NCBI RefSeq assembly: GCF_000612665.1
Contig: NZ_HG942052.1
Span: forward strand, 1 to 64,000
DNA length: 64,000 bases
Reading direction: 5' to 3'
From: Neobacillus dielmonensis
Lineage (GTDB): Bacteria; Bacillota; Bacilli; Bacillales; Cytobacillaceae
The notes beneath the pieces were generated by a model. It did no database searches and had not been told where the DNA came from. It saw only the letters and a program-made list of their open reading frames with translations. The position numbers were made by a program, and so were the translations under genes. Positions 1-64,000 of the stretch are shown here, piece by piece (position 1 is the first letter of the stretch; every line of letters begins with the position of its first letter).

Positions 1-98
1 GGGCTGGGGAGACCCCGCAGGCGCTAAAGCGCCGAGGAGGCTCCCCGGCACGCCCGCGGAAAGCGAAGCACCTGGAGCGGAAATCAATAGGCCCCATT
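1..98 (-). repeat. GC-rich core of an interspersed repeat (edge copy)
   Basis: Very GC-rich stretch in an AT-rich intergenic setting. On the minus strand it begins TTGATTTCCGCTCCAGG (87 down to 71) and continues through a GTGCCGGGGAGC-type block. The same arrangement, TTGATTTCCACTCCAG then GTGCCGGGGAGC, occurs inside the repeat at 10244-10396. It also contains a small palindrome around GGCGCTAAAGCGCC. The copy runs into the window edge, so its full extent is unknown. Confidence 0.6.
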
Positions 99-184
99 GC
101 AGGCGATAATCAATTCTAAAAATCATATTTTAATTCAAGTAAAATGAAAAATTGCCGAGAAAAATAACCTTTCTCGACAATCTG

Positions 185-211
185 AAAACCTGCCGATTGG
201 CAGGTTTTTTT
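185..211 (+). terminator. Intrinsic terminator
   Basis: AACCTGCC / GGCAGGTT stem with a short loop followed by seven T. It lies upstream of the first gene, so it probably ends a transcript entering from outside the window. Confidence 0.6.
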
Positions 212-273
212 CTTTTATAACGGATGATTTATCAAAAAGTTGCCATAATAGTATGCTATAGGGAGGGATATTC

Positions 274-486
274 TTGGAAACAATTGTTGGAGTGCATCGA
301 AATCATTATGGAGATATTATAAGCTTTGTGACATCAGAAGGCAGGGTAATTTCTTACCAGAAAGCTATAGTTGAGACCGAATCTGGTTTACTTGACGGAG
401 TCCTTAAACAAGATGATGTGGACGGGCATATCATGCTAACTCCTAGCCATGATGGGAATTTTGACCATTACCCGACCTTATTTTAA
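274..486 (+). CDS. DUF3892-type small protein
   Basis: Small 70-residue protein of unknown function, resembling the DUF3892 family by pattern: an N-terminal I-x-G-V segment, a strand ending in EGRVISYQKAI, then a short acidic C-terminal part. The start is TTG, chosen because a GGGAGGG ribosome-binding site sits 7 bases upstream and no ATG lies nearby. No signal peptide, membrane segment or cysteine is present. It stands alone on the plus strand and shares a bidirectional terminator with mntR. Family assignment is from recall of the pattern; no specific role can be given. Confidence 0.75.
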   Translation: METIVGVHRNHYGDIISFVTSEGRVISYQKAIVETESGLLDGVLKQDDVDGHIMLTPSHDGNFDHYPTLF

Positions 487-519
487 AAGGCTGACTCTCA
501 AAAGAGCCAGCCTTTTTTG
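486..519. terminator. Bidirectional terminator
   Basis: AAAAGGCTGACTCT / AGAGCCAGCCTTTT hairpin with A-run and T-run on either side. It serves the DUF3892-type gene on plus and mntR on minus. Confidence 0.8.
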
Positions 520-522
520 AAT

Positions 523-945
523 TTATTCACTTTCATTTTGTTTTTGGATCTCTCTCAGTGAATCCAATCGTGAGGGATCTTCCTCGAAATATTGAACTAA
601 ATCTCCGATACGGTCAATTGAATCCCAGCTGAGATGATGTTCGATTCCTTCCACATCATGATAAATATTTTCGTCTTTAACCCCGATAATTTTTAAAAAT
701 TGTTCTAACAATTCATGCCTGAATACAAGACGTTTGCCAATCTTTTTCCCTTTGACGGTTAACACGAGTCCACGATATTTTTCATATACCAAGTATTCAT
801 CTTTATCAAGTTTTTGTACCATCTTCGTAACTGAGGAGGGATGTACGGATAACGCCTCCGCAATGTCGGAGACCCGGGCGTATCCTTTTTCTTCAATCAA
901 AATATAAATTTGTTCAATATAATCTTCCATACTAGGTGTCGGCAT
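523..945 (-). CDS. mntR: Manganese-responsive transcriptional regulator MntR
   Basis: DtxR-family regulator that represses manganese uptake genes when Mn(II) is sufficient. The 140-residue protein has an N-terminal winged helix (about 1-70) and a C-terminal dimerisation and metal-binding part. The known Mn ligands are all present: D8, E11, H77, E99, E102 and H103. The sequence closely follows B. subtilis MntR. An upstream in-frame extension exists, but the start at 945 gives the family N-terminus MPTPSMEDY and has a TTTGGAGGGT ribosome-binding site. No mntH or mntABC transporter gene is in the window, so its targets lie elsewhere. Confidence 0.95.
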
Positions 946-1019
946 CCCATACCCTCCAAAAAACAGAATCATTAAAAGTTTACTATAGAAAAATAAGAGT
1001 GACAAGGCAGTTTATCACT

Positions 1020-3194
1020 TTATCGATGAACCACTTTTGAATTTTCAAATAAAAATTTTACTTTATTATCCTTCTCATCGAGCGTGAGACTAGCATTGAA
1101 GCTGCGTTCCTTATTCACAAATCCTTCGATTAGATCTGTTTTTCCCTCGGAGAGAAGCAATTTAATATTCTTTTGCGTAATTGTTTTTCCTAGGATCTTT
1201 TTAGAAATGGTAAAATCACAATGGTTTTTTTGATAATTTGAACAGCCATAAAAATTCCCTTTATCAACAACAAAACCATCACACTTCTTGCATGAACCCA
1301 GCTTGGTAGGGGTACGTTTGTTAAATTTTCGTTTACCAGGAGAAAAGCTATTTGTCACTTCATCAGAGAAACTCCAGCTATCTGCATGATTCACAGCAGC
1401 CGAAATCAAATGCTGGACCATTTTTTTTGTTTGCTCCATAAACTGAGCCGGGGATGCACTTCCTTCTGAAATCTGCTGCAGCTTTTGTTCCCACTTAGCT
1501 GTCATTTCAGGAGAGGCAAGTAGTTCACTCCCGATGGCGCCAATTAATATCTTTGCTTTTGCAGTCGCATAGACGAGATTTTTTTTCACCTCGATATAAG
1601 CACGGTCTTTCAACATTGTAATGATTCCTGCACGTGTAGCCTCTGTCCCTAGGCCTTCCGTCTTGGATAATATTTTTTCGAGTTCTTTATCGTCTATATG
1701 CTTCCCCGCTGTTTTCATTAACGTAATCAGTTGTCCCTCTGTATATCGTTTTGGGGGCTGCGTTTGACCTTCTTTTACTTCCGACGAGACCGTTTGTCCT
1801 GCTTCACCCTTTGCTAGGATTGGCAGGCTAGGCTCATCCTCTTGTTCCTTATGTTGGATTACCTTTTTCCATCCTTCAGCGAGCTGGACTTTCCCTTTTG
1901 ATACAAATTGCGCTCTGCCATCTACTAAAGTTTTCACCGTAGTGTATTCAGTAATTGACTTATCATAATGAGCAGCAATTAAGCTCCTTACAATAAGGTC
2001 ATAAATTTTTTGCTCATCCTGATTTAGATTCGCCATCTTTGGAACCTGTTCAGTAGGTATAATGGCATAGTGATCGGTAACTTTCTTTTCATTAACATAC
2101 CGTCGATTTTCAGCAATTGAGGAAACAGGAAGTGGAAAGAATGGCTGATATTCAGTGAAGTGACTGATTTTGGTCAGAATATCCGGAAAGTTCCCGGCTT
2201 CCTCTTTCGTCACATAACGGGAATCAGACCTTGGGTATGATACATATCCCCTCTGATATAGCCCCTGAAGAACATCTAATGTTTTTTTAGGAGAAAATTT
2301 GTATCGTCTGTTTGCCTCCGCTTGCAGGGCTGAAAGGTTAAAAAGAAGTGGCGGCAAAAATTCTTTCCGTTCAGATATTACCTCAGCGACCTCTGCACTC
2401 TTTTCCCGGCAGAAAGCAGCCACCTTTTCAGCCATTTCTCTCTTATTAACTCGGGTTTCTCCATCTAACTGCCATTTTCCGGTATATTTTTTGCCGTTAA
2501 CTAAAAATTGAGCAATCACTTCCCAAAACGGTTCAGACTTAAAATTTTCAATTTCTAGCTCTCGTTTTACAATAAGAGCCAATGTTGGCGTCTGAACTCT
2601 TCCGACTGAGAAAGCATCAGTAAATCCCCGTTTTTGAAGAAGGAGGCTATAAAGCCGCGAAGCATTCATTCCTACTACCCAATCTGCACAAGCACGTGTA
2701 TAGGCTTCAAAATAAAGACTCCTAGTTTCCTGTTCATCTAATAACTTTCGGAATCCTTCCCGTATCGCGTTGGCTGTTAATGACGAAATCCAAAGTCTTT
2801 TCATTGGTTTTCGGCAATTGGTCAATCTTAGGATATTACGGACAATTAATTCTCCCTCACGTCCAGCATCTCCAGCATGAATGATTTCTGTAACTCGCGA
2901 ATCAGAGACTAATTTTTTTATAACCGCAAATTGTTTGGATTTATCTCTTGTTACTTCGTATTCGAAATGTTCAGGGATTATAGGTAAATTATCTAATGAC
3001 CATTTTTTCCAATCCGCTCGGTATTTTTCAGGAGCAATTAGTTGGCAAATATGTCCTATCGCCCAAGTAACGAATGCTCCATTTGGAAAAATTTCATTTG
3101 GAAAAACTTCAATGAATCCATTTTGTCTTTTATGTTTAAAAACTGATGCCAGTGTGGAACCTTGGTCCGGTTTTTCAGCAATAATCAATATCAT
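1020..3194 (-). CDS. topB: DNA topoisomerase III (type IA)
   Basis: Type IA topoisomerase that relaxes and decatenates DNA by single-strand passage. The 724-residue length matches B. subtilis TopB (about 727). The Toprim domain is at the N-terminus (LIIAEKPDQG; later HAGDAGREGE). The catalytic tyrosine lies in the GYVSYPRSDSRYV motif near residue 320. The C-terminus carries a short cysteine-containing segment (CKKCDG...CSNY...HCDF) and a topo C-terminal repeat. The start was set at 3194 because it gives the family N-terminus and has an AAGGGG ribosome-binding site; a longer in-frame ATG at 3272 lacks this support. It stands downstream of the cyd operon, separated by about 130 bases. Confidence 0.93.
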   Translation of the reverse strand: MILIIAEKPDQGSTLASVFKHKRQNGFIEVFPNEIFPNGAFVTWAIGHICQLIAPEKYRADWKKWSLDNLPIIPEHFEYEVTRDKSKQFAVIKKLVSDSRVTEIIHAGDAGREGELIVRNILRLTNCRKPMKRLWISSLTANAIREGFRKLLDEQETRSLYFEAYTRACADWVVGMNASRLYSLLLQKRGFTDAFSVGRVQTPTLALIVKRELEIENFKSEPFWEVIAQFLVNGKKYTGKWQLDGETRVNKREMAEKVAAFCREKSAEVAEVISERKEFLPPLLFNLSALQAEANRRYKFSPKKTLDVLQGLYQRGYVSYPRSDSRYVTKEEAGNFPDILTKISHFTEYQPFFPLPVSSIAENRRYVNEKKVTDHYAIIPTEQVPKMANLNQDEQKIYDLIVRSLIAAHYDKSITEYTTVKTLVDGRAQFVSKGKVQLAEGWKKVIQHKEQEDEPSLPILAKGEAGQTVSSEVKEGQTQPPKRYTEGQLITLMKTAGKHIDDKELEKILSKTEGLGTEATRAGIITMLKDRAYIEVKKNLVYATAKAKILIGAIGSELLASPEMTAKWEQKLQQISEGSASPAQFMEQTKKMVQHLISAAVNHADSWSFSDEVTNSFSPGKRKFNKRTPTKLGSCKKCDGFVVDKGNFYGCSNYQKNHCDFTISKKILGKTITQKNIKLLLSEGKTDLIEGFVNKERSFNASLTLDEKDNKVKFLFENSKVVHR

Positions 3195-3322
3195 ATGAAA
3201 ACCCCTTTTTAAGATGAAACATGCTTTTTCATGAGAAATGGGTATCCCATATTGAAAAACTTTGCTCTTCATTTTACCTATTATTTTAATAGGAAGTAAA
3301 GACCAAAGTTATAGATTTTGAT

Positions 3323-5050
3323 TTAAAAAGGATGATCTAATTGGTAAAGCCGCCGGTATTTTTCCTCTAATTTCATAAGGGATTGATGACTGCCTTCCAA
3401 GGAGAAAACACCGTGGTCAAGCAATAGAATGCGATCCAAATGTTCTACCCCTACAAGATGATGGGTTACCCAGATAATCGTTTTATCCTTTAATGTTTCA
3501 AAAATAGTCTTTAATAGTTTTATTTCCGTAATTGGATCCAGACCCACGGTGGGTTCATCCAACAACACGATCGGTGTATTTTGCAGAAGAACCCGGGCTA
3601 ATGCAATTCTCTGCTGTTCACCTCCTGAGAACCGCTGGCCAGCTTCCTGCATATTCGTTTCATATCCATTAGATAAATGATTAATCATGTCGTCAAGTTG
3701 AACCAATTTGCAAACTTGATAAACTTCCTCATCTGAAGCCTCAGGATTACCTAGTCGGATATTATTCATTAAGGAGGTATTAAACAAATAGGGCTTCTGA
3801 TTTAGGACGCTCATCCATTTCGTCATATCCAGGCTATTCTTAACAACATTTTGTCCTCCCAGCCGGACCGCACCTGCTGTAGGCTGCAAATGCCCTTGAA
3901 TTAGTTTTAGCAGAGTGGACTTTCCGGAACCACTTCTGCCAATTAAGGCGATTTTTTCACCCTGTTTAACCGTAGCAGTGATTCCGTCTAACAAAATTTT
4001 CTCCTGTTGATAACCAAACGTAAGATTCTCCAATTCCAACAGTAGATTATTAGTATTTGGAAGTGGATAGGCTGCCATCTTATTCAATTCATTTGACGGT
4101 CTCTTCCCAATCTTCTCAAGGCGGTCCAATGCATCTTGATATGTAGTGATTTCACTGATTTCCCCTGAAAGCGGTAAGAACGATTCTAACAAAGATAACA
4201 TGGCAAGACTAATAGCAGCAATAAATACTGGTGATGTCTCCCCACTCTCGGACAGACCACCCGCCCATGCAATGGAGGCAACCACACACGTCCCCACCAC
4301 AAGCTGATTAATCATGTCCCTCCAGCTTACAAAATTTTGTTTTTTCGATTCAATTAAATATAAATCTTCCTCTTTTTTTATGTAGTTATTAATAAACTTC
4401 GAATGATTCCCGCTAAAGATCCAATCACTGATTCCGATAATTCCATCTGTAAATTGCTGATAGAGCTGATTCCTCCCCTTTTTAATACTCTCATTGTTTG
4501 TTTTAACATAAACCAAGGATACTGTTGGTCCAACAAAAAGCAAAATTCCGATGAATACAGCGAGTAAGATGGCAAAGGGAATCGAGAATAGTCCAGCACT
4601 AATGATAATGACAGTATAAATGATGAGCGATGCAATAGCGGGGAATAGAGTCCTTAGATAAAAATTCTGCAGCACCTCAATATCGTTAGCTAGCAGTCCC
4701 AAAACATCTCCGGTCCTAAATGCAGAATGAAGTGAGAGGACCTGCGGCTCGACCAAATTATACAATTTTACACGCATGCTCGAAAGAATCCTTAAGATTA
4801 GTGAATGAGAGGATAATCTCTCTACATAGCTAAAAACTGCCCGTCCCATTCCAAATGCTCGAACACCAACGATGGGTACATAGACCATAAGAATCGATTC
4901 AGGTCGGGTTGCTGATTTAGAAATTAAGTAACCGGAGGTAAACATTAACGCCCCTCCCAAAAGAATTGTCAATGCCCCTAAGAAAAGAGAAAGGACGAAC
5001 AGTCGGCGATATTGATTTACATATGGTAAAATCCATTTCTGTTTTTCCAT
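3323..5050 (-). CDS. cydC: Thiol reductant ABC exporter, subunit CydC (B. subtilis CydD)
   Basis: One half of the heterodimeric ABC exporter needed to assemble cytochrome bd; in E. coli CydDC moves glutathione/cysteine and binds haem. The 575-residue protein has six predicted membrane helices (about 15-310), then a nucleotide-binding domain with Walker A GRSGSGKST, signature FSGGEQQR and Walker B IVLLDEP. It is the last gene of cydABDC and starts directly after the previous stop codon (TAA abutting ATG). Naming differs between organisms: B. subtilis calls this second exporter gene cydD, while the E. coli-based family name is CydC. Confidence 0.92.
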   Translation of the reverse strand: MEKQKWILPYVNQYRRLFVLSLFLGALTILLGGALMFTSGYLISKSATRPESILMVYVPIVGVRAFGMGRAVFSYVERLSSHSLILRILSSMRVKLYNLVEPQVLSLHSAFRTGDVLGLLANDIEVLQNFYLRTLFPAIASLIIYTVIIISAGLFSIPFAILLAVFIGILLFVGPTVSLVYVKTNNESIKKGRNQLYQQFTDGIIGISDWIFSGNHSKFINNYIKKEEDLYLIESKKQNFVSWRDMINQLVVGTCVVASIAWAGGLSESGETSPVFIAAISLAMLSLLESFLPLSGEISEITTYQDALDRLEKIGKRPSNELNKMAAYPLPNTNNLLLELENLTFGYQQEKILLDGITATVKQGEKIALIGRSGSGKSTLLKLIQGHLQPTAGAVRLGGQNVVKNSLDMTKWMSVLNQKPYLFNTSLMNNIRLGNPEASDEEVYQVCKLVQLDDMINHLSNGYETNMQEAGQRFSGGEQQRIALARVLLQNTPIVLLDEPTVGLDPITEIKLLKTIFETLKDKTIIWVTHHLVGVEHLDRILLLDHGVFSLEGSHQSLMKLEEKYRRLYQLDHPF

Positions 5051-6766
5051 TTAACATTCTCCTTTTTGGGCACTAATCAGCTGATAATAGGCTGAAGCCT
5101 TATTCATTAACTCACTGTGCGTTCCTGTTTCAACAATCCTGCCATTATCCAAGACAATAATTTCGTCCATATCCAGCATCCAATGCAGCCGGTGTGTAGC
5201 AAAAAACACAAGTTTACTGTCAAATAATCTTAGCATGGTATCCTTCAATTCTACTTCCGTTTCAATATCAAGATGGGCAGTCGGCTCGTCAAGCATTATA
5301 ATCGGTCTTTTTGCTAAAAAAGCACGAGCAATGGCAATTCGCTGTTCCTGCCCCCCGCTTAAAGAACGTCCACCCTCACCAATCAAAGTATCTAGGCCGT
5401 TTGGAAACGATTGGACAAGCTCCATTAAACCGGCATTTTTCACTGCTTCCGACACCTCGTATTCAGTCGCTTCCGGATGATAAAAACAAATATTATTTAA
5501 GATTGTATCGGTGAAAATGTAGGGCTTCTGTGGGATATATGTGATTTGCTTTTGCCAATCTTGTGCAGACAGGGTTGATATTCTTTTCCCGTTTACTTGA
5601 AACTCTCCACAGACAGGTGCAATGAATCCGCTTAACAATTTAATTAACGTTGATTTCCCAGCACCACTCTCCCCAATTATTCCGATCTTTTTAGCACCAG
5701 TTACTTTAAAAGTAATTTCCTTTAAGCCAGCTGTTTGTTGATCTGAAAATTGGACATTGACCCCCTGCAGCGAAAATTCACGGGCTGGGCACCATTCTGG
5801 CACTTCTTCTTTTGCTTGTAGCAATGACTTCTCCATTAGGATTGCTTCCATCTTTTTCCCGGCATTTTTTCCATCAAGGGTTGCATGATAATCTGCACCA
5901 AATTCTCTTAGAGGTAAAAAATACTCCGGAGCTAAAATCAATATTGTTAACGCCTGTGCCAATTGAATCGAACCGTTAATTAACCCTAGACCTAAAAAGA
6001 CTGCTACTGTGGCAATCGATAGCATCGTAAAAAAATCCATGGCAAGCGTTGACAAAAAGGCAATTTTTAACGTTGATATCGTAGCCTGGCGGTAATTTTC
6101 ACTCACTCTCTTGATATTCCTGACATGTTGTTTACTCAACCCTAAATATTTTAGAGTCTCTAATCCTCTTAGTGAATCAATAAAATGATTGGCTAGCATT
6201 TGATAGGAGTGAAACTGCTGGTCAGCTTTATTTTTAGCAGCATAGCCAAGCAGCACCATAAATGCAATAAGTATAGGCATAACTGCAACCAAGATCACTG
6301 CGGAACGGGGATGAAACCAAAAACTATAGATGACGATCCCCATTGGGATAATCAGCATATTGATTGTTTTAATCATAATTAACTCTACATATTTGCGAAA
6401 TTTCAAAATACCATCCATGACCAATGTAACCGTCTGCCCAGTACCTTCCTCTCCTGCATATTGGGGACCGAGCTGAAATAGCTTTTGAACGAGGGATTTA
6501 CGGAGAGCATCACTTATTTGTGCTGCAAAATGATAGGCACTGTTATTTTTGATAACAACAAAAAATTGACGAAACATAAGGGCACATAAATATAAAGCTA
6601 GATTTTTGAAAACAGAGGAAAGCAAATCTCCTCTAAATAAAGAGGAGATTGCTTCTGCTAACGTATAAGCCTGGAGAATGATCAAAGCACTCTGCAAAAC
6701 AGTGATAATTCCTATCTTCCATAAAACTGGTTTAATACCTTTTAAGGTAAATAATGCTCTATCCAT
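5051..6766 (-). CDS. cydD: Thiol reductant ABC exporter, subunit CydD (B. subtilis CydC)
   Basis: Partner half-transporter for cytochrome bd assembly in the cytoplasmic membrane. The 571-residue protein has an N-terminal six-helix transmembrane domain and a C-terminal ATPase with Walker A GESGAGKST, signature SLSGGQEQR and Walker B IIMLDEPTAHLD. The start codon overlaps the cydB stop by one base (TGATG), indicating translational coupling. B. subtilis calls this first exporter gene cydC. Confidence 0.92.
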   Translation of the reverse strand: MDRALFTLKGIKPVLWKIGIITVLQSALIILQAYTLAEAISSLFRGDLLSSVFKNLALYLCALMFRQFFVVIKNNSAYHFAAQISDALRKSLVQKLFQLGPQYAGEEGTGQTVTLVMDGILKFRKYVELIMIKTINMLIIPMGIVIYSFWFHPRSAVILVAVMPILIAFMVLLGYAAKNKADQQFHSYQMLANHFIDSLRGLETLKYLGLSKQHVRNIKRVSENYRQATISTLKIAFLSTLAMDFFTMLSIATVAVFLGLGLINGSIQLAQALTILILAPEYFLPLREFGADYHATLDGKNAGKKMEAILMEKSLLQAKEEVPEWCPAREFSLQGVNVQFSDQQTAGLKEITFKVTGAKKIGIIGESGAGKSTLIKLLSGFIAPVCGEFQVNGKRISTLSAQDWQKQITYIPQKPYIFTDTILNNICFYHPEATEYEVSEAVKNAGLMELVQSFPNGLDTLIGEGGRSLSGGQEQRIAIARAFLAKRPIIMLDEPTAHLDIETEVELKDTMLRLFDSKLVFFATHRLHWMLDMDEIIVLDNGRIVETGTHSELMNKASAYYQLISAQKGEC

Positions 6767-7779
6767 CAGTAAGTTAAATGCTCCTTATCTGTTACCCGTT
6801 TTCGGAATATATAATAGCTCCAAATCGTATAACCGAGAACAAATGGTAAAATGGTAAATGCCACAATGGTCATAACTTTCAGAGAGTACGCTCCACTTGA
6901 TGCATTGTATACGGTTAAATCAAATGCTTTACTAATTGAGCTAATCATTACACGGGGGAATAAACCGACAAAAATGGCCGAAACCGTCAAAGCCAAGCCA
7001 AGGCCCGACATTGTAAACGCCCATCCTTCCCGCTTTGTTGAAATCGCATAGAACCCCGCGCAGTAAACAAGTACGATGAGCACGACAATAATCAGTTCGG
7101 ATATCAATCTGACTTGGAAGATGTCGGTCATGGTCCAAGATAGACCGACAAAAACAACTAGTGAACCCAATACCGCCAAGTTTATTTTTTTTGCCAATTT
7201 GCTGGCACGCATTCTTATATCACCATCAGTTTTTAATGTTAAAAAGTGCAATCCATGCAGCAAGCAGAGGAGGGTAACGGTTAAACCTCCCCATAGTGAA
7301 TAAATATTGATAAAGTCGGTAAATCCTGCTGCCATGTTCATATCTTTTTGAATCGGCATTCCTTTTAGCATACTTGTGAACAAGACACCCAATAAGAATG
7401 GGGGCAATAAACTGCTAACAAATATTACCCAATCCCAGATGTTAGTCCAGCGTGTATTTTCTACTTTTCGACGAAATTCAAACGACACTCCGCGCCCAAT
7501 TAAGCAAAGCAAAACCACAAATAAAGGCAAATAATAACCGCTGAACATAGTAGCATACCAATTTGGAAAGGCAGCGAAGATGGCCCCGCCTCCTGTCAGC
7601 AGCCAAACCTCATTAGCATCCCAAAATGGTCCAATCGTGTTAACCATTACTGTTCTCTCAGCCTGATTCCAGGCTAAAAACCTTGACGACATCCCCACTC
7701 CAAAATCAAAACCTTCAAGGAAGAAGAAGCCGATAAACACTACGGCAATTAAGACAAACCATAATTCGCTCAATTCCAT
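6766..7779 (-). CDS. cydB: Cytochrome d ubiquinol oxidase subunit II
   Basis: Integral membrane subunit II of the high-affinity cytochrome bd quinol oxidase. About 337 residues with eight or nine hydrophobic segments. Family motifs seen are GFFFLEGFDFGVG near the N-terminus, GPFWDANEVWLL, and SLFPRVMVSS-like text (GLFPRVMISS). Length matches B. subtilis CydB (338). The ATG at 7779 is preferred to an in-frame GTG at 7788, because the ribosome-binding site AAGGTAGGTG is better spaced and the N-terminus then aligns with the family. It lies one base downstream of cydA. Confidence 0.94.
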   Translation of the reverse strand: MELSELWFVLIAVVFIGFFFLEGFDFGVGMSSRFLAWNQAERTVMVNTIGPFWDANEVWLLTGGGAIFAAFPNWYATMFSGYYLPLFVVLLCLIGRGVSFEFRRKVENTRWTNIWDWVIFVSSLLPPFLLGVLFTSMLKGMPIQKDMNMAAGFTDFINIYSLWGGLTVTLLCLLHGLHFLTLKTDGDIRMRASKLAKKINLAVLGSLVVFVGLSWTMTDIFQVRLISELIIVVLIVLVYCAGFYAISTKREGWAFTMSGLGLALTVSAIFVGLFPRVMISSISKAFDLTVYNASSGAYSLKVMTIVAFTILPFVLGYTIWSYYIFRKRVTDKEHLTY

Positions 7780-7780
7780 G

Positions 7781-9184
7781 TTAAGCACCTACCTTAAATG
7801 GGTCCGTTGATTGATGTTTACGATCTCCAGACAATTGTTCCGGACCCTTTTTCACTTCACGAACCATCAAGTAAACCATAACGCCTAATAGAATGGTAAA
7901 GACAACAAGGTACAGGATAGTTGAAAATAAAACCATGCCGGCGGGAACATTCGGTGAGACTGCATCAGCAGTTGTCATTAAGCCAAACACTGTCCACGGC
8001 TGACGCCCCACTTCTGTCATCATCCAGCCAAACGTGTTTGCCAAAAACGGAAAAGCTATGGCAGGAACAAAGAATCTTAACAATAGAGTACTGTTCTCCA
8101 GACGGCCTTTTCTAAATAGGTACAAACCGATGATTGGCAGCAAAATCATTAATACACCAAAGCCAATCATTAACCGAAAACTCCAATAGGTGGTTTTGAC
8201 TGGCGGGATATAATTTGTCCCCTCGCCGACAACTGAATCGTATTTGGTCTGATATTCTTGCTGCAAGGTCTCCATCCCTTTTAGACCGCCTTCAAATTTC
8301 GAATAAGATAAAAAGCTTAATGCATAAGGAATATTGATTTCAAATGTATTTTCTTGATTTCTTGAGTCTATAATTGCAAACATTGACCAAGGAGCCGGAT
8401 CTTCTGTATCCTCCCAAATTCCTTCTGCCGCCGCCATTTTCATTGGCTGAGTTTTAACAAGGTACTGGGCTTGGGAGTGTCCGCTGAGCGCAACGCCGAT
8501 ACTTCCAATTAAGCCGAAAATCAATGCCAACTTCATTGACCTTTTATAGAACGCCAAATGGCGCTTTCGTATCAGATTAATCGCACTAATACCAGCCATA
8601 AAGAAGGCACCTGTGCATATCGCTCCTGTTATCACATGCGGGAATTCAACCAGCAATTGGCCATTCGTAATCAAAGCTAGAAAATCATTCATTTCTGCGC
8701 GTCCATTATTAATAGAAAAGCCAACAGGGACCTGCATAAACGAGTTAGCAGTCAGAATCCATATAGCCGACAATGTCGTTCCTAGGGATACGAGCCAAAT
8801 ACAAGCTAAGTGCAGTTTCTTTGATAAACGCTCCCAGCCAAAAATCCAGAGTCCAATAAAGGTAGATTCCATAAAAAATGCAAGTAATGCTTCAATGGCC
8901 AGCGGGGCGCCAAATACATCACCCACAAATCTGGAATAATCCGACCAATTCATCCCGAACTGAAATTCTTGAATGATACCTGTTACTACGCCTACCGCAA
9001 AATTAATCAAAAATAAGTGTCCCCAAAACTTTGCCATCTTCTTGTAAAGTTTTTCTTTTTTTACAACGTACAGTGTTTCCATGACTGCAACCATAAGAAC
9101 AAGTCCGATTGATAAAGGAACAAAGAAGAAATGAAAAATGGTAGTTGCAGCAAATTGGACTCTTGCCAATAAAACCGGATCCAC
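7781..9184 (-). CDS. cydA: Cytochrome d ubiquinol oxidase subunit I
   Basis: Catalytic haem-bearing subunit of cytochrome bd oxidase, which reduces oxygen to water with menaquinol at low oxygen. With the GTG start at 9184 the protein has 467 residues. H18 (in TTIFHFFF) is the expected haem b595 ligand, and GRQPW in the C-terminal third is the usual family signature. The GTG start is chosen because GGGAGGG lies 6 bases upstream and the protein begins (M)DPVLLARVQF as in the family. The Q-loop appears short, as in Gram-positive homologues. First gene of cydABDC; upstream sequence holds Fnr-like and Rex-like sites. Confidence 0.95.
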   Translation of the reverse strand: MDPVLLARVQFAATTIFHFFFVPLSIGLVLMVAVMETLYVVKKEKLYKKMAKFWGHLFLINFAVGVVTGIIQEFQFGMNWSDYSRFVGDVFGAPLAIEALLAFFMESTFIGLWIFGWERLSKKLHLACIWLVSLGTTLSAIWILTANSFMQVPVGFSINNGRAEMNDFLALITNGQLLVEFPHVITGAICTGAFFMAGISAINLIRKRHLAFYKRSMKLALIFGLIGSIGVALSGHSQAQYLVKTQPMKMAAAEGIWEDTEDPAPWSMFAIIDSRNQENTFEINIPYALSFLSYSKFEGGLKGMETLQQEYQTKYDSVVGEGTNYIPPVKTTYWSFRLMIGFGVLMILLPIIGLYLFRKGRLENSTLLLRFFVPAIAFPFLANTFGWMMTEVGRQPWTVFGLMTTADAVSPNVPAGMVLFSTILYLVVFTILLGVMVYLMVREVKKGPEQLSGDRKHQSTDPFKVGA

Positions 9185-9230
9185 TATAAGCCCTCCCTTT
9201 TTTAATATTATTATGATGTTCATGTTAGTT

Positions 9231-9249
9231 TGCTCACCATTTCACAAAT
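9231..9249 (-). promoter_or_regulatory. Possible Rex half-operator upstream of cydA
   Basis: Minus strand reads TTTGTGAAATGGTGAGC. The left part TTGTGAAAT matches the first half of the Rex consensus TTGTGAAATACTTCACAA; the right half is poor. It lies between a TTATAC -10 candidate (9259-9254) and the cydA start, where B. subtilis cyd has Rex sites. Tentative. Confidence 0.3.
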
Positions 9250-9296
9250 AGGCGTATAAAAGAAACAGATGGATGTGACAGTTACTATTCGTGAAT

Positions 9297-9312
9297 TGTG
9301 ATTTTTCTCACT
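9297..9312. promoter_or_regulatory. Fnr-type palindrome upstream of cydA
   Basis: TGTGA-TTTTTC-TCACT fits the Bacillus Fnr pattern TGTGA-N6-TCAC(A/T). It sits about 45 bases upstream of a TTATAC -10 candidate reading toward cydA. Four similar sites occur elsewhere in the window at respiratory or NO genes. Confidence 0.5.
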
Positions 9313-9433
9313 TTTATATTATCAAATTTAACCAATTTTAATGAAGATAATTGTGGCGAATTTGTGACTTATGTATAAATTGTGGAAAGGACTGCCATTA
9401 TTGGACAGTCCCCGTTCTAAAACATATTATTTT

Positions 9434-9712
9434 CTAGATTGGGCTTGTCATAGAGTCCTCCATGTACCAATTCTCTTTTGGAATGATGTTGGATACCGTT
9501 AAAATCAAAGATGGAATTCTTTCTACATCAAAGATAATAGCCCCAATTTTTTTGGTAAACATAATGAAGGCACTGCCGTGTGAAAATGTCCTCACTTTTC
9601 CGCCGATGTGTAGCAAAGCCATAAGGATTGCTTGTTTCTCGACTTCTTCCATCAAAATCTGTGGTGAGAATCTTAAAATCCATTCCTCATTCTCAATTGA
9701 AAAACGGAACAT
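9434..9712 (-). CDS. Hypothetical protein, about 92 residues
   Basis: Not recognised. A predicted soluble protein of about 92 residues with a mixed alternating hydrophobic pattern (for example FSPQILMEEVEKQAILMALLH), and no cysteines, signal peptide or clear membrane helix. An ATG at 9712 preceded by a GGGGTGGG purine block looks better than an in-frame GTG at 9721. It stands alone between cydA and cspD. A longer plus-strand frame (9462-9878) overlaps it antisense, but that frame has no convincing ribosome-binding site and its hydrophobic tail runs through AT-rich intergenic DNA. Confidence 0.6.
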   Translation of the reverse strand: MFRFSIENEEWILRFSPQILMEEVEKQAILMALLHIGGKVRTFSHGSAFIMFTKKIGAIIFDVERIPSLILTVSNIIPKENWYMEDSMTSPI

Positions 9713-9985
9713 TGGTCCCACCCCACTACCTATAATATTAATAATAATACATATGATATTGTGGCAGTTTTATGTTATTCGTGAACAACTAATTTTGCAG
9801 GATTTGTCCATTGTGTTACTTTTGTTTGTAAACCATCTCTCCCATCTTGACTGTCTATTTCTGATATTGTATATTTAAAGCATCATGTAATCGAATACAT
9901 TAGCTTTCGCTTTGGTGATTTGTTACATGGTAATATTTATCTCTGACACAAAGGTGTCTTGAAAGGCTTAGGAGGAAAAAAGCAC

Positions 9986-10186
9986 ATGCAAACTGGTAAA
10001 GTAAAATGGTTTAACAATGAAAAAGGCTTTGGTTTTATCGAAGTTGAAGGCGGCGACGATGTATTCGTACATTTCAGCGCAATCCAAGGCGATGGTTACA
10101 AATCCCTTGAAGAAGGCCAAGAAGTTTCTTTCGAAATCGTTGAAGGAAATCGCGGACCTCAAGCTGCAAATGTTGTAAAACTATAA
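9986..10186 (+). CDS. cspD: Cold shock protein CspD
   Basis: 66-residue single cold-shock domain, an OB-fold RNA chaperone that melts secondary structure in mRNA. RNP1 (KGFGFIEV) and RNP2 (VFVHFSAI) are intact, and the sequence is nearly identical to B. subtilis CspD. The start at 9986 follows an AGGAGG ribosome-binding site; an upstream in-frame ATG at 9959 would add a nonfamily leader. It is followed by a strong terminator. Position next to the zinc-finger and RNase H-like genes matches the B. subtilis neighbourhood. Confidence 0.96.
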
Positions 10187-10209
10187 TCCATAAATAAACA
10201 AATAATAAT

Positions 10210-10237
10210 AAAAGGCTGACGTTGTCAGCCTTTTTTA
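10210..10237 (+). terminator. cspD terminator
   Basis: AAAAGGCTGAC / GTCAGCCTTTT hairpin followed by a T-run, 24 bases after the cspD stop. Confidence 0.85.
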
Positions 10238-10243
10238 ATTAGT

Positions 10244-10396
10244 CTCTGTTAAATTTGGCTGTTGATTTCCACTCCAGTCGCTCTGCGAACCCGCAGGTGT
10301 GCCGGGGAGCTCCATCGGCCTTGTACTCCCACAGGAGTCGAGCGCCTTCCGATCCAATCAACAGAGTTAAAAAAATCAACAGATCGTTTAACAGAG
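10244..10396. repeat. MITE-like interspersed repeat, full copy
   Basis: About 153 bp bounded by inverted ends CTCTGTTAA and TTAACAGAG, with TTTAATTA present on both flanks as a possible target duplication. Inside are TTGATTTCCACTCCA, a GC-rich core of about 77 bp, and CCAATCAACAGAGTTA. The copy at 47314-47390 has the same ends but lacks the core. No reading frame of note lies inside. Confidence 0.65.
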
Positions 10397-10403
10397 CCTT
10401 TAA

Positions 10404-10589
10404 TTAAGATAACTTTTCTCCATATTGTTTAATTCTTTCTCCTATCGTACATTGGGAAATGCAAAACCGATGTGCCGCTCTGCGCCCGCTTTCTTTTATT
10501 AGATGACGATGCAAAAAACAACCCTCACAGTATTTCAGCATCAAGCCTTCAACCTGATTAAGCAGTTCCTTTCTTTCCACATATCTCAC
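10404..10589 (-). CDS. ypeQ: Zinc-finger domain protein, YpeQ-like
   Basis: Small (about 61 residues) predicted zinc-binding protein. It shows the conserved pattern YCEGCFL...H...RFCISQCTIGERIKQYG, typical of a Bacillus zinc-finger family next to cspD. The cysteines C-x2-C and C-x3-C with a nearby His could hold one zinc. The GTG at 10589 is preferred because GGGGGG lies 11 bases upstream; a TTG-started extension to 10625 has no such site. It lies directly downstream of the RNase H-like gene on the same strand. Function unknown; the symbol rests on synteny and pattern. Confidence 0.75.
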   Translation of the reverse strand: MRYVERKELLNQVEGLMLKYCEGCFLHRHLIKESGRRAAHRFCISQCTIGERIKQYGEKLS

Positions 10590-10636
10590 TAAATTCCATA
10601 CCCCCCTACACCAAGAATTAACCAAGATCTACAGGT

Positions 10637-11293
10637 TTACAAAATAATGGTTTTTGAGAATATCTCTTTACCCTGCAATGCCTGGGTTGCTAGCTTATCT
10701 GCTTCTTTGTTGTCATTTCGTGGTATAACAGTATACTTAGGCTTGATATTAAGAGATTTCATTTTTTCTTCAATCCGGTCAAGCCAACGGTTTAAAGTCT
10801 CTTCATAACAGGGCCAATCCCCCTCAAGCTGTTTCAAGACAACCTGGGAATCACCTTTAAACTCACAGGTTAGATGATGTACGCCTAGATCCTCAAGTAT
10901 ATTTAATGCATAATAAAATGCCGCATATTCAGCTTCATTATTGGTATCCATTTCGTTAAAAAGCTGATTTGCCCGAACACGATATTTCTTCTTTCCTTGT
11001 TTAAAAAAGGCAACTACCCCTAATCCAGCCTGATTGGTTTCCTTTTGAAACCCTCCATCGAAGAATATAGTAATATCATGAGGGTCCTCTTCGATCTCGG
11101 TTAACAGTTTTTTCATTTCCTTCATAATCCACGATGTCCCGTTCTCATCGTAAAAATACAAGTCTGTAACCTTCCCGCTAACATCAAGTTCTTCCCCTAG
11201 TTGAACAGCCGTTTCTCCAGATACCCATTCAGAGGACAGCTGAACCTTTTCGCCACTTTTTATTTTCTGCATCCACTCTAACCGATATTTCAT
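10637..11293 (-). CDS. RNase H-like protein (reverse-transcriptase-like fold)
   Basis: 218-residue protein with an N-terminal extension of about 70 residues and a C-terminal RNase HI-like domain. The four acidic catalytic positions can be placed: D79 (FFDGG), E122 (NNEAEY), D148 (KGDSQ) and D199 (NKEAD). It probably hydrolyses RNA in RNA/DNA hybrids, though several Bacillus RNase H-like proteins have weak or no activity. It is co-directional with the zinc-finger gene downstream. It resembles the B. subtilis ypeP/ypdQ neighbourhood, but which one it equals is unclear, so no symbol is given. Confidence 0.85.
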   Translation of the reverse strand: MKYRLEWMQKIKSGEKVQLSSEWVSGETAVQLGEELDVSGKVTDLYFYDENGTSWIMKEMKKLLTEIEEDPHDITIFFDGGFQKETNQAGLGVVAFFKQGKKKYRVRANQLFNEMDTNNEAEYAAFYYALNILEDLGVHHLTCEFKGDSQVVLKQLEGDWPCYEETLNRWLDRIEEKMKSLNIKPKYTVIPRNDNKEADKLATQALQGKEIFSKTIIL

Positions 11294-11510
11294 TGTCTTT
11301 CAGCCTTTCAAGAAGAATTTATTGAAATAATTATAAATATATACAATATTGTATGCTGCCATATCTCCCTTATCATTCCCCTGATGCTAGAGAATAAAAT
11401 TTCTGCGCCGCAGCAGAGATATATGATAAACTGACATTTATATAAAGAGCTAATTCTTTACCACCTGAACAGAAGGGATGGAAGGAACATAAACTGGGGG
11501 AAAATCACAT

Positions 11511-12431
11511 ATGAACAAATCTTTAATGGCTGATTTAAGTTTACTCTTTGTCACACTCATCTGGGGTATTACATTTGTGTTAGTGCAAAATGCAATTAAT
11601 TTTCTTGAACCATTTGCCTTTAATGGTATTCGCTTTTTCATTGCGGCGTTACTGCTATTAGCCAGCTTGTTGATTTTCGAGAAACGGCAGCTAAAACAAT
11701 TAAACCTAAAAATAATAGGGATCGGCGTGTTTATTGGTTTTTGGCTATTTCTTGGCTACGTTACTCAAACAATTGGTTTATTATATACCACCACATCAAA
11801 AGCAGGCTTCATTACTGGGCTTAGCGTTGTTCTTGTACCGTTATTTTCCATGTTTGTACTTAAACAAGTTCCCGGAAAAAATGCAGTAATTGGTGTGTTA
11901 ACTGCAACCGCTGGATTATTTTTGCTGACTATGACAGATATTTCCTCTTTGTCGATTGGGGATGGCTTTGTGTTTATCTGTGCTGTTAGTTTCGCCATGC
12001 ATATTATTATTACTGGAAAATTTTCAAACCAATATCCAACGTTACTTTTAACCGTAATTCAAATCTCGACGGTTGCAATATTGTCGCTGGGCTCCTCATT
12101 TTTATTTGAGGACTGGAGAAAATCATTTAATCCTCATACATTGCTGCATACAGATGTAATTATTGCCTTAGTGATTACCAGTATATTTGCGACTGCTATT
12201 GCCTTTTATATTCAAACTAATTTTCAAAAGTATACATCAGCCACAAGGGTTGCGTTAATTTTTGCAATGGAGCCTGTTTTCGCAGCAATAACAGGATATT
12301 TTTGGGCTCATGAGCGCTTATCAATTAGTGCATTTTTTGGTTGTCTCTTGATTTTTATGGGCATGATTCTAGCAGAACTACCAGTCAAGAAAATTCTCCT
12401 ATTTCGTAAAACAAACAGCCTTAAAAGCTAA
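11511..12431 (+). CDS. DMT superfamily transporter (EamA family)
   Basis: 306-residue integral membrane protein with about ten hydrophobic helices in two EamA repeats, as in drug/metabolite exporters. The first repeat starts LLFVTLIWGITFVLVQN, and the second contains TSIFATAIAFYIQTNFQKYTSATR with the typical EPVFAAITGYFWAHE ending. The substrate cannot be predicted. It starts with ATG after a GGGGG ribosome-binding site and is followed by a clear terminator, so it is probably monocistronic. Confidence 0.88.
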   Translation: MNKSLMADLSLLFVTLIWGITFVLVQNAINFLEPFAFNGIRFFIAALLLLASLLIFEKRQLKQLNLKIIGIGVFIGFWLFLGYVTQTIGLLYTTTSKAGFITGLSVVLVPLFSMFVLKQVPGKNAVIGVLTATAGLFLLTMTDISSLSIGDGFVFICAVSFAMHIIITGKFSNQYPTLLLTVIQISTVAILSLGSSFLFEDWRKSFNPHTLLHTDVIIALVITSIFATAIAFYIQTNFQKYTSATRVALIFAMEPVFAAITGYFWAHERLSISAFFGCLLIFMGMILAELPVKKILLFRKTNSLKS

Positions 12432-12454
12432 AAACTCCCTTAGGGGAGTTTTTA
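12431..12454 (+). terminator. Terminator after DMT transporter
   Basis: AAAACTCCC / GGGGAGTTTTT hairpin with flanking T-run right after the stop codon. Confidence 0.8.
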
Positions 12455-12478
12455 GTTATTCAGCCAATAAATCCCTTT

Positions 12479-12970
12479 TTAAAATCTTAACTTATATTTT
12501 GCCCATTTTCTATCTTTTTTAGTGCAAAGATGTCCAATAATTCCAACAGCGACACCCACTATTGCCCCTCCCAAGACTTCTTCCGGTTCGTGCCCTAAAA
12601 CTTCTTTCAACTTTTTCGGAGGCTCTTGCTCAAACTTCACAGTTTCATCGTGGTGGATTTTTTCAATTAATTCATTCATGGAATTTACCTTTAATGTCAG
12701 CTCCCCAGCCTGTCTCCTCACACCTTGGGCATCATACATGACGATTAATCCATATATGAGCGAGAGCGCGAAGTCAACCGCCCTAAGACCACGTTTTAAT
12801 GCTATATAAGTCGTCAAAGTCGCTACTCCTGCAGAATGCGAGCTGGGCATACCTCCTGTTCCAAAAAACAATTCTGGCCGCCATTCTCTTGCTTTTAAAA
12901 GGTGTATCGGTATTTTCAATCCTTGAGCTAGTCCAATACTTAGCAAGGCTAAATAAATCCCTTTATTCAT
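12479..12970 (-). CDS. Divergent PAP2 family protein (DUF212, YuiD-like)
   Basis: 163-residue membrane protein of the divergent PAP2/acid phosphatase-like family. Motifs seen are GGMPSSHSAGV (about 40-50) and YDAQGVRRQAGE (about 80-90), which align with B. subtilis YuiD. Several hydrophobic helices are present. Activity on a membrane phosphate or pyrophosphate is inferred from the family only. Start supported by GGAGGTGA before ATG. It is divergent from sspL, and the two start regions share about 85 bases. Confidence 0.85.
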   Translation of the reverse strand: MNKGIYLALLSIGLAQGLKIPIHLLKAREWRPELFFGTGGMPSSHSAGVATLTTYIALKRGLRAVDFALSLIYGLIVMYDAQGVRRQAGELTLKVNSMNELIEKIHHDETVKFEQEPPKKLKEVLGHEPEEVLGGAIVGVAVGIIGHLCTKKDRKWAKYKLRF

Positions 12971-13027
12971 TGTTTCTCACCTCCTGTTTATTGTTAGAGA
13001 AGCGGAGTTTTATTATTCGGGACGGGT

Positions 13028-13034
13028 CATACTA
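13028..13034 (+). promoter_or_regulatory. SigG-type -10 box of sspL
   Basis: CATACTA matches the forespore sigma-G -10 consensus exactly, 20 bases before the sspL start. A good -35 element is not evident. Confidence 0.45.
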
Positions 13035-13054
13035 ATTGATGGGAGGTGAATTAA

Positions 13055-13192
13055 GTGGGTAAAAAAGGTGGAGCAAACCGCGGTGTCAAAGCACCTGGAG
13101 TAAATCCGCAAGGTTATGGACAAGATGCAGAATTTTCTGAGGAACCAAAAAGCAAACTTGAAAATGTTGCTAAAAAAAGCAATACAAAATAA
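13055..13192 (+). CDS. sspL: Small acid-soluble spore protein L
   Basis: 45-residue minor spore protein made in the forespore. The C-terminal pattern PKSKLENVAKKSNTK parallels B. subtilis SspL (DPKTELEERAKKSNTKR), and the middle GVNPQG parallels its GVTPQG. The GTG start follows a strong GGGAGGTGAA site. The gene is short, lysine-rich and hydrophilic, as expected. A CATACTA box just upstream suggests sigma-G control. Confidence 0.88.
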   Translation: MGKKGGANRGVKAPGVNPQGYGQDAEFSEEPKSKLENVAKKSNTK

Positions 13193-13274
13193 AAATGTCC
13201 TTGAATAAACCAGATATCAGGAATCCCTGTAACCAGTTATTATCTTATAACAAAACCATATTTAAGATTTGCAT

Positions 13275-13311
13275 GTAAAATAAAACAGGCTGCCTCATAG
13301 GACAGCCTGTT
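13275..13311 (-). terminator. Terminator of ypcP
   Basis: AACAGGCTG / CAGCCTGTT hairpin with U-rich tail on the minus strand, just after the ypcP stop. Confidence 0.8.
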
Positions 13312-13316
13312 GGTTG

Positions 13317-14210
13317 CTAGGATATAATAGCTTCTTCAATCGGCAGCAAATTTTTTGCACCACGAAGTTCTAATTCCATTAGTTTCTTTAATGCTTTATC
13401 TTTTTCAATCTTTAATCCTGCTTCTTCTAGATTACAGTTGACCGGTACATCACATTTTATTTCAGCCAGCATTCTAGATAAACGAAGCATCTCTAAGTCT
13501 TGTTCAATTTTAGTTCTATGAGAATTAGACAGTGAATCTAAATTAGCTATAATGTCTTCTACATGGTTATACTCTTTCAATAACTTTAAGGCCGTCTTTT
13601 CGCCAATTCCTTTTACCCCCGGATAATTATCACTTGGGTCACCCATTAACGCTTTCAAATCAATCATTTGCCGGGGAGTAATCCCTTTTTCTTCAAAGAA
13701 TGTTTGTGGTGTATGGACAAGATAGTTCCCATAGCCCTTTTTCAACAGGATAACGGAAATTTGTTCATCCAGCAGTTGAAGAATATCTTGATCACCAGTT
13801 AATATCGAGACATTAGCAAGACTTTTCATCTGGTTTGCAATGGTTCCAATACAATCATCGGCTTCAAATCCTACTAAGCCAATGTTGGGAATATCAAATG
13901 ATGCCACCACTTCTTTTACTAAATCAAATTGAGGAATTAATTCCACTGGTGCCTCTCCTCGGTTTCCCTTATAATCTGGAAATAACTCAGTTCGGAAAGT
14001 CTTGCTTCCCATGTCCCAGCAAACAGCAACATGTGAAGGTTTAAAGGTAGAGACAGCAGTAAACAAATGCTTTATAAAACCGTAAATTCCATTGGTTGGA
14101 ATACCTTTTGAGTTAATCATGTATTGCCCTGTTACAGCAGTTGCATAAAAGGCTCGAAATAACAAAGCCATACCGTCGACAAGCAGGAAAGATGGCTGGT
14201 GCTTATTCAT
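13317..14210 (-). CDS. ypcP: 5'-3' exonuclease, PIN/FEN family (YpcP)
   Basis: 297-residue flap/5' nuclease, homologous to the 5' nuclease domain of DNA polymerase I, acting in Okazaki fragment and repair processing. Acidic metal-binding motifs are present: DGMALLFRAF at the N-terminus, FEADDCIGTIA, LTGDQDILQL, and GDPSDNYPGVKGIGEKTALKLL (helix-hairpin-helix). Start at an ATG with AAGGAGG upstream. It lies downstream of dynA on the same strand, as in B. subtilis. Confidence 0.92.
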   Translation of the reverse strand: MNKHQPSFLLVDGMALLFRAFYATAVTGQYMINSKGIPTNGIYGFIKHLFTAVSTFKPSHVAVCWDMGSKTFRTELFPDYKGNRGEAPVELIPQFDLVKEVVASFDIPNIGLVGFEADDCIGTIANQMKSLANVSILTGDQDILQLLDEQISVILLKKGYGNYLVHTPQTFFEEKGITPRQMIDLKALMGDPSDNYPGVKGIGEKTALKLLKEYNHVEDIIANLDSLSNSHRTKIEQDLEMLRLSRMLAEIKCDVPVNCNLEEAGLKIEKDKALKKLMELELRGAKNLLPIEEAIIS

Positions 14211-14326
14211 TTTGGACCTCCTTCATTTACAGCGGGCATGAAACCTACACCGCATGCCTTTTGGGCGCGTCTACTATTATAACATAGATTGGCCAAAGAA
14301 GCTTTGCTATTTCGTTTTGGGCCAGA

Positions 14327-17300
14327 TCAGCTAACAACCTCTGCTTCCAGTTGTTGAACAATATCAGTCAGCAGTTCAATTGATAAGCCGCCATCTAAGG
14401 CTGCTAACAAGCTATAATAAAAATCACTCACCTGTTCGTTTAATTCCTGCAGCAACAGGTTAAATTCATTGGTTAAATATTCTTCATAATGTTCCATTAA
14501 CCGCGCCGACTCTTGTGATAAATATTGATCTGCCAATGGGTTTAATTGGTTGTTAAGCTCCGTGCTCATCAATGTCTTTTCATCTTTTTCAAAAAATGCC
14601 TTCGGATTCTTAAAATAAGCCAATGCTTTTGTAAAAAGCTGACGTTCGACATCCTTAAAGGCGATTGGAAAGTCTATTTCTTTTCCTGGACTTTTTTCAT
14701 AAGCTGAAAATGAAAGGTCCCGGTTAATGGTATTGACAGCTTGATGTAGGGAAGCATGATATTCGAGCAGAACCTTTTCAACAAATCGATCTAACCTGAC
14801 AGTCGTGGCCCGCATTTCCTGAGCAAAATCATAGCCTATACTTTCGAGAAATTCCTCAAGTGCAGCATGCAATGCTTTCTTCATAGAGCGCCCGTCATTT
14901 TTTAGAACTGATGGATTAAATGCTTCTTTAAAGAAATCATTAAACCGGAAGAATACCCTCTGTTTGATATAAAAAACAAGTTCCTCTGCCTCTTGTATCA
15001 TTCGCATCCGCACCGGGTCGATTTTCTGATTTTCAAACAATCCTTGTATCATCGACAATTGATTATTGTATTCCTGGCGTTTCTCTGCTCTTACAGCGCT
15101 ATCTTGCTGTGAACTTTGAATTAACTGGTTCACCATTCCACTTACCCGATGCAATTCGGTTTCGGCCGCTGTAATCGCCATTTCGGTTAACTCGTTAGTG
15201 ATAAACCGATAAAATCCGTCTTCAAAGAAGTTGATTCCCGAATTAACGTTTGAACCCGGATTCTTTTTTTCATTTATGGCTTGTAAGCTTGAAACCGAAT
15301 AGAGATGAGGGTTCCGAATGCCGTATTGCATTAACTGGCTTACTACATAATCAACAACTGCTTCTTTTTCCTCAACACTTTCAGCTAAATCAATTGCGTT
15401 AATGATAAAAAACATTTTATCTAATTGAAAGGATTCTTTGACCCTGCCAAGCTGGATTAAAAACTCGCGGTCGGCACGAGAAAATGCATGATTGTAATAA
15501 GTAACGAATAAAATGGCATCTGAGTTTTTAATATAGTCAAAGGCCACTCCAGTATGCCGTGCATTGATGGAGTCAGCTCCTGGTGTGTCGACAAGAGTGA
15601 TGCCCTTTCTTGTTAACTCACAATCGTAGTATAACTCAATCCACTCCACGTAACAGGATTTCTCTTCTTTCACGACAAACTCGTTAAATTCGCTAATTTC
15701 CGTTTCTAAAATAGTTCCAAGCCGGTTAATAAGAGAATCATACCCTAATTGGAATGCCCGTAGAAAAGCATAATGAGTTTTCTCAGCGGCACTTTCCTGT
15801 TCTTTCTTTTTCAAAATTTGATTTATTTTTGCTAAGGCTTGGTTGAAATCCTCTGCTTCTAAATCAAATACCTTTAAGGAGCGATTGAGATCTTGGAACA
15901 TGGCAGCTGGATCCTTAAATTTAATTCGGACAGTTCCATGACTGTACTCAGAAGTAACAGGCTTAATTTTATTTATGGCTGCAGTGGTAGGATTAGGTGA
16001 AACTGGAAGAACTTTATCACCCATTAAAGCATTGGCAAACGATGATTTTCCGGCACTGAAAGCACCAAATAATGCTACAGTAAACCCTTTATTCTCCAAT
16101 CTTTCTGCTTTTTCCATTAATTCATGAGCCAACTTTTGAAAACCAGGTAGATCTTTGATTAACCTGGAAGCTTTTTGAAGCCTTGCACTTGTCCTTTTCA
16201 CATCCCTAACGTCCAACGTTCCTTCGGCTAGTTGTCTTTGTTTGGTACTCACCTCTTGATGCTGCACAGTTAATTGTCGCAATTCTTTTGTTGCCCCATT
16301 GGTTCTAACAATCTCAAATTGTTCTGGTTCCTGTTCAAAAAGCCAGTTTGTGCCGGATTCTACATGAACTTCTTTGGAAAAAAGCTTTTCTATATCCTTT
16401 GCTTTTTCGGCTAATATGTTTTTAAAATCACTAATCTTAGAAAATGCAGTAATATATTTCTGCATTTCTTGTGTTTCGCTCTGATACTGCTCCGATAGGT
16501 AACGGTTACGTTGTTTTAATGAGGAAAAATAACAGGTCCGGAATTCTGCTGCTTGAATTTTGGCTGCTTTTTTAATTTCATTTGCAACATCATCTGTATA
16601 TTGAAGCAGATATTGGCCTGATAACAGTGCCCCTTGCTTTACAGCCCTTTGCAGCAAATCAATAGAAACATGAATGGAGTAAGACTGAGCTAAATGCTGC
16701 ACTTCCCCATCATGAATACCGGTATCTTTTAAGATACGAAGCAGATATTCCCGAATATGCCACTCAAGCTGTGATTTGGTCTTCTCCAGAATATCCTGAT
16801 AAAACGCATTAAGCCGGTTTTCTCTTTCCTCTATGGTCTTCTGTTTTGAGAATAGGAAACCCACTTTGAACTCAGGCTGGCATGATTCTAGGTAAACTTC
16901 TGCTAACTTTCTCGTTTGAAAAGGCATTAAATAGGCATTGTTAAGCAGCTTTTCCAGTTCTAGGTCAAATTCCTTTTCCTGAATTTGTGTACCCTCCAGC
17001 ACTGATTTTAGCTCAGCAGACCGTTCCTGATAGTTTTTTATAATTGTTGTTTTTTCCTGTTCCGATAGTTCATTTATCATGTTCAAATAAGGAAGAAGAT
17101 CTTCTTCCCCGTGCTTTTTGGTTTGTTCAAGATGGTCCCGGGTAATTTTTTTCAGAGAATGAAACACAGATGGCAAAAGTAATTGCTGTGATTGATTCAA
17201 CTGTTTTAAAATAAATGCCTGTAGTTCTGCAAACTCATTGTAAGGATGATTTTTTTCCCTTAGTGAGGTATAAAAAATTCTTGGCGGTCTTACCCCCCAC

Positions 17301-17986
17301 GAAGCAAAGGATTCCACGACACTTTTTTGAAAATCTGAAAAACTTAATTCTTCCTCATTATGTTTATCTATCTGATTAATGACCAAATAGACGTCTTTTC
17401 CAGCTTCCGTTAATTCTTTAGTAAAGAAAAAATTCAGCTCCGCTTGCACATGATTATAATCCATTACATAAAAGATTAAATCAGCGAGATGAAGCGCTGA
17501 TTCTGTGGCAATTCTGTGGGCATCATCAGCAGAATCAATGCCAGGTGTATCCATTATTACTGCATCTTGTGGCAAGACGGAACTGCTATGGCTAATTTCA
17601 ATTTCCTGAATTGTGTCCCCATCTTTGCAATAATTTTTTACAAGTTCATAATCATAGGGCGCTAAATATAATCTAGGTTTTTCGTTTTTAAAAAACACTT
17701 TGGCATACTCATCACCAAATTTTACTTTGACAAGGTTAGCACTCGTTGGAATTGGACTGGACGGGAGAATATTTTCACCGACTACTCGATTAATCATTGT
17801 TGATTTTCCCGCAGAAAAGTGGCCGCAAAAGGCAATTGTGAATTCCTGGTTGGCAAATTTTTTAGCAAGCTGTTTTACTTTTTCAGCATGCTCCATATCT
17901 TTTTCCAAAATGAAGTAGTTATATGCCGAGACGAGTTTGTGTTTAAGTGTCTCAACGGTCTCTTTTGTTTTTACTGTTTTCACCAT
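14327..17986 (-). CDS. dynA: Bacterial dynamin-like protein DynA
   Basis: Large membrane-fusing GTPase formed by two dynamin modules in one chain, known from B. subtilis DynA (YpbR), which protects membranes from phage and pore damage. The 1219 residues contain a first P-loop GHFSAGKS at 55-62 with MDTPGIDS, and a second P-loop GAFSAGKSS near 640 with LVDTPGADS, each followed by long helical stalk regions. Length is close to B. subtilis DynA (1193). Start ATG at 17986 with AAGGGGT upstream. No membrane helix; it should bind the inner membrane peripherally. Confidence 0.95.
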   Translation of the reverse strand: MVKTVKTKETVETLKHKLVSAYNYFILEKDMEHAEKVKQLAKKFANQEFTIAFCGHFSAGKSTMINRVVGENILPSSPIPTSANLVKVKFGDEYAKVFFKNEKPRLYLAPYDYELVKNYCKDGDTIQEIEISHSSSVLPQDAVIMDTPGIDSADDAHRIATESALHLADLIFYVMDYNHVQAELNFFFTKELTEAGKDVYLVINQIDKHNEEELSFSDFQKSVVESFASWGVRPPRIFYTSLREKNHPYNEFAELQAFILKQLNQSQQLLLPSVFHSLKKITRDHLEQTKKHGEEDLLPYLNMINELSEQEKTTIIKNYQERSAELKSVLEGTQIQEKEFDLELEKLLNNAYLMPFQTRKLAEVYLESCQPEFKVGFLFSKQKTIEERENRLNAFYQDILEKTKSQLEWHIREYLLRILKDTGIHDGEVQHLAQSYSIHVSIDLLQRAVKQGALLSGQYLLQYTDDVANEIKKAAKIQAAEFRTCYFSSLKQRNRYLSEQYQSETQEMQKYITAFSKISDFKNILAEKAKDIEKLFSKEVHVESGTNWLFEQEPEQFEIVRTNGATKELRQLTVQHQEVSTKQRQLAEGTLDVRDVKRTSARLQKASRLIKDLPGFQKLAHELMEKAERLENKGFTVALFGAFSAGKSSFANALMGDKVLPVSPNPTTAAINKIKPVTSEYSHGTVRIKFKDPAAMFQDLNRSLKVFDLEAEDFNQALAKINQILKKKEQESAAEKTHYAFLRAFQLGYDSLINRLGTILETEISEFNEFVVKEEKSCYVEWIELYYDCELTRKGITLVDTPGADSINARHTGVAFDYIKNSDAILFVTYYNHAFSRADREFLIQLGRVKESFQLDKMFFIINAIDLAESVEEKEAVVDYVVSQLMQYGIRNPHLYSVSSLQAINEKKNPGSNVNSGINFFEDGFYRFITNELTEMAITAAETELHRVSGMVNQLIQSSQQDSAVRAEKRQEYNNQLSMIQGLFENQKIDPVRMRMIQEAEELVFYIKQRVFFRFNDFFKEAFNPSVLKNDGRSMKKALHAALEEFLESIGYDFAQEMRATTVRLDRFVEKVLLEYHASLHQAVNTINRDLSFSAYEKSPGKEIDFPIAFKDVERQLFTKALAYFKNPKAFFEKDEKTLMSTELNNQLNPLADQYLSQESARLMEHYEEYLTNEFNLLLQELNEQVSDFYYSLLAALDGGLSIELLTDIVQQLEAEVVS

Positions 17987-18084
17987 TTGTAATACCCCTT
18001 AGCAGCTTAATAATATTTCTATTTTACACAATAATTCTGACTTTTCCTATATTGACACCCCTTTTACTGGGATGTTTTTTTATA

Positions 18085-18117
18085 ACAAATAAGGCCAAGG
18101 ATTTCTCCTTGACCTTC
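18085..18117 (-). terminator. Terminator of the 26-codon micro-gene
   Basis: Minus strand AAGGTCAAGGA / TCCTTGGCCTT hairpin with a 4-base loop, then a U- and A-rich tail. It lies 14 bases beyond the stop of the small reading frame at 18131-18211. Confidence 0.6.
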
Positions 18118-18130
18118 GAAGACTTTTTCA

Positions 18131-18211
18131 TTAATGGGTTATATTTTTTAAAACGTGCCTCATGACGAATGCGTAAATAATAAGTGTTCCTCCAACAAAA
18201 GCATAAGTCAT
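18131..18211 (-). CDS. Fur-box-associated micro-protein, one membrane helix
   Basis: Not recognised. 26 codons encode a single hydrophobic segment (AFVGGTLIIYAFV) followed by a basic tail ending MRHVLKNITH, typical of a one-pass membrane micro-protein. The ribosome-binding region AAGGAAGGTG lies 6 bases upstream of the ATG. It has its own sigma-A-like promoter (TTGAAA, 17 bases, TATCAT; 18296-18268), two Fur-box-like sites and a downstream hairpin, so transcript and coding frame form a complete unit of about 175 bases. The RNA may act as well as the peptide. It lies between bpsB and dynA. Confidence 0.55.
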   Translation of the reverse strand: MTYAFVGGTLIIYAFVMRHVLKNITH

Positions 18212-18241
18212 ATGTAACACCTTCCTTACCATGCTCAGTAA

Positions 18242-18296
18242 TGAGAATGATTTTCATCATTTCCTAAATGATAACATAACTGATAATCGTTTTCAA
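18242..18296 (-). promoter_or_regulatory. Sigma-A promoter with two Fur-box-like sites
   Basis: Promoter: TTGAAA (18296-18291), 17-base spacer, TATCAT (18273-18268) on minus. Box 1 at 18242-18256 reads TGAGAAT-G-ATTTTCA, 12 of 14 specified positions of the 7-1-7 Fur box TGATAAT-N-ATTATCA. Box 2 at 18281-18295 reads TGATAAT-C-GTTTTCA, also 12 of 14. Box 2 covers the -35 end and spacer, and box 1 lies just after the likely start point, as for repression. Confidence 0.6.
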
Positions 18297-18319
18297 CAAA
18301 CTATTGGCAGCTGTCAAAA

Positions 18320-18889
18320 TTATTTAACAATTCTCGGCACAAACCGGCGGAAACCCTTGAAATCCTCTTTATACCTTGTTAACTTGCCTAGGGCCATTTC
18401 TTCCTCTGTTATACGGACAGAAAGCATGATCACATTTAAAATCGTAAATAGACATGCAGTAGAGTAGCATTGGAAGAGGATGGGCACTACGAGAAATTCC
18501 ATAGAAACGACCAAATAATTGGGATGTTTTATAAACCGATAGGGCCCCTTCTTCACCACTTTTATATTGGGGATGATAATAATTTTTGTGTTCCAAAGCC
18601 TACCTAATGCAGTTATTGCCCAAATTCTAAGGCCTTCTATCATGAGAAACAACAGTACAAGTCCTTGCCATGCGGGGGATAAGCTCCGATTTAGCAACCA
18701 TTTTTCTAATATCAGAATCAGAAAAAACAAACCATGCATGATTACCATATATCGATAATGGTTGCTGCCAAATTCAATTCCTCCCCGCTGCTTCATCCAT
18801 CTTTCATTATTCTTAGCCAAGACTAATTCAGAAAATCGCTGAACAATCAAAAAAAGGAACAAAGAAAAGAAGGGTACCAAATCATTCAT
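18320..18889 (-). CDS. bpsB: Isoprenylcysteine carboxyl methyltransferase family protein (YpbQ/BpsB)
   Basis: 189-residue membrane methyltransferase of the ICMT family. In B. subtilis BpsB methylates the alkylpyrones made by BpsA. Several helices are followed by the cofactor-binding signature GPYRFIKHPNYLVV and a C-terminal EEEMALGKLTRYKEDFKGFRRFVP-type end. The start codon overlaps the bpsA stop by four bases (ATGA) and follows a GGTGGGTGG site, so the two genes are translationally coupled. Confidence 0.9.
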   Translation of the reverse strand: MNDLVPFFSLFLFLIVQRFSELVLAKNNERWMKQRGGIEFGSNHYRYMVIMHGLFFLILILEKWLLNRSLSPAWQGLVLLFLMIEGLRIWAITALGRLWNTKIIIIPNIKVVKKGPYRFIKHPNYLVVSMEFLVVPILFQCYSTACLFTILNVIMLSVRITEEEMALGKLTRYKEDFKGFRRFVPRIVK

Positions 18890-19977
18890 TCCACCCACCT
18901 CAATAAAAGTAATTCGGAGCTGAATCCTGGTCCTAACGCCGTACAAAGGCCATATGAGCCTCTTGGGATATCCCTTTCGAGATAAAGCCTTAGGACGTAT
19001 AAAATGGTGGCAGAAGACATGTTTCCATGATGCTTCAATACCTGAAAAGAAAGGTCAGTCATGGATGAAGTAAATCCCATTGCTTTTTTATAGGCATCTA
19101 AAACTTTTTTCCCACCTGGATGCGCAATGAAATGGTCTATCTCCTTTAAAGTCCTTCGATTTCTTGCCAAAAAATGATCTACAATTGGTTTTAACCATTC
19201 CTCAATAATATGTGGGATGTCTCGTGAAAAAACCACAAACAATCCGTCATCCTTAACATCCCAGCCCATCACATCAAGTGACTCTTGCATCAGGGTTGAT
19301 TCCGTTGCAATAATAGATGGGTATGCACGTTTTTGACCAAATTCATTAAGATTACAGTCATCTCCACAAACTAAGGCACACGCTATCCCATCAGCAAACA
19401 AGGATGTTCCAATTAAATTACTTTTGGACACGTCCCCAGGCTGAAAGGTTAAGCTACAGAGTTCGACCGAAAGCACAATCACTTTAGCTTCTGGAAAGGC
19501 TAAGCAATATTCAAATGCGCGCGATAACCCACTGGCGCCTCCTGCACAACCAAGACCCCAGATTGGGATTCTCTTTGTGTGCGAATGAAACGGCAATTGA
19601 TTCATAATCCTTGCATCAATACTTGGCGTGGATATCCCTGTTGAAGATATAAATAAAATGGCGTCTATTTCCTCATATGCAATGGGCGTTTTAAGGAAAT
19701 CACTATTATTTAAGCATTTTTCAATTGCTTCTTTTCCAAATTGAACAGCTTCTTCAATATATGTCTTATTTTTTTCCTCAAATGTATGCCGCTCACGATA
19801 CCATGACAGGTCCTTTACAAAATGACGGGTTTCAATTTGACCATTCGGAAATGCCCTTAATAATCTATCAATATCCGTAAATGTATCAGAGAATAAGTCC
19901 CGGGCAAACTTTGTAACTTGTTCTTGCTTAATTTCATATGGGGGAACCACCTCAGCTGCAGAAACAATAATCGGCAT
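18886..19977 (-). CDS. bpsA: Type III polyketide synthase BpsA (chalcone synthase-like)
   Basis: 363-residue type III polyketide synthase that condenses long-chain acyl-CoA with malonyl-CoA to alkylpyrones. The catalytic cysteine is C144 in GLGCAGGASG. The histidine lies in FIAHPGGKK and the asparagine in KHHGNMSSAT, completing the Cys-His-Asn triad. Length and sequence follow B. subtilis BcsA/BpsA. It starts with ATG after AAGGAG. It is preceded by a promoter and a terminator-like hairpin (20053-20117), so read-through may matter for its expression. Confidence 0.94.
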   Translation of the reverse strand: MPIIVSAAEVVPPYEIKQEQVTKFARDLFSDTFTDIDRLLRAFPNGQIETRHFVKDLSWYRERHTFEEKNKTYIEEAVQFGKEAIEKCLNNSDFLKTPIAYEEIDAILFISSTGISTPSIDARIMNQLPFHSHTKRIPIWGLGCAGGASGLSRAFEYCLAFPEAKVIVLSVELCSLTFQPGDVSKSNLIGTSLFADGIACALVCGDDCNLNEFGQKRAYPSIIATESTLMQESLDVMGWDVKDDGLFVVFSRDIPHIIEEWLKPIVDHFLARNRRTLKEIDHFIAHPGGKKVLDAYKKAMGFTSSMTDLSFQVLKHHGNMSSATILYVLRLYLERDIPRGSYGLCTALGPGFSSELLLLRWVE

Positions 19978-20052
19978 CTTCCATTCTCCTTAAACTAATC
20001 TAGAGGTAGTTTTTCATTCTTAGATCCTTAATATGTATCTAATCTCGCAAAA

Positions 20053-20083
20053 ACAAAAAAAAGCTCCCTCAGCATGAGGAAGC
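20053..20083 (-). terminator. Terminator-like hairpin ahead of bpsA
   Basis: GCTTCCTCA-TGC-TGAGGGAGC stem followed by eight T on the minus strand. A GTTATAATAA -10-like box lies about 35 bases upstream. It could be the terminator of the small zinc-ribbon frame at 20199-20327, or an attenuator/short RNA unit in the bpsA leader. Confidence 0.65.
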
Positions 20084-20198
20084 AAACGTTTTGAAGGTTG
20101 TTGTTGTGCATTTTTATTATAACGTGATTTTATCCATCTTTCACTATCTAAACTTTTCCAATCTCCTCCAAAACCCTAGAAAAGTTGTTTTCTTTTAC

Positions 20199-20327
20199 TT
20201 ACTTTTCAGATTGTTTTTGGACTTCTATTTTTATTTTATTGCCTGCTAGTATGCCACAGACCTGGCAATTTTGCAGTTTGTTATATAAAAGCCGGCAGTG
20301 CTCACAATAATATTTAACCAATTTCAT
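20199..20327 (-). CDS. Possible small zinc-ribbon protein, 42 residues
   Basis: A 42-codon frame with two CxxC knuckles, C8-x2-C11 (CEHC) and C21-x2-C24 (CQVC), and a basic, charged C-terminal tail. This is the layout of a minimal zinc ribbon. The cysteine spacing argues that it is real, but the start is weakly supported: only GTGGTG lies directly before the ATG and no good Shine-Dalgarno spacing is seen. It precedes bpsA on the same strand by about 220 bases, with a hairpin between. Function unknown. Confidence 0.45.
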   Translation of the reverse strand: MKLVKYYCEHCRLLYNKLQNCQVCGILAGNKIKIEVQKQSEK

Positions 20328-20476
20328 CACCACAGCATAAAATTGAATTCTTCTTTTATCATATTTTTGTTGTTAACAATTTGTGACTCCATCCAAGCTC
20401 CTTTGCAAATCTTCCATACCAGTCCATAGAAGACAAAAGATAATTCACATTTCCGCCACAATTCCCCGCCCTCTGA

Positions 20477-20492
20477 TGTGATTTAAATCACT
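20477..20492. promoter_or_regulatory. Fnr-type palindrome upstream of the ba3 oxidase
   Basis: TGTGA-TTTAAA-TCACT; the inner GTGATTTAAATCAC is a perfect 14-base palindrome. Taking TAACAT (20514-20519) as the -10 box, the site centres at -41.5, the standard class II activation position for Fnr proteins. Confidence 0.65.
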
Positions 20493-20643
20493 GTTATATC
20501 AGTTTTTTACCTTTAACATGTTAGATATATAAGGAATGAACAATTTGTGAACTCTCCGATTTCATATTTTACTTTCACAATTGTTTTGTATTATGAAAGA
20601 GAACTTATCATTCATTGTAAAAAGTTGAAAGGAGTGTAAGGGG

Positions 20644-20793
20644 ATGGCGAAAGCGGAACTTAAAGCAAACCAGAAAACCGAAGTAGAAGACAGCTCCTCC
20701 TTAAAGGGGACACTTGCATCCGTTTTCTTTGTGGGATTATTTATTATTGTTACTTGGGTAAGTGTCTACTACTTATTCGTCGACCGCTTCTAA
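20644..20793 (+). CDS. ba3-type cytochrome oxidase small subunit (IIa-like)
   Basis: 49-residue protein with a hydrophilic N-terminus and one membrane helix (about residues 25-44, VFFVGLFIIVTWVSVYYLF). Its place directly ahead of subunits II and I, and its size, match the subunit IIa peptides of B-type (ba3) oxidases. ATG start with AAAGGAG upstream. The next gene follows after 21 bases, in one operon. Identification rests on context and topology. Confidence 0.8.
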   Translation: MAKAELKANQKTEVEDSSSLKGTLASVFFVGLFIIVTWVSVYYLFVDRF

Positions 20794-20814
20794 AGACAAA
20801 AGGGGGGAAACAAG

Positions 20815-21294
20815 ATGCATATTCATAAGTTTGAAAAAATTTGGCTCATTTTTGGCATAAGCTGCCTCGTCATTTTCTTATCCGTTGTCGGGGTAAGCGC
20901 CTTCTATCTTGGCAATAAGCCGCCAAGCTGCTTAACTACAATTAACCCTGAAAAGGTAGATCAAACAAAGCCTTTCAATAAACCAGGACTGCACAAAGTG
21001 GAAGGGAAGGAATGGGACTATGAATTGGTTTATGTAGCCCAAGCATTCTCTTACAATCCTGCCCAAGTAGAGGTTCCGCTGGGTGCCAAAGTTAAAGTAA
21101 TTGCCACAACCAAAGACGTGATTCATGGTTTCGAAGTGGCGGGAACAAATATCAACATGATGCTTGAACCCGGTTATGTCAGCGAATATACAACAACATT
21201 TGATAAAGCAGGAGAATATTTAATTGTGTGTAACGAATACTGCGGCTCCGGCCACCATTTAATGTTCTCAAAGATTGAGGTGGTAGAAAAATGA
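20815..21294 (+). CDS. cbaB: Cytochrome c oxidase subunit II, ba3-type
   Basis: 159-residue subunit II anchored by one N-terminal helix, with a periplasm-side cupredoxin domain that holds the binuclear CuA centre. Ligands are visible near the C-terminus: C-x3-C-x3-H-x2-M in CNEYCGSGHHLM, plus the upstream histidine in DVIHGFEV. The single N-terminal helix and short length are typical of ba3/B-family oxidases rather than caa3. It overlaps the next gene by four bases. Confidence 0.92.
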   Translation: MHIHKFEKIWLIFGISCLVIFLSVVGVSAFYLGNKPPSCLTTINPEKVDQTKPFNKPGLHKVEGKEWDYELVYVAQAFSYNPAQVEVPLGAKVKVIATTKDVIHGFEVAGTNINMMLEPGYVSEYTTTFDKAGEYLIVCNEYCGSGHHLMFSKIEVVEK

Positions 21295-22949
21295 TGAACA
21301 CAGCAGCAGATAAAATTAAAGTAGACCCGCGCGATGCAAAGCTTTCAATGGCTCACTTTTTCGTAGCATTTGCCGCCTTGGCGATCGGTGGACTAATGGG
21401 ATTATTACAAACGCTAGTTCGTTCCGGTAAATTTGAACTTCCTGCCGGCATCGGTTATTACCAACTATTAACCGTTCACGGCGTCATGATGGGACTTATT
21501 TTAACTACCTTTTTTATCATGGGATTTCAATATGCTGCTGTCAGCAGGACAGCAGGAACACATTCTAACGCTGCCCGAAGAACAGGCTGGGTTGGTTTTT
21601 GGTTAATGACTCTTGGCACAGCAATGGCAGCAACAATGGTATTGCTCAATAAGGCATCTGTCCTATACACCTTTTATGCTCCATTACAAGCGCATTGGAT
21701 TTTCTATTTAGGATTGACTTTTGTTGTCGTTGGCAGCTGGGTGGATGGCGCTTCACAAATTATGACTTACGTAAAATGGCGCAAAAATAACCCTGGAAAA
21801 CCAAGTCCACTTTTAAGTTTCATGGCGGTGATTAACACTGTTTTATGGATTGTTGCTACATTAGGTGTTGCATCGACGGTTTTGTTCCAATTACTTCCTT
21901 GGTCTCTTGGCTGGGTGAAAACTGTAGATGTTTTGGTAAGCCGGACTTTATTCTGGTATTTTGGTCACCCATTAGTTTACTTCTGGTTGCTGCCTGCATA
22001 TATGTGCTGGTATGCCATAATTCCAAAAATTATTGGCGGAAAGATTTTCTCAGATTCATTAGCACGTTTATCGTTTATCATGTTCCTATTGTTTTCGATT
22101 CCAGTAGGGTTCCACCATCAGCTAACGGAACCAGGTATAGATCCTGCTTGGAAATTCATACAGGTTATTTTAACGTTTATGGTTGTCATACCATCCTTAA
22201 TGACTGCCTTCTCGTTATTTGCGACGTTTGAAAGATATGGCCGTTCTAAAGGAGCAAAAGGATTGTTCGGCTGGTTTAAGGTTCTTCCTTGGAATGATGC
22301 ACGGTTTACAGTACCTTTCATAGGAATGGCTTCGTTTATCCCTGCCGGTGCAGGCGGGATTGTAAATGCTTCAAACCAAATGGACCAGGTGGTTCATAAT
22401 ACCATCTGGGTAACGGGGCACTTTCATTTAACAGCAGCTACTTCCGTTGTATTAACATTCTTCGGAATATCTTACTGGCTTGTGCCCCATTTAACAGGCA
22501 GAAAATTAACAAAGTCGATGAATAAACTTGCCATTATCCAAGGTTGGGTTTGGTTTATTGGAATGGTATTTATGTCAGGTGCGATGCATATCCAAGGGCT
22601 GTTAGGCGGTCCAAGGCGCTCAGCCTTCTCCACTTATGGAGACTCTGCTCAAGCTGCACAATGGATTCCTTATCAAATTGCACAAGCTGTTGGCGGTACG
22701 ATTCTATTCCTTGGCATCATTTTAGTGCTGATCATCTTTATTAATCTAACTTTCTTTGCTCCAAAAGGTGACGAGGAATTCCCAGTTGGTGAAGCGGAGA
22801 AATCAGAGGCAGCTGCACCAATGGTATTCGAAAATTGGAAACTATGGCTAGGGATCACTGCTGTTCTCATCTTATTTGCTTACACTATACCGTTCATTGA
22901 TATTATTCAAAATGCACCTCCAGGATCTAAAGGATTCAAAACATGGTAA
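21291..22949 (+). CDS. cbaA: Cytochrome c oxidase subunit I, ba3-type
   Basis: 552-residue, about 13-helix haem-copper oxidase subunit I carrying the oxygen-reducing haem/CuB centre and proton channels. Histidine motifs are visible: FGHPLVYFWLLPAY (CuB site), FHHQLTEPG, and VTGHFHLTAATS for the haem ligands. The tyrosine expected to crosslink with the CuB histidine is in that first motif. Sequence style and operon point to the B (ba3) family, which has high oxygen affinity. It can start at either of two adjacent ATG codons (21291 or 21294). A strong terminator follows. Confidence 0.94.
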   Translation: MMNTAADKIKVDPRDAKLSMAHFFVAFAALAIGGLMGLLQTLVRSGKFELPAGIGYYQLLTVHGVMMGLILTTFFIMGFQYAAVSRTAGTHSNAARRTGWVGFWLMTLGTAMAATMVLLNKASVLYTFYAPLQAHWIFYLGLTFVVVGSWVDGASQIMTYVKWRKNNPGKPSPLLSFMAVINTVLWIVATLGVASTVLFQLLPWSLGWVKTVDVLVSRTLFWYFGHPLVYFWLLPAYMCWYAIIPKIIGGKIFSDSLARLSFIMFLLFSIPVGFHHQLTEPGIDPAWKFIQVILTFMVVIPSLMTAFSLFATFERYGRSKGAKGLFGWFKVLPWNDARFTVPFIGMASFIPAGAGGIVNASNQMDQVVHNTIWVTGHFHLTAATSVVLTFFGISYWLVPHLTGRKLTKSMNKLAIIQGWVWFIGMVFMSGAMHIQGLLGGPRRSAFSTYGDSAQAAQWIPYQIAQAVGGTILFLGIILVLIIFINLTFFAPKGDEEFPVGEAEKSEAAAPMVFENWKLWLGITAVLILFAYTIPFIDIIQNAPPGSKGFKTW

Positions 22950-22954
22950 TCCGC

Positions 22955-22992
22955 AAAAAGGCTTCAATCGCTAGTGATTGAGGCCTTTTTTT
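22955..22992 (+). terminator. Terminator of the ba3 oxidase operon
   Basis: AAAAAGGCTTCAATC / GATTGAGGCCTTTTT hairpin with T-run. Confidence 0.85.
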
Positions 22993-23050
22993 CATTTGTT
23001 AAGACAATGGTTGATTGAGAACCGAAACTTGAATGATAGGAACAGCCACC

Positions 23051-24553
23051 TTAATTTATCCGGTAGATCTTTCCATACTTATCGTAGAGATAGTCTATTA
23101 AGTATTTAGCATTTAAACCCTCACCGGTGACATCCTGTAGGATCTCAAGTGGTTTTTTAAGTTTACCGTATTGGTGAATATGATTCGTCAGCCACTCTTG
23201 AATAGGCTGTAATCGACCGTTTTCTACCAGCGAGTCAAAATGAGGCAAATCGGTCAGCATCTTATGCTTAAATTGTGCTGCATACATATACCCCAACGCG
23301 TACGATGGAAAGTAGCCAAAGCTGCCGCCAGCCCAATGCACATCCTGCAGGACACCCTCAGCATCATTCCGCGGACAAATCCCTAAGTATTGTTGATACA
23401 TGTTGTTCCAAACCTCCGGCAAATCAGAAACAGCAATCTCGTCATTAAACAATCCTTTTTCGATTTCGTAACGGATGATGATGTGCAGCGGATACGTTAA
23501 TTCGTCAGCTTCAATTCGGATAAAGGAAGGCTTAGACTCATTAATCGCCCGATAAAACTCCTCAACGTCGGTGTGATCAAACTGGCCGCTAGCGTATTTC
23601 TTTAATAAATGATAATTGTGCTTCCAAAAAGGCAGGCTGCGCCCCACCAGATTTTCATAAAATAGAGATTGTGATTCATGGATACCCATGGATGTTCCAG
23701 CACAAAGAGGTGTCCCAATTAAATCTCTTGATATATTTTGTTCATATAGGGCATGGCCTCCTTCATGTATCGTTCCAAAAACGGCGGTCCGGAAATCTTT
23801 TTCGTCGTATCTTGTGGTGACGCGGACATCTCCGGGGTTTAATCCTGTGGCAAAAGGATGAACGGTTTCGTCAAGCCTTCCGGAATCAAAATTAAAACCG
23901 ATTTGATTGAGAAAATCTAAACTCAACTTACGCTGATTTTCCTTGCAAATTGGCTTAAACAAAAAATCCGTCATCGGCTGATGCGATGATTGTGAAATCT
24001 TCTGGACAAGCGGGACAATTTTTTCCTTTAACTCCCCAAAAACTTCATCAAGCACCTCAACGGTCATTCCCGGCTCATATAAATCAAGAAGCACATTATA
24101 CTTATTTCCTTTGTAACCCCAATAATCGATGAACCGTTTTGTTGTTTCAACCAACTTCTCTAAATAGGGTTGAAACATGAGAAAATCTGATTTTGCCTTT
24201 GCTTCTTCCCATACACTCTCTGCCTTTGATTGAAGTACCACAAATGCTTTATATTCTTCTGCAGGAATTTTTTTATTTTGTTGGTAATTCTTTTTGCACT
24301 CCTCAAGAACTTTACGTGTGTTTTCTGGCAAATCAGCTTTAGAAAGGCTGGCTATGTATGCCGCCATTTCTTCAGAGGTGGACATTTTAAATACCTCACT
24401 AGACAACATTCCGATGACTTCGGACCTTTGGTCAACGCCCTGTTTTGGCGCCCCAGTTCTCAAATCCCAGTATAGCAAACCCAAGGCTTCATGATATGCG
24501 GTCATTTTTCTGACATAGTCAAGAAATTCATTCTCTATGTATTTAATGTTCAT
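23051..24553 (-). CDS. ypwA: Carboxypeptidase M32 (YpwA)
   Basis: 500-residue cytoplasmic thermostable metallocarboxypeptidase of family M32, removing residues from peptide C-termini. The zinc motif HEGGH (HExxH) lies near residue 263, with a downstream glutamate expected from the HES/GIHESQS region. Length matches B. subtilis YpwA (501). ATG start preceded by AAAAGGGGGAT. It is part of the conserved backbone; the genes around it (ba3 oxidase and NO reductase) are not at this place in B. subtilis. Confidence 0.93.
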   Translation of the reverse strand: MNIKYIENEFLDYVRKMTAYHEALGLLYWDLRTGAPKQGVDQRSEVIGMLSSEVFKMSTSEEMAAYIASLSKADLPENTRKVLEECKKNYQQNKKIPAEEYKAFVVLQSKAESVWEEAKAKSDFLMFQPYLEKLVETTKRFIDYWGYKGNKYNVLLDLYEPGMTVEVLDEVFGELKEKIVPLVQKISQSSHQPMTDFLFKPICKENQRKLSLDFLNQIGFNFDSGRLDETVHPFATGLNPGDVRVTTRYDEKDFRTAVFGTIHEGGHALYEQNISRDLIGTPLCAGTSMGIHESQSLFYENLVGRSLPFWKHNYHLLKKYASGQFDHTDVEEFYRAINESKPSFIRIEADELTYPLHIIIRYEIEKGLFNDEIAVSDLPEVWNNMYQQYLGICPRNDAEGVLQDVHWAGGSFGYFPSYALGYMYAAQFKHKMLTDLPHFDSLVENGRLQPIQEWLTNHIHQYGKLKKPLEILQDVTGEGLNAKYLIDYLYDKYGKIYRIN

Positions 24554-24619
24554 TAGGTAATCCCCCTTTTATGAGTAAATCTTATCATACTTTTCTGATA
24601 CTCAAATAAAAATTAGGAT

Positions 24620-24653
24620 TAAAAAACAACAGAAACCTTGTCTCTGTTGTTTG
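24620..24653 (-). terminator. Terminator of the DUF2249 gene
   Basis: AAACAACAGA / TCTGTTGTTT stem followed by a T-run on minus, just past the stop of the DUF2249 gene. Confidence 0.8.
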
Positions 24654-24665
24654 GCAGCAGGAAAT

Positions 24666-24899
24666 TTATCTCTTGCCGATAACGACCTTCCAGATTTCGG
24701 GACCTTGCTCGAGATACGCCCAAATAAATTGCTCCGGCCTCTCCATCATGAATTGATAATGTAATGGTTTGGGATCGTGATCATTAATGATTTGCATCGA
24801 CTCACCAGATGCTAACTCATCAAATGTTTGTAAAATCTTCGGATGCTTGTCGCGGGGCGGAATTTCCGGTACATTAATTACTTTAGAAAAGGTTGTCAT
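24666..24899 (-). CDS. DUF2249 domain protein
   Basis: 77-residue soluble protein of the DUF2249/TusA-like fold family. Family text is clear: IPPRDKHPKILQTFDELASGESMQIINDHDPKPLHYQF, with the conserved DHDPxPL segment. DUF2249 genes are often found beside denitrification or NO reductase genes, as here; the biochemical role is unknown. ATG start with AAAGGAG upstream. A TATAAT box (24937-24932) and an Fnr-type palindrome centred at -41.5 lie upstream, suggesting induction with norB. Confidence 0.85.
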   Translation of the reverse strand: MTTFSKVINVPEIPPRDKHPKILQTFDELASGESMQIINDHDPKPLHYQFMMERPEQFIWAYLEQGPEIWKVVIGKR

Positions 24900-24958
24900 A
24901 TCTATTCTCCTTTTTTCTTAATTTCTTGTATATTATAAAAAATATTTGTTTTTCATAT

Positions 24959-24974
24959 AGTGAGTCCTATCACT
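24959..24974. promoter_or_regulatory. Fnr-type palindrome between DUF2249 and CxxC genes
   Basis: AGTGA-GTCCTA-TCACT, a perfect 5-base inverted repeat with 6-base spacer. It centres at -41.5 from the TATAAT-based start point of the minus-strand DUF2249 gene. For the plus-strand gene it would overlap the promoter core (TATGAT at 24982), so the effect there could differ. Confidence 0.55.
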
Positions 24975-25017
24975 TCTAGTGTATGATTTAATTAATAATC
25001 ACTAGGAGGGAAGTATT

Positions 25018-25170
25018 TTGAAAGAATTAGTCGGCTGTTGTTCCAATTGTAAAAAAGAAATTTATTGCTTAGACGGTTTCTTGAATGGTGTCCACACAGA
25101 TGCAAAGGAGCTTTATTGCTTTGATTGCTATGAAAGACAGGAAAAACCTGAAAAGAATCCGCAAAGCTAA
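25018..25170 (+). CDS. Small CxxC protein, 50 residues
   Basis: Not recognised. 50 residues with paired cysteines in CCSNC near the N-terminus and CFDC near residue 34-37, plus one more cysteine between, suggesting a zinc ribbon or another metal/redox site. The TTG start is set by a strong AGGAGGG site 7 bases upstream. It is divergent from the DUF2249 gene across a 118-base spacer with an Fnr-type palindrome, and convergent with norB. Its stop lies within the shared terminator hairpin. A role in NO or low-oxygen metabolism is inferred from context only. Confidence 0.7.
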   Translation: MKELVGCCSNCKKEIYCLDGFLNGVHTDAKELYCFDCYERQEKPEKNPQS

Positions 25171-25182
25171 CCATGCGGATTC
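25150..25182 (-). terminator. Terminator of norB
   Basis: GAATCCGC / GCGGATTC stem followed by TTTTC on minus, directly after the norB stop. It overlaps the end of the convergent CxxC gene. Confidence 0.7.
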
Positions 25183-25190
25183 TCTACATG

Positions 25191-27551
25191 TTAATCTTCT
25201 AATGTTAGATCCTTAACAGGGAGTCTCTCTTCCTCTTTGTGTGTTGGTTTCCTTAAATGGAATAACGATTTGATACAGAACAACACTAATATAACCACTC
25301 CAACCAAGAAAATGGTGTCAGGCACTGCCCGCCAAGTTAGAATCGTTTGAACTAAGTCTTTTTGCAGGAAGGCGGAAGACCTTGATGCTGCATAACCGTT
25401 ATTGAAAGCTTCTTTGATTTGCATAAAACCAACCGGCAGTAACGATAAAAATACCATGCCAGCTAGACCGACGTTTAATAGGATACAGCTAATCTTGAGC
25501 CACTTATCTTTCCAGAACTCAGGTTTCACTATATTTCTTAAAGAATAGAGTAGAACTGCTATTGCAAACATGCCATATACGCCCATCATTGAACCGTGTC
25601 CATGCGCAGGGGTCAAAAATTGACCATGTTCAAAGTAAGATACAGCTGGCAAGTTAATTAAGAAGCCTAATACACCTGCACCGACCAAGTTCCAAATTGC
25701 AACAGAGATTAAGAACCAAAAAGAGCCCTTGAATGGGAAATCCACTCCCCCGTCACGCATCATTTTGTATTGGTCATACGCTTCTAATATTAATAAAGTC
25801 AATGGAATGACTTCCATCGCTGAGAAAACAGCTCCAAGTCCAATCCAGACTTCCGCAGAGCCATTATAGTAATAATGATGCCCGATTCCAATTACGCCGC
25901 TGCCCAGTAGCAAAATTAATTGAAAGTATAATTGTCTGACAGTGGATTTCTTCGTTACCAAACCTAATTGAACAAGCAAGAATCCAATTACTACAACCGC
26001 AAATACTTCAAAAATACCTTCTACCCAAAGGTGGATAATCCACCAGCGCCAGTAATCGGCAAAAGTAAAACTAGTACCAGGATTGATAAATAAGGCAAAC
26101 ACATAGAATGCCGGAACGGCAATAGCTGAGTAGAATAATAGATGAATCAAGCCGCCTTTATCAGTTTCCCGTTTCAAACCTGCTTTCACCCCACGAAACA
26201 CAATAAACAGCCAGATTAACATACCTACAATTAGAATCAACTGCCAGACACGCCCCAGTTCAATATACTCCCATCCGGTATGACCAAATAAGAACCATTG
26301 ATTGCCCAGTTTTCCATTAGCTCCAAGCCATTCACCAATCATACTGCCGCCAACCAACACAACGAGTGCCCAGAATAATAAATCAACCAATAATCCCTGT
26401 TTCTTTGGTTCATAGCCTCCAACAAGTGGAGCGACATATATGCCCATGCCAAGCCATGCAGTGGCAATCCAGAAAATTGCTAATTGTAAATGATAGCCTT
26501 TTGTAATGTTAAATGGAAGAATATCATGGATCCACTTAATGCCAAAGAAACTTTCAGGTTCAATGTAATAGTGTGCCAGCAGCGCACCAAACATACACTG
26601 AACAAAGAATAACACTGTGACAATAGTAAAATATTTACCCGTTTTGACTTGGGAACTTGTAACGGGTATTTTGCGTATGTCAATTTTAGGGTATTCTCCC
26701 TCCTTATACGCTTCCTGCATACCAAATTTATAACGGTAAAAGAAGAACAAGATTAACCCTAGCATCACTAGAAAAATTGTAATACTGGCTCCACTCCACC
26801 AAACCGCAGAAAATGACAGATGATTTCCAGCATCTTCATAGTATGGCCAGTTATTCGTATAGGTAATTTTATCTCCTTCTCTGACAGTGCTTGAAAGCCA
26901 TGCAGTCCAAAAGAAGAAGTCTGAAATTTGCTTCATTTGATCACCAGCCGCAACATATGCACGGTCTTTTTTAGGCATATCTGATTCTTTGATTAAATGA
27001 GCCTTTAACCCCCAGCCATCCCCTTTTGTAAAAATTTCTTGATAATGTTTCCTGACCCTCTCAAGCCCATACTCTTGCGCATCTGTAAGTGTTAACTTAT
27101 CTTTGGCAGAGTCATATCGGTTTTTGCGCATTTCTTTAATAACTTGATTTTTTATGCCAGACTTTTCATCTTCATTTAAATCTGAAAACTTTTTGCTATA
27201 CTGAATATCCGCTTTATAATCCTGCATGCCTTCTGTATATATTTTTAACGACTCAGCCGTATAATCTGGCCCCATATAAGATCCATGTCCTAAAACTGTA
27301 CCGTAGTCCATTAGTCCATATTTTTGCCAAACGGCCTGCCCCCCCATAATCGATCCTTTTGTAAATAATACTTTTCCTTGCTCATTTGTTACCTCTAGCG
27401 GTCTTGGGGCCTGTTCCTTAAATATCCAGTATCCTCCACCTAGTAAGACCGTAAAGCTTAGTAGAACTGTCACGATTAGAATGGATTTTAATAAGGCGTT
27501 TTTCTTTTCCTTTACCACCTTTTTCACTGGTTCGTTACGCTGTATTTCCAT
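25191..27551 (-). CDS. norB: Quinol-dependent nitric oxide reductase (qNor)
   Basis: 786-residue single-chain NO reductase reducing two NO to N2O with quinol. An N-terminal anchor helix and a NorC-like extracytoplasmic domain (about 35-230) are fused to a 12-helix haem-copper-type domain. Active-site histidine and glutamate motifs are visible: HLWVEGIFEVFA, GIGHHYYYNGS, and HGHGSMMGVYG. The long fused form separates it from cNor. ATG start with AAAGGGTGG upstream. It is followed by its own terminator; an Fnr-type site lies about 65 bases above a TACAAT -10 candidate. Confidence 0.93.
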   Translation of the reverse strand: MEIQRNEPVKKVVKEKKNALLKSILIVTVLLSFTVLLGGGYWIFKEQAPRPLEVTNEQGKVLFTKGSIMGGQAVWQKYGLMDYGTVLGHGSYMGPDYTAESLKIYTEGMQDYKADIQYSKKFSDLNEDEKSGIKNQVIKEMRKNRYDSAKDKLTLTDAQEYGLERVRKHYQEIFTKGDGWGLKAHLIKESDMPKKDRAYVAAGDQMKQISDFFFWTAWLSSTVREGDKITYTNNWPYYEDAGNHLSFSAVWWSGASITIFLVMLGLILFFFYRYKFGMQEAYKEGEYPKIDIRKIPVTSSQVKTGKYFTIVTVLFFVQCMFGALLAHYYIEPESFFGIKWIHDILPFNITKGYHLQLAIFWIATAWLGMGIYVAPLVGGYEPKKQGLLVDLLFWALVVLVGGSMIGEWLGANGKLGNQWFLFGHTGWEYIELGRVWQLILIVGMLIWLFIVFRGVKAGLKRETDKGGLIHLLFYSAIAVPAFYVFALFINPGTSFTFADYWRWWIIHLWVEGIFEVFAVVVIGFLLVQLGLVTKKSTVRQLYFQLILLLGSGVIGIGHHYYYNGSAEVWIGLGAVFSAMEVIPLTLLILEAYDQYKMMRDGGVDFPFKGSFWFLISVAIWNLVGAGVLGFLINLPAVSYFEHGQFLTPAHGHGSMMGVYGMFAIAVLLYSLRNIVKPEFWKDKWLKISCILLNVGLAGMVFLSLLPVGFMQIKEAFNNGYAASRSSAFLQKDLVQTILTWRAVPDTIFLVGVVILVLFCIKSLFHLRKPTHKEEERLPVKDLTLED

Positions 27552-27636
27552 CCAAAGCCACCCTTTCTATATTTATCACACTTCCTATTGTAGCTGTCAC
27601 ACATTCGACACAAAGTGAAGGATTTCATCTTTTTCC

Positions 27637-27652
27637 TGTGATATTTAGCACA
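27637..27652. promoter_or_regulatory. Fnr-type palindrome upstream of norB
   Basis: TGTGA-TATTTA-GCACA, one mismatch from the TGTGA-N6-TCACA consensus. It centres about 64 bases above the start point implied by TACAAT (27592-27587) on minus, close to a class I activation position. Confidence 0.5.
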
Positions 27653-27695
27653 AGGCTGAGAAGTATTTTCATTGAATATGACGTAGGTCACTTAC

Positions 27696-27719
27696 TATCA
27701 CTTTTTCTAGTGATATAAT
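27696..27719 (+). promoter_or_regulatory. Promoter with inverted repeat of the Crp/Fnr gene
   Basis: TATCACT-TTTTCT-AGTGATA is a perfect 7-base inverted repeat that runs into the -10 box TATAAT (27714-27719). Its half-sites are everted compared with the Fnr-type sites, so it may bind a different protein, or serve autoregulation in another geometry. Confidence 0.5.
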
Positions 27720-27755
27720 ATAGAATGATGATTATTAACCATGAAGGTGATGCAA

Positions 27756-28448
27756 TTGAAGCAAGAAGATATTAAAGAGAGGCTTTCACATGTTCCACTA
27801 TTCAAAGAGTTATCTGATAGTGAATTGGAGCAGATGGTACAAATAGCCCAGACTCGTCTATATAGAAGCAAAATGTATGTTTTTATGCAGGACGACCCAC
27901 TGGACAGAGTATTTTTTATTCATAGTGGTAAGGTCAAAATTTATAAAACCGATTTTTCCGGTAAAGAGCAGATTGTTTCTATTCTAGAAGCAGGAGAAAT
28001 GTTCCCTCACGCAGGATTTTTTATAAAAGGACGGTATCCTGCAATGGCCGAGATTATGGAAGATGCACTATTGATTGTGATACCAATTGATCAATTTGAG
28101 AAAATACTCCTAACTTATCCGGAACTTAGTGTAAAGCTGTTTCGAGTGCTGGGAGAAAAAATAATTGACCTTCAAGGAAGATTAGAAGCTCAGGTTTTGC
28201 ATAATACATTCGAACAAATTGTTTTGCTGCTCATTAGGTTATGTAAAACGAACGGTGAAAAAATGGGTGACCGCTATAAACTAACTACTCAATTTACCAA
28301 CCGGGAATTGGCCAATATGATCGGAACCTCAAGGGAAACAGTCAGCCGAACCATCAATCTTTTAAAAAAGAAGGATTTGATTGTCTCGGATGAGGAAGGA
28401 AATTATCTGATTGACCGTGATTTGCTGCAACAAGAGTTGTTTAGTTAA
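27756..28448 (+). CDS. Crp/Fnr family transcriptional regulator
   Basis: About 230 residues: an N-terminal cyclic-nucleotide-like sensor domain (roughly 10-125), a dimerisation helix, and a C-terminal winged helix with FTNRELANMIGTSRETVSRTINLLKKK as recognition region. Only one cysteine is present, so it lacks the C-terminal cysteine set that holds the 4Fe-4S cluster in Bacillus Fnr; haem/NO sensing or another signal is possible. The TTG at 27756 is preferred because AAGGTG lies 6 bases upstream; an in-frame ATG at 27741 has no such site. It is divergent from norB, suggesting control of the neighbouring NO genes. Confidence 0.85.
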   Translation: MKQEDIKERLSHVPLFKELSDSELEQMVQIAQTRLYRSKMYVFMQDDPLDRVFFIHSGKVKIYKTDFSGKEQIVSILEAGEMFPHAGFFIKGRYPAMAEIMEDALLIVIPIDQFEKILLTYPELSVKLFRVLGEKIIDLQGRLEAQVLHNTFEQIVLLLIRLCKTNGEKMGDRYKLTTQFTNRELANMIGTSRETVSRTINLLKKKDLIVSDEEGNYLIDRDLLQQELFS

Positions 28449-28449
28449 G

Positions 28450-28481
28450 AAAAGAGGAAGCAGCAATCTGCTTCCTCTTTT
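28450..28481. terminator. Bidirectional terminator
   Basis: AAAAGAGGAAGCAG / CTGCTTCCTCTTTT hairpin between the convergent regulator and ypvA genes. Confidence 0.85.
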
Positions 28482-28482
28482 C

Positions 28483-30417
28483 TTATTTGTGATTAATTTC
28501 TAATGGTTCTACTGGCAAAATGCCGTGAATTTTTTGTACTACAGTCTCGGAAGTTTCTTTTTCGAGCAGAATATGGACAACACCTTGGTCGGCTTCACTT
28601 CTAATTAATCGTCCAATCCCTTGTCTGAGTCTTAGGAGCATATAGGGCAAGTCCACTTCTGTAAATGGGTCATCCACTCCCTCTCGCTTCGCAATAAAGA
28701 CGGGATCATTAGGCGGATAGGGCAAAGAAAGTATTGTAACATTTTCAAGCGACCGCCCTGGTATATCAAGCCCCTCCCAAAGATGCATCGAGCATAGGAC
28801 CGCATGTTCCTCATTTTGAAACCTAGAAACAAGAGTACTGATTTCCTCGTCCCCCTCAAAGTAAACAGGGAAAGGAAGGTCCTCATTTAATAACTTTAAT
28901 TTAATTTGTTCCATTTCTGCTTTTGTATTTAGGAGAATTAGAGCCCGTCCTTCCGATTTAATGACTTGCTCTATTACATAATCCAATTTCTTCTCTGCTT
29001 CATCTTTAGGAAACTTCGGGAGGTAAACCGCCATTTTATCTTCATATTCAAATGGAGAGTTAACAGAGAATGATAGATAATCCTTAATACCGAGACTTGA
29101 TGCAATATAATCAAACGAGTTCTCGTTAGATAAAGTGGCTGATGAAAAAATATAAGGCTTTTTCTGTGAAAAGACTTCTTCCTGCAACACTTCAGAAACA
29201 AGTTTAGGCATAATCACTAATGTTCGTTCGCCGCCATTTTCTTCGAACCAAGTAATCCCATTTAATTCCTGAAGAAACAGAGATAATGAATAAGTGATTT
29301 GCTCTAAATATTCTTCAACAATTCTTAGGTCATATTCATTAATGACAAATAGTTCACTCTCAAATACAAGCTCTTCCTCTAATTTCTGTAAAGTTGAGAG
29401 TAGTTTCCTACATGCTCGCATCACCAATGAATGCTTATGAATTAACTGTTTCTCAGAGTTTTCAGGGGTTGAGGAAAATTGCGAAATCACGTTAAAGAAG
29501 GCTTCGTTATCCAATATAGCTTCCTCAATCGTATGTAATGTTCGCTCGCGCACATCATTTTCCATTAGCCTGGTGAGCAAAGTTTCCAGTGTATATTCAG
29601 TAAAGCGATAACTTAATGCTTTTTGTGCAGCATATTCCAATAAATGCCCTTCATCAAAAACAACTGAGGAGTGGTCCGGCAACAGTGGCAACTGCCCTTC
29701 TCGCTTCCGTGATTCTTTAGTCCAGACATGCTTCATATAAAAATCATGGGAGCAAATGATTAAATCATGTGCATGGCGATAATACTCCCTGTTTAAGGTG
29801 AGCCCACAGCGATGACGATTTGCACAAGAAAAACAATCTTGAAGCGGATCCCAGTTGACACTTTCCCAAACTTCATCAGGCAGGTCAGGATATTCTCGCC
29901 GATCACCATACCTAGTAAAAGCCCGCATCGAACCGGCAGCTTGCACGAAGTCCGGCAATTGCTCATATATGAAATTTGTTTCCTCATGAAAGTGTATTCT
30001 TCCCTGTTCCAGTTTATTGAGGCATAAATATTGATCTTCAGATTTTGCCAGACGCACATCAATATTTAATCCCAATATTTGTTGCAGTTTGGCAATATCT
30101 CCTTCCTTTTTTACCAGTTGCTCAATTAATGTTTCATCCGCGCAAGCAATTACTGCCGGGCGATTGGTATAGCGTGCATACATAATAGAGTATAGTAAAT
30201 AAACAATGGTCTTCCCTGTTCCAACCCCAGCTTCTGCAAACATGACTTGTTTTTCCTTAAATGCCTTTTCCAGCTGGAATGCCATATAGATTTGTTCATC
30301 CCTTAGTTCATACCCTGACTCCGGCAATATGTCGTAAAATACATCCCCTATCCATTGGCTTAACTGATCATAAAATGATTCTGTTTTAGATACGGCGAAC
30401 GGAATGCGCTCTTCCAT
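28483..30417 (-). CDS. ypvA: DinG/XPD-type ATP-dependent helicase (YpvA)
   Basis: 644-residue superfamily 2 helicase. Walker A is AEAGVGTGKT at 61-70, the DEAH-type box is DEGH (VVFDEGHLLEYA), and motif VI is LRLRQGIGRLIRS. A cysteine group (CLNKLEQG and CFSCANRHRCG) lies between motifs Ia and II, as for a 4Fe-4S cluster in XPD-like helicases. Length equals B. subtilis YpvA. It differs from dinG in this window, which lacks these cysteines. ATG start with TTGGAGGGA upstream. A role in DNA repair or recombination is inferred from family. Confidence 0.9.
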   Translation of the reverse strand: MEERIPFAVSKTESFYDQLSQWIGDVFYDILPESGYELRDEQIYMAFQLEKAFKEKQVMFAEAGVGTGKTIVYLLYSIMYARYTNRPAVIACADETLIEQLVKKEGDIAKLQQILGLNIDVRLAKSEDQYLCLNKLEQGRIHFHEETNFIYEQLPDFVQAAGSMRAFTRYGDRREYPDLPDEVWESVNWDPLQDCFSCANRHRCGLTLNREYYRHAHDLIICSHDFYMKHVWTKESRKREGQLPLLPDHSSVVFDEGHLLEYAAQKALSYRFTEYTLETLLTRLMENDVRERTLHTIEEAILDNEAFFNVISQFSSTPENSEKQLIHKHSLVMRACRKLLSTLQKLEEELVFESELFVINEYDLRIVEEYLEQITYSLSLFLQELNGITWFEENGGERTLVIMPKLVSEVLQEEVFSQKKPYIFSSATLSNENSFDYIASSLGIKDYLSFSVNSPFEYEDKMAVYLPKFPKDEAEKKLDYVIEQVIKSEGRALILLNTKAEMEQIKLKLLNEDLPFPVYFEGDEEISTLVSRFQNEEHAVLCSMHLWEGLDIPGRSLENVTILSLPYPPNDPVFIAKREGVDDPFTEVDLPYMLLRLRQGIGRLIRSEADQGVVHILLEKETSETVVQKIHGILPVEPLEINHK

Positions 30418-30481
30418 CTTATCCCTCCAAAAAGAATAGCGCCGAAACGACGCCTATAACATTCATCTATTTTTTTAATGG

Positions 30482-31621
30482 TTAATCTTGACGTGGAGGT
30501 CTTTTCCCCCAATATTGATAATAATCGGTTTTAATAAAACCGTTAAACAACTTTCTTTTTTTTGTAGCAGGTTTACCATATAGTTCTTCAAAATTCTCAT
30601 TGGAGGTTAGAATATAAATCGACCAGGTGTCTAGCTTGCTGAATGCCTGTCCCATTTCCCGGTACATCTGTTCCACCTCTTGTTTTTCCCCGAGCCTCTC
30701 TCCATATGGAGGATTACCGATAATGACCCCATACTCCTTTTTGACAGATATGTCTTGTACTCGCATTTGTTTAAACTGTATGACATCTGCTAAACCTGCC
30801 TCAAAGGAGTTTTCCGAAGCAATTTTTACCATGCGGTGGTCAATATCAGAACCGATGATATCCAAAGGCTGGTCATACTTGGCCAAATCCTCTGCCTCAT
30901 TTCGGGCTTCCTGCCAGACCTTTTGCGGCATCCATTTCCAGTTTTCCGAAACAAAATCCCGGTTAAAGCCCGGTGCGATATTTTGTCCAATCATCGCTGC
31001 TTCAATAGGGATCGTTCCTGAACCACAGAAAGGATCGATAAATGGCCGGTCGGGATGCCAGTTGGTTAACATGACTAGCGCTGCGGCAAGCGTCTCCTTT
31101 AATGGAGCCGCTCCCTGGGAGGCTCGAAATCCTCGCTTATGGAGGCCTTGTCCACTTGCATCTATGGTAATGGTGGCAATATCTTTTAGTAATGCCACCT
31201 CAACCCGATACAAAGAGCCATTTTCTTCCAGCCAACCTGTTTTCTTATATTGGAGTTTCATTCGTTCAACAATGGCCTTCTTCACAATTGCCTGGCAATC
31301 CGATACACTAAAAAGTTTAGACTTCACAGATTTTCCCGATACCGGAAACTCTGCATCTACAGGCAAGAATTGTTCCCATGGCAGTGCTTTTGTTTTTTCA
31401 AATAATTCATCAAAGGTTAAGGCCTTAAATTCCCCTATTATAATCTTAATCCGATCAGCAGTTCGCAACCATAGATTGCTTTTCGCGATGGCGTATTCAT
31501 CTCCAGTGTATATAACCTTTCCGTTTTCAACCTGACATTCATAACCTAGTGCCCTGACTTCTTTTGCCACTAAAGCCTCGAGCCCCATTGCAGAGGTCGC
31601 AATAATTTGATAAGTTCCCAT
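30482..31621 (-). CDS. ypsC: rRNA (guanine-N2)-methyltransferase-like protein (YpsC)
   Basis: 379-residue class I SAM-dependent methyltransferase with an N-terminal THUMP domain, similar to the N-terminal half of RlmL (23S rRNA m2G2445). Motifs are FIDPFCGSGTIPIEAA (SAM binding) and IIGNPPYGERLG (catalytic N-P-P-Y). The start at 31621 has AAGGGTG upstream; a longer frame to 31678 lacks support. It is followed by ypvA downstream, and rnpB lies upstream, as in B. subtilis. Confidence 0.9.
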   Translation of the reverse strand: MGTYQIIATSAMGLEALVAKEVRALGYECQVENGKVIYTGDEYAIAKSNLWLRTADRIKIIIGEFKALTFDELFEKTKALPWEQFLPVDAEFPVSGKSVKSKLFSVSDCQAIVKKAIVERMKLQYKKTGWLEENGSLYRVEVALLKDIATITIDASGQGLHKRGFRASQGAAPLKETLAAALVMLTNWHPDRPFIDPFCGSGTIPIEAAMIGQNIAPGFNRDFVSENWKWMPQKVWQEARNEAEDLAKYDQPLDIIGSDIDHRMVKIASENSFEAGLADVIQFKQMRVQDISVKKEYGVIIGNPPYGERLGEKQEVEQMYREMGQAFSKLDTWSIYILTSNENFEELYGKPATKKRKLFNGFIKTDYYQYWGKRPPRQD

Positions 31622-31731
31622 TTTTTCACCCTTAAGATCCACTTTGTATGTATTTTGATTCGTTATCAACTGGTACATTTAATTCCATTATGTTCATTTA
31701 TGAGTCAACAAATTCAATTTACATGTAACAT

Positions 31732-31757
31732 AAAAAGCCCTCCGCTAGGAGAGCCAT
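31732..31757 (-). terminator. Terminator of rnpB
   Basis: GGCTCTCC / GGAGGGC stem (one G-U) followed by five T on minus, 20 bases past the 3' end of the RNase P RNA. Confidence 0.75.
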
Positions 31758-31777
31758 TTAGTTTTACCAATAACTAT

Positions 31778-32196
31778 TCCATTAATAACGTTCTATAAGC
31801 CATGTTCTGTACCAAAGTACTACAAGCGACTATTTATGTCTCGTACTAAGGAGGTAACCATCTATCTACAGAATCTAAAAGAATCTGTCCTTCTCCTTGT
31901 TCATTTCCTCAGAGAAAGCGCCCCTACCATAATTTGGGTTTCTCGCTCGTGGGGTTTACCCGTTCCACCCTTTCTATTTCTAGAAAGGCTACGTCACTGT
32001 GGCACTTTTACAGGTATTCACACCATATCCATAAGGACTTAGATGTTTTCCCAGCCGTCAGCCATAGGTTGGCTGCCCTAGCTTATGTTTTCGCTAGGCA
32101 CGAACACTACGGACATCTCAGACCGTGCGAGCATGGACTTTCCTCTGCAGCGTTGCATCCGCTAACTGCAGCGATTACCCGAACGTCATTAACGTA
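31778..32196 (-). ncRNA. rnpB: RNase P RNA, B type
   Basis: Catalytic RNA that matures tRNA 5' ends. Minus-strand sequence follows B. subtilis rnpB throughout: GACGTTCGGGTAATCGCTGC near the 5' end, GAGGAAAGTCCATGCTCGCA, GTGTTCGTGCCTAGCG, GAGCGAGAAACCCAAAT and ACATGGCTTATAGAACG near the 3' end. P1 is formed by TTAATGACGTTC pairing with GAACGTTATTAA. Ends are estimated to within a few bases. A sigma-A promoter and terminator flank it. Confidence 0.96.
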
Positions 32197-32204
32197 CATG
32201 TTCT

Positions 32205-32233
32205 ATTATATGTAATTTCTTCGTGTTATTCAA
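32205..32233 (-). promoter_or_regulatory. Sigma-A promoter of rnpB
   Basis: TTGAAT (32233-32228), exact 17-base spacer, TATAAT (32210-32205) on minus. The predicted start, near 32198, falls at the 5' end of the RNase P RNA. Confidence 0.8.
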
Positions 32234-32255
32234 TGGTTAATAATAGGAAAACACT

Positions 32256-32558
32256 TTAATCGTATAATTTACTGCCAAAAACATGCTTTTCCAAATTGGA
32301 GAGTCGTTTTAATATATCAAAGTTAGTTGTACCGGCAGGTTGTGCAACCGGCTGCCTTTTCGATGCTTCTTCAAGCTGTTTGCGAAGTCTTAAATTCTCC
32401 TGCTGAAGGTCTTCTATCTCTTGCTGAAAGGCTCCATAATCTTTAATAATTAAATCTAAAAATTTATCAACTTCTTCTTGTTTATAGCCACGGACACCAG
32501 ATTTAAACTCTTTTTCCAATATATCTTTTGCTGTTAACTTAATTTTATCTGACAGCAT
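32256..32558 (-). CDS. gpsB: Cell division regulator GpsB
   Basis: 100-residue DivIVA-like coiled-coil protein that guides PBP1 (PonA) between septum and side wall. The N-terminal membrane-binding lipid domain contains [22 protein letters not shown]; the C-terminal trimerisation segment is [21 protein letters not shown], nearly identical to B. subtilis. The start at 32558 has GAGGTG upstream and gives the family start MLSDKIKL. Its known partner, ponA, is also in this window. Confidence 0.95.
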
Positions 32559-32684
32559 CCTCATCACCTCGATATTCGCCAATCATTACTTTCTATTTTT
32601 TCAAAAAGAAACGTTTTTGTCAATTTTAATTGGCAAAAGCGTTAGTACAACATAAGCTTCCACAGGTATGTATATGCAGTTAGC

Positions 32685-33245
32685 TTAAAAATCTGTCTGT
32701 TTTTCTTGTTCTTCTTCAACAATCAATTGCAGGTCATAAAAATTTATTAATTGGATTTGATAATCATGACTTTTTTGATATTGTAAGGCCAATTCGTACA
32801 AAAATTTAGGACTGCCTTCTTTTTCTTGGTCATATAGCAGTACCATACCTTGGCTTTTATCAATAAAAAATTGATTTTTCAACCGGAATTGCCACGGTTT
32901 TTCATAACCTTTTTTAGTGACGGAATCAACAAAGTCCGCTTGCATCAAGACAGATTCATACCACTCTTTGTTATCCTCTTTCCAGGACGCTTCCTGATCT
33001 AAAAAAGGGGTAATCACGGCTAATTTTAATTCTGGATAATCGAGCTGGAGTTCAAATACCACTTCGGCTGCCCAAAGCTCCACCCCTAGTTGGCCGCTAA
33101 TCAAAACCCATTCAAGTCCTTCTTCCACCATCGGTAGTAAAGCTTTCTTAATGGCTGTTTTTATATAATAAACAGAAGGATGGTCTTTTTTAAAAATCCC
33201 AAGTTCATAGGGCTTATACCCAGAAATCACCAGAACATTTATCAA
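32685..33245 (-). CDS. ypsA: YpsA family protein (DUF1273)
   Basis: 186-residue protein of the SLOG-like YpsA family, which binds a nucleotide-type ligand and is linked to cell division in Bacillus and Staphylococcus. Conserved text includes [30 protein letters not shown] and AVITPF, and [17 protein letters not shown]. The TTG start at 33245 is chosen because AAGGAG is 9 bases upstream and the alignment with B. subtilis YpsA begins there; a TTG-started extension to 33287 is less likely. Next to gpsB as in B. subtilis. Confidence 0.9.
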
Positions 33246-33330
33246 AATTGGGTTCTCCTTTTCATTATTTTTTTGAAAAATGGACAATCATTTCTATAAG
33301 GACAGCATATCATACTAATGAAGACACAAT

Positions 33331-33358
33331 AAAAAAGCAAGGGCTATGAAGCCCCTGC
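33331..33358 (-). terminator. Terminator of cotD
   Basis: GCAGGGGCT / AGCCCTTGC stem followed by six T on minus, just after the cotD stop. Confidence 0.75.
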
Positions 33359-33372
33359 AAGTAAACCTCTCT

Positions 33373-33747
33373 CTACGGCCTGCGGCCTCTGAAAGGTCCG
33401 GGTCCGAAACCTGGACCACCCATGCCGCCGAAACCTGGGCCACCCATACCAAAGCCTGGTGCCATATTAGGCATTGCATTTGGAAGAGCATTTGCAGCTG
33501 GCATAGTTGCTTGCGGCATCATCATTCCAGGTGCACATGGGTTGCAGCAATTAATCTGTTGATGGCAAACATCTTCCGCACAGGAAGCAGTTTGCGGGCA
33601 ATAATGTTTATGCTGAAATAAATGATGGTTAACTGTTGTCGTGTGCACTGGATGAATGTGCGGCACGATAGTGGTAGAAAAAGTGTGATTCACTAGATTG
33701 GTAGTCGGGTGAATGACCGGCGGGGTAACATTTGTACCAAGAAACAT
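33373..33747 (-). CDS. cotD: Inner spore coat protein CotD, extended form
   Basis: 124-residue spore coat protein. The N-terminal 55 residues match CotD (HPTTNLVNHTFSTTIVPHIHPVHTTTVNHHLFQHKHY), rich in His. A cysteine-containing middle follows, then a Met/Ala/Pro segment and a glycine-rich tail of repeated GFGGMGGPGF-type units ending in arginines. The tail makes it much longer than B. subtilis CotD (75). The start at 33747 follows AAGGAGAAG. A possible sigma-K promoter lies upstream. Confidence 0.88.
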   Translation of the reverse strand: MFLGTNVTPPVIHPTTNLVNHTFSTTIVPHIHPVHTTTVNHHLFQHKHYCPQTASCAEDVCHQQINCCNPCAPGMMMPQATMPAANALPNAMPNMAPGFGMGGPGFGGMGGPGFGPGPFRGRRP

Positions 33748-33793
33748 AACTTCTTCTCCTTCCTTTCGTTTCATTCTGCTTACATTAACAGCC

Positions 33794-33816
33794 TATGAAG
33801 GAAGGAGTATTCTTGT
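33794..33816 (-). promoter_or_regulatory. Possible SigK promoter of cotD
   Basis: AC, 17 bases, CATAGGCTG on minus, compared with the sigma-K pattern AC-N16/17-CATANNNTA (one mismatch). Position, about 50 bases before the start codon, is suitable. Confidence 0.35.
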
Positions 33817-33839
33817 ACTAATGAAAATACCTATTTTTC

Positions 33840-33935
33840 TTATAAAAAGGAATAAAAGCTGTCCTTCAATCCGGTCAGAACAACTGCAATTAAACAAACT
33901 ACTACAAAATACAAAAACAAAATGGCTTTATACAT
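33840..33935 (-). CDS. Possible one-helix membrane micro-protein, 31 residues
   Basis: Not recognised. A 31-codon frame encodes an almost wholly hydrophobic helix (AILFLYFVVVCLIAVVLTG) followed by a short polar end. The ATG at 33935 has GGAG 9 bases upstream. It falls in a 350-base gap between cotD and mrfB that otherwise holds only AT-rich DNA. Chance AT-rich hydrophobic frames are common, so this is tentative. Confidence 0.35.
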   Translation of the reverse strand: MYKAILFLYFVVVCLIAVVLTGLKDSFYSFL

Positions 33936-34080
33936 ATTTTCCAGCTCCATAAATTTTTCACGTTAATCACTTCACACAATTTTAAATTGTACTCTGTAAA
34001 CACGTATTAGACAATATGGAATGTTTAATTTTCGCTATGAAAATATGAACATTTTGTAACAATTTTTTATTTTACTCATT

Positions 34081-34115
34081 TTAGGCTACCATCAGCCTAA
34101 GATTTTTCTTTTTTT
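34081..34115 (+). terminator. Plus-oriented terminator-like hairpin at the mrfB 3' end
   Basis: TTAGGCT-ACCATC-AGCCTAA stem followed by a T-rich tail on the plus strand. It overlaps the mrfB stop codon. No plus-strand gene is visible upstream, so it may block antisense transcription or end an unseen RNA. Confidence 0.45.
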
Positions 34116-35353
34116 CTAAGCAGTCGGTCATATCTTTTTTCAAGCTGTTCCAAGATGGAAATGTTTTCTGATTTTGTTTTTTTACGTTTTGTAGCAAGAT
34201 CCATGGCTTTTTCGCAGAATTCAATTGCAAGTTGCAAATCCTTTATCCGATGTTCATATATAATGGCCAATTCAATATATGCCGTAAACTGCTCCAGTGG
34301 GCCTCCAGATTCTGCTGCATCTAAAAATAACTTTTGGGCCTTCTGATAGTTATGGTCTTTTTTATGCTGATAGGCTAAAGTAAGCATGGCCTTGCTCGAG
34401 GTAACATCTTGAATGGCTGTTAATTTGGTTAATACCCTTTCTGCCTGATGTGTTTCCCCTAAAGCAGCAAACCACCGCCCAACTTCATATGTTTCTTTTC
34501 TCGTCTGGCCTAGGTCCTTCCCACATAACTGGAAAGTTAAGTGTGTATATAAGGTAACTAGGGATAAAATGTCCACCTCATTATGCTTTAAAATACCAAG
34601 CATTCCCTCAGGTTGTTTACTTTCAATAAAATCAAAGTAAATCATGGGAGCTAAATATCCTGGAATGTCATCCGCTCTCTCTACCCCTAAGACATCTTGT
34701 TCAACATTGGTCAACTTAATTCGATCCAGCTTATGCTTCCACAATCGTCTAGCTGCATGATAGATATCAAAATGCCCAAATTCGGGAAGTTTTGGCACAT
34801 GCTCTCTTACAAGAGTATGACGGGTCTTTACTTGCGGCCAATCAAACGATTTCCCATTATAAGTAACCAGGGTTTTATAATTTATCCTTTCCAAAAAGCT
34901 TTGATACAACGGAACTTCTGCACCAGGATGCGGTAAAATGTGCTGCCGCAAAATCAGCTTATCTCCAGATATACTAGCATAGCCTAACAAGAAAATCGTA
35001 TTGCCAGTCCCTCCTCCAAGCCCTGTGGTTTCAGTATCAAAGAAGAATAATTCTTCAGCACGAAAACCCTTAGCGGATAATGGATGATTAATTTTTTCCC
35101 TATTCCATATATCCATCGCAATTAGAAAATCGCTGAAGCAATAATGGCCATGCTTATGGTCTAGTGGGTAAACTACTTCCCGGATTAAACAATAACTATC
35201 GTCGAAATAATAGGGAACCACGTGTTCTGCCTTCCATTTTTCCAAAAAAGGAATCTCAATGGATGGAGGCTCTGGTTTGGGGACTGGGTGGACCGGCTGT
35301 GCCCCAACGGATAAATGGGGTTTTAGCCGGTTTAGTTTATTTTTTAATGACAT
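34097..35353 (-). CDS. mrfB: Mitomycin repair factor B (YprB, RNase H-like exonuclease)
   Basis: 418-residue DEDD-family 3'-5' exonuclease with an additional C-terminal TPR-like region. The nuclease part begins FFDTETTGLGGGTGN, with further acidic positions at VTYNGKSFDWPQV and NEVDILSLV. In B. subtilis MrfB works with MrfA in removing mitomycin C adducts, independent of UvrABC. It overlaps mrfA by ten bases, so the two are translated together. Start ATG at 35353 within the mrfA end. Confidence 0.92.
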   Translation of the reverse strand: MSLKNKLNRLKPHLSVGAQPVHPVPKPEPPSIEIPFLEKWKAEHVVPYYFDDSYCLIREVVYPLDHKHGHYCFSDFLIAMDIWNREKINHPLSAKGFRAEELFFFDTETTGLGGGTGNTIFLLGYASISGDKLILRQHILPHPGAEVPLYQSFLERINYKTLVTYNGKSFDWPQVKTRHTLVREHVPKLPEFGHFDIYHAARRLWKHKLDRIKLTNVEQDVLGVERADDIPGYLAPMIYFDFIESKQPEGMLGILKHNEVDILSLVTLYTHLTFQLCGKDLGQTRKETYEVGRWFAALGETHQAERVLTKLTAIQDVTSSKAMLTLAYQHKKDHNYQKAQKLFLDAAESGGPLEQFTAYIELAIIYEHRIKDLQLAIEFCEKAMDLATKRKKTKSENISILEQLEKRYDRLLRKKEKS

Positions 35354-37647
35354 TTTTGCACTTCCCCGTTCATAACCGATGTAGGGACAAACGCCTTAAT
35401 AGTTGTCAATGTATCTTGTTTTGCGGTGTTGCTAACCGTATCGGTTCCAATACAGGACGGGCAGCCTGATTCACACTGACAATTTGTAATCATTTTTTCG
35501 GCTTCATGAAATACATTGGCTACATCACCATATATTTTTTCACTTAAACCGATCCCACCCGGATATCGGTCGTAAAAGAAAATAGTTGGTTTTTCATTAT
35601 GGTCCGCTTTCACCTGTGGTATAACATGAATATCTTGTGGGTCAGACATTACGAATAATGGAGCGATATGGTTCAGAGCATGTGCTGCACCTGCGAGCCC
35701 TTGCTCAGTTCTCTCTTGCCCAAGTTCGGTTAATGGTTTATTTAAAGAAACCCATGCCGCATTCGTATGAAGCTCCTCTTCTGGCAAATGAATGGGACCA
35801 GAACCAATATTTTCGTGAGTTTCAAATTTTATTTTTTTGAAAATCGTAGCCATTGCCCTGACACTGACATCGCCATATCCTACTTCAGATGCTTGATTTT
35901 TCTGAAGCTTGTCCACTTCCAATACCTTTAATTGCACGGCTAAATTAGCGTCAGTATAATAATCGACATCCACCTCTCGCACAAAAGCTTTCTTTTCCTC
36001 CCAATCTAGTTTCTCTACTTGATACTGAGTGCCCTGATGCAAGTATATGGCTTCCTCATGGAGAAGGGTCATGGATGAGAACCTGTCCATTTCTCCAATG
36101 ACTCTTGCGTGGGCCACATTGGTTATGTCGACAATTACGACATTTTCCTGGGAGGCTGATCGTAAACTAATATTGTGAGCAGGGAATGAATCGTTCATCC
36201 AATACCACTTATCCCCGTTTTGATAGAGAACTCTTTCCTCTGTTAAATATTCTAATAGTTCCTCAGTATCGACGGTCCCGAATGATTCTTCCTTCTTAAA
36301 GGGCAGCTCATAGGCGGCACATTTCATATGATCAATTAAGATAATCAAATTATCTGGATGGATTCTGGCCGTTTCCGGACTTTTATTAAAAAAGTAATCT
36401 GGGTGCTGAATAATGTATTGGTCGAGAGGGCTAGAGCTCGCAACCATGATAACGAGCGCCTCGCCATGCCTCCGTCCCGCGCGGCCAGCTTGCTGCCAAG
36501 CACTAGATATCGTGCCTGGATATCCAGTCATAATACAAACCTGAAGTTGTCCGATATCTACACCTAATTCGAGAGCATTTGTTGAGACAACTCCATAGAT
36601 ATCACCAGATCGCAGGCCTTTTTCAATTTTTCTCCGCTCTGTCGGCAGATAGCCTCCCCGATACCCCATAATCGATTTAGGTCCTAATTGGTTTTTTACT
36701 AACTCTTGAAGGTAAGTAAGAATAATTTCAACCCGGACCCTGCTTCTGGCAAAGACAATCGTTTGTATCTTATTCTTCAGCAGTTCTCCTGCAATACTTC
36801 TCACCTCGAGCGTAGCGCTTCTTCGAATGTTTAATGGCTTATTTACAATTGGCGGGTTATAGAAAACGAAATGTTTGGTCCCGCTTGGTGCTCCGTTGTT
36901 GTCAATCAGCTCCATTGGTTCCTCCGTTAACCGTTCAGCCAATTCCAGCGGGTTGGCAATGGTTGCGGAGGTACATATAAACACTGGGTGACTCCCGTAA
37001 TACGCGCATATCCGTTTTAATCTTCTGATTACATTTGCCACATGACTGCCAAAAACTCCCCTGTAGGTATGAAGTTCGTCAATCACCACAAATTTCAGGT
37101 TTTCAAACAAGGAAACCCATTTTGTATGATGCGGCAGGATGGCGGAATGCAGCATATCAGGATTGGTAATGACAACGTGACCTGCCTGCCTGACCCGAGA
37201 GCGGATGTTTGCCGGCGTATCCCCATCATATGTGTAGCTGTTTATATTAAGCCCTGCTGACTGGATCAGCTCATTGATTTCACTTTTTTGATCCTGGGCA
37301 AGCGCCTTGGTCGGAAACATATAAAGGGCACGTGCATTTGAATTTTGGAGGACTGTCTGCAAAACAGGAAGGTTGTAGCATAATGTTTTCCCGGAAGCCG
37401 TAGGGGTTACAGCTACTACACTTTTTCCTGAGGTAATTTTATCGTATGCAGTCCTTTGATGGGTATAAAGCATCTCGATCCCTTTATGGTGCAGCGCATC
37501 CTTCAATAATGGGTGCAAATCTTCCGGAAACGGCACGGTTTGCGCCTTCGTTTCAGGAATTGTATGCCATGTAACAATATTTCCCTTAAACTTTTCGTTT
37601 GTTTTTAACTCTTCTACTATTTCCTGAAGGTTTTTCCTTAACTTCAT
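35344..37647 (-). CDS. mrfA: Mitomycin repair factor A (YprA, DEAD/DEAH helicase)
   Basis: 767-residue superfamily 2 3'-5' DNA helicase with a C-terminal MrfA zinc-binding domain (DUF1998). Walker A is TPTASGKT, motif II is DELH (VIDELHTYRG), motif VI is QAGRAGRRHG. The C-terminal four-cysteine motif CQCESGCPSC is the metal site described for this family. ATG start supported by the family N-terminus. It forms an operon with mrfB and is a known DNA-damage repair pair. Confidence 0.94.
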   Translation of the reverse strand: MKLRKNLQEIVEELKTNEKFKGNIVTWHTIPETKAQTVPFPEDLHPLLKDALHHKGIEMLYTHQRTAYDKITSGKSVVAVTPTASGKTLCYNLPVLQTVLQNSNARALYMFPTKALAQDQKSEINELIQSAGLNINSYTYDGDTPANIRSRVRQAGHVVITNPDMLHSAILPHHTKWVSLFENLKFVVIDELHTYRGVFGSHVANVIRRLKRICAYYGSHPVFICTSATIANPLELAERLTEEPMELIDNNGAPSGTKHFVFYNPPIVNKPLNIRRSATLEVRSIAGELLKNKIQTIVFARSRVRVEIILTYLQELVKNQLGPKSIMGYRGGYLPTERRKIEKGLRSGDIYGVVSTNALELGVDIGQLQVCIMTGYPGTISSAWQQAGRAGRRHGEALVIMVASSSPLDQYIIQHPDYFFNKSPETARIHPDNLIILIDHMKCAAYELPFKKEESFGTVDTEELLEYLTEERVLYQNGDKWYWMNDSFPAHNISLRSASQENVVIVDITNVAHARVIGEMDRFSSMTLLHEEAIYLHQGTQYQVEKLDWEEKKAFVREVDVDYYTDANLAVQLKVLEVDKLQKNQASEVGYGDVSVRAMATIFKKIKFETHENIGSGPIHLPEEELHTNAAWVSLNKPLTELGQERTEQGLAGAAHALNHIAPLFVMSDPQDIHVIPQVKADHNEKPTIFFYDRYPGGIGLSEKIYGDVANVFHEAEKMITNCQCESGCPSCIGTDTVSNTAKQDTLTTIKAFVPTSVMNGEVQKCH

Positions 37648-37784
37648 GACCTCACCCCAATACCTTTATTTTAGCGAATAAACGTTCGTGAAAAAAGTAA
37701 AATTACCTGTTTTGTTAAAAAAATTATCCGGTATTATTTTCCACTCGATGGTTGAAGAGGAGGAACAACAAAGTTTAGCAAACA

Positions 37785-37812
37785 CAAACACCGCAGCCAT
37801 AAAAGGCTGCGG
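37785..37812 (-). terminator. Terminator of hcp
   Basis: CCGCAGCC / GGCTGCGG stem with a modest GT-rich tail on minus, 32 bases past the hcp stop. Confidence 0.6.
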
Positions 37813-37843
37813 TACGGGGAATGTCATAAGAGAGATCATCTAA

Positions 37844-39133
37844 TTATAGCGAAAGCATTTCTTGCATGTCTTCCTGGGCAGTGCCAATTAGTTTTAGGTT
37901 GAAAGTATCTTGAAGGACTTTTAATACACCTTCGGAAATAAATTCTGGCGGTTTTGGACCAATCCGGATATCTTGGATTCCAAGGCTGAACAATCCTAAT
38001 AAAATGGCTACAGCCTTTTGTTCGAACCACGATAACACAATGCTTACAGGCAGTTCATTTACTTCACATTCAAATGCATCTGCCAATGCCATGGCGATTT
38101 TGACTGTTGATACGGAATTGTTGCATTGCCCCAAATCGATATAACGAGGAATTTCTGTTCCTGGAACCACTCCATAATCCACATCGTTAAACCTAAATTT
38201 CCCACAGGAAGTAGTTAAAATGACAGTTTCCGGAGGCAATGAAGTTGCAAGCTCACGATAATACTCGCCGCCCTTTCCTGGAGCGTCACAGCCTGCTATT
38301 ACAAAGAACCGTTTGATTTTCCCAGCTTTTACTGCGTCAATAACTTCAGGAGCCAAACCGAGCACCGTTTCGTGGTGGAAACCTGTAATCAAAGTCTCAT
38401 CAGATTCAATATTGGCCTCTGGAAGCTCTAAAGCCCGTTTGATTATTGGTGTAAAATCATCATTTACAACTTTTTGAACATTTTCTAGTCCCGCCACTTC
38501 ATAAGAGAACATACGGTCAGCATAGGTCCCCTTAATTGGCATTACACAATTCGTAGTAGCCAAAATAGCTCCCGGGAACTTTTCAAACAGACGCCGTTGG
38601 TCATACCATGCCTTTCCAATATTCCCCTTCAAATGTGAATATTTCTTTAGTGCCGGATAACCATGGGCAGGCAGCATCTCTGAATGGGTATAAATATTAA
38701 TGCCTTTGCCTTCGGTTTGCTTTAATAGTTCCTCTAAAGCAAATAAATTGTGACCTGTTACAACAATAGATTTACCTTCTATTTTATTTTGGCTTACACG
38801 GATAGGCTGTGGGATCCCTAACCTTTCAGTATGTGCTTTATCTAAAAGCTCCATCACACGTACCGCTGATTGCCCTACTCTCATTGCCATGTCAATATGT
38901 TCTTGTAGATTAAAGTTAGAATTGGTTAATGTCATATACAATGCCTCATGAGTCACCGCGTCAACAAATGAATCGGTATATCCCAATTGATTGGCATGGG
39001 TACGGTAGGCTGCGATTCCCTTTAATCCAAAGATAATGGTATCTTGCAAGCTAGCTATCGTTTCATCTTTTCCGCAAACACCAATCACATTACAGCCTCC
39101 GGTTGGTGTCTGTTCACATTGATAACAAAACAT
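37844..39133 (-). CDS. hcp: Hydroxylamine reductase / hybrid cluster protein, short class
   Basis: 429-residue hybrid cluster protein. N-terminal cysteines C3, C6, C14 and C20 (C-x2-C-x7-C-x5-C) should hold the 4Fe-4S cluster; hybrid-cluster ligands appear in GHNLFALEE, TTNCVMPIKGT, AGCDAPGKGGEY and TTSCGKFRFN. Common class I/II proteins have about 550 residues; this length suggests the class III form, which lacks part of domain 1. The family reduces hydroxylamine and NO. A perfect Fnr-type site upstream (39207-39222) points to anaerobic/NO induction. ATG start after GAGGGAAGG. Confidence 0.92.
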   Translation of the reverse strand: MFCYQCEQTPTGGCNVIGVCGKDETIASLQDTIIFGLKGIAAYRTHANQLGYTDSFVDAVTHEALYMTLTNSNFNLQEHIDMAMRVGQSAVRVMELLDKAHTERLGIPQPIRVSQNKIEGKSIVVTGHNLFALEELLKQTEGKGINIYTHSEMLPAHGYPALKKYSHLKGNIGKAWYDQRRLFEKFPGAILATTNCVMPIKGTYADRMFSYEVAGLENVQKVVNDDFTPIIKRALELPEANIESDETLITGFHHETVLGLAPEVIDAVKAGKIKRFFVIAGCDAPGKGGEYYRELATSLPPETVILTTSCGKFRFNDVDYGVVPGTEIPRYIDLGQCNNSVSTVKIAMALADAFECEVNELPVSIVLSWFEQKAVAILLGLFSLGIQDIRIGPKPPEFISEGVLKVLQDTFNLKLIGTAQEDMQEMLSL

Positions 39134-39206
39134 GGCCTTCCCTCGCTCTCGTTAATTTCCTTCGTTAATTTCCTTTAAAGCATACCGTTACTGCGATTGT
39201 AATTTA

Positions 39207-39222
39207 TGTGATTTACATCACA
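39207..39222. promoter_or_regulatory. Fnr-type palindrome upstream of hcp
   Basis: TGTGA-TTTACA-TCACA, a perfect consensus match. With TATGCT (39184-39179) as -10 box on minus, the site centres at about -42.5, as for class II activation. Confidence 0.65.
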
Positions 39223-39333
39223 CGAAGAACAATGTTCACATTTTTGTCATAGATTCATGGCTCCCAATTCGTAACCTGATTGGGTATCTCGGCATATATT
39301 ATGATGTGAATTTTTGTAGATGGGGGTACTAGT

Positions 39334-39819
39334 ATGTCAAATCTTCCAAGTAACAAAAACAACGGAAAGAATTCATTTTCTGAGCCCTTTGGTGATATAT
39401 TTAAATCTATTAATCAATTTTTTAATGAACAGCCGGTGAGAGGTTTTCTGCAATCCATCGATGAGTTTTTTAATACCCCATTCCCATTTCAGCCAGGGTT
39501 CCAGGTAAATACTGCAGAAACAAAAGATGAGTATATTGTATCGGCCGAACTCCCTGGTGTTAAAAGGGAACAAATCCATTTGAACACAGCAGGAAATTAC
39601 TTAACCATTACCATTGATAATAAGGAACTTGAAACAACAGAAGACGATCAAAATCAAATTTACCGCCGAAAATATGTACACCAGCAATCCTCTCGTACGG
39701 TTGTTTTGCCTACTGCTATTAATGAAGAAAAAATTAAAGCCTCTTATCGTGATGGGCTATTGAAGATTCGGATTCCGCGTGAAAAAGGAAATGTGATTCA
39801 AATAGAAGCAGAGGATTAA
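39334..39819 (+). CDS. Hsp20/alpha-crystallin family small heat-shock protein
   Basis: 161-residue ATP-independent holdase chaperone. The alpha-crystallin domain spans about residues 55-150 and starts VNTAETKDEYIVSAELPGVKREQ; the C-terminal part has the family sequence ASYRDGLLKIRIPREKG (the I-x-I-like anchor nearby). The N-terminal 50 residues are Asn/Phe-rich and variable, as usual. Start follows a GGGGG site. Monocistronic, with a shared terminator downstream. Confidence 0.92.
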   Translation: MSNLPSNKNNGKNSFSEPFGDIFKSINQFFNEQPVRGFLQSIDEFFNTPFPFQPGFQVNTAETKDEYIVSAELPGVKREQIHLNTAGNYLTITIDNKELETTEDDQNQIYRRKYVHQQSSRTVVLPTAINEEKIKASYRDGLLKIRIPREKGNVIQIEAED

Positions 39820-39839
39820 TGAATGACTATAATAGTTGA

Positions 39840-39867
39840 AAAGACGGCTAATGTAGCCGTCTTTTTT
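39840..39867. terminator. Bidirectional terminator
   Basis: AAGACGGCTA / TAGCCGTCTT hairpin with T-run, between convergent hsp20 and yppG. Confidence 0.85.
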
Positions 39868-40414
39868 ATACCTTAAACATTCCCCCGAAGCCTTTTACCA
39901 GCGAACTGACTTGCGAAACGGCATTTACCATTTGGCCAGCTGTGTTTATCATTTTATTAAAATCAATCGATCCATCCTGCGACTTAAATGAGTTCATAAG
40001 CGATTGTACACCGCTTGGCTGCTTTGGTATGAAACTTTGTTTAGGGTATGGATTCATGATTCCGTACCCGTTCATTTGCATATAGGGCTGAGAATAAGAT
40101 TCTTCCTTTGGCTGCAACGGGTTTTGAAATAAAAACTGAGAATCCTTTTGTGTGTATGGTTGACCTGACATTCCCACGTAGGGTGTTCCAAAACCAGGTT
40201 GATGATTTTGGAAAAAGGGCTGCGCTACCTGCGAGGGATAAGGATATTGCTGTAAATTCATCCACCCATTGGCAGCAACTTGTGGATAATATGGGTACGT
40301 TTGCTGGCGGAATTCAGAAGGGGGATTCCACGCTTGACCAATGAAATTCGGCTGCATCACTTGTCCCGGATATCCATTTAAAAAGCGATTATTAGGCCTC
40401 ATGGTACCAGACAT
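39866..40414 (-). CDS. yppG: YppG family protein
   Basis: 182-residue protein made of a low-complexity N-terminal two-thirds rich in Pro, Gln, Tyr and Asn, and a conserved C-terminal end (LMNSFKSQDGSIDFNKMINTAGQMVNAVSQVSSLVKGFGGMF). That end is the YppG family domain of Bacillus; function is unknown, perhaps spore-related given its kind of composition. The ATG at 40414 has GAGGAG 10 bases upstream and is preferred to a TTG at 40420. Gene order yppG-yppF-yppE-yppD-yppC is as in B. subtilis. Confidence 0.85.
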   Translation of the reverse strand: MSGTMRPNNRFLNGYPGQVMQPNFIGQAWNPPSEFRQQTYPYYPQVAANGWMNLQQYPYPSQVAQPFFQNHQPGFGTPYVGMSGQPYTQKDSQFLFQNPLQPKEESYSQPYMQMNGYGIMNPYPKQSFIPKQPSGVQSLMNSFKSQDGSIDFNKMINTAGQMVNAVSQVSSLVKGFGGMFKV

Positions 40415-40598
40415 GGGCAAACATCTCCTCTTTATTTATCTGCTACACAGTATGAAGATTCCCCCTGATAGGTGATAAAAAAAGATAATAGTTGTTGTCA
40501 AATCCGCGTGAAATTTGTCTAAAGTTTAAATTTTATAAAAACTAAAAATCATTCGTTTCTATGTTACGATAAGGAAAATGATGAAGGAGGAGTATACC

Positions 40599-40805
40599 AT
40601 GGACATTCGCGATTTAAAAAGTAAGTTTTTACATTCCCGGGACTATAGTACTGAGGACGTAAATGCACTAATGGATTTTGCTAAGAAAGCCTACATTCAT
40701 AATGAAATTACGATTAAAGAATATCGACAACTTGTCCGTGAATTAGAAAGCCTAGGCGCCAAACTGCCAGCCGAGGAAGACTCCCTCATCGAGAATACTA
40801 AATAG
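40599..40805 (+). CDS. yppF: YppF family protein
   Basis: 68-residue, mostly helical acidic protein of the YppF family (DIRDLKSKF...MDFAKKAYIHNEITIKEYRQLVRELESLGA). Function unknown. The ATG at 40599 follows an AAGGAGGAG site; an upstream in-frame ATG (40578) would contain that site in its coding part. It is single on the plus strand and convergent with yppE, with a shared terminator. Confidence 0.85.
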   Translation: MDIRDLKSKFLHSRDYSTEDVNALMDFAKKAYIHNEITIKEYRQLVRELESLGAKLPAEEDSLIENTK

Positions 40806-40809
40806 AATG

Positions 40810-40842
40810 AAAAAAGAGATGCTGCGTTGCATCTCTTTTTTA
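40810..40842. terminator. Bidirectional terminator
   Basis: AAAAAGAGATGC / GCATCTCTTTTT hairpin between yppF and yppE. Confidence 0.85.
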
Positions 40843-41196
40843 ATGATTTATTTCTTTTATTACTTCTTCAAGAAAATATTTAATCGTTCGGTTTGCATTT
40901 AAGAACAACGCTTTACTTGTTCCGGGAAAAAAAGCCTGAATCGAATTCCGTTCGATATGATCCGAGATGGTCTCAATTTGATTTCTATGAATATGCTTGG
41001 GAGATTTTTTTTCCACCCAATCCTTCATCATGACCTGCCATTCATCTTTTACAGATTTCACCTTGTCAGCAAAAGGTTTTACGACCTGATAAAAATCCTG
41101 CTCCTTTTGAGTTTCCCGTACTTCCTGAAAATATTTTAAACACAACTGGTTATATGTTAAAAGTTCTTCTGTTAAATTTAGGAGTTGTTCCTCCAT
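40840..41196 (-). CDS. yppE: YppE family protein (DUF1798)
   Basis: 118-residue all-helical protein of the YppE/DUF1798 family. Conserved features include LTEELLTYNQLCLKYFQEVRETQKE-type first helix and the C-terminal RTIKYFLEEVI. A structure exists for the B. subtilis homologue, but no function is known. The start at 41196 follows GAAGGGG; a longer frame to 41238 is unlikely. Lies between yppF and yppD as in B. subtilis. Confidence 0.85.
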   Translation of the reverse strand: MEEQLLNLTEELLTYNQLCLKYFQEVRETQKEQDFYQVVKPFADKVKSVKDEWQVMMKDWVEKKSPKHIHRNQIETISDHIERNSIQAFFPGTSKALFLNANRTIKYFLEEVIKEINH

Positions 41197-41269
41197 TATT
41201 TCCCCTTCAATCCTTATAAATAAGAGAGCAAAAACCAATTTTGCTACTATTATTTAATTTTAACCAGAT

Positions 41270-41539
41270 TCAAAAGCCCAATTCAAGTTTTAAGGATTGA
41301 GACACACTGGCAGTACGAGGTTTGATTATGATGCTGCCTTCAAAGCAGGAAGGATTATTATTCTCCAGGATAGCGAGTTTACTGGAAGACTCAGCTATTT
41401 TTCTATGCTCTTCCATATCAAGCTCACAGCGCTTAGCTGAGAATGATGTCTTAAGAACCACATCTAACTCTTCCAATTGATCATAAATTCCCGTCAGTTT
41501 GGCTAAAAGTCTTTCTTTACTACTTTGTGGTTTAATCAT
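41270..41539 (-). CDS. yppD: YppD-like hypothetical protein
   Basis: 89-residue protein, helical and charged in the first half (RLLAKLTGIYDQLEELDVVLKTSFSAKRCELDMEEHR). It is assigned to YppD mainly by position between yppE and sspM/yppC and by size. Two cysteines, no membrane segment. The ATG at 41539 has AGGAGGG 6 bases upstream. Function unknown. Confidence 0.75.
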   Translation of the reverse strand: MIKPQSSKERLLAKLTGIYDQLEELDVVLKTSFSAKRCELDMEEHRKIAESSSKLAILENNNPSCFEGSIIIKPRTASVSQSLKLELGF

Positions 41540-41750
41540 CAAAAACCCTCCTATTGTGGTTATATGGCTGAAAGTTATTTCCCTTACTGTTCAACTACAG
41601 AACATATTTCCAGGTCCAAGACTAAATGGTTTATTAACTAATTCTCCCTCCCTTTTAAGCTTCCTTCATGATTGACAAAACTAGAAGTGTTTCGCTAAAG
41701 AAAGTGGCAAACTGGCATTTCCTTAACCCTTTTTCGACATCTTCCCTACC

Positions 41751-41779
41751 GCATGAAAAGTACAATTTCGTGCAAACTA
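41751..41779 (+). promoter_or_regulatory. Possible SigG promoter of sspM
   Basis: GCATG, 17 bases, CAAACTA, compared with the sigma-G pattern gHATR-N16-18-CATWMTA (one mismatch). It lies 19 bases before the sspM start. Confidence 0.4.
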
Positions 41780-41797
41780 GTGGTGGAGGTGTTTTTA

Positions 41798-41908
41798 ATG
41801 GCTAAAAAAAGTCGGCAAACCAAGAATCAAGCTAAGCCGCCAGAACCTGAAAAAAAGACTGGATACGGCGATAAAAAGCTGGAAGGACCAAATAGCCCAG
41901 CTGAATAA
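41798..41908 (+). CDS. sspM: Small acid-soluble spore protein M
   Basis: 36-residue lysine- and proline-rich spore protein. The C-terminal DKKLEGPNSP matches B. subtilis SspM (DKKLGGPNRP), and the N-terminus is a short basic MAKKSRQTKNQ. The ATG is preceded by GGTGGAGGTG. Its place upstream of and convergent with yppC is the same as in B. subtilis. A sigma-G-like promoter is seen. Confidence 0.85.
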   Translation: MAKKSRQTKNQAKPPEPEKKTGYGDKKLEGPNSPAE

Positions 41909-41911
41909 GGT

Positions 41912-41940
41912 GAAAAAGCAAGGGCAATCCTTGCTTTTTC
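41912..41940. terminator. Bidirectional terminator
   Basis: GAAAAAGCAAGG / CCTTGCTTTTTC hairpin between sspM and yppC. Confidence 0.85.
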
Positions 41941-41944
41941 ACTT

Positions 41945-42916
41945 TTATTTATGAATTTCCATTAGGTTTTTTAGTGAGACTAGTAATTGCAATTGATTTG
42001 ATTTCTCATAGTACCAATCAGTAAGCTGAATGGGATGTTTGAACCGGGCAGGGGCATGCAGCCAAAGTGGCGATACAAACCGCTCCTTGCTCCAGTCAAT
42101 ATATACATGCTGCTGGTGTTCCACAATAGGGAAGGTTTTACGCAGAATAGGGGTTCTTCCAGCAGATCTTGTTTTAAAATACTGTTCATAATCAAACCGT
42201 GAACCAGTATGGGGGGTTTTTTCTGCAAACTCAAAAAAATGAGGAAAAAGCCGGGGATGAAATAAAATTCTCACTAATCTTTTTCCCAGCTCTATCCTCT
42301 TGGAAAGAGATTTAAACCCACTAACACTTGCCCCATACACCTCGCCCCCACATGTTGGAAATAGCACGCAGCTAAAATGAAACCAATCTTGAAAATTAAA
42401 TATAAATGAATGGAACACCTTTTTTTTATAAACAGGATGCTCAATGACCGGATCTTGAATCACATTCTGTTCATTGATAATCAATGCTGTCGTAAGTCTA
42501 CCGTTATCTTTGGTCTGCCAATAACGTTCCCATTCCTTTTGCATGAACCGGGAGACATGGAATAAGGGAAGTAAATGAAACAGTGGACGGTTCAGTTTCG
42601 TCGAATATTGATAGAGCATTAACTGAGGATAGGCATCATGAAAAATAAGCCAATTGGCCCGTTCGTAAGTCATAAACAGCCTCTTTCTGACTTCAGGGGC
42701 AAGAAGCTGGGGGAAAATTGATCCCTCCAAATCACACATATTCCAACCGCCATTCCTTGATACCATGCTGGCTAGGAAGGACCAAATAATTTCTGGATAT
42801 CTTTTAAAAAAGGAAAAATAGGCATTTGTTCGCGAAATATTATCAATATTCTTCTTGCTTGTTTCCGCTTGAATTTGACTAACAATGTTCTGCTCGTGTA
42901 ATGTAAGATGATTCAT
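41945..42916 (-). CDS. yppC: DUF2515 family protein (YppC)
   Basis: 323-residue soluble protein of the YppC/DUF2515 family. Conserved text includes ISRTNAYFSFFKRYPEIIWSFLASMVSRNGGWNM, RANWLIFHDAYPQLMLY and HTGSRFDYEQYF. Length matches B. subtilis YppC (about 320). Function unknown. It is divergent from recU. ATG start after AAAGGAAAAA. Confidence 0.9.
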   Translation of the reverse strand: MNHLTLHEQNIVSQIQAETSKKNIDNISRTNAYFSFFKRYPEIIWSFLASMVSRNGGWNMCDLEGSIFPQLLAPEVRKRLFMTYERANWLIFHDAYPQLMLYQYSTKLNRPLFHLLPLFHVSRFMQKEWERYWQTKDNGRLTTALIINEQNVIQDPVIEHPVYKKKVFHSFIFNFQDWFHFSCVLFPTCGGEVYGASVSGFKSLSKRIELGKRLVRILFHPRLFPHFFEFAEKTPHTGSRFDYEQYFKTRSAGRTPILRKTFPIVEHQQHVYIDWSKERFVSPLWLHAPARFKHPIQLTDWYYEKSNQLQLLVSLKNLMEIHK

Positions 42917-43105
42917 TTGGTTTTTTCCTTTATAATTTTAATAGTTTATCAGATAAATTATTTTAAAGCTCTCTAAGAAAAATGGTTCATTTCTTTTCTT
43001 CGCATTAACGGTACAATTAATATTAGAATTCGCAACCTGGTTTATTTTATTCACCCGTTTTTACTTGTTTTTGTTTAAAAGGGATGGCTTAAAGAGGTGC
43101 ATATC

Positions 43106-43711
43106 ATGAGTGTCAATTACCCTAACGGAAAAAAATATGTTCAAAGACAAATAGAGCCTAAATTATTGGTCAACAATCAAAAGAATGGTACTTTTAGTAA
43201 TCGCGGAATGACGCTTGAAGAAGACATAAACGAAACCAATCAATACTACCTAGAACAAAAAATTGCCGTCATTCATAAAAAACCAACTCCCATTCAAATT
43301 GTCCAAGTTGATTATCCTAAACGGAGTGCTGCTGTCATAAAAGAGGCTTATTTTAAGCTGGCTTCTACCACAGATTACAATGGTGTTTATAAAGGAAAAT
43401 ATATCGATTTTGAGGCCAAGGAAACACAAAATCCAACATCTTTTCCGTTGAAGAATTTTCATCAGCATCAAATTACCCATATGGAGCAAGTGTTGAGCCA
43501 TGGAGGAATTTGCTTTGTCATTATTAGGTTTACCAAGTTTGATGAGGTTTACCTGCTGAGTGCACAGCACTTATTGTTCTACTGGAATAGAATGACTGGC
43601 GGGGGCAGAAAGTCTATTACCAAACAAGAAATTGAAGAGAATGGTCATTATATCCCATTGGGATATCAACCTAGAATAGACTACATTAAAGTTATAGAAG
43701 ATCAGGTTTGA
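43106..43711 (+). CDS. recU: Holliday junction resolvase RecU
   Basis: 201-residue dimeric nuclease that cuts Holliday junctions during recombinational repair and segregation. Catalytic region includes [36 protein letters not shown] (acidic D/E and lysine cluster), and the stalk region. The ATG at 43106 has AGAGGTG upstream; a GTG at 43097 is less likely. It forms an operon with ponA (16-base gap), as in B. subtilis. Confidence 0.95.
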
Positions 43712-43727
43712 AAGGAAGGAATTTCCA

Positions 43728-46250
43728 ATGGCTGAACAATTTCAATCAAGAGAGGAACGCCGTAAGAAACTCCAGACATCTGGCAAACCAAAAATCAAGA
43801 AAAAAAAGGGAGGACTTGTAAAAAGGATATTCCTACTTTTGGTCATTATTGGATTTGTCGGATTACTCGCCGGTGTGGGTACATTCGCTTACTTGGTGAA
43901 GGATGCACCTGAACTAGATCCCAAATTATTAAAAGATCCTATCCCTTCCAAGATCTTAGATAAAAACAACAAACCCATTACCGAGGTGGGCGCTGTAAAT
44001 CGAGAATATGTCAGCTATGAGGATATCCCGAAAGTGCTAGAAAATGCCATCTTAGCGACAGAGGACTACCGATTTTATCAGCACCATGGGATAGACCCGA
44101 TCCGATTAGGAGGAGCGATTATCGCAAACTTCAGGGAAGGATTTGGTGCAGAAGGTGGCAGTACCATTACCCAGCAGGTAGTCAAGAACTCGTTTCTGAC
44201 ACATGAGAAAACCATTAAGCGAAAGGTTCAAGAAGCTTGGCTGGCTTATCAGCTCGAACAAAAATATACGAAGCATCAAATATTCGAAATGTATGTCAAT
44301 AAGGTCTTTGTTTCTGAAAACAGTTTTGGAATGGCCACAGCAGCTAAAATCTATTATGGTAAAGAGTTAAAAGATTTATCCTTGCCAGAAGCCGCCCAAA
44401 TTGCCGGAATGCCGCAAAGCCCAAATAATTACAATCCATTTACCAATCCAGTTTTAGCAGAGAAACGACGGAACATTGTCTTAACACTAATGGAGCAGCA
44501 TGGGTTTATTTCAAGGAAGGAAATGGAAGAAGCAAAAAAGCTAAAAGTGGCTGATGCAGTTTTAAAACCCGAACAGAGAACTACCAATGACAAACCATAT
44601 GATGCATTTATCGACCAGGTCATCGCTGAGGTAAATCATAATACTAACTTTGATATTAATATAGATGGGTTAACCATTCATACAACGTTAGATTCTGATG
44701 CCCAATTATACGTTGATAAAATATTGAATACAGATCAGATTATAAAGTTTCCAGATGATCAATTTCAGGCAGGTATTGTCTTGCTTGATACAAGTACAGG
44801 TGAAATTCGAGCAATTGGCGGAGGCAGAAACAGGCAGAAACGCGGCTTTAACTATGCCATCCAATCTCAACGTCAGCCTGGTTCTACCATTAAACCTGTT
44901 CTTGACTATGCACCCGCCATCGAATATTTAAACTGGGGAACTTATCAAATGATCGAGGACAAACCGATTACGTACTCGACAGGTAAAAAGTTTGGAAATT
45001 GGGATTCTAAGTATTTGGGACCAATGACCATTCGAACCGCCCTGCAATTATCGCGAAATACCCCGGCTGTACAAGCATTACAACAGGTAGGGCTGGATAG
45101 AGCAAAAGATTTCGCTGTCAACATAGGGATACCGTTAAAGGAAATTTATGAGTCTTATGCGATTGGCGGTTTCGGCGGAAAAACGATTGGGGTATCTCCG
45201 CTTCAAATGGCTGGTGCGTATAGTGCATTTGGCAATAATGGAATTTATAATAGCCCACACGCCGTTGTTAAAATAGAACTTCGAGATGGTACTGTTATTG
45301 ATACAGCGCCTGAACCAAAGGTTGCTATGAAAGATTCTACAGCGTTTATGGTTACAAGTATGCTTAAAAGTGTCCTTGTATCACCTGGTACCGGAACCAG
45401 GGCCAATGTTCCTGGATTACCCGTTGCAGGGAAGACCGGAACTACTAACTATTCGGCTGATGAAATGAAAGAATGGGGCATAACGAGCAGCAGTTCTGTT
45501 CCGGACGCTTGGTTTACTGGCTATTCTACCAAATTTACTGCCTCCATATGGACGGGGTACAGTGATCGTAAAATACCGATTGAGGCTAAGGGTGATAACC
45601 AAAGAATTGCCCAAATGATTTTTAAAGACCTAATGACATTCGTGTCAAAAGATATTGAGACACCAGATTTCACAATGCCAAATAGTGTACAAAAGGTTAG
45701 GATCGAAAAGGGTTCCATGCCTCCTGCTCTTGCAAGTGAGTTCACTCCTGAAAGTGAAGTGATTACGGAATATAGTGTTAAGGGACATAGTCCTAAAACA
45801 GTTTCTGAAAAGTATAACAAGCTTGAAGCACCTGTTAACCCATCAGCAAGCTATGATGAAGCATCAAAACAAATCATCTTATCATGGGATTATAAAAATT
45901 CGGCTAATTTGTCAGTCCAATTTGATATCACGTCCGATAACGGTACGGGTCCTAATCATACCGTACTAACAGAAAATCGCTTGACCGTTCCTGCCAACCC
46001 AGGTGACAAATTTACGTTTACGATTACAGCTGTTAGTGGAGACAGAAAAAGTGATTCCGCAACCACAACGTTTGAGGTCCCCCTTCCTACTAAAGATAAT
46101 GAGGGAAATGATGAGGGGAATGGGAATGGGAACGATGGCAATCATGGTAATGAACCGGGACCGGGTAACGGCAATAGTCAAGGTACCGGGACAGTCACAC
46201 CGCCAGTGATTATTCCAGGGACCCAAAGTGAACGCGGTAGCGGCACTTAA
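43728..46250 (+). CDS. ponA: Class A penicillin-binding protein 1 (PonA)
   Basis: 840-residue bifunctional peptidoglycan synthase. A cytoplasmic basic N-terminus and membrane helix (about 30-55) are followed by the GT51 glycosyltransferase (ILATEDYRFYQHHGID; GGSTITQQVVKN), and the transpeptidase with SxxK in PGSTIKPV, SxN in LSRNTP, and KTG in AGKTGTTN. After the enzyme come an FN3-like segment (about 700-790) and a low-complexity Gly/Asn/Glu-rich tail. B. subtilis PonA is longer (914). GpsB, its partner, is encoded at 32.3 kb. Confidence 0.95.
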   Translation: MAEQFQSREERRKKLQTSGKPKIKKKKGGLVKRIFLLLVIIGFVGLLAGVGTFAYLVKDAPELDPKLLKDPIPSKILDKNNKPITEVGAVNREYVSYEDIPKVLENAILATEDYRFYQHHGIDPIRLGGAIIANFREGFGAEGGSTITQQVVKNSFLTHEKTIKRKVQEAWLAYQLEQKYTKHQIFEMYVNKVFVSENSFGMATAAKIYYGKELKDLSLPEAAQIAGMPQSPNNYNPFTNPVLAEKRRNIVLTLMEQHGFISRKEMEEAKKLKVADAVLKPEQRTTNDKPYDAFIDQVIAEVNHNTNFDINIDGLTIHTTLDSDAQLYVDKILNTDQIIKFPDDQFQAGIVLLDTSTGEIRAIGGGRNRQKRGFNYAIQSQRQPGSTIKPVLDYAPAIEYLNWGTYQMIEDKPITYSTGKKFGNWDSKYLGPMTIRTALQLSRNTPAVQALQQVGLDRAKDFAVNIGIPLKEIYESYAIGGFGGKTIGVSPLQMAGAYSAFGNNGIYNSPHAVVKIELRDGTVIDTAPEPKVAMKDSTAFMVTSMLKSVLVSPGTGTRANVPGLPVAGKTGTTNYSADEMKEWGITSSSSVPDAWFTGYSTKFTASIWTGYSDRKIPIEAKGDNQRIAQMIFKDLMTFVSKDIETPDFTMPNSVQKVRIEKGSMPPALASEFTPESEVITEYSVKGHSPKTVSEKYNKLEAPVNPSASYDEASKQIILSWDYKNSANLSVQFDITSDNGTGPNHTVLTENRLTVPANPGDKFTFTITAVSGDRKSDSATTTFEVPLPTKDNEGNDEGNGNGNDGNHGNEPGPGNGNSQGTGTVTPPVIIPGTQSERGSGT

Positions 46251-46253
46251 ACT

Positions 46254-46292
46254 AAAAAATCGTCTAGGAATTTGTCCTGGACGATTTTTTTA
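46254..46292. terminator. Bidirectional terminator
   Basis: AAAAAATCGTC / GACGATTTTTT hairpin between ponA and ypoC. Confidence 0.8.
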
Positions 46293-46632
46293 TGTTTTCT
46301 ATAACAAATAGTTTTTCCAATTCAACCATCAATTCCGAGAGCTGACGGTAAGAGTGAAATAAGTTTGGTCTGTTTCTGACGAACTCTAATCTTTCTTCTA
46401 GATTGATTGGTATAACCGAAAACTCTTGATATGGGATCGGCTGCCTGGAAGCCGGTTGATCGTCTTGGCCATTCGTTATATACAAAAACCGAATAAAGAG
46501 GCCAATCCCCTGCTTCATCATAGCATCCACATTTTTAAAATCACGCTCTCTAAATAATCTTTCAAGATTATGTTTCATATCGGCCCATTCTTTAAGGATC
46601 CTTTTAGCAGCCGTTTCATCCCGATTAATCAT
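46264..46632 (-). CDS. ypoC: YpoC family protein
   Basis: 122-residue helical protein of the YpoC family, function unknown (AAKRILKEWADMKHNLERLFRERDFKN...FIRFLYI). The start at 46632 has GGGAAGG about 10 bases upstream and overlaps the end of nth by 8 bases, so it is translationally coupled. A longer frame inside nth (to 46737) is not favoured. Order dnaD-nth-ypoC as in B. subtilis. Confidence 0.82.
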   Translation of the reverse strand: MINRDETAAKRILKEWADMKHNLERLFRERDFKNVDAMMKQGIGLFIRFLYITNGQDDQPASRQPIPYQEFSVIPINLEERLEFVRNRPNLFHSYRQLSELMVELEKLFVIENIKKSSRTNS

Positions 46633-47287
46633 CAGTATTGACCTTCCCTCGCATCCGTTTTTTGCCCTCTCTACATAGCTCCAATAATGGACAGGTTGGA
46701 CATTGTGGATTTTGAGCCTTGCAATGGTACCTGCCAAAAAAAATTAACCGATGGTGTGTAATAGACCATTCGAATTGAGGAACCTTTTTCATTAACGTCT
46801 TTTCCACTTCTAATACAGAATCTTTCCAGCGGCAAATTCCAAGACGTTTACTTACTCTTTCCACATGCGTATCGACAGCAATAGCTGGTATGCCAAAGGC
46901 CACTGACACAACCACATTTGCCGTCTTTCTGCCCACACCAGGCAGCTTTGTTAATTCATCTCGATCCTTTGGCAGTTGACCGTCATACTCATTTAATAGC
47001 ATGCGGCATAGACTTTGAATGTTCTTAGCCTTATTTCGATAAAGCCCGATTGAACGAATATCGTTTTGGAGTTCTTCGAGCGGGACATTTAGATAGTCCT
47101 CAGGAGTCTTATATTTCTTAAATAAATCCTTTGTTACCTTATTAACAAGCGCATCCGTACATTGTGCCGATAATGATACAGCGATCACAAGTTCAAATGG
47201 ATTAGAATGATTTAATTCACAGTGTGCATCTGGAAACATTTCTCCGATTTGGTCTAAACAAAAACGGACTTGCGAATTATTTAACAA
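46625..47287 (-). CDS. nth: Endonuclease III
   Basis: 220-residue DNA glycosylase/AP lyase for oxidised pyrimidines. The helix-hairpin-helix LPGVGRKTANVV contains the catalytic lysine and VDTHVERVSKRLG the aspartate. The C-terminal cysteines C-x6-C-x2-C-x5-C (HCKAQNPQCPTCPLLELC) hold a 4Fe-4S cluster. TTG start with AAGGTGA upstream. Just upstream is a core-deleted copy of the interspersed repeat, separating nth from dnaD. Confidence 0.95.
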   Translation of the reverse strand: MLNNSQVRFCLDQIGEMFPDAHCELNHSNPFELVIAVSLSAQCTDALVNKVTKDLFKKYKTPEDYLNVPLEELQNDIRSIGLYRNKAKNIQSLCRMLLNEYDGQLPKDRDELTKLPGVGRKTANVVVSVAFGIPAIAVDTHVERVSKRLGICRWKDSVLEVEKTLMKKVPQFEWSITHHRLIFFGRYHCKAQNPQCPTCPLLELCREGKKRMRGKVNTDD

Positions 47288-47313
47288 CTTTTAATTCACC
47301 TTCTTCAGTTTAA

Positions 47314-47390
47314 GGCTCTGTTAACTTTGACTATTGATTTCCACTCCAATCAACAGAGTTAGAGTATCAACATTATCGTTTAACAGAGCC
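47314..47390. repeat. MITE-like interspersed repeat, core-deleted copy
   Basis: 77 bp bounded by inverted ends GGCTCTGTTAA / TTAACAGAGCC, with AGTTTAA on both flanks. The inside reads TTGATTTCCACTCCAATCAACAGAGTTA, which is the full copy at 10244-10396 joined directly across its GC-rich core. It lies between dnaD and nth. Confidence 0.65.
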
Positions 47391-47402
47391 TAGTTTAAAA
47401 TG

Positions 47403-47433
47403 AAAAATAAACGAGAGCTGCTGCCTCTCGTTT
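47403..47433 (-). terminator. Terminator of dnaD
   Basis: AAACGAGAG / CTCTCGTTT hairpin followed by ATTTTTC on minus, just after the dnaD stop. Confidence 0.75.
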
Positions 47434-47438
47434 CAAGT

Positions 47439-48137
47439 TTATTGTTCCAGCCAGTTGTAGAAAGGAACTGTCGGCTGACTGGAATCATCTCTCACTTTCC
47501 CTTTTTGCGACTGATATTGACGGAACTTACGACCATGATTTTTGGCCTGGTCAATTGTCTTTATTCCATTTTTCTTCCATTCAAAAAGAATTCTATCAAT
47601 ATATCGGAAGTTTAATTTTCCAGACATAACAGCTTCCCTTAAAGCTGCTTTTATAATGTCAGGATCATGATGGTCATCGTCCATCCACATTGCCAGTGAT
47701 TCACATTCAAAAGGTGATAACGGACGTCCAAATTCCTGTTCAAAGCAAGTATAAAGATCCGTCTCTTCCGACTTTTTTGAGACTTCTTTCTCTGCTTTAT
47801 TCATGAGTAGAAACTGCTCAATTAGCTTTTCCCACAATGGTTTAATTGAATACATTTCAAAGCGAATTCCTTCATTCGAATACCCATCAATAATTTCAAG
47901 AAAGCCTCTTTGAATTAACCTGCGAAGTAAGTCATTACACTCAGCAATCGAAACAGTCATCCTTTCGGACAGCTGCTCTGGTGTTGGAAACGGATTTCCA
48001 TTTTCTATAGAAGTTAGAATATTTAATAACAGAACAAGCTCTGTTTCCGTTAAATTAAGTCTTCGATATTCTGAAAATAAAAGAGTGGGAACAGTAATGG
48101 TACCATGTTCCAGCCAGTTTAATATTGTTGTCTTCAT
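47439..48137 (-). CDS. dnaD: DNA replication protein DnaD
   Basis: 232-residue replication restart/initiation protein that works with DnaA, DnaB and DnaI at primosome loading. The N-terminal winged helix (LNLTETELVLLLNI...FPTPEQLSERMTVS) and the C-terminal DnaD/DnaB2 domain (FGRPLSPFECESLAMW; YIDRILFEWKKNGIKTIDQAK) are intact, ending PFYNWLEQ as in B. subtilis. The start at 48137 follows AGGAGGTG. asnS, usually upstream, is absent. Confidence 0.94.
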   Translation of the reverse strand: MKTTILNWLEHGTITVPTLLFSEYRRLNLTETELVLLLNILTSIENGNPFPTPEQLSERMTVSIAECNDLLRRLIQRGFLEIIDGYSNEGIRFEMYSIKPLWEKLIEQFLLMNKAEKEVSKKSEETDLYTCFEQEFGRPLSPFECESLAMWMDDDHHDPDIIKAALREAVMSGKLNFRYIDRILFEWKKNGIKTIDQAKNHGRKFRQYQSQKGKVRDDSSQPTVPFYNWLEQ

Positions 48138-48212
48138 TTTGGACACCTCCTAGATAGTATAACATGAACCGATGTCGTTGGTTAAGTGCATTAGGTATCC
48201 AGTTAAGGAAAG

Positions 48213-48238
48213 AAAAAAAGCCTGCTTCCGCAGGCTCA
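48213..48238 (-). terminator. Terminator of aspB
   Basis: GAGCCTGCGG / CCGCAGGCT-type stem followed by seven T on minus. Confidence 0.8.
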
Positions 48239-48316
48239 GATTGTTGAGATGGGGTATTTTCCGTCATCTTTCTGTTTTTTACCACTTTTAGGTTTGCAGA
48301 AATTATTAAAGACCTT

Positions 48317-49516
48317 TTATTTAACTGCCTGTATCTTCCCTGTAACAAAATCGTGCATTCTTGCAACAGCTGTTTCTAACTGATCCAGTGCAGCGGCATA
48401 GGAAAGGCGAATATTATCAGGCGTACCGAAACCGGAACCAGGTACTACAGCAACCTTCGCTTCAACCAGCAATCCCTCCACAAATTCATCCACACTCTTG
48501 TACCCAGTCATTTCAGCTGCCTGTTTCACATTTGGATAGAGGTAGAAAGCCCCCTGTGGCTTCACACACGCAAATCCTGGGATGGCTACCAGCTTTTCAT
48601 AAATAACTTCTAGACGCTGCTCAAAGGCCTGGCGCATTTCCTCCACTGTCTGTTGTGGCCCGGTGTAGGCAGCAATGGCAGCATACTGAGCTGTCGTGGT
48701 AGGATTTGATGTACTATGACTGGCAAGATTCGTCATGGCCTTGATTATTTGTTTATTGCCAGCTGCATAACCAATTCTCCAGCCTGTCATGGAATGTGAT
48801 TTTGATACACCATTAATGACAATAGTCTGCTCCTTTAACATAGGAGAAAGTTGGGCAATTGACACATGTTTAGCCTGACTGTATATTAACTTCTCATAAA
48901 TTTCATCGGAAACGATGAGAATGTCTTTTTCCAAACAAATTTTCCCTAACTCTAGCAATTCAGCAGCTGAATAAATAACACCTGTCGGATTGCTAGGTGA
49001 ATTAATAATCACAGCTTTTGTTTTGTCGGTAACCGCGTTAGCAAGTTGTTCTGGTGTTATCTTAAACTGATTCGCTTCAGAACCCTCAATAAACACGGGT
49101 ACACCACCTGCAAGCTTGACCTGCTCTGGATAGCTTACCCAGTACGGAGTAGGTATGATAACTTCATCACCATCATTTAGCAGTACTTGAAATAGCGTGT
49201 AAAGTGCATGCTTCGCACCGCTTCCTACGATAATTTCACTTGGCTCATAGATAAGGCCTTGATCAGTTTCAAATTTCTTGATAATGGCCTTTTTTAATGC
49301 TGGAAGGCCTGCTGACGGTGTATATTTTGTATGGCCTTCGTTCATTGATTGGACAGCGGCATCTAAAATATGCTGTGGTGTATTAAAGTCCGGCTCCCCA
49401 GCTCCTAACCCAATAACATCCACTCCTTGTTGCTTTAGCTCCTTCGCCTTTGCCGTGATTGCTAATGTGGCAGATGGCGTCAGCGCCAATACCCGCTTTG
49501 CTAATTCAATTGCCAT
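48317..49516 (-). CDS. aspB: Aspartate aminotransferase (class I)
   Basis: 399-residue PLP enzyme making aspartate from oxaloacetate and glutamate. PLP lysine lies in SKSHSMTGWRIGYA; NSPSNPTGVI and the C-terminal RLSYAAALDQLE arginine are family features. Similar to B. subtilis AspB (393). ATG start with GGAGG upstream. In B. subtilis aspB is followed by asnS; here a terminator and dnaD follow. Confidence 0.94.
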   Translation of the reverse strand: MAIELAKRVLALTPSATLAITAKAKELKQQGVDVIGLGAGEPDFNTPQHILDAAVQSMNEGHTKYTPSAGLPALKKAIIKKFETDQGLIYEPSEIIVGSGAKHALYTLFQVLLNDGDEVIIPTPYWVSYPEQVKLAGGVPVFIEGSEANQFKITPEQLANAVTDKTKAVIINSPSNPTGVIYSAAELLELGKICLEKDILIVSDEIYEKLIYSQAKHVSIAQLSPMLKEQTIVINGVSKSHSMTGWRIGYAAGNKQIIKAMTNLASHSTSNPTTTAQYAAIAAYTGPQQTVEEMRQAFEQRLEVIYEKLVAIPGFACVKPQGAFYLYPNVKQAAEMTGYKSVDEFVEGLLVEAKVAVVPGSGFGTPDNIRLSYAAALDQLETAVARMHDFVTGKIQAVK

Positions 49517-49542
49517 TACCCTGTTCCTCCATTCCTATCCTT

Positions 49543-50025
49543 CTATAAATTTTCAATTTGTTTCAGCCATTCACCTGTTTCAAAATCAACATAATAATAA
49601 TTTATTAAATTATCTTTAGAACGGTAATAAATTTCCCATAAGGGGATGTTTTTCTCCATTCCCAGCCTGACTGAAATAATCTTTTCAGGATTTTTTTCAT
49701 CTGCCAATTTTTGAATGGCTTGCTCCTTAGTAAGACCCGAGTTGGCCTTTTTAACAAATACTTTTTTCGTTTTTTCGGGAACCCATACTATAATCTTTTG
49801 ACCTTGTTTGTTTTTCCCTTCAATTACATTTACTGTCTCCAAACCATTGTAGATATGAAAATCATTTACCTCACTAAACTTGACCTTATTGCCTGCAAGC
49901 TTAATTGCTTGTTTTTCCGCAGCCTTAACAGGTTCCATAGCTGTCAGATAAACTTTTATAGACATACCTACAATAGCTACAATCACTAGGATAACAGCAA
50001 TAATCCATTTCTTCACATTCTTCAC
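49543..50025 (-). CDS. ypmB: YpmB-like protein (DUF5590)
   Basis: 160-residue protein with one N-terminal membrane helix (about 6-28) and an extracytoplasmic part with PepSY-like repeats (LTKEQAIQKLADEKNPEKIISVRLGMEKNIPLWEIYYR). Length and layout match B. subtilis YpmB, upstream of aspB. Function unknown. The start is one of two adjacent GTG codons. Confidence 0.85.
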   Translation of the reverse strand: MKNVKKWIIAVILVIVAIVGMSIKVYLTAMEPVKAAEKQAIKLAGNKVKFSEVNDFHIYNGLETVNVIEGKNKQGQKIIVWVPEKTKKVFVKKANSGLTKEQAIQKLADEKNPEKIISVRLGMEKNIPLWEIYYRSKDNLINYYYVDFETGEWLKQIENL

Positions 50026-50136
50026 TTCACTATGTACGATATATAGTAAACATCGCTTTTTTTTGACCTTCTTTATTATATCAGGTTATGTTAAAACATG
50101 CCCCGATTCTATTGCATTTTGCACAAAAAAATTGAG

Positions 50137-50985
50137 CTAATTTTCTTCCTTTTTCACAGGTATGGTAAAGACTTCATATTTTGTTTCTGAAAATTTCAGG
50201 GTAACCGTTCCATGCCTCTTCGTAGAATAAATTTCAGACCAGGTATCGTGCAAATTAGAAATCATTTCAGAATCAGTGACATCCTCTGCTGCAGGTAAAA
50301 TGGATATTTCCGGGTTTAAGAAAGCAAGAAACTCGCCCGATAGTGGTGTCGAATCCCTGCAGGATATTTTTAAGACGGTAACATTGCCTATATCCTTTTT
50401 TAATAAAGTCTCTTCCGCACGGTTATTAAAGGATGAAAGAAAGAATAACCGGTTATTGAAAAACTCCAAAGTAAAATTCAGACCTTCATTTTGCTGTGTT
50501 CCGGCTAATTGCGCTTCTGCTATTAATTCGGGCAAAAGCTCTTCCCTCTGCCCTTGTTCCCAAGGATATACTTTCACCTCATATTGCTCGTCAATTTGGC
50601 CTAACACATCGGCATAACCACCGGGATATGTAATAATTTCCTTCACACCATATTTTGCAATCAGGCTATTAAGCTGTGGATAGGAAAGTTTTTCGTCCGC
50701 TTTTGTTAAAATTAGACTATCAATATTCTTTACTTTATATAATTTGAGCCACCTGTTTAATTCCTTCTCTGTATCTTTACCGCCTATATCTACTAAAATG
50801 GTCCTGCCATCTGGCCCTTGAATGAGCGTAGCTTCCCCGTCAGATAAACTAATAAACGTAACTGCCATCTCATGGTCTTTTAGATTGAGTTCGATATTTT
50901 CGACGTTACTGGAATTAATCGTTTCTGCACCGACAATGAAACTAAAGGAAAAAAGCATTGGCACTAATATTAGTAAAGTTCTCAC
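50137..50985 (-). CDS. Secreted protein with degenerate metallo-beta-lactamase fold
   Basis: About 282 residues with a signal peptide (VRTLLILVPMLFSFSFIVGA). The rest resembles the C-terminal MBL domain of ComEC-type proteins: ISLSDGEATLIQGPDGRTILVDIGG, then LILTKADEKLSYPQLNSL where the metal-binding HxHxDH would be, and PGGYADVLGQ. The histidines and most aspartates are replaced, so catalysis is unlikely; a binding or scaffold role is possible. The GTG at 50985 is preferred since AGGAGG is adjacent to the upstream ATG. It replaces ypmA of the B. subtilis order. Confidence 0.78.
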   Translation of the reverse strand: MRTLLILVPMLFSFSFIVGAETINSSNVENIELNLKDHEMAVTFISLSDGEATLIQGPDGRTILVDIGGKDTEKELNRWLKLYKVKNIDSLILTKADEKLSYPQLNSLIAKYGVKEIITYPGGYADVLGQIDEQYEVKVYPWEQGQREELLPELIAEAQLAGTQQNEGLNFTLEFFNNRLFFLSSFNNRAEETLLKKDIGNVTVLKISCRDSTPLSGEFLAFLNPEISILPAAEDVTDSEMISNLHDTWSEIYSTKRHGTVTLKFSETKYEVFTIPVKKEEN

Positions 50986-51031
50986 ATACATTCCTCCTAA
51001 GGGTTAGCATGCGTAGATTTTCCAATTTTTA

Positions 51032-53833
51032 TCATAGCCACGTTTCAATAACCTTAATCAAGTCAGTCATCGGGCCCTTTTTGATTGACACAGGCGGAAT
51101 GGATTCTAAAAAGTTCTTCCCATACTTCGTGGTGATAATTCGCTTATCAAAAACCATGACAATTCCCCTATCCGTTTCAGACCGGATCAACCGTCCAAAT
51201 CCTTGTTTAAATCGTAAGATGGCTTCAGGAAGTGAATATTCGGTAAAGGGATTTCCCCCTTGTTCTTTAATGATTTGACATTTTGCTTGAGTAATGGGTT
51301 CTTCTGGTGAACTAAATGGCAGCCTGACAATTACCAAACACGATAAATCTTCACCAGGTATATCTACACCTTCCCAAAAACTGCCTGTACCAAATAAAAT
51401 AGCTTTTTCAAACCGCTGGAAACTTCTAGTGAGCCGCATCCGGCTGCCTCCAGTAATTCCCTGGGCAATCAGCACATAATCCTCCAAAAAACCGCTTTCC
51501 CGAATCAACTCATAGGTCTTCTTTAACATGTCATTTGCCGTAAAGAGTATCATCATTCTTCCTTTAGTTGCTTCCGCTATGCTAATGATTTGTTCCGATA
51601 TGGCAACAACGTACTCATCCAATGATACGGAATTAACTTCAGGCAAATCACTGGGAATTAGCATTTGCACTTGGTTCTTATACTCAAACGGTGACGGAAT
51701 GACCAACTGGTGGACATCTTCAGGATTAAGTCCTAATTCTTTTATCACGTAATCAAAGGACTGATTGACAGTTAAGGTCGCAGATGTAATGACAATTCCG
51801 TCTTTTACAGAAAAAAACTTTTCTTGGAGCGTACCCGCAACTGAAGTGGGCTGAGCCATAAACGCTGTTACATTTTGCGGCGAACGAAAATCAATTTCAA
51901 TCCACTTTACATGATTAGAATCCCTCATAAAACAGCTTTTTATGGTATTCTTTAAGCTTACCAACTCATTTAACCATATATACAAGTCCGTTATTATATT
52001 TTCCTGTTCGTTTGTATACGTCGTTTTCTTGCTTTTTAACCACTCCAGCCGACCTTCAACCGCTGCCTGAAGGTCAGATAATGAAAATGCAAGCCGTTCC
52101 GCACTGTGGACAAGAGCTTTTCTTTGCTTACTGTTGTCTGAATTGGAAAAGCTGATTTTTGTTCGAAAGGGACTGTTGGAACCTGCTTGTTTGGATTTGG
52201 CAAAAATACCAACCAATTTGAAAAAGTCATCAATTTCATAGGTAAGATTTGCAAAAATTTCTCCTACTTCAAAAGTATGTGGTAATTCCGTATCAAAATC
52301 TGGAAGACCCTCAAACATTTTTTCCAACTTATAAAACAACTGGCGCTGTTCATATTGGCCGAAATGGCCCAACCACATCCTAGTACTCAGGTAATCAAGT
52401 GAATACCCAAAAAATTGAGCAGCTGTTTTTTCAAGATGGTGACCTTCATCAATGATAGCGAAATGATACTCTGGCAGAATGGAGCCTTGCTCCTTTATAT
52501 CACTTAATAATAAAGAGTGATTGGTAATAATAATATTTGCCGATTCAGCCTTTATTTTAGCCAGTTTGTAAAAGTCTCGTTCCTGCCAAATCGGATTCTC
52601 GGGGAATATACTTGCATCAGTTTTAATTTTGTTCCAGAATAGCAGCCCCCCACTAGAAAGATTTAGTTCATCCTTGTCACCCGTTTCTGTCTCAAGCAGC
52701 CAAATGAGAATTTGCATCTTAGTCAAAGTGGTGTCGTAGTTATCATTTTCATTCTCCAAGCTTTGATAAAATTTCTCCAGACTCAGATAATGGCCTTTCC
52801 CCTTCAATATGACTGCGTCGACCTCAAAAGGAAGCATCCTGTTCAAATCAGGGATGTCCTTTTTTAGAAGTTGTTCCTGCAATTGAGTGGTATGGGTACT
52901 AACGACAATAGGCTTTTGGTGCTGAACCGAAAAATAGGCAATTGGCAATAAATACCCAAGCGATTTACCAATCCCGGTACCAGCTTCAATTAATGCATGC
53001 TTTTTCGAGTCAAAGGCATGGTACACAGTATCCATCATATTAAATTGGCCGGTTCTTTTTTGATAGGTACCTAATCCTTTTTTGAGCAATTCAAGCTTGA
53101 CGTCATTATCTGCTGGATATGGAAACACTTTTTCATCTTTATGTGAACCTATTTGCCTATGTTGTTTCCTTAACGCTAATCTGTTAAACCATTCCAGGGC
53201 ATTATCTAACTGTTTTCCCTGGCTCTCCCATTCTATTAACAGTTCATCAAGCAGCAGATGTAAATCACTCTTTAACCCTTCGGAAAGCGGCAGAAGCTGC
53301 TGCAGAGTAACAGTCGGAAGCTTTTCCAGCCGATTTAAAAATATCAAAAATAGCTCGGCTGTCACTTCAGCATCACTATCAGCTTGGTGAGGACGGTTAT
53401 GATTGAGATTTTCTTTCTCAGCCAAGTCGGAGAGTTTATAACTATCTGCAGTTGGATATAAAATTCTTGCCATTTCAACTGTGTCCAGAACAGAGCCATA
53501 AAATCCCCCACAGCCAGCTTGAATCAGTTCCTCTTGTAGGAATGATAAATCAAATAAAACATTATGAGCAACAAAATAAGCATCTTCTAATAAGGAATTT
53601 ACCCTATCAGCTATTTCCGCAAATTCTGGGGCATCCTTCACCATCTCATCGTTTATGCCAGTTAATTCCTCAATAAACGGGGGAATGGACTTCTGGGGAT
53701 TGACCAGTGACGAAAACTTTTCAGTAACTTTGCCATTTTCTATGACTACTGCGGCAAACTGAATGATTTTGTCACCCTTTTTTGGCAGATTTCCTGTCGT
53801 TTCTAAATCAACGACCACAAATTTATTTAACAT
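51032..53833 (-). CDS. dinG: DinG family helicase-exonuclease
   Basis: 933-residue protein with an N-terminal DEDDh 3'-5' exonuclease (VVVDLETTGN; FVAHNVLFDLSFL; HQADSDAE) and an XPD-type helicase domain (GTGIGKSLGYLL; DEGHHLEKT; GFGRLIRSETDRG). No cysteine cluster is seen between the helicase motifs, so it should lack the Fe-S cluster, as in S. aureus DinG, which was reported to act as an exonuclease rather than a helicase. ATG start with GGGGTG upstream. Neighbour of ypmB in B. subtilis too. Confidence 0.93.
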   Translation of the reverse strand: MLNKFVVVDLETTGNLPKKGDKIIQFAAVVIENGKVTEKFSSLVNPQKSIPPFIEELTGINDEMVKDAPEFAEIADRVNSLLEDAYFVAHNVLFDLSFLQEELIQAGCGGFYGSVLDTVEMARILYPTADSYKLSDLAEKENLNHNRPHQADSDAEVTAELFLIFLNRLEKLPTVTLQQLLPLSEGLKSDLHLLLDELLIEWESQGKQLDNALEWFNRLALRKQHRQIGSHKDEKVFPYPADNDVKLELLKKGLGTYQKRTGQFNMMDTVYHAFDSKKHALIEAGTGIGKSLGYLLPIAYFSVQHQKPIVVSTHTTQLQEQLLKKDIPDLNRMLPFEVDAVILKGKGHYLSLEKFYQSLENENDNYDTTLTKMQILIWLLETETGDKDELNLSSGGLLFWNKIKTDASIFPENPIWQERDFYKLAKIKAESANIIITNHSLLLSDIKEQGSILPEYHFAIIDEGHHLEKTAAQFFGYSLDYLSTRMWLGHFGQYEQRQLFYKLEKMFEGLPDFDTELPHTFEVGEIFANLTYEIDDFFKLVGIFAKSKQAGSNSPFRTKISFSNSDNSKQRKALVHSAERLAFSLSDLQAAVEGRLEWLKSKKTTYTNEQENIITDLYIWLNELVSLKNTIKSCFMRDSNHVKWIEIDFRSPQNVTAFMAQPTSVAGTLQEKFFSVKDGIVITSATLTVNQSFDYVIKELGLNPEDVHQLVIPSPFEYKNQVQMLIPSDLPEVNSVSLDEYVVAISEQIISIAEATKGRMMILFTANDMLKKTYELIRESGFLEDYVLIAQGITGGSRMRLTRSFQRFEKAILFGTGSFWEGVDIPGEDLSCLVIVRLPFSSPEEPITQAKCQIIKEQGGNPFTEYSLPEAILRFKQGFGRLIRSETDRGIVMVFDKRIITTKYGKNFLESIPPVSIKKGPMTDLIKVIETWL

Positions 53834-53942
53834 TTCATAAACACCCCAAAACTTCTCAATCCTTTAACGATATGCCTTTGACAATAGAGTACGATTGCCT
53901 TAGGCAAACCATTTTTACTTATCCATTATAATAAAGTATGGG

Positions 53943-53977
53943 AAAAAAGAAAAATCCCCTGCTAAAGGGGATTTTCT
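53943..53977 (-). terminator. Terminator of the panBCD operon
   Basis: AAAATCCCC / GGGGATTTTT hairpin with T-run on minus, overlapping the panD stop region. Confidence 0.8.
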
Positions 53978-54360
53978 TACATGATCGTTAGCGCTGGTTC
54001 AGCATAGATCAGTTCTTTAATTTTGTTATGTTCATCCATAATGGCAACCCTTGGCTTATGGGCCGAAATTTTTTCTTCCGGAATCATAACGTATGAAATA
54101 ATGATCACTATGTCTCCTGGCTGCACCAGTCTTGCTGCAGCGCCATTTAAACACACAATGCCACTGCCTCTTTCACCAGGAATAATATAAGTCTCCAATC
54201 GGGCACCATTGTTATTATTTACAATTTGGACCTTTTCATTGGCTATCATACCAACAGCATCTAATAAATCTTCATCAATGGTAATGCTGCCAACGTAGTT
54301 TAAATTCGCTTCTGTCACAGTTGCACGATGGATTTTCCCGTTCATCATTGTGCGATACAT
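53977..54360 (-). CDS. panD: Aspartate 1-decarboxylase (pyruvoyl)
   Basis: 127-residue proenzyme making beta-alanine from aspartate for pantothenate. It self-cleaves between G24 and S25 (YVGSITID) to form the pyruvoyl group. Further features are [11 protein letters not shown] and [12 protein letters not shown]. It overlaps panC by 16 bases and ends the operon. Confidence 0.95.
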
Positions 54361-55220
54361 AAAGGTTCCTCCTGGTCCAAATCGAGTATCAAATTATCTA
54401 TTAAACGAACCTTAGAGAATTTTACAGCAAGAGCAATAATCACCTTTCCTGTAAGTTCTTCCAATGGTTTTAATTGCGGGTAGGATAGGATTGTAACGTA
54501 ATCAATTGCAACGTTTGAATGGCTTTTCAGCATTCCTTCAATTAACTGAACTAACGAGGCAGGATTTCGTTCTCCTTTCTCAATTGCTTGACTAGCTGCA
54601 AGCAAGCTTTTATATAGAATCGGTGCCTGCTGCCTTTCCTGCGGCAGGAGATTTACATTGCGTGAACTTTTCGCAAGCCCATCCTGCTCACGGACAATAT
54701 CAATAGCAACCAGCTCAACCGGAAAATTAAAATCTGAAACTAACCCTTCGAGAACCGCGACTTGCTGTGCATCTTTTTTTCCAAAATAAGCCTTGTCGGG
54801 CATTACGATATGAAATAATTTGGTAATGACGGTAGCAACCCCATCAAAGTGGCCAGGACGTGATTTTCCGCATAAAACATCCGTACGGTCTTGAACGGAA
54901 ACTGTAACAGCAGGTTTATTTGGATACATCTCCTGAACTGATGGGTAAAATAAGTAGTCAACCATCTCGCTTTCAGCTAAAGCACGGTCACGCTCAAAGT
55001 CACGTGGATATTCTGCAAAGTCTTCGGTTGGACCGAATTGAAGCGGATTAACAAAGATACTCAGGACCACAATATCATTTTCTTTTCGAGCATTTCTCAC
55101 TAGTGTTAGATGCCCTTCATGCAGATAACCCATTGTCGGGACGAACCCAATCGACTGTCCCTGCTGCTTATGGCGGGCCATTTCTGCCTGCATACTCTTA
55201 ATTTCTGTCACTTTCTTCAT
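54345..55220 (-). CDS. panC: Pantothenate synthetase
   Basis: 291-residue ATP-dependent ligase joining pantoate and beta-alanine. Motifs are [14 protein letters not shown] (HIGH-type) and KSSRNVNL. Overlaps panB by four bases (ATGA), so coupled. Length fits the family (about 285). Confidence 0.95.
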
Positions 55221-56053
55221 AATTTCCCTCCATAAAGACCATTAAGCTCATGCTCCTTCATCGTGTAGGAATGTCGATCTTTTGGGAAATGAAGATTTCT
55301 AACTTCCGAAGCATAGGATTGGATGGATTCAACCATAAATTCGTTTACAGCATGGTATTGTTTTACAAATTTCGGCACCCTGTCCACTCCATAGCCTAAA
55401 ATATCATGATAAACCAGGACTTGTCCGTCCACATGAACTCCAGCACCGATTCCTATCACCGGAATAACTAATGACTTTGCTACCTCTTCTGCCAGCTGTT
55501 TTGAGACACATTCCAACACAACCGCAAACGCGCCTGCTTGTTCGCACTTCTTGGCATCATCCAATAATTTTCTGGCTGCTTCAGCATCCTTACCTTGCAC
55601 TTTATAGCCCCCCAGTACACCCACCGACTGCGGAGTCAGACCTAAATGGGAACAAACTGGGATCCCTGCTTTTGTGAGTGCTGCTATTTTTTCAATTACG
55701 TCATCAGCACCTTCAAGCTTGACAGCATTTGCTCCTGTTTCCTGCATTATCCTTGCTGCGCCGATTAGTGTATCCCTTACGGATAGATGGTAGGTTAAAA
55801 AGGGCATGTCAGTCACAATAAATGTATTTTTTGCGCCACGCTTCACTGCCTTTGTATGATGAATCATATCATCAAGTGTTACTGGAATAGTAGAATCATA
55901 GCCGAGAACAACCATCCCCAGAGAGTCGCCGACTAAAATCATATCGACCCCGCCCTGTTCAGCCTGCTTGGCGGACGGATAATCGTACGCAGTCAGCATG
56001 ACTATTTTTTCCTTGTTTTGTTTCATTTTGAGAAAATCTGTTGTTTGTTTCAT
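55217..56053 (-). CDS. panB: 3-methyl-2-oxobutanoate hydroxymethyltransferase
   Basis: 278-residue TIM-barrel enzyme forming ketopantoate from 3-methyl-2-oxobutanoate. Mg- and substrate-binding motifs are [25 protein letters not shown], and [17 protein letters not shown]. First gene of panBCD. ATG start with GAGGAGGG upstream. Its leader (56054-56254) holds a promoter, a pan-motif-like hairpin and a terminator. Confidence 0.95.
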
Positions 56054-56106
56054 TTGAATCCCTCCTCATTATCATTGGGGAGAGGTGACAAAACGAACAA
56101 AAAGAG

Positions 56107-56142
56107 AAATAAAAAGGATCCATCTGAAGGCAGAGGATCCAT
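56107..56142 (-). terminator. Terminator-like hairpin in the panB leader
   Basis: GGATCC-TCTG-CCTT-CAGA-T-GGATCC stem followed by TTTTTATTT on minus. It falls inside the panB leader, between the pan-type hairpin and the panB ribosome-binding site, so it is placed as an attenuator. Confidence 0.6.
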
Positions 56143-56153
56143 TGTACTCTTTA

Positions 56154-56201
56154 CGTGTTCCATCCCTCTGTCCCGGTCCGTTGTTCGGATCTAGGCAGAA
56201 C
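56154..56201 (-). ncRNA. Candidate pan RNA motif
   Basis: Minus strand: GTTC pairs with GAAC at the ends; inside are a small hairpin TCCG-aacaa-CGGA and the purine-rich segment GGGACAGAGGGATGG. A conserved pan motif with bulged adenosines is known upstream of panB in Bacillus. Position and general shape match; the identity is from recall, not from a covariance search. Confidence 0.45.
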
Positions 56202-56260
56202 TTTTATATTGTTATGTCAATTCTAAAAAAGGTGCAGTTCTATCGATACTGCCCAAAAAA

Positions 56261-56289
56261 ATTATACAAAATTCTTAAAACTCTTTCAA
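56261..56289 (-). promoter_or_regulatory. Sigma-A promoter of panBCD
   Basis: TTGAAA (56289-56284), exact 17-base spacer, TATAAT (56266-56261) on minus. The start point would be near 56254, giving a leader of about 200 bases before panB. Confidence 0.75.
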
Positions 56290-56302
56290 GATATCATTTT
56301 TG

Positions 56303-57280
56303 TTATATTTCAATATCAGCAGAATATACATGATGAATGGTGCCGGATAAGTCCTCTAGCAATAATACTCCTTCATCGGTTATGCCTAAAGCTTTGCCCT
56401 CAATAACATTGGTAAGAGTCCGAGCTTTTATTACGTTACCAATACTAACTGCATATCCTTCCCATAAAACCTTAATGGGATAAAATCCTTGCTTAAGGTA
56501 AAGGAGATATAGTCTTTCAAAACAGGAAAAAATGCTTCTTATCAAGGCCGAACGTGAAATAGTCTTTCCCGATTCGATGTAAAGAGAGCTAGCAGTACTT
56601 TGCAATTCAACTGGAAAATCCTCTAGTTTTTGATTTACATTTATGCCAATCCCAACAATAATGGAATGAATTCGATCAGCTTCCGCTTGTAATTCTGTTA
56701 AGATTCCCGTCACTTTTCTACCATTAATCAAGATATCATTAGGCCATTTTATTACTGGAGTCAGTCCTGTTACTTCTTCGATTGCTTGAACAATGGCAAC
56801 AGCTGTCAACAAGGTTAACTGGGGGGCTTTGTTTAACGCAATGTTTGGACGGAGAATGAGACTCATCCAAATCCCGGTATATTTTGGCGAATGCCATTTT
56901 CGATTTAATCTTCCTTTTCCTGACAGCTGTTCTTCTGCAATGACGACTGTTCCCTCAGATACATTTTCGGCAGTCAGCTTGTGGGCAATTAATTGTGTGG
57001 ACTCTACACTTTCTTGATAGTGAATGTTTTTCCCTATAAATTGAGTAGTTAGTCCAAGCCGAATTTCATCCGCTGTTATTTTCTCTGGGGTTTTTAAAAT
57101 TCGATAGCCCTTTTTCCGAACAGCTTCTAATTCAAAACCCTCTTTCCTAAGTTCCTCTATATGCTTCCAAACAGCGGTTCTTGAACAGCCGATCACTTCG
57201 GCTAAATGCTGTCCGGAGAGAAACTGTTCCCCTGCCTGTGTAAAGGCATCTAGCAGTTTCTTTCTTATTTCTGACTGCAC
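56303..57280 (-). CDS. birA: Biotin protein ligase / biotin operon repressor BirA
   Basis: 325-residue bifunctional protein. The N-terminal winged helix (SRTAVWKHIEELRKEGFELE) binds the biotin operator; the ligase domain has GKGRLNRKWHSP and KWPNDILINGRKV for biotinoyl-AMP. A C-terminal SH3-like domain ends with HHVYSADIEI. The GTG at 57280 aligns with the B. subtilis start and has AAGGAG upstream. It overlaps the cca end. Confidence 0.95.
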   Translation of the reverse strand: MQSEIRKKLLDAFTQAGEQFLSGQHLAEVIGCSRTAVWKHIEELRKEGFELEAVRKKGYRILKTPEKITADEIRLGLTTQFIGKNIHYQESVESTQLIAHKLTAENVSEGTVVIAEEQLSGKGRLNRKWHSPKYTGIWMSLILRPNIALNKAPQLTLLTAVAIVQAIEEVTGLTPVIKWPNDILINGRKVTGILTELQAEADRIHSIIVGIGINVNQKLEDFPVELQSTASSLYIESGKTISRSALIRSIFSCFERLYLLYLKQGFYPIKVLWEGYAVSIGNVIKARTLTNVIEGKALGITDEGVLLLEDLSGTIHHVYSADIEI

Positions 57281-58464
57281 TGCTTCAGCCACTCCTTAAT
57301 TTTCTGTTTTTCGTTGGCTACGTTCCCTTCTAAGACCGCCTTTTCGATTTGCAACAACACTTGTTTCAACCAAGGACCGCCAGTTTTCCCGGACCATTCG
57401 ATCAGATCACTCCCAGTTACATCCAAATCCGATCTTGTCTTGATAGGTAGCCTTTTATAAACATCTAACCATTGCTCTACCGAATCCATTTTTTGTATGC
57501 CATTTATCACTAATGTCAGCTTTTCAGCTGATTGTATAGTGTCATATCCTGCAATATATAATTGGTAGATGGACCAATTCTGTTCAAGTCTTTGTCTAGT
57601 GAAGTATAAACAATCCCTGATATCTTTAATATCTTTGAGAGGAAGCCGCCATTCTCTTAAAAACGGTTCAGCGTCAGCGTCGTTTACTTCTATATAGTAT
57701 AGAAGCAGGCACCACATTTCTTTTCTGCTTAATCGTTCACAGGGGACTTCGATTACTTTCATGATATCTTTTTTATATTTTTCTAAGCCAGGTAAAAACA
57801 AATGAAGATTAGCATCTACTAATATTTTCAAGGCATTTTTTCTATTCTTACCCATTAAGAGTTTTTCAAACTCTGCTCGTTTTCGTTCTACGGCAATTTT
57901 GGAAAGTAATTGATTGAGATTCGATAATGCCATTAGTGTTTCTGTATCAATTTGAAAAGACAGTTGACTAGCAAAGCGGACGGCCCGCAACATTCGCAAT
58001 GCATCCTCATGAAAGCGTTCTTTTGCTAGTCCTACTGTTTGGATTAACTTATTATGAATATCATTTTGTCCGCCAAATGGGTCAATTAAATTGCCATTCA
58101 GGTCCATAGCAATGGCATTCATCGTAAAATCCCGCCGTTTCAGGTCTTCAGTTAGGCTGCGAATAAACGCTACTTCTTTCGGTCTCCGGTAATCCTGATA
58201 TTCTCCTTCTGTCCTGAAGGTAGTTATCTCATACGAATTCTGATTATGAAGAACGAGAACGGTTCCATGTTCAATTCCGATATCAATGGTTTTTTTGAAT
58301 AATGTTTTCACTTCATCCGGGGTAGCAGATGTAGCAATATCTACATCACTGATTTGCTTTCCCAGCAGGTAATCCCGGACCGATCCTCCCACGAAATAGG
58401 CTTGAAAGCCAGCATCCTCGAGTATCTTTAAAACGGGTACGGCGGATAAGAAGGGTTCTTTCAT
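57265..58464 (-). CDS. cca: CCA-adding tRNA nucleotidyltransferase
   Basis: 399-residue class II nucleotidyltransferase adding CCA to tRNA 3' ends without a template. The head domain has GGSVRDYLLGKQISDVDIAT (DxD metal site), and RRDFTMNAIAMD with LRAVRFASQL (neck). The start at 58464 has AAGGTGA upstream; a longer start at 58473 overlaps bshA. Order bshA-cca-birA as in B. subtilis. Confidence 0.94.
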   Translation of the reverse strand: MKEPFLSAVPVLKILEDAGFQAYFVGGSVRDYLLGKQISDVDIATSATPDEVKTLFKKTIDIGIEHGTVLVLHNQNSYEITTFRTEGEYQDYRRPKEVAFIRSLTEDLKRRDFTMNAIAMDLNGNLIDPFGGQNDIHNKLIQTVGLAKERFHEDALRMLRAVRFASQLSFQIDTETLMALSNLNQLLSKIAVERKRAEFEKLLMGKNRKNALKILVDANLHLFLPGLEKYKKDIMKVIEVPCERLSRKEMWCLLLYYIEVNDADAEPFLREWRLPLKDIKDIRDCLYFTRQRLEQNWSIYQLYIAGYDTIQSAEKLTLVINGIQKMDSVEQWLDVYKRLPIKTRSDLDVTGSDLIEWSGKTGGPWLKQVLLQIEKAVLEGNVANEKQKIKEWLKQCSQK

Positions 58465-58469
58465 GGAAA

Positions 58470-59600
58470 TCACCTTGCCAACAAATTGTAGTAAATCGAT
58501 TCATACTGTTCCACTATATTTTCCGTGTTAAATTTCCTTTTAGCGATGGTTTGTGCTTCCTGAGAGAACTGATGATGCACGCTCGAATCTTTTAATAATT
58601 CGATCCCCTTTCGCGAGATACCTGGCACGTCACCTACTTCACAAATATAACCAGTCACGCCGTGTTCAATTACCTCGGGAATGCCGCCGACATTTGTCCC
58701 AATGCAGGGAACTCCGCACGCCATCGCTTCAAGTGCAACAAGTCCAAAACTTTCTTTTTCCGACAATAACAACATTAAATCACTTATGGAATATAATTCA
58801 TCAAGATTCTCCTGTTTTCCCAGAAAGATAACCTGGTCTTCAATAGCCAGCCGGGTAACAAGTTTGGAAACAATGGACATTTCCGGTCCATCGCCAACAA
58901 GAAGAAGTTTTGCCGGCATAGCCGCAGCGATGTTTGCAAAAACCTTCACAACATCCTGAACCCGCTTTACCGCTCGAAAATTGGATACATGGATAATGAC
59001 CTTTTCATCTTCCTTAATCCCAAACTCACGTTTTAAATGCTGTGCTTCGCTTTTATGATAAACACGCTCATCGATAAAGTTATAGACGGTTTGAATTTGT
59101 TTATCTGGATGAATGAGCTCGTAGGTCTGTTCAACCAATGCATGGGAAACAGCAGTAACAGCATCTGACTTTTCAATTCCAAACTTTATGGCATCAGATA
59201 GCGATGGGTCGGAACCCAACACCGTAATATCGGTGCCATGTAAGGTGGTTATAATTTTGATGTCCCTGCCTAACATTTGCTTAGCCAAAATGGCACAAAC
59301 AGCATGTGGAATGGCATAATGAACATGAAATAAATCCAGTTTCTCCCGATTCGCCACCTCCGCCATTTTGCTGGCCAAGGCAATATCATATGGAGGATAC
59401 TGGAAAAGCGAATATTGATTAACTTCTACTTGATGGTAATAAATATTATGGTAGATCCTGTTTAGTCGAAACGGAACACTTGAAGAAATAAAATGAATTT
59501 CATGACCTTTTTCCGCTAGCATTTTCCCTAGTTCCGTTGCCACCACTCCGGAACCCCCAACTGTAGGGTAACAGGTGATTCCAATCTTAAGCTTTTTCAT
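58470..59600 (-). CDS. bshA: N-acetyl-alpha-D-glucosaminyl L-malate synthase BshA
   Basis: 376-residue GT4 glycosyltransferase, first step of bacillithiol synthesis (UDP-GlcNAc plus L-malate). Motifs are [21 protein letters not shown], and LLLVGDGPE, with [16 protein letters not shown] for the sugar nucleotide. ATG start with TAGGAGA upstream. In operon with bshB1 (3-base gap). Confidence 0.95.
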
Positions 59601-59603
59601 AAA

Positions 59604-60311
59604 TTAATCTCCTAATAAATCACGATGCAGCAGAATCGGCACTTTCGTCTTAAAGCCTTCGGCAAAAGTGACACCCACCTGCTTGCCAAACATTTTTTCT
59701 CTAGCTTCCACTGTTTCAATATAGCCATTTACAAGCGGTGTATCAAAACTATCATCGGTTCTCACAAACTGGCTTTCATAGGCTTGTAAAGCTGATAGTT
59801 TTTTTTCAATGAACTCCGAAATATCGACTGCAAAGTCCGGCCGGTGAAAACCATTAATCATATAAAAATAGACATTGGCCGCCTTGTGCGGTTCGTTTGT
59901 TTGAGGGGTCCGATATTTTTTAATTCCAGCAGAAAATACAGCTTCTTCCACTAGTCGTGCACAATTCCCGTGATCTGGATGCCTATCAACTATATAAGGA
60001 ACAAAAACAAGCTTCGGCTTATAGGTCCGGATCACATCTGCTATTTTATTAATGTATTCTTCCTGCATATATAATCCTCTGTCTGGAAAACCCAGTGAGG
60101 TACGATAAACGACACCCAAAATTTCAGCGGACTTTCTAGCTTCTTGTTTTCTTAGTGTCACCGTACCATTCGAAGACAGGTCAGCATCGGTTAAATCACA
60201 TATACCTATTTGCTTTCCTGCAGCAGCCAATTTGGCAATCGTTCCCCCCATACCAATTTCCACATCGTCGGCATGAGCTCCAAAAGCAAGAATATCTAGT
60301 GTTTTATTCAT
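59604..60311 (-). CDS. bshB1: Bacillithiol deacetylase BshB1
   Basis: 235-residue PIG-L/LmbE family zinc deacetylase acting on GlcNAc-malate. Zinc ligands are in [10 protein letters not shown] (HxxD) and DRHPDHGNC (H). Start at 60311 gives [11 protein letters not shown], matching the family; earlier ATGs (60329) overlap mgsA more and have no better ribosome-binding site, so the start is uncertain. It lies between mgsA and bshA, as in B. subtilis. Confidence 0.92.
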
Positions 60312-60720
60312 TTTCATCACTTTTTTCATTTACAATTTTTCGCCAATCCAACAAGCCTTCATCAATTCCCCTTATTAATAATTCTGCTGTTCCCATATTC
60401 GTCGCAAGTGGGATAGAATATACATCACACAATCGAACTAATGCTGTAATATCCGGTTCATGTGGTTGAGCAGTTAACGGATCACGAAAAAAGAAAACCG
60501 CATCCATATTGTTTTGGGCGATCATGGCACCAATTTGCTGATCGCCCCCCAGTGGGCCTGACTGAAACCGGGTAATAGGCAGCCCTGTTGCCTCTTGAAT
60601 CCGCATGCCTGTTGTGCCTGTAGCAAATAAATGATGCTTGGCGAAAGTAAGTTTGTAGGCTGTTGCAAATTGAACTAAATCATCTTTCTTTTTATCGTGG
60701 GCAATTAAGGCAATGTTCAT
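60304..60720 (-). CDS. mgsA: Methylglyoxal synthase
   Basis: 138-residue enzyme converting dihydroxyacetone phosphate to methylglyoxal. Family motifs are [24 protein letters not shown], and [15 protein letters not shown] with the catalytic aspartate region [18 protein letters not shown] start after TTAGGAGA. Bacillithiol genes next to it fit the need to detoxify methylglyoxal. Confidence 0.95.
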
Positions 60721-60730
60721 CGTAAGTCTC

Positions 60731-61537
60731 CTAATCTAAAATATTTTCAAGGCCATAAACAAACCTGTTTTGCTTCATAACGGTTTCCACTGCTACCTTT
60801 ACGCCAGACATAAAGGAACTGCGGTCATATGAATCATGCCGAATGGTCAAGGTTTGTCCATCTGCGCCGAGTAAAACCTCCTGATGGGCAATTAACCCTG
60901 GCAAACGTACGGAGTGAATATGCATGCCATTGTACTGGGCACCTCGGGCACCTTGAAGAGTCTCTTTTTCATTAAGATGACCTTGAGTTTTAGCCTCCCT
61001 GACAGCCGAAATCATCTGGGCTGTTTTAACGGCTGTTCCTGAAGGAGCATCAAGTTTTTTGTCGTGATGCAGTTCAATAATTTCAACATCATTAAAATAT
61101 TTAGCAGCCATTTGGGCAAACTTCATCATCAATACAGCGCCGATGGCAAAATTAGGGGCAATAATGCAGCCTAGATTTTTTTCTTGGCAGATTTGTTCTA
61201 ATTGTGTAAGGTCTTCCTGTGAGAACCCCGTTGTTCCTACTACTGGTCGAACATTATACTCGAGGGCAGCAATAGTATGGTCCATTCCTACCTCAGGAGT
61301 GGTCAACTCGATTAATACGTCTGCTTCTTCTGACTGTAGACATTTCCTGATATCCGAATAAACAGGAACGTTTGAAATGTTCTGGAATCCTTCCAGGTCG
61401 CTTAACATCATTCCATCATTTTTATGATCAACCACAGCTGTTAGGATAAAATGTTCAGTACTAGTTACCATTTTGACTGCTTCTCGGCCCATTCGCCCCC
61501 GAGGTCCTGCAATGATTACTTTAATTGTATCGCTCAT
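60731..61537 (-). CDS. dapB: 4-hydroxy-tetrahydrodipicolinate reductase
   Basis: 268-residue NAD(P)H reductase in lysine and dipicolinate synthesis. The nucleotide-binding motif is [12 protein letters not shown]; active-site region [15 protein letters not shown] and GTTGFS are present. Overlaps the upstream MazG-like gene by 4 bases. Dipicolinate makes it relevant to spore formation. Confidence 0.95.
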
Positions 61538-61884
61538 ATTTCATTACTCTCCTGTTTTATTCTTGTCCAACGATTTTTATCTCTAGTGTTAAATTTCTTC
61601 ATCACTTCATTGTGTGCTTGTTCCAAATCTACATTTAAAGAATTGGCTAAACAAATCAAAACGAAAAGCATATCGCCGATTTCTTCATCGATTTCTTTTT
61701 TCGTCTCTGAAGTTTTTTTCGGCTTTTCTCCGTAATAATGGTTTATTTCCCTGGCAAGTTCACCTAGTTCCTCTGTTAGTCTTGCCAGCATCGCCAGCGG
61801 ACTAAAATAACCTTCTTTAAATTGGCTTATGTATGTATCCACTTCTTTTTGAAGTTGTTTCATTGATTTGCCGTCTGACAACAT
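61534..61884 (-). CDS. ypjD: MazG-like nucleotide pyrophosphohydrolase (YpjD)
   Basis: 116-residue all-alpha NTP pyrophosphohydrolase. Metal-binding EExxE and ExxD motifs are seen in [13 protein letters not shown] and [13 protein letters not shown]. Nearly the same as B. subtilis YpjD, upstream of dapB. ATG start with AGGGGTGA upstream. Substrate not known. Confidence 0.92.
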
Positions 61885-62053
61885 GGTTCACCCCTATTAT
61901 GCTATAGTCAATATTCATGTTAGCTAAATTAACGCTGATTTACAAATGTTTTCGTTTTTTCGAACTGTTTTTCTGTCCAATTGCTATAACTGGGTTAATT
62001 CGATATAATAAAAACCGCCATTAGGGGAAAACCATGGAAGAGGTGGAAAGAAA

Positions 62054-62926
62054 ATGAGATATGGACTCAAACCAAAAAATATCCTATTTATCTTGTTAGG
62101 TTCAGCAATAATGGCTTTCGGCCTCGTGAATTTCAATATGCAAAACAAGTTGGCTGAAGGCGGTTTTACCGGAATAACATTACTGCTCTATTTTCTGTTT
62201 CATTGGGATCCATCCTATACGAACCTCTTACTGAATATTCCTGTTTTTATTATTGGCTGGAAGTCATTGGGCCGGAATGCCTTTTTATATACCATTTTAG
62301 GGACAGTTGGTGTATCTGTTTTCCTTTGGATCTTTCAAAGGATGGCCATCGACATGCCTCTTGAGCATGATTTATTTCTTGCTGCCCTGTTCGCTGGTGT
62401 TTTTACCGGAATTGGTTTGGGGATTATCTTTCGTTATGGAGGTACAACTGGGGGAGTAGACATTATTGCAAGGCTTGTCCAAAAATATGCCGGATGGAAT
62501 ATGGGAAAGACGATGTTTTTATTTGATGCATGTGTAATCCTCCTTTCCTTAATAACCTACCTAAATTATAAACAAGCCATGTACACATTGGTTGCTGTGT
62601 TTGTAAGCGCACGGGTCATTGACTTTATCCAAGAAGGGACTTATTCTGCCCGGGGAGCGATGGTTATTTCCGAGAAAAATGATCAAATAGCAGATAAGAT
62701 ATTGCAGGAAATGGGACGTGGCGTTACTGCACTTAGGGGATATGGGGTATATACGAAAAGTGAACGGGATGTTCTATATTGTGTAGTAGGGAAAAATGAA
62801 ATTATGCGTTTAAAAAATTTAATCACTTCCATTGACCCACATGCATTTGTCTCGATATCAGTGGTAAACGATGTGCATGGTGAAGGTTTTACTCTCGATG
62901 AAAATAAAATGCCTATAATTGACTAA
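62054..62926 (+). CDS. ypjC: YitT family membrane protein (YpjC-like)
   Basis: 290-residue membrane protein with five or six helices (about 8-180) and a C-terminal soluble DUF2179 domain (VTALRGYGVYTKSERDVLYCVVGKNEIMRLKNLI). Family text GITLLLYFLFHWDPS and FRYGGTTGGVDIIARL is clear. Function unknown; transport or ligand sensing possible. Start follows GAAGAGGTGG. Opposite strand to its neighbours. Confidence 0.88.
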   Translation: MRYGLKPKNILFILLGSAIMAFGLVNFNMQNKLAEGGFTGITLLLYFLFHWDPSYTNLLLNIPVFIIGWKSLGRNAFLYTILGTVGVSVFLWIFQRMAIDMPLEHDLFLAALFAGVFTGIGLGIIFRYGGTTGGVDIIARLVQKYAGWNMGKTMFLFDACVILLSLITYLNYKQAMYTLVAVFVSARVIDFIQEGTYSARGAMVISEKNDQIADKILQEMGRGVTALRGYGVYTKSERDVLYCVVGKNEIMRLKNLITSIDPHAFVSISVVNDVHGEGFTLDENKMPIID

Positions 62927-62953
62927 AAGCAATGTCTTAGCGACATTGCTTTT
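62925..62953. terminator. Bidirectional terminator
   Basis: AAAAGCAATGTC / GACATTGCTTTT hairpin between ypjC and the zinc metallopeptidase. Confidence 0.85.
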
Positions 62954-63633
62954 TAATCATCGTTTCTATTCATCCCTGTAAAGATCAAAACCAGCCTCAA
63001 CAGTTCGAGAACAGCAACCGCTGCGGCTGCAACATAAGTAAGGGCAGCTGCATTTAATACCTTTTTTGCCTCTGGTCTTTGTCTCTGGTCGATTAATCCA
63101 AGTGATAAAACCTGTTTCATAGCCCGGTTTGAGGCATTATATTCCACTGGCAGTGTTACAATTTGAAATAATACCGCAGCTGCCATTAAAATGATTCCCA
63201 AGAGAAGTAATCCGGACAATTGTGCAAATATCCCAATCATAATCAGAATCCATGAAGCATTCGAACCAAAATTAGCAACAGGAACTAACGCGTGACGAAA
63301 CCTTAGGAATGCGTAGCTTTCAGCATCTTGAATCGCATGCCCGCATTCATGAGCTGCCACAGCTGCTGCTGCAATCGAATTACTATGATAATTTTGCGAG
63401 GACAAACGAACGGTTTTGGTTCGCGGGTCATAATGGTCACTTAAGTATCCTCTCACTTCTTCGACACCAACATTATATAAACCATTTTCATTCAAAATTT
63501 GCCTGGCAACCTCTGCCCCACGAAGATAGGCAGCAGAATTCACTCTCGAATACTTTGAGTAGGTACCTTTTACTTTCATTTGAGCCCATATAGGAATCAA
63601 CGCAATGATGATAAAATAGATAAGATAGAACAT
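62953..63633 (-). CDS. Membrane zinc metallopeptidase, YugP family
   Basis: 226-residue membrane protease-like protein. The zinc motif HECGH is at 95-99 (AAAAVAAHECGHAIQDAESY), with helices at the N-terminus, about 115-160 and the C-terminus. Looks like B. subtilis YugP (family PF04298). Target unknown. ATG start with TTAGGGGGT upstream. Confidence 0.9.
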   Translation of the reverse strand: MFYLIYFIIIALIPIWAQMKVKGTYSKYSRVNSAAYLRGAEVARQILNENGLYNVGVEEVRGYLSDHYDPRTKTVRLSSQNYHSNSIAAAAVAAHECGHAIQDAESYAFLRFRHALVPVANFGSNASWILIMIGIFAQLSGLLLLGIILMAAAVLFQIVTLPVEYNASNRAMKQVLSLGLIDQRQRPEAKKVLNAAALTYVAAAAVAVLELLRLVLIFTGMNRNDD

Positions 63634-63690
63634 ATGTTACCCCCTAACCAGCTCTTTTGACATAAATTTTAGTAAAGCTGATTAGATGCG

Positions 63691-64000
63691 TCAATCTTTT
63701 TGCTCCCTTGAGCGGTCTTTCTTCAAGTCTTTTTCCCCTTGATATTTTCTCCATCCGACGTAGGACAAGGTCATTATAATGATGCTTCCTGTCGATATAA
63801 TTACCCACCATAACGACGGATCTGCCTCATCATCTTCAATATTAGCAAATAATTTTTCCAAATCTGCATCGAGCTTATCAAGCTCCTGCTGCCCATCTTT
63901 ATCTTGAATAATTTGAGAACGATATTCATCAATAAATTTAATACGAGCATCTAATCTTTGTATATTTTCTGCTGGCAAGTCAATTTTCATACTAGGATAA
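63691..64000 (-). CDS. ypjB: Sporulation protein YpjB, C-terminal part (cut by window edge)
   Basis: The frame stays open to the window edge (no stop upstream of the first visible ATG at 63990), so this is the C-terminal part of a longer protein. About 103 residues are visible: an amphipathic, charged part, then one membrane helix (SLWWVIISTGSIIIMTLSYVG), and a basic Lys/Arg tail. The end resembles B. subtilis YpjB (264 residues) and the gene order supports it. Confidence 0.72.
   Translation of the reverse strand, partial: YPSMKIDLPAENIQRLDARIKFIDEYRSQIIQDKDGQQELDKLDADLEKLFANIEDDEADPSLWWVIISTGSIIIMTLSYVGWRKYQGEKDLKKDRSREQKD

Follow-up and report, generated by a model that had tools for sequence, protein, structure and literature searches.

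A probable diverged homologue of fbpC between bpsB/ypbQ and dynA of Neobacillus dielmonensis, predicted to encode a Fur-controlled one-helix membrane peptide

Does the space between bpsB/ypbQ and dynA of Neobacillus dielmonensis hold a gene of its own and, if so, what would its product do? In the window, by which we mean the whole stretch of 64,000 nucleotides that was analysed, the bpsB/ypbQ stop (18320) and the dynA start (17986) flank a complete small unit that reads in the direction of both genes, from bpsB/ypbQ towards dynA, on the minus strand. Pfam domains of the three neighbours (ICMT, chalcone/stilbene synthase and dynamin) fit ypbQ/bpsB, bpsA and dynA. A sequence-only reading had listed a promoter, two Fur-like boxes, a ribosome-binding site (RBS), a small frame and a terminator here, and on rereading the sequence all of these are present in that order and at the positions it gave. 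The sigma-A-type promoter identified by consensus scan (18268-18296) has its -35 element TTGAAA at 18296-18291, a 17-nt spacer and its -10 element TATCAT at 18273-18268. It matches the consensus at 10 of 12 positions and is the best of four minus-strand sites in 17000-19200, a region where both strands together hold 15 promoter-like sites against 6.5 expected; by eye, its layout is kept in relatives. Fur-like box 1 (TGAAAACGATTATCA, 18281-18295) overlaps the -35 element, and box 2 (TGAAAATCATTCTCA, 18242-18256) lies directly 3' of the inferred start point, each minus-strand box matching 12/14 positions of the 7-1-7 Fur box consensus. On the same strand follow a strong RBS (AAGGAAGGTG, 18218-18227), recognised from sequence and of low entropy in 48 close loci, the frame (MTYAFVGGTLIIYAFVMRHVLKNITH, 18131-18211) with its 26 codons at 18211-18134 and stop at 18133-18131, and an intrinsic terminator hairpin of 11 pairs (18091-18116). 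An ATG at 18232 is a second possible start of the same frame and would give 33 residues, but the RBS position and the length kept by relatives speak for the 26-residue version. A 78-residue overlapping frame (18024-18260) was dropped because selection is seen in the 26-residue frame only.

Could such an arrangement be fortuitous? A single Fur-like box means little, as the 15-mer at up to two mismatches occurs at 68 places in the whole genome and the reversed control pattern at 51. Two boxes within 40 bp, by arithmetic from the genome-wide counts, are expected about 0.02-0.04 times per genome. Elsewhere in the same genome (L210, C62:153630-153650) a perfect 15-mer Fur consensus overlaps a one-mismatch site shifted by 6 bp.

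The 26-residue frame is found in 61/61 genomes of the genus, with a best E of at most 2.7e-7 in each, and a family search at E <=10, whose weakest hits include chance matches, returned it in 118/151 genomes and 23/25 genera. Either bpsA, ypbQ or dynA adjoins it in 84 of 88 loci, including matches with E near 1, these 88 comprising the 48 best matches and 40 chosen by hand from the family table. The set of 116 homologous loci used below joins 48 close loci (44 of the 61 genus genomes and four from two sister genera of the family) with 39 family, 21 order and eight class loci. The family loci are 39 of the 40 chosen, L076 having been dropped as a chance match with no neighbour and a best box of 11/14. 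Matches from the class-level search, which gave 206/398 genomes at E <=1 that are mostly partial or chance hits, were used down to about E 2e-3. Outside the set stand L091-L093, L112, L123, L124, L127, L131 and L133 (repeats or second views of loci, or omitted), L113-L115 and L144 (judged chance), L116-L119, L132, L134, L136-L143, L147 and L148, and L149-L194 (named loci and later search results). In genome G066 the frame occurs twice (L050, L051), at the usual place and on a short contig that matches neither bps nor dynA; the second copy may be foreign, since the listed contamination of this genome is 9%.

Under a criterion of at least 11/14 within 130 nt upstream, with random windows from the same loci as controls, at least one Fur-like box precedes the frame in 116/116 homologous loci (77/3942 control windows) and two boxes in 98/116 (0/3942). 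By set the two-box counts are 48/48 close, 30/39 family, 20/21 order and 0/8 class, those for order and class not being blind, since profile score and neighbours guided the choice of these 29 loci when their boxes were already known. The 39-bp spacing of the window's boxes recurs in 34/48 close loci. The eight homologues from another order (L100-L102, L105 and L107-L110) carry one box each, and a pair of boxes may accordingly be characteristic of the window's own order. Close loci have a terminator after the frame in 48/48 cases, as against 7/235 control windows; by set the counts are 48/48 close, 29/39 family, 15/21 order and 3/8 class loci, as against 16/572. The earlier view that parts aligned in this way are unlikely to arise by chance is thus borne out, the frame being present in every genome of the genus and two boxes with a terminator in every close locus; the outcome it named as refuting, a frame lost from relatives while the boxes drift, is not what the relatives show (the frame in 61/61 genomes, a box in 116/116 loci).

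The 26-codon frame is under protein-level selection. Its pN/pS is 0.156 over the 45 distinct coding sequences found in the close set, compared with 1.2 and 2.6 for the other two frames, dN/dS is 0.089 over 363 close pairs, and entropy at codon positions 1, 2 and 3 is 0.31, 0.12 and 0.96, the third varying most. Such strong selection bears on the proposal that this transcript acts as a regulatory RNA under Fur control, or has a dual function in which its coding region also base-pairs, and mostly disfavours a purely regulatory RNA. The low pN/pS is not the whole of the matter, as codons 14-22 (18146-18172) are nearly fixed at synonymous sites, with GCA in 44/48, GTC in 42/48 and CAC in 45/48 close loci. 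Compared with 7-25 same-residue conserved columns of DynA in the 36 close loci with enough dynA, codons 14, 16, 19 and 21 vary less than every reference column (0/17, 0/10, 0/7 and 0/25 columns as low). In a predicted hairpin this block folds back on the RBS and start codon, and in a test of pairing probability 41/48 close loci pair above the mean of their recoded versions, seven of them at rank <0.05. The low synonymous variation is not confined to the pairing block, however, since codons 4, 7, 8, 20 and 24 also fall below every DynA column, if less extremely. Moreover, only 10/39 and 8/21 of the wider loci exceed the recoded mean, the extra pairing being absent there; a duplex-energy test reached rank <0.05 in 0/48 close and in 3/39, 0/21 and 0/8 wider loci; and the four Rfam matches are all far below gathering scores. 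The close set is thus under some constraint at the nucleotide level, and the low synonymous variation is left unexplained by a protein role, but an RNA function of either kind is improbable. Of the sequence-only suggestion of a Fur-controlled small RNA, the RNA itself is mostly disfavoured by the selection on the protein, and the near-fixed codons 14-22 leave it some room.

What protein, then, is being kept? By itself the window protein has no NCBIfam or Pfam match. A link to FbpC surfaced only with a wider alignment of 33 family members, ten of which match NCBIfam NF033217, 'Fur-regulated basic protein FbpC', with a best E of 3.2e-4. A profile of the family aligns end to end with one of FbpC from the Bacillus subtilis group (hhalign probability 96.9%, E 1.7e-10), and the homologues follow the FbpC plan, with about 26-31 residues, a hydrophobic N-terminal half and a basic tail. 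Chance would account for the remaining hits among the 33 members, namely Pfam DUF2788 (three members, best E 0.0089), TatC (one member, best E 0.14) and three other NCBIfam names (one member each). Of the 249 genomes of the order, five, which belong to a single genus, score over the NF033217 cut-off, as does the named control B. subtilis, strain 168 serving as a control match and not as a compared locus. In each of the five, the locus matches BpsA, YpbQ and DynA and carries two Fur-like boxes. A pattern scan of named genomes returned 24 Bacillus records, 12 of which were checked as loci, B. spizizenii, B. tequilensis, B. mojavensis and B. velezensis among them; all 12 have two boxes of at least 11, DynA is present in 12/12 and YpbQ in 11/12. 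The B. spizizenii, B. tequilensis and B. velezensis peptides score 76, 76.9 and 74 bits against the NF033217 cut-off of 60, which the window protein does not reach; the cut-off serves annotation, was set on the B. subtilis type and does not mark a biological feature. As it falls below the curated cut-off, the window gene would be a diverged FbpC homologue outside NCBI's equivalog.

The likeness extends to the locus. The fbpC genes of the B. subtilis group, like the window gene, sit at the ypbQ/bpsB-dynA junction behind a two-box promoter and encode a peptide of similar length with a helix and basic tail. The differences are those of a distant relative: the window protein is 27-35% identical to four aligned FbpC rows of that group, its family has K/R18-H/Y19 where theirs has G18-F/Y19, and its boxes are spaced by 39 bp as against 33-36 bp in the 12 checked loci. 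From profile, plan and position taken together, we conclude that the unit at the bpsB/ypbQ-dynA junction is in all probability a diverged fbpC homologue in orthologous position. The sequence-only reading, which knew of no described gene of this type here, is to that extent overturned. The original FbpC papers are said to be those of Gaballa (2008) and Smaldone (2012), and PMC6212828 mentions Fur binding at B. subtilis fbpC.

FbpA (Pfam PF13076) and FbpB of B. subtilis are likewise small, basic and Fur-controlled, according to PMC7430163 and PMC8464778, but with 54 and 48 residues (PMC8464778) they are longer than the 26-residue window frame. PF13076 gave no Pfam match for the window frame or any of the 33 family members. 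The window's own genome has an FbpA match of its own (E 1.1e-8), and FbpA is found in 145/249 genomes of the order. In PMC7430163, PMC8464778, PMC12871923, PMC9410917 and PMC6385055, FbpC is a protein of 29 residues and FbpA, FbpB and FbpC are proposed or assumed to be RNA chaperones of FsrA. Accordingly FbpC might be a soluble basic RNA chaperone that aids the Fur-controlled small RNA FsrA in pairing with its targets, a role consistent with the net charge of +2 or +3 from residue 17 to the end in 95/116 homologues and with FsrA being over its cut-off in all five genomes that have FbpC over its own. However, RNA binding is unconfirmed for every Fbp according to PMC8464778, and the N-terminal half of the peptide is uncharged in nearly all homologues, as detailed below. 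The two genes also part company in distribution: FbpC is present in 98/249 genomes of the order (at E <=1e-3, six genomes with best E of 0.027-0.042 having been dropped from the count) and FsrA (Rfam RF02273), under strict filters, in 8/249, with six shared. Laxer scoring of 30 relatives put none over the FsrA cut-off, 23 of them giving weak matches at E <=1, and the best match in the window's own genome, at E 0.584, is also below it; FsrA may have diverged past recognition. As small RNAs diverge fast and the filters were strict, this scarcity counts against an FsrA-bound role without excluding it. Overall, we consider the chaperone role distinctly improbable for this peptide.

The composition of the peptide points instead to the membrane. 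No D, E, K, R or H occurs at positions 2-16 in 115/116 homologues, the mean hydropathy of residues 3-17 is 2.11, and residues 17 to the end are net positive in 112/116. For a 30-residue relative (L058), AlphaFold2 with an alignment of 24 rows returned one helix at residues 2-24 (mean pLDDT 86.2, pTM 0.40), which is weak evidence, as a short hydrophobic peptide gives a helix almost regardless and the model is that of a relative. Conservation gathers on one face of the predicted helix (F5, T9, Y13, V16 and V20), with a moment of 6.45 against a shuffle mean of 2.68 (p 0.0037) over 105 related peptides, which are not independent of one another. About 16 uncharged residues precede K/R18, a short run, so that attachment to the membrane surface instead of insertion is possible. 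The sequence therefore suggests that FbpC is a membrane peptide and not the RNA helper usually assumed; the ten articles PMC6212828, PMC7430163, PMC4448311, PMC8464778, PMC12871923, PMC9410917, PMC6385055, PMC12943173, PMC8311930 and PMC9938188, in the parts available, give no membrane location for it. Two further elements of the sequence-only reading, one membrane helix with a basic tail and a microprotein of iron limitation, find support here, the former in the probable helix and the uncharged positions 2-16, the latter in the two Fur-like boxes and the selection on the protein.

As a whole, then, we favour the view, with a probability of roughly 0.8, that the gene is a diverged fbpC homologue encoding a Fur-repressed one-helix membrane microprotein that docks on a membrane partner. 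We infer the regulation, topology and partner of the peptide as follows. With ample iron, Fe-Fur would keep the promoter off, box 1 lying over the -35 element and box 2 past the start point. Iron shortage would release a short monocistronic mRNA ending at the hairpin ahead of dynA, and its product would enter the cytoplasmic membrane as a single helix, the N-terminus most likely outside and the basic C-terminus inside. The conserved face (F5, T9, Y13, V16, V20) would then dock on a membrane protein and change its activity or stability so as to spare iron or take it up; our guess at the first partner candidates would be iron-rich respiratory complexes or iron permeases. A more specific proposal, that a widespread FbpC family of single-helix microproteins acts on a membrane protein independently of FsrA and that here an RBS-masking hairpin also fixes the synonymous codons 14-22, is tentative and on balance rather unlikely. 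MgtS, KdpF, AcrZ and CydX are single-helix regulatory membrane microproteins, and the window peptide may resemble them in setting one short helix on a larger membrane protein; the likeness is one of plan, and (predicted) regulation by Fur distinguishes the window gene.

Could the peptide instead be incidental to the expression of dynA, as a Fur-controlled leader or attenuator in which the frame is secondary? The gene starts 144 nt past the stop of the frame and in the same direction, and a review (PMC12943173) counts ypbQ and 'ybpR', by which it probably means ypbR (dynA), among the Fur-regulated genes of B. subtilis, which would fit a Fur site between them. We nevertheless consider this very improbable, given the terminator 3' of the frame throughout the close set, the absence of a DynA match from the examined DNA in 10/48 close loci, eight of these ten with the full 1.5 kb downstream, and the persistence of fbpC in L200, L202 and L203, where no frame of dynA size occurs within 5 kb. 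L200-L203 lack bpsAB and/or dynA, and fbpC is there close to a CheX/CheC-like gene, so called by Pfam match in L200 and L202 and by resemblance in L201 and L203. In L204 and L205 a CheX/CheC-like gene (Pfam) lies beyond bpsA, and in L205 an oxidase comes after it. The window holds no CheX-like counterpart frame of at least 60 residues at 19978-20643, and the gene seems absent from it; at 20644-22949 follow the cytochrome oxidase genes CoxIIa (49 residues), COX2 and COX1 (Pfam), of inferred ba3 type. We considered a link with the ba3 oxidase or the CheX neighbours of the rearranged loci and rejected it, the association looking like inherited gene order. The window's DynA (14327-17986) scores 852.5 bits against an NCBIfam cut-off of 1600, and the dynamin model also falls short.

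Type I toxin peptides resemble the frame in size, single helix and basic tail, which raises the reading of a toxin-like membrane peptide under antisense RNA control, for which the promoter-like plus-strand sites at 18007-18053 might serve. Such sites exceed expectation in this region anyway, however, and a fixed position, presence throughout the genus, purifying selection and Fur-like boxes are all unlike mobile toxin units, leaving a toxin scarcely probable at all.

The preferred reading, of a diverged FbpC acting at the membrane, concerns a gene type that is known but barely understood, and what is new here is a distant member outside the B. subtilis group. The curated model names five genomes and the wider profile reaches 98/249, which probably leaves the majority of the order's fbpC genes without a name. 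For a protein usually listed as a putative RNA chaperone the alignment offers a testable correction: in many genera beyond the B. subtilis group, selection appears to keep an uncharged helix with one conserved face, and a direct test is therefore possible.
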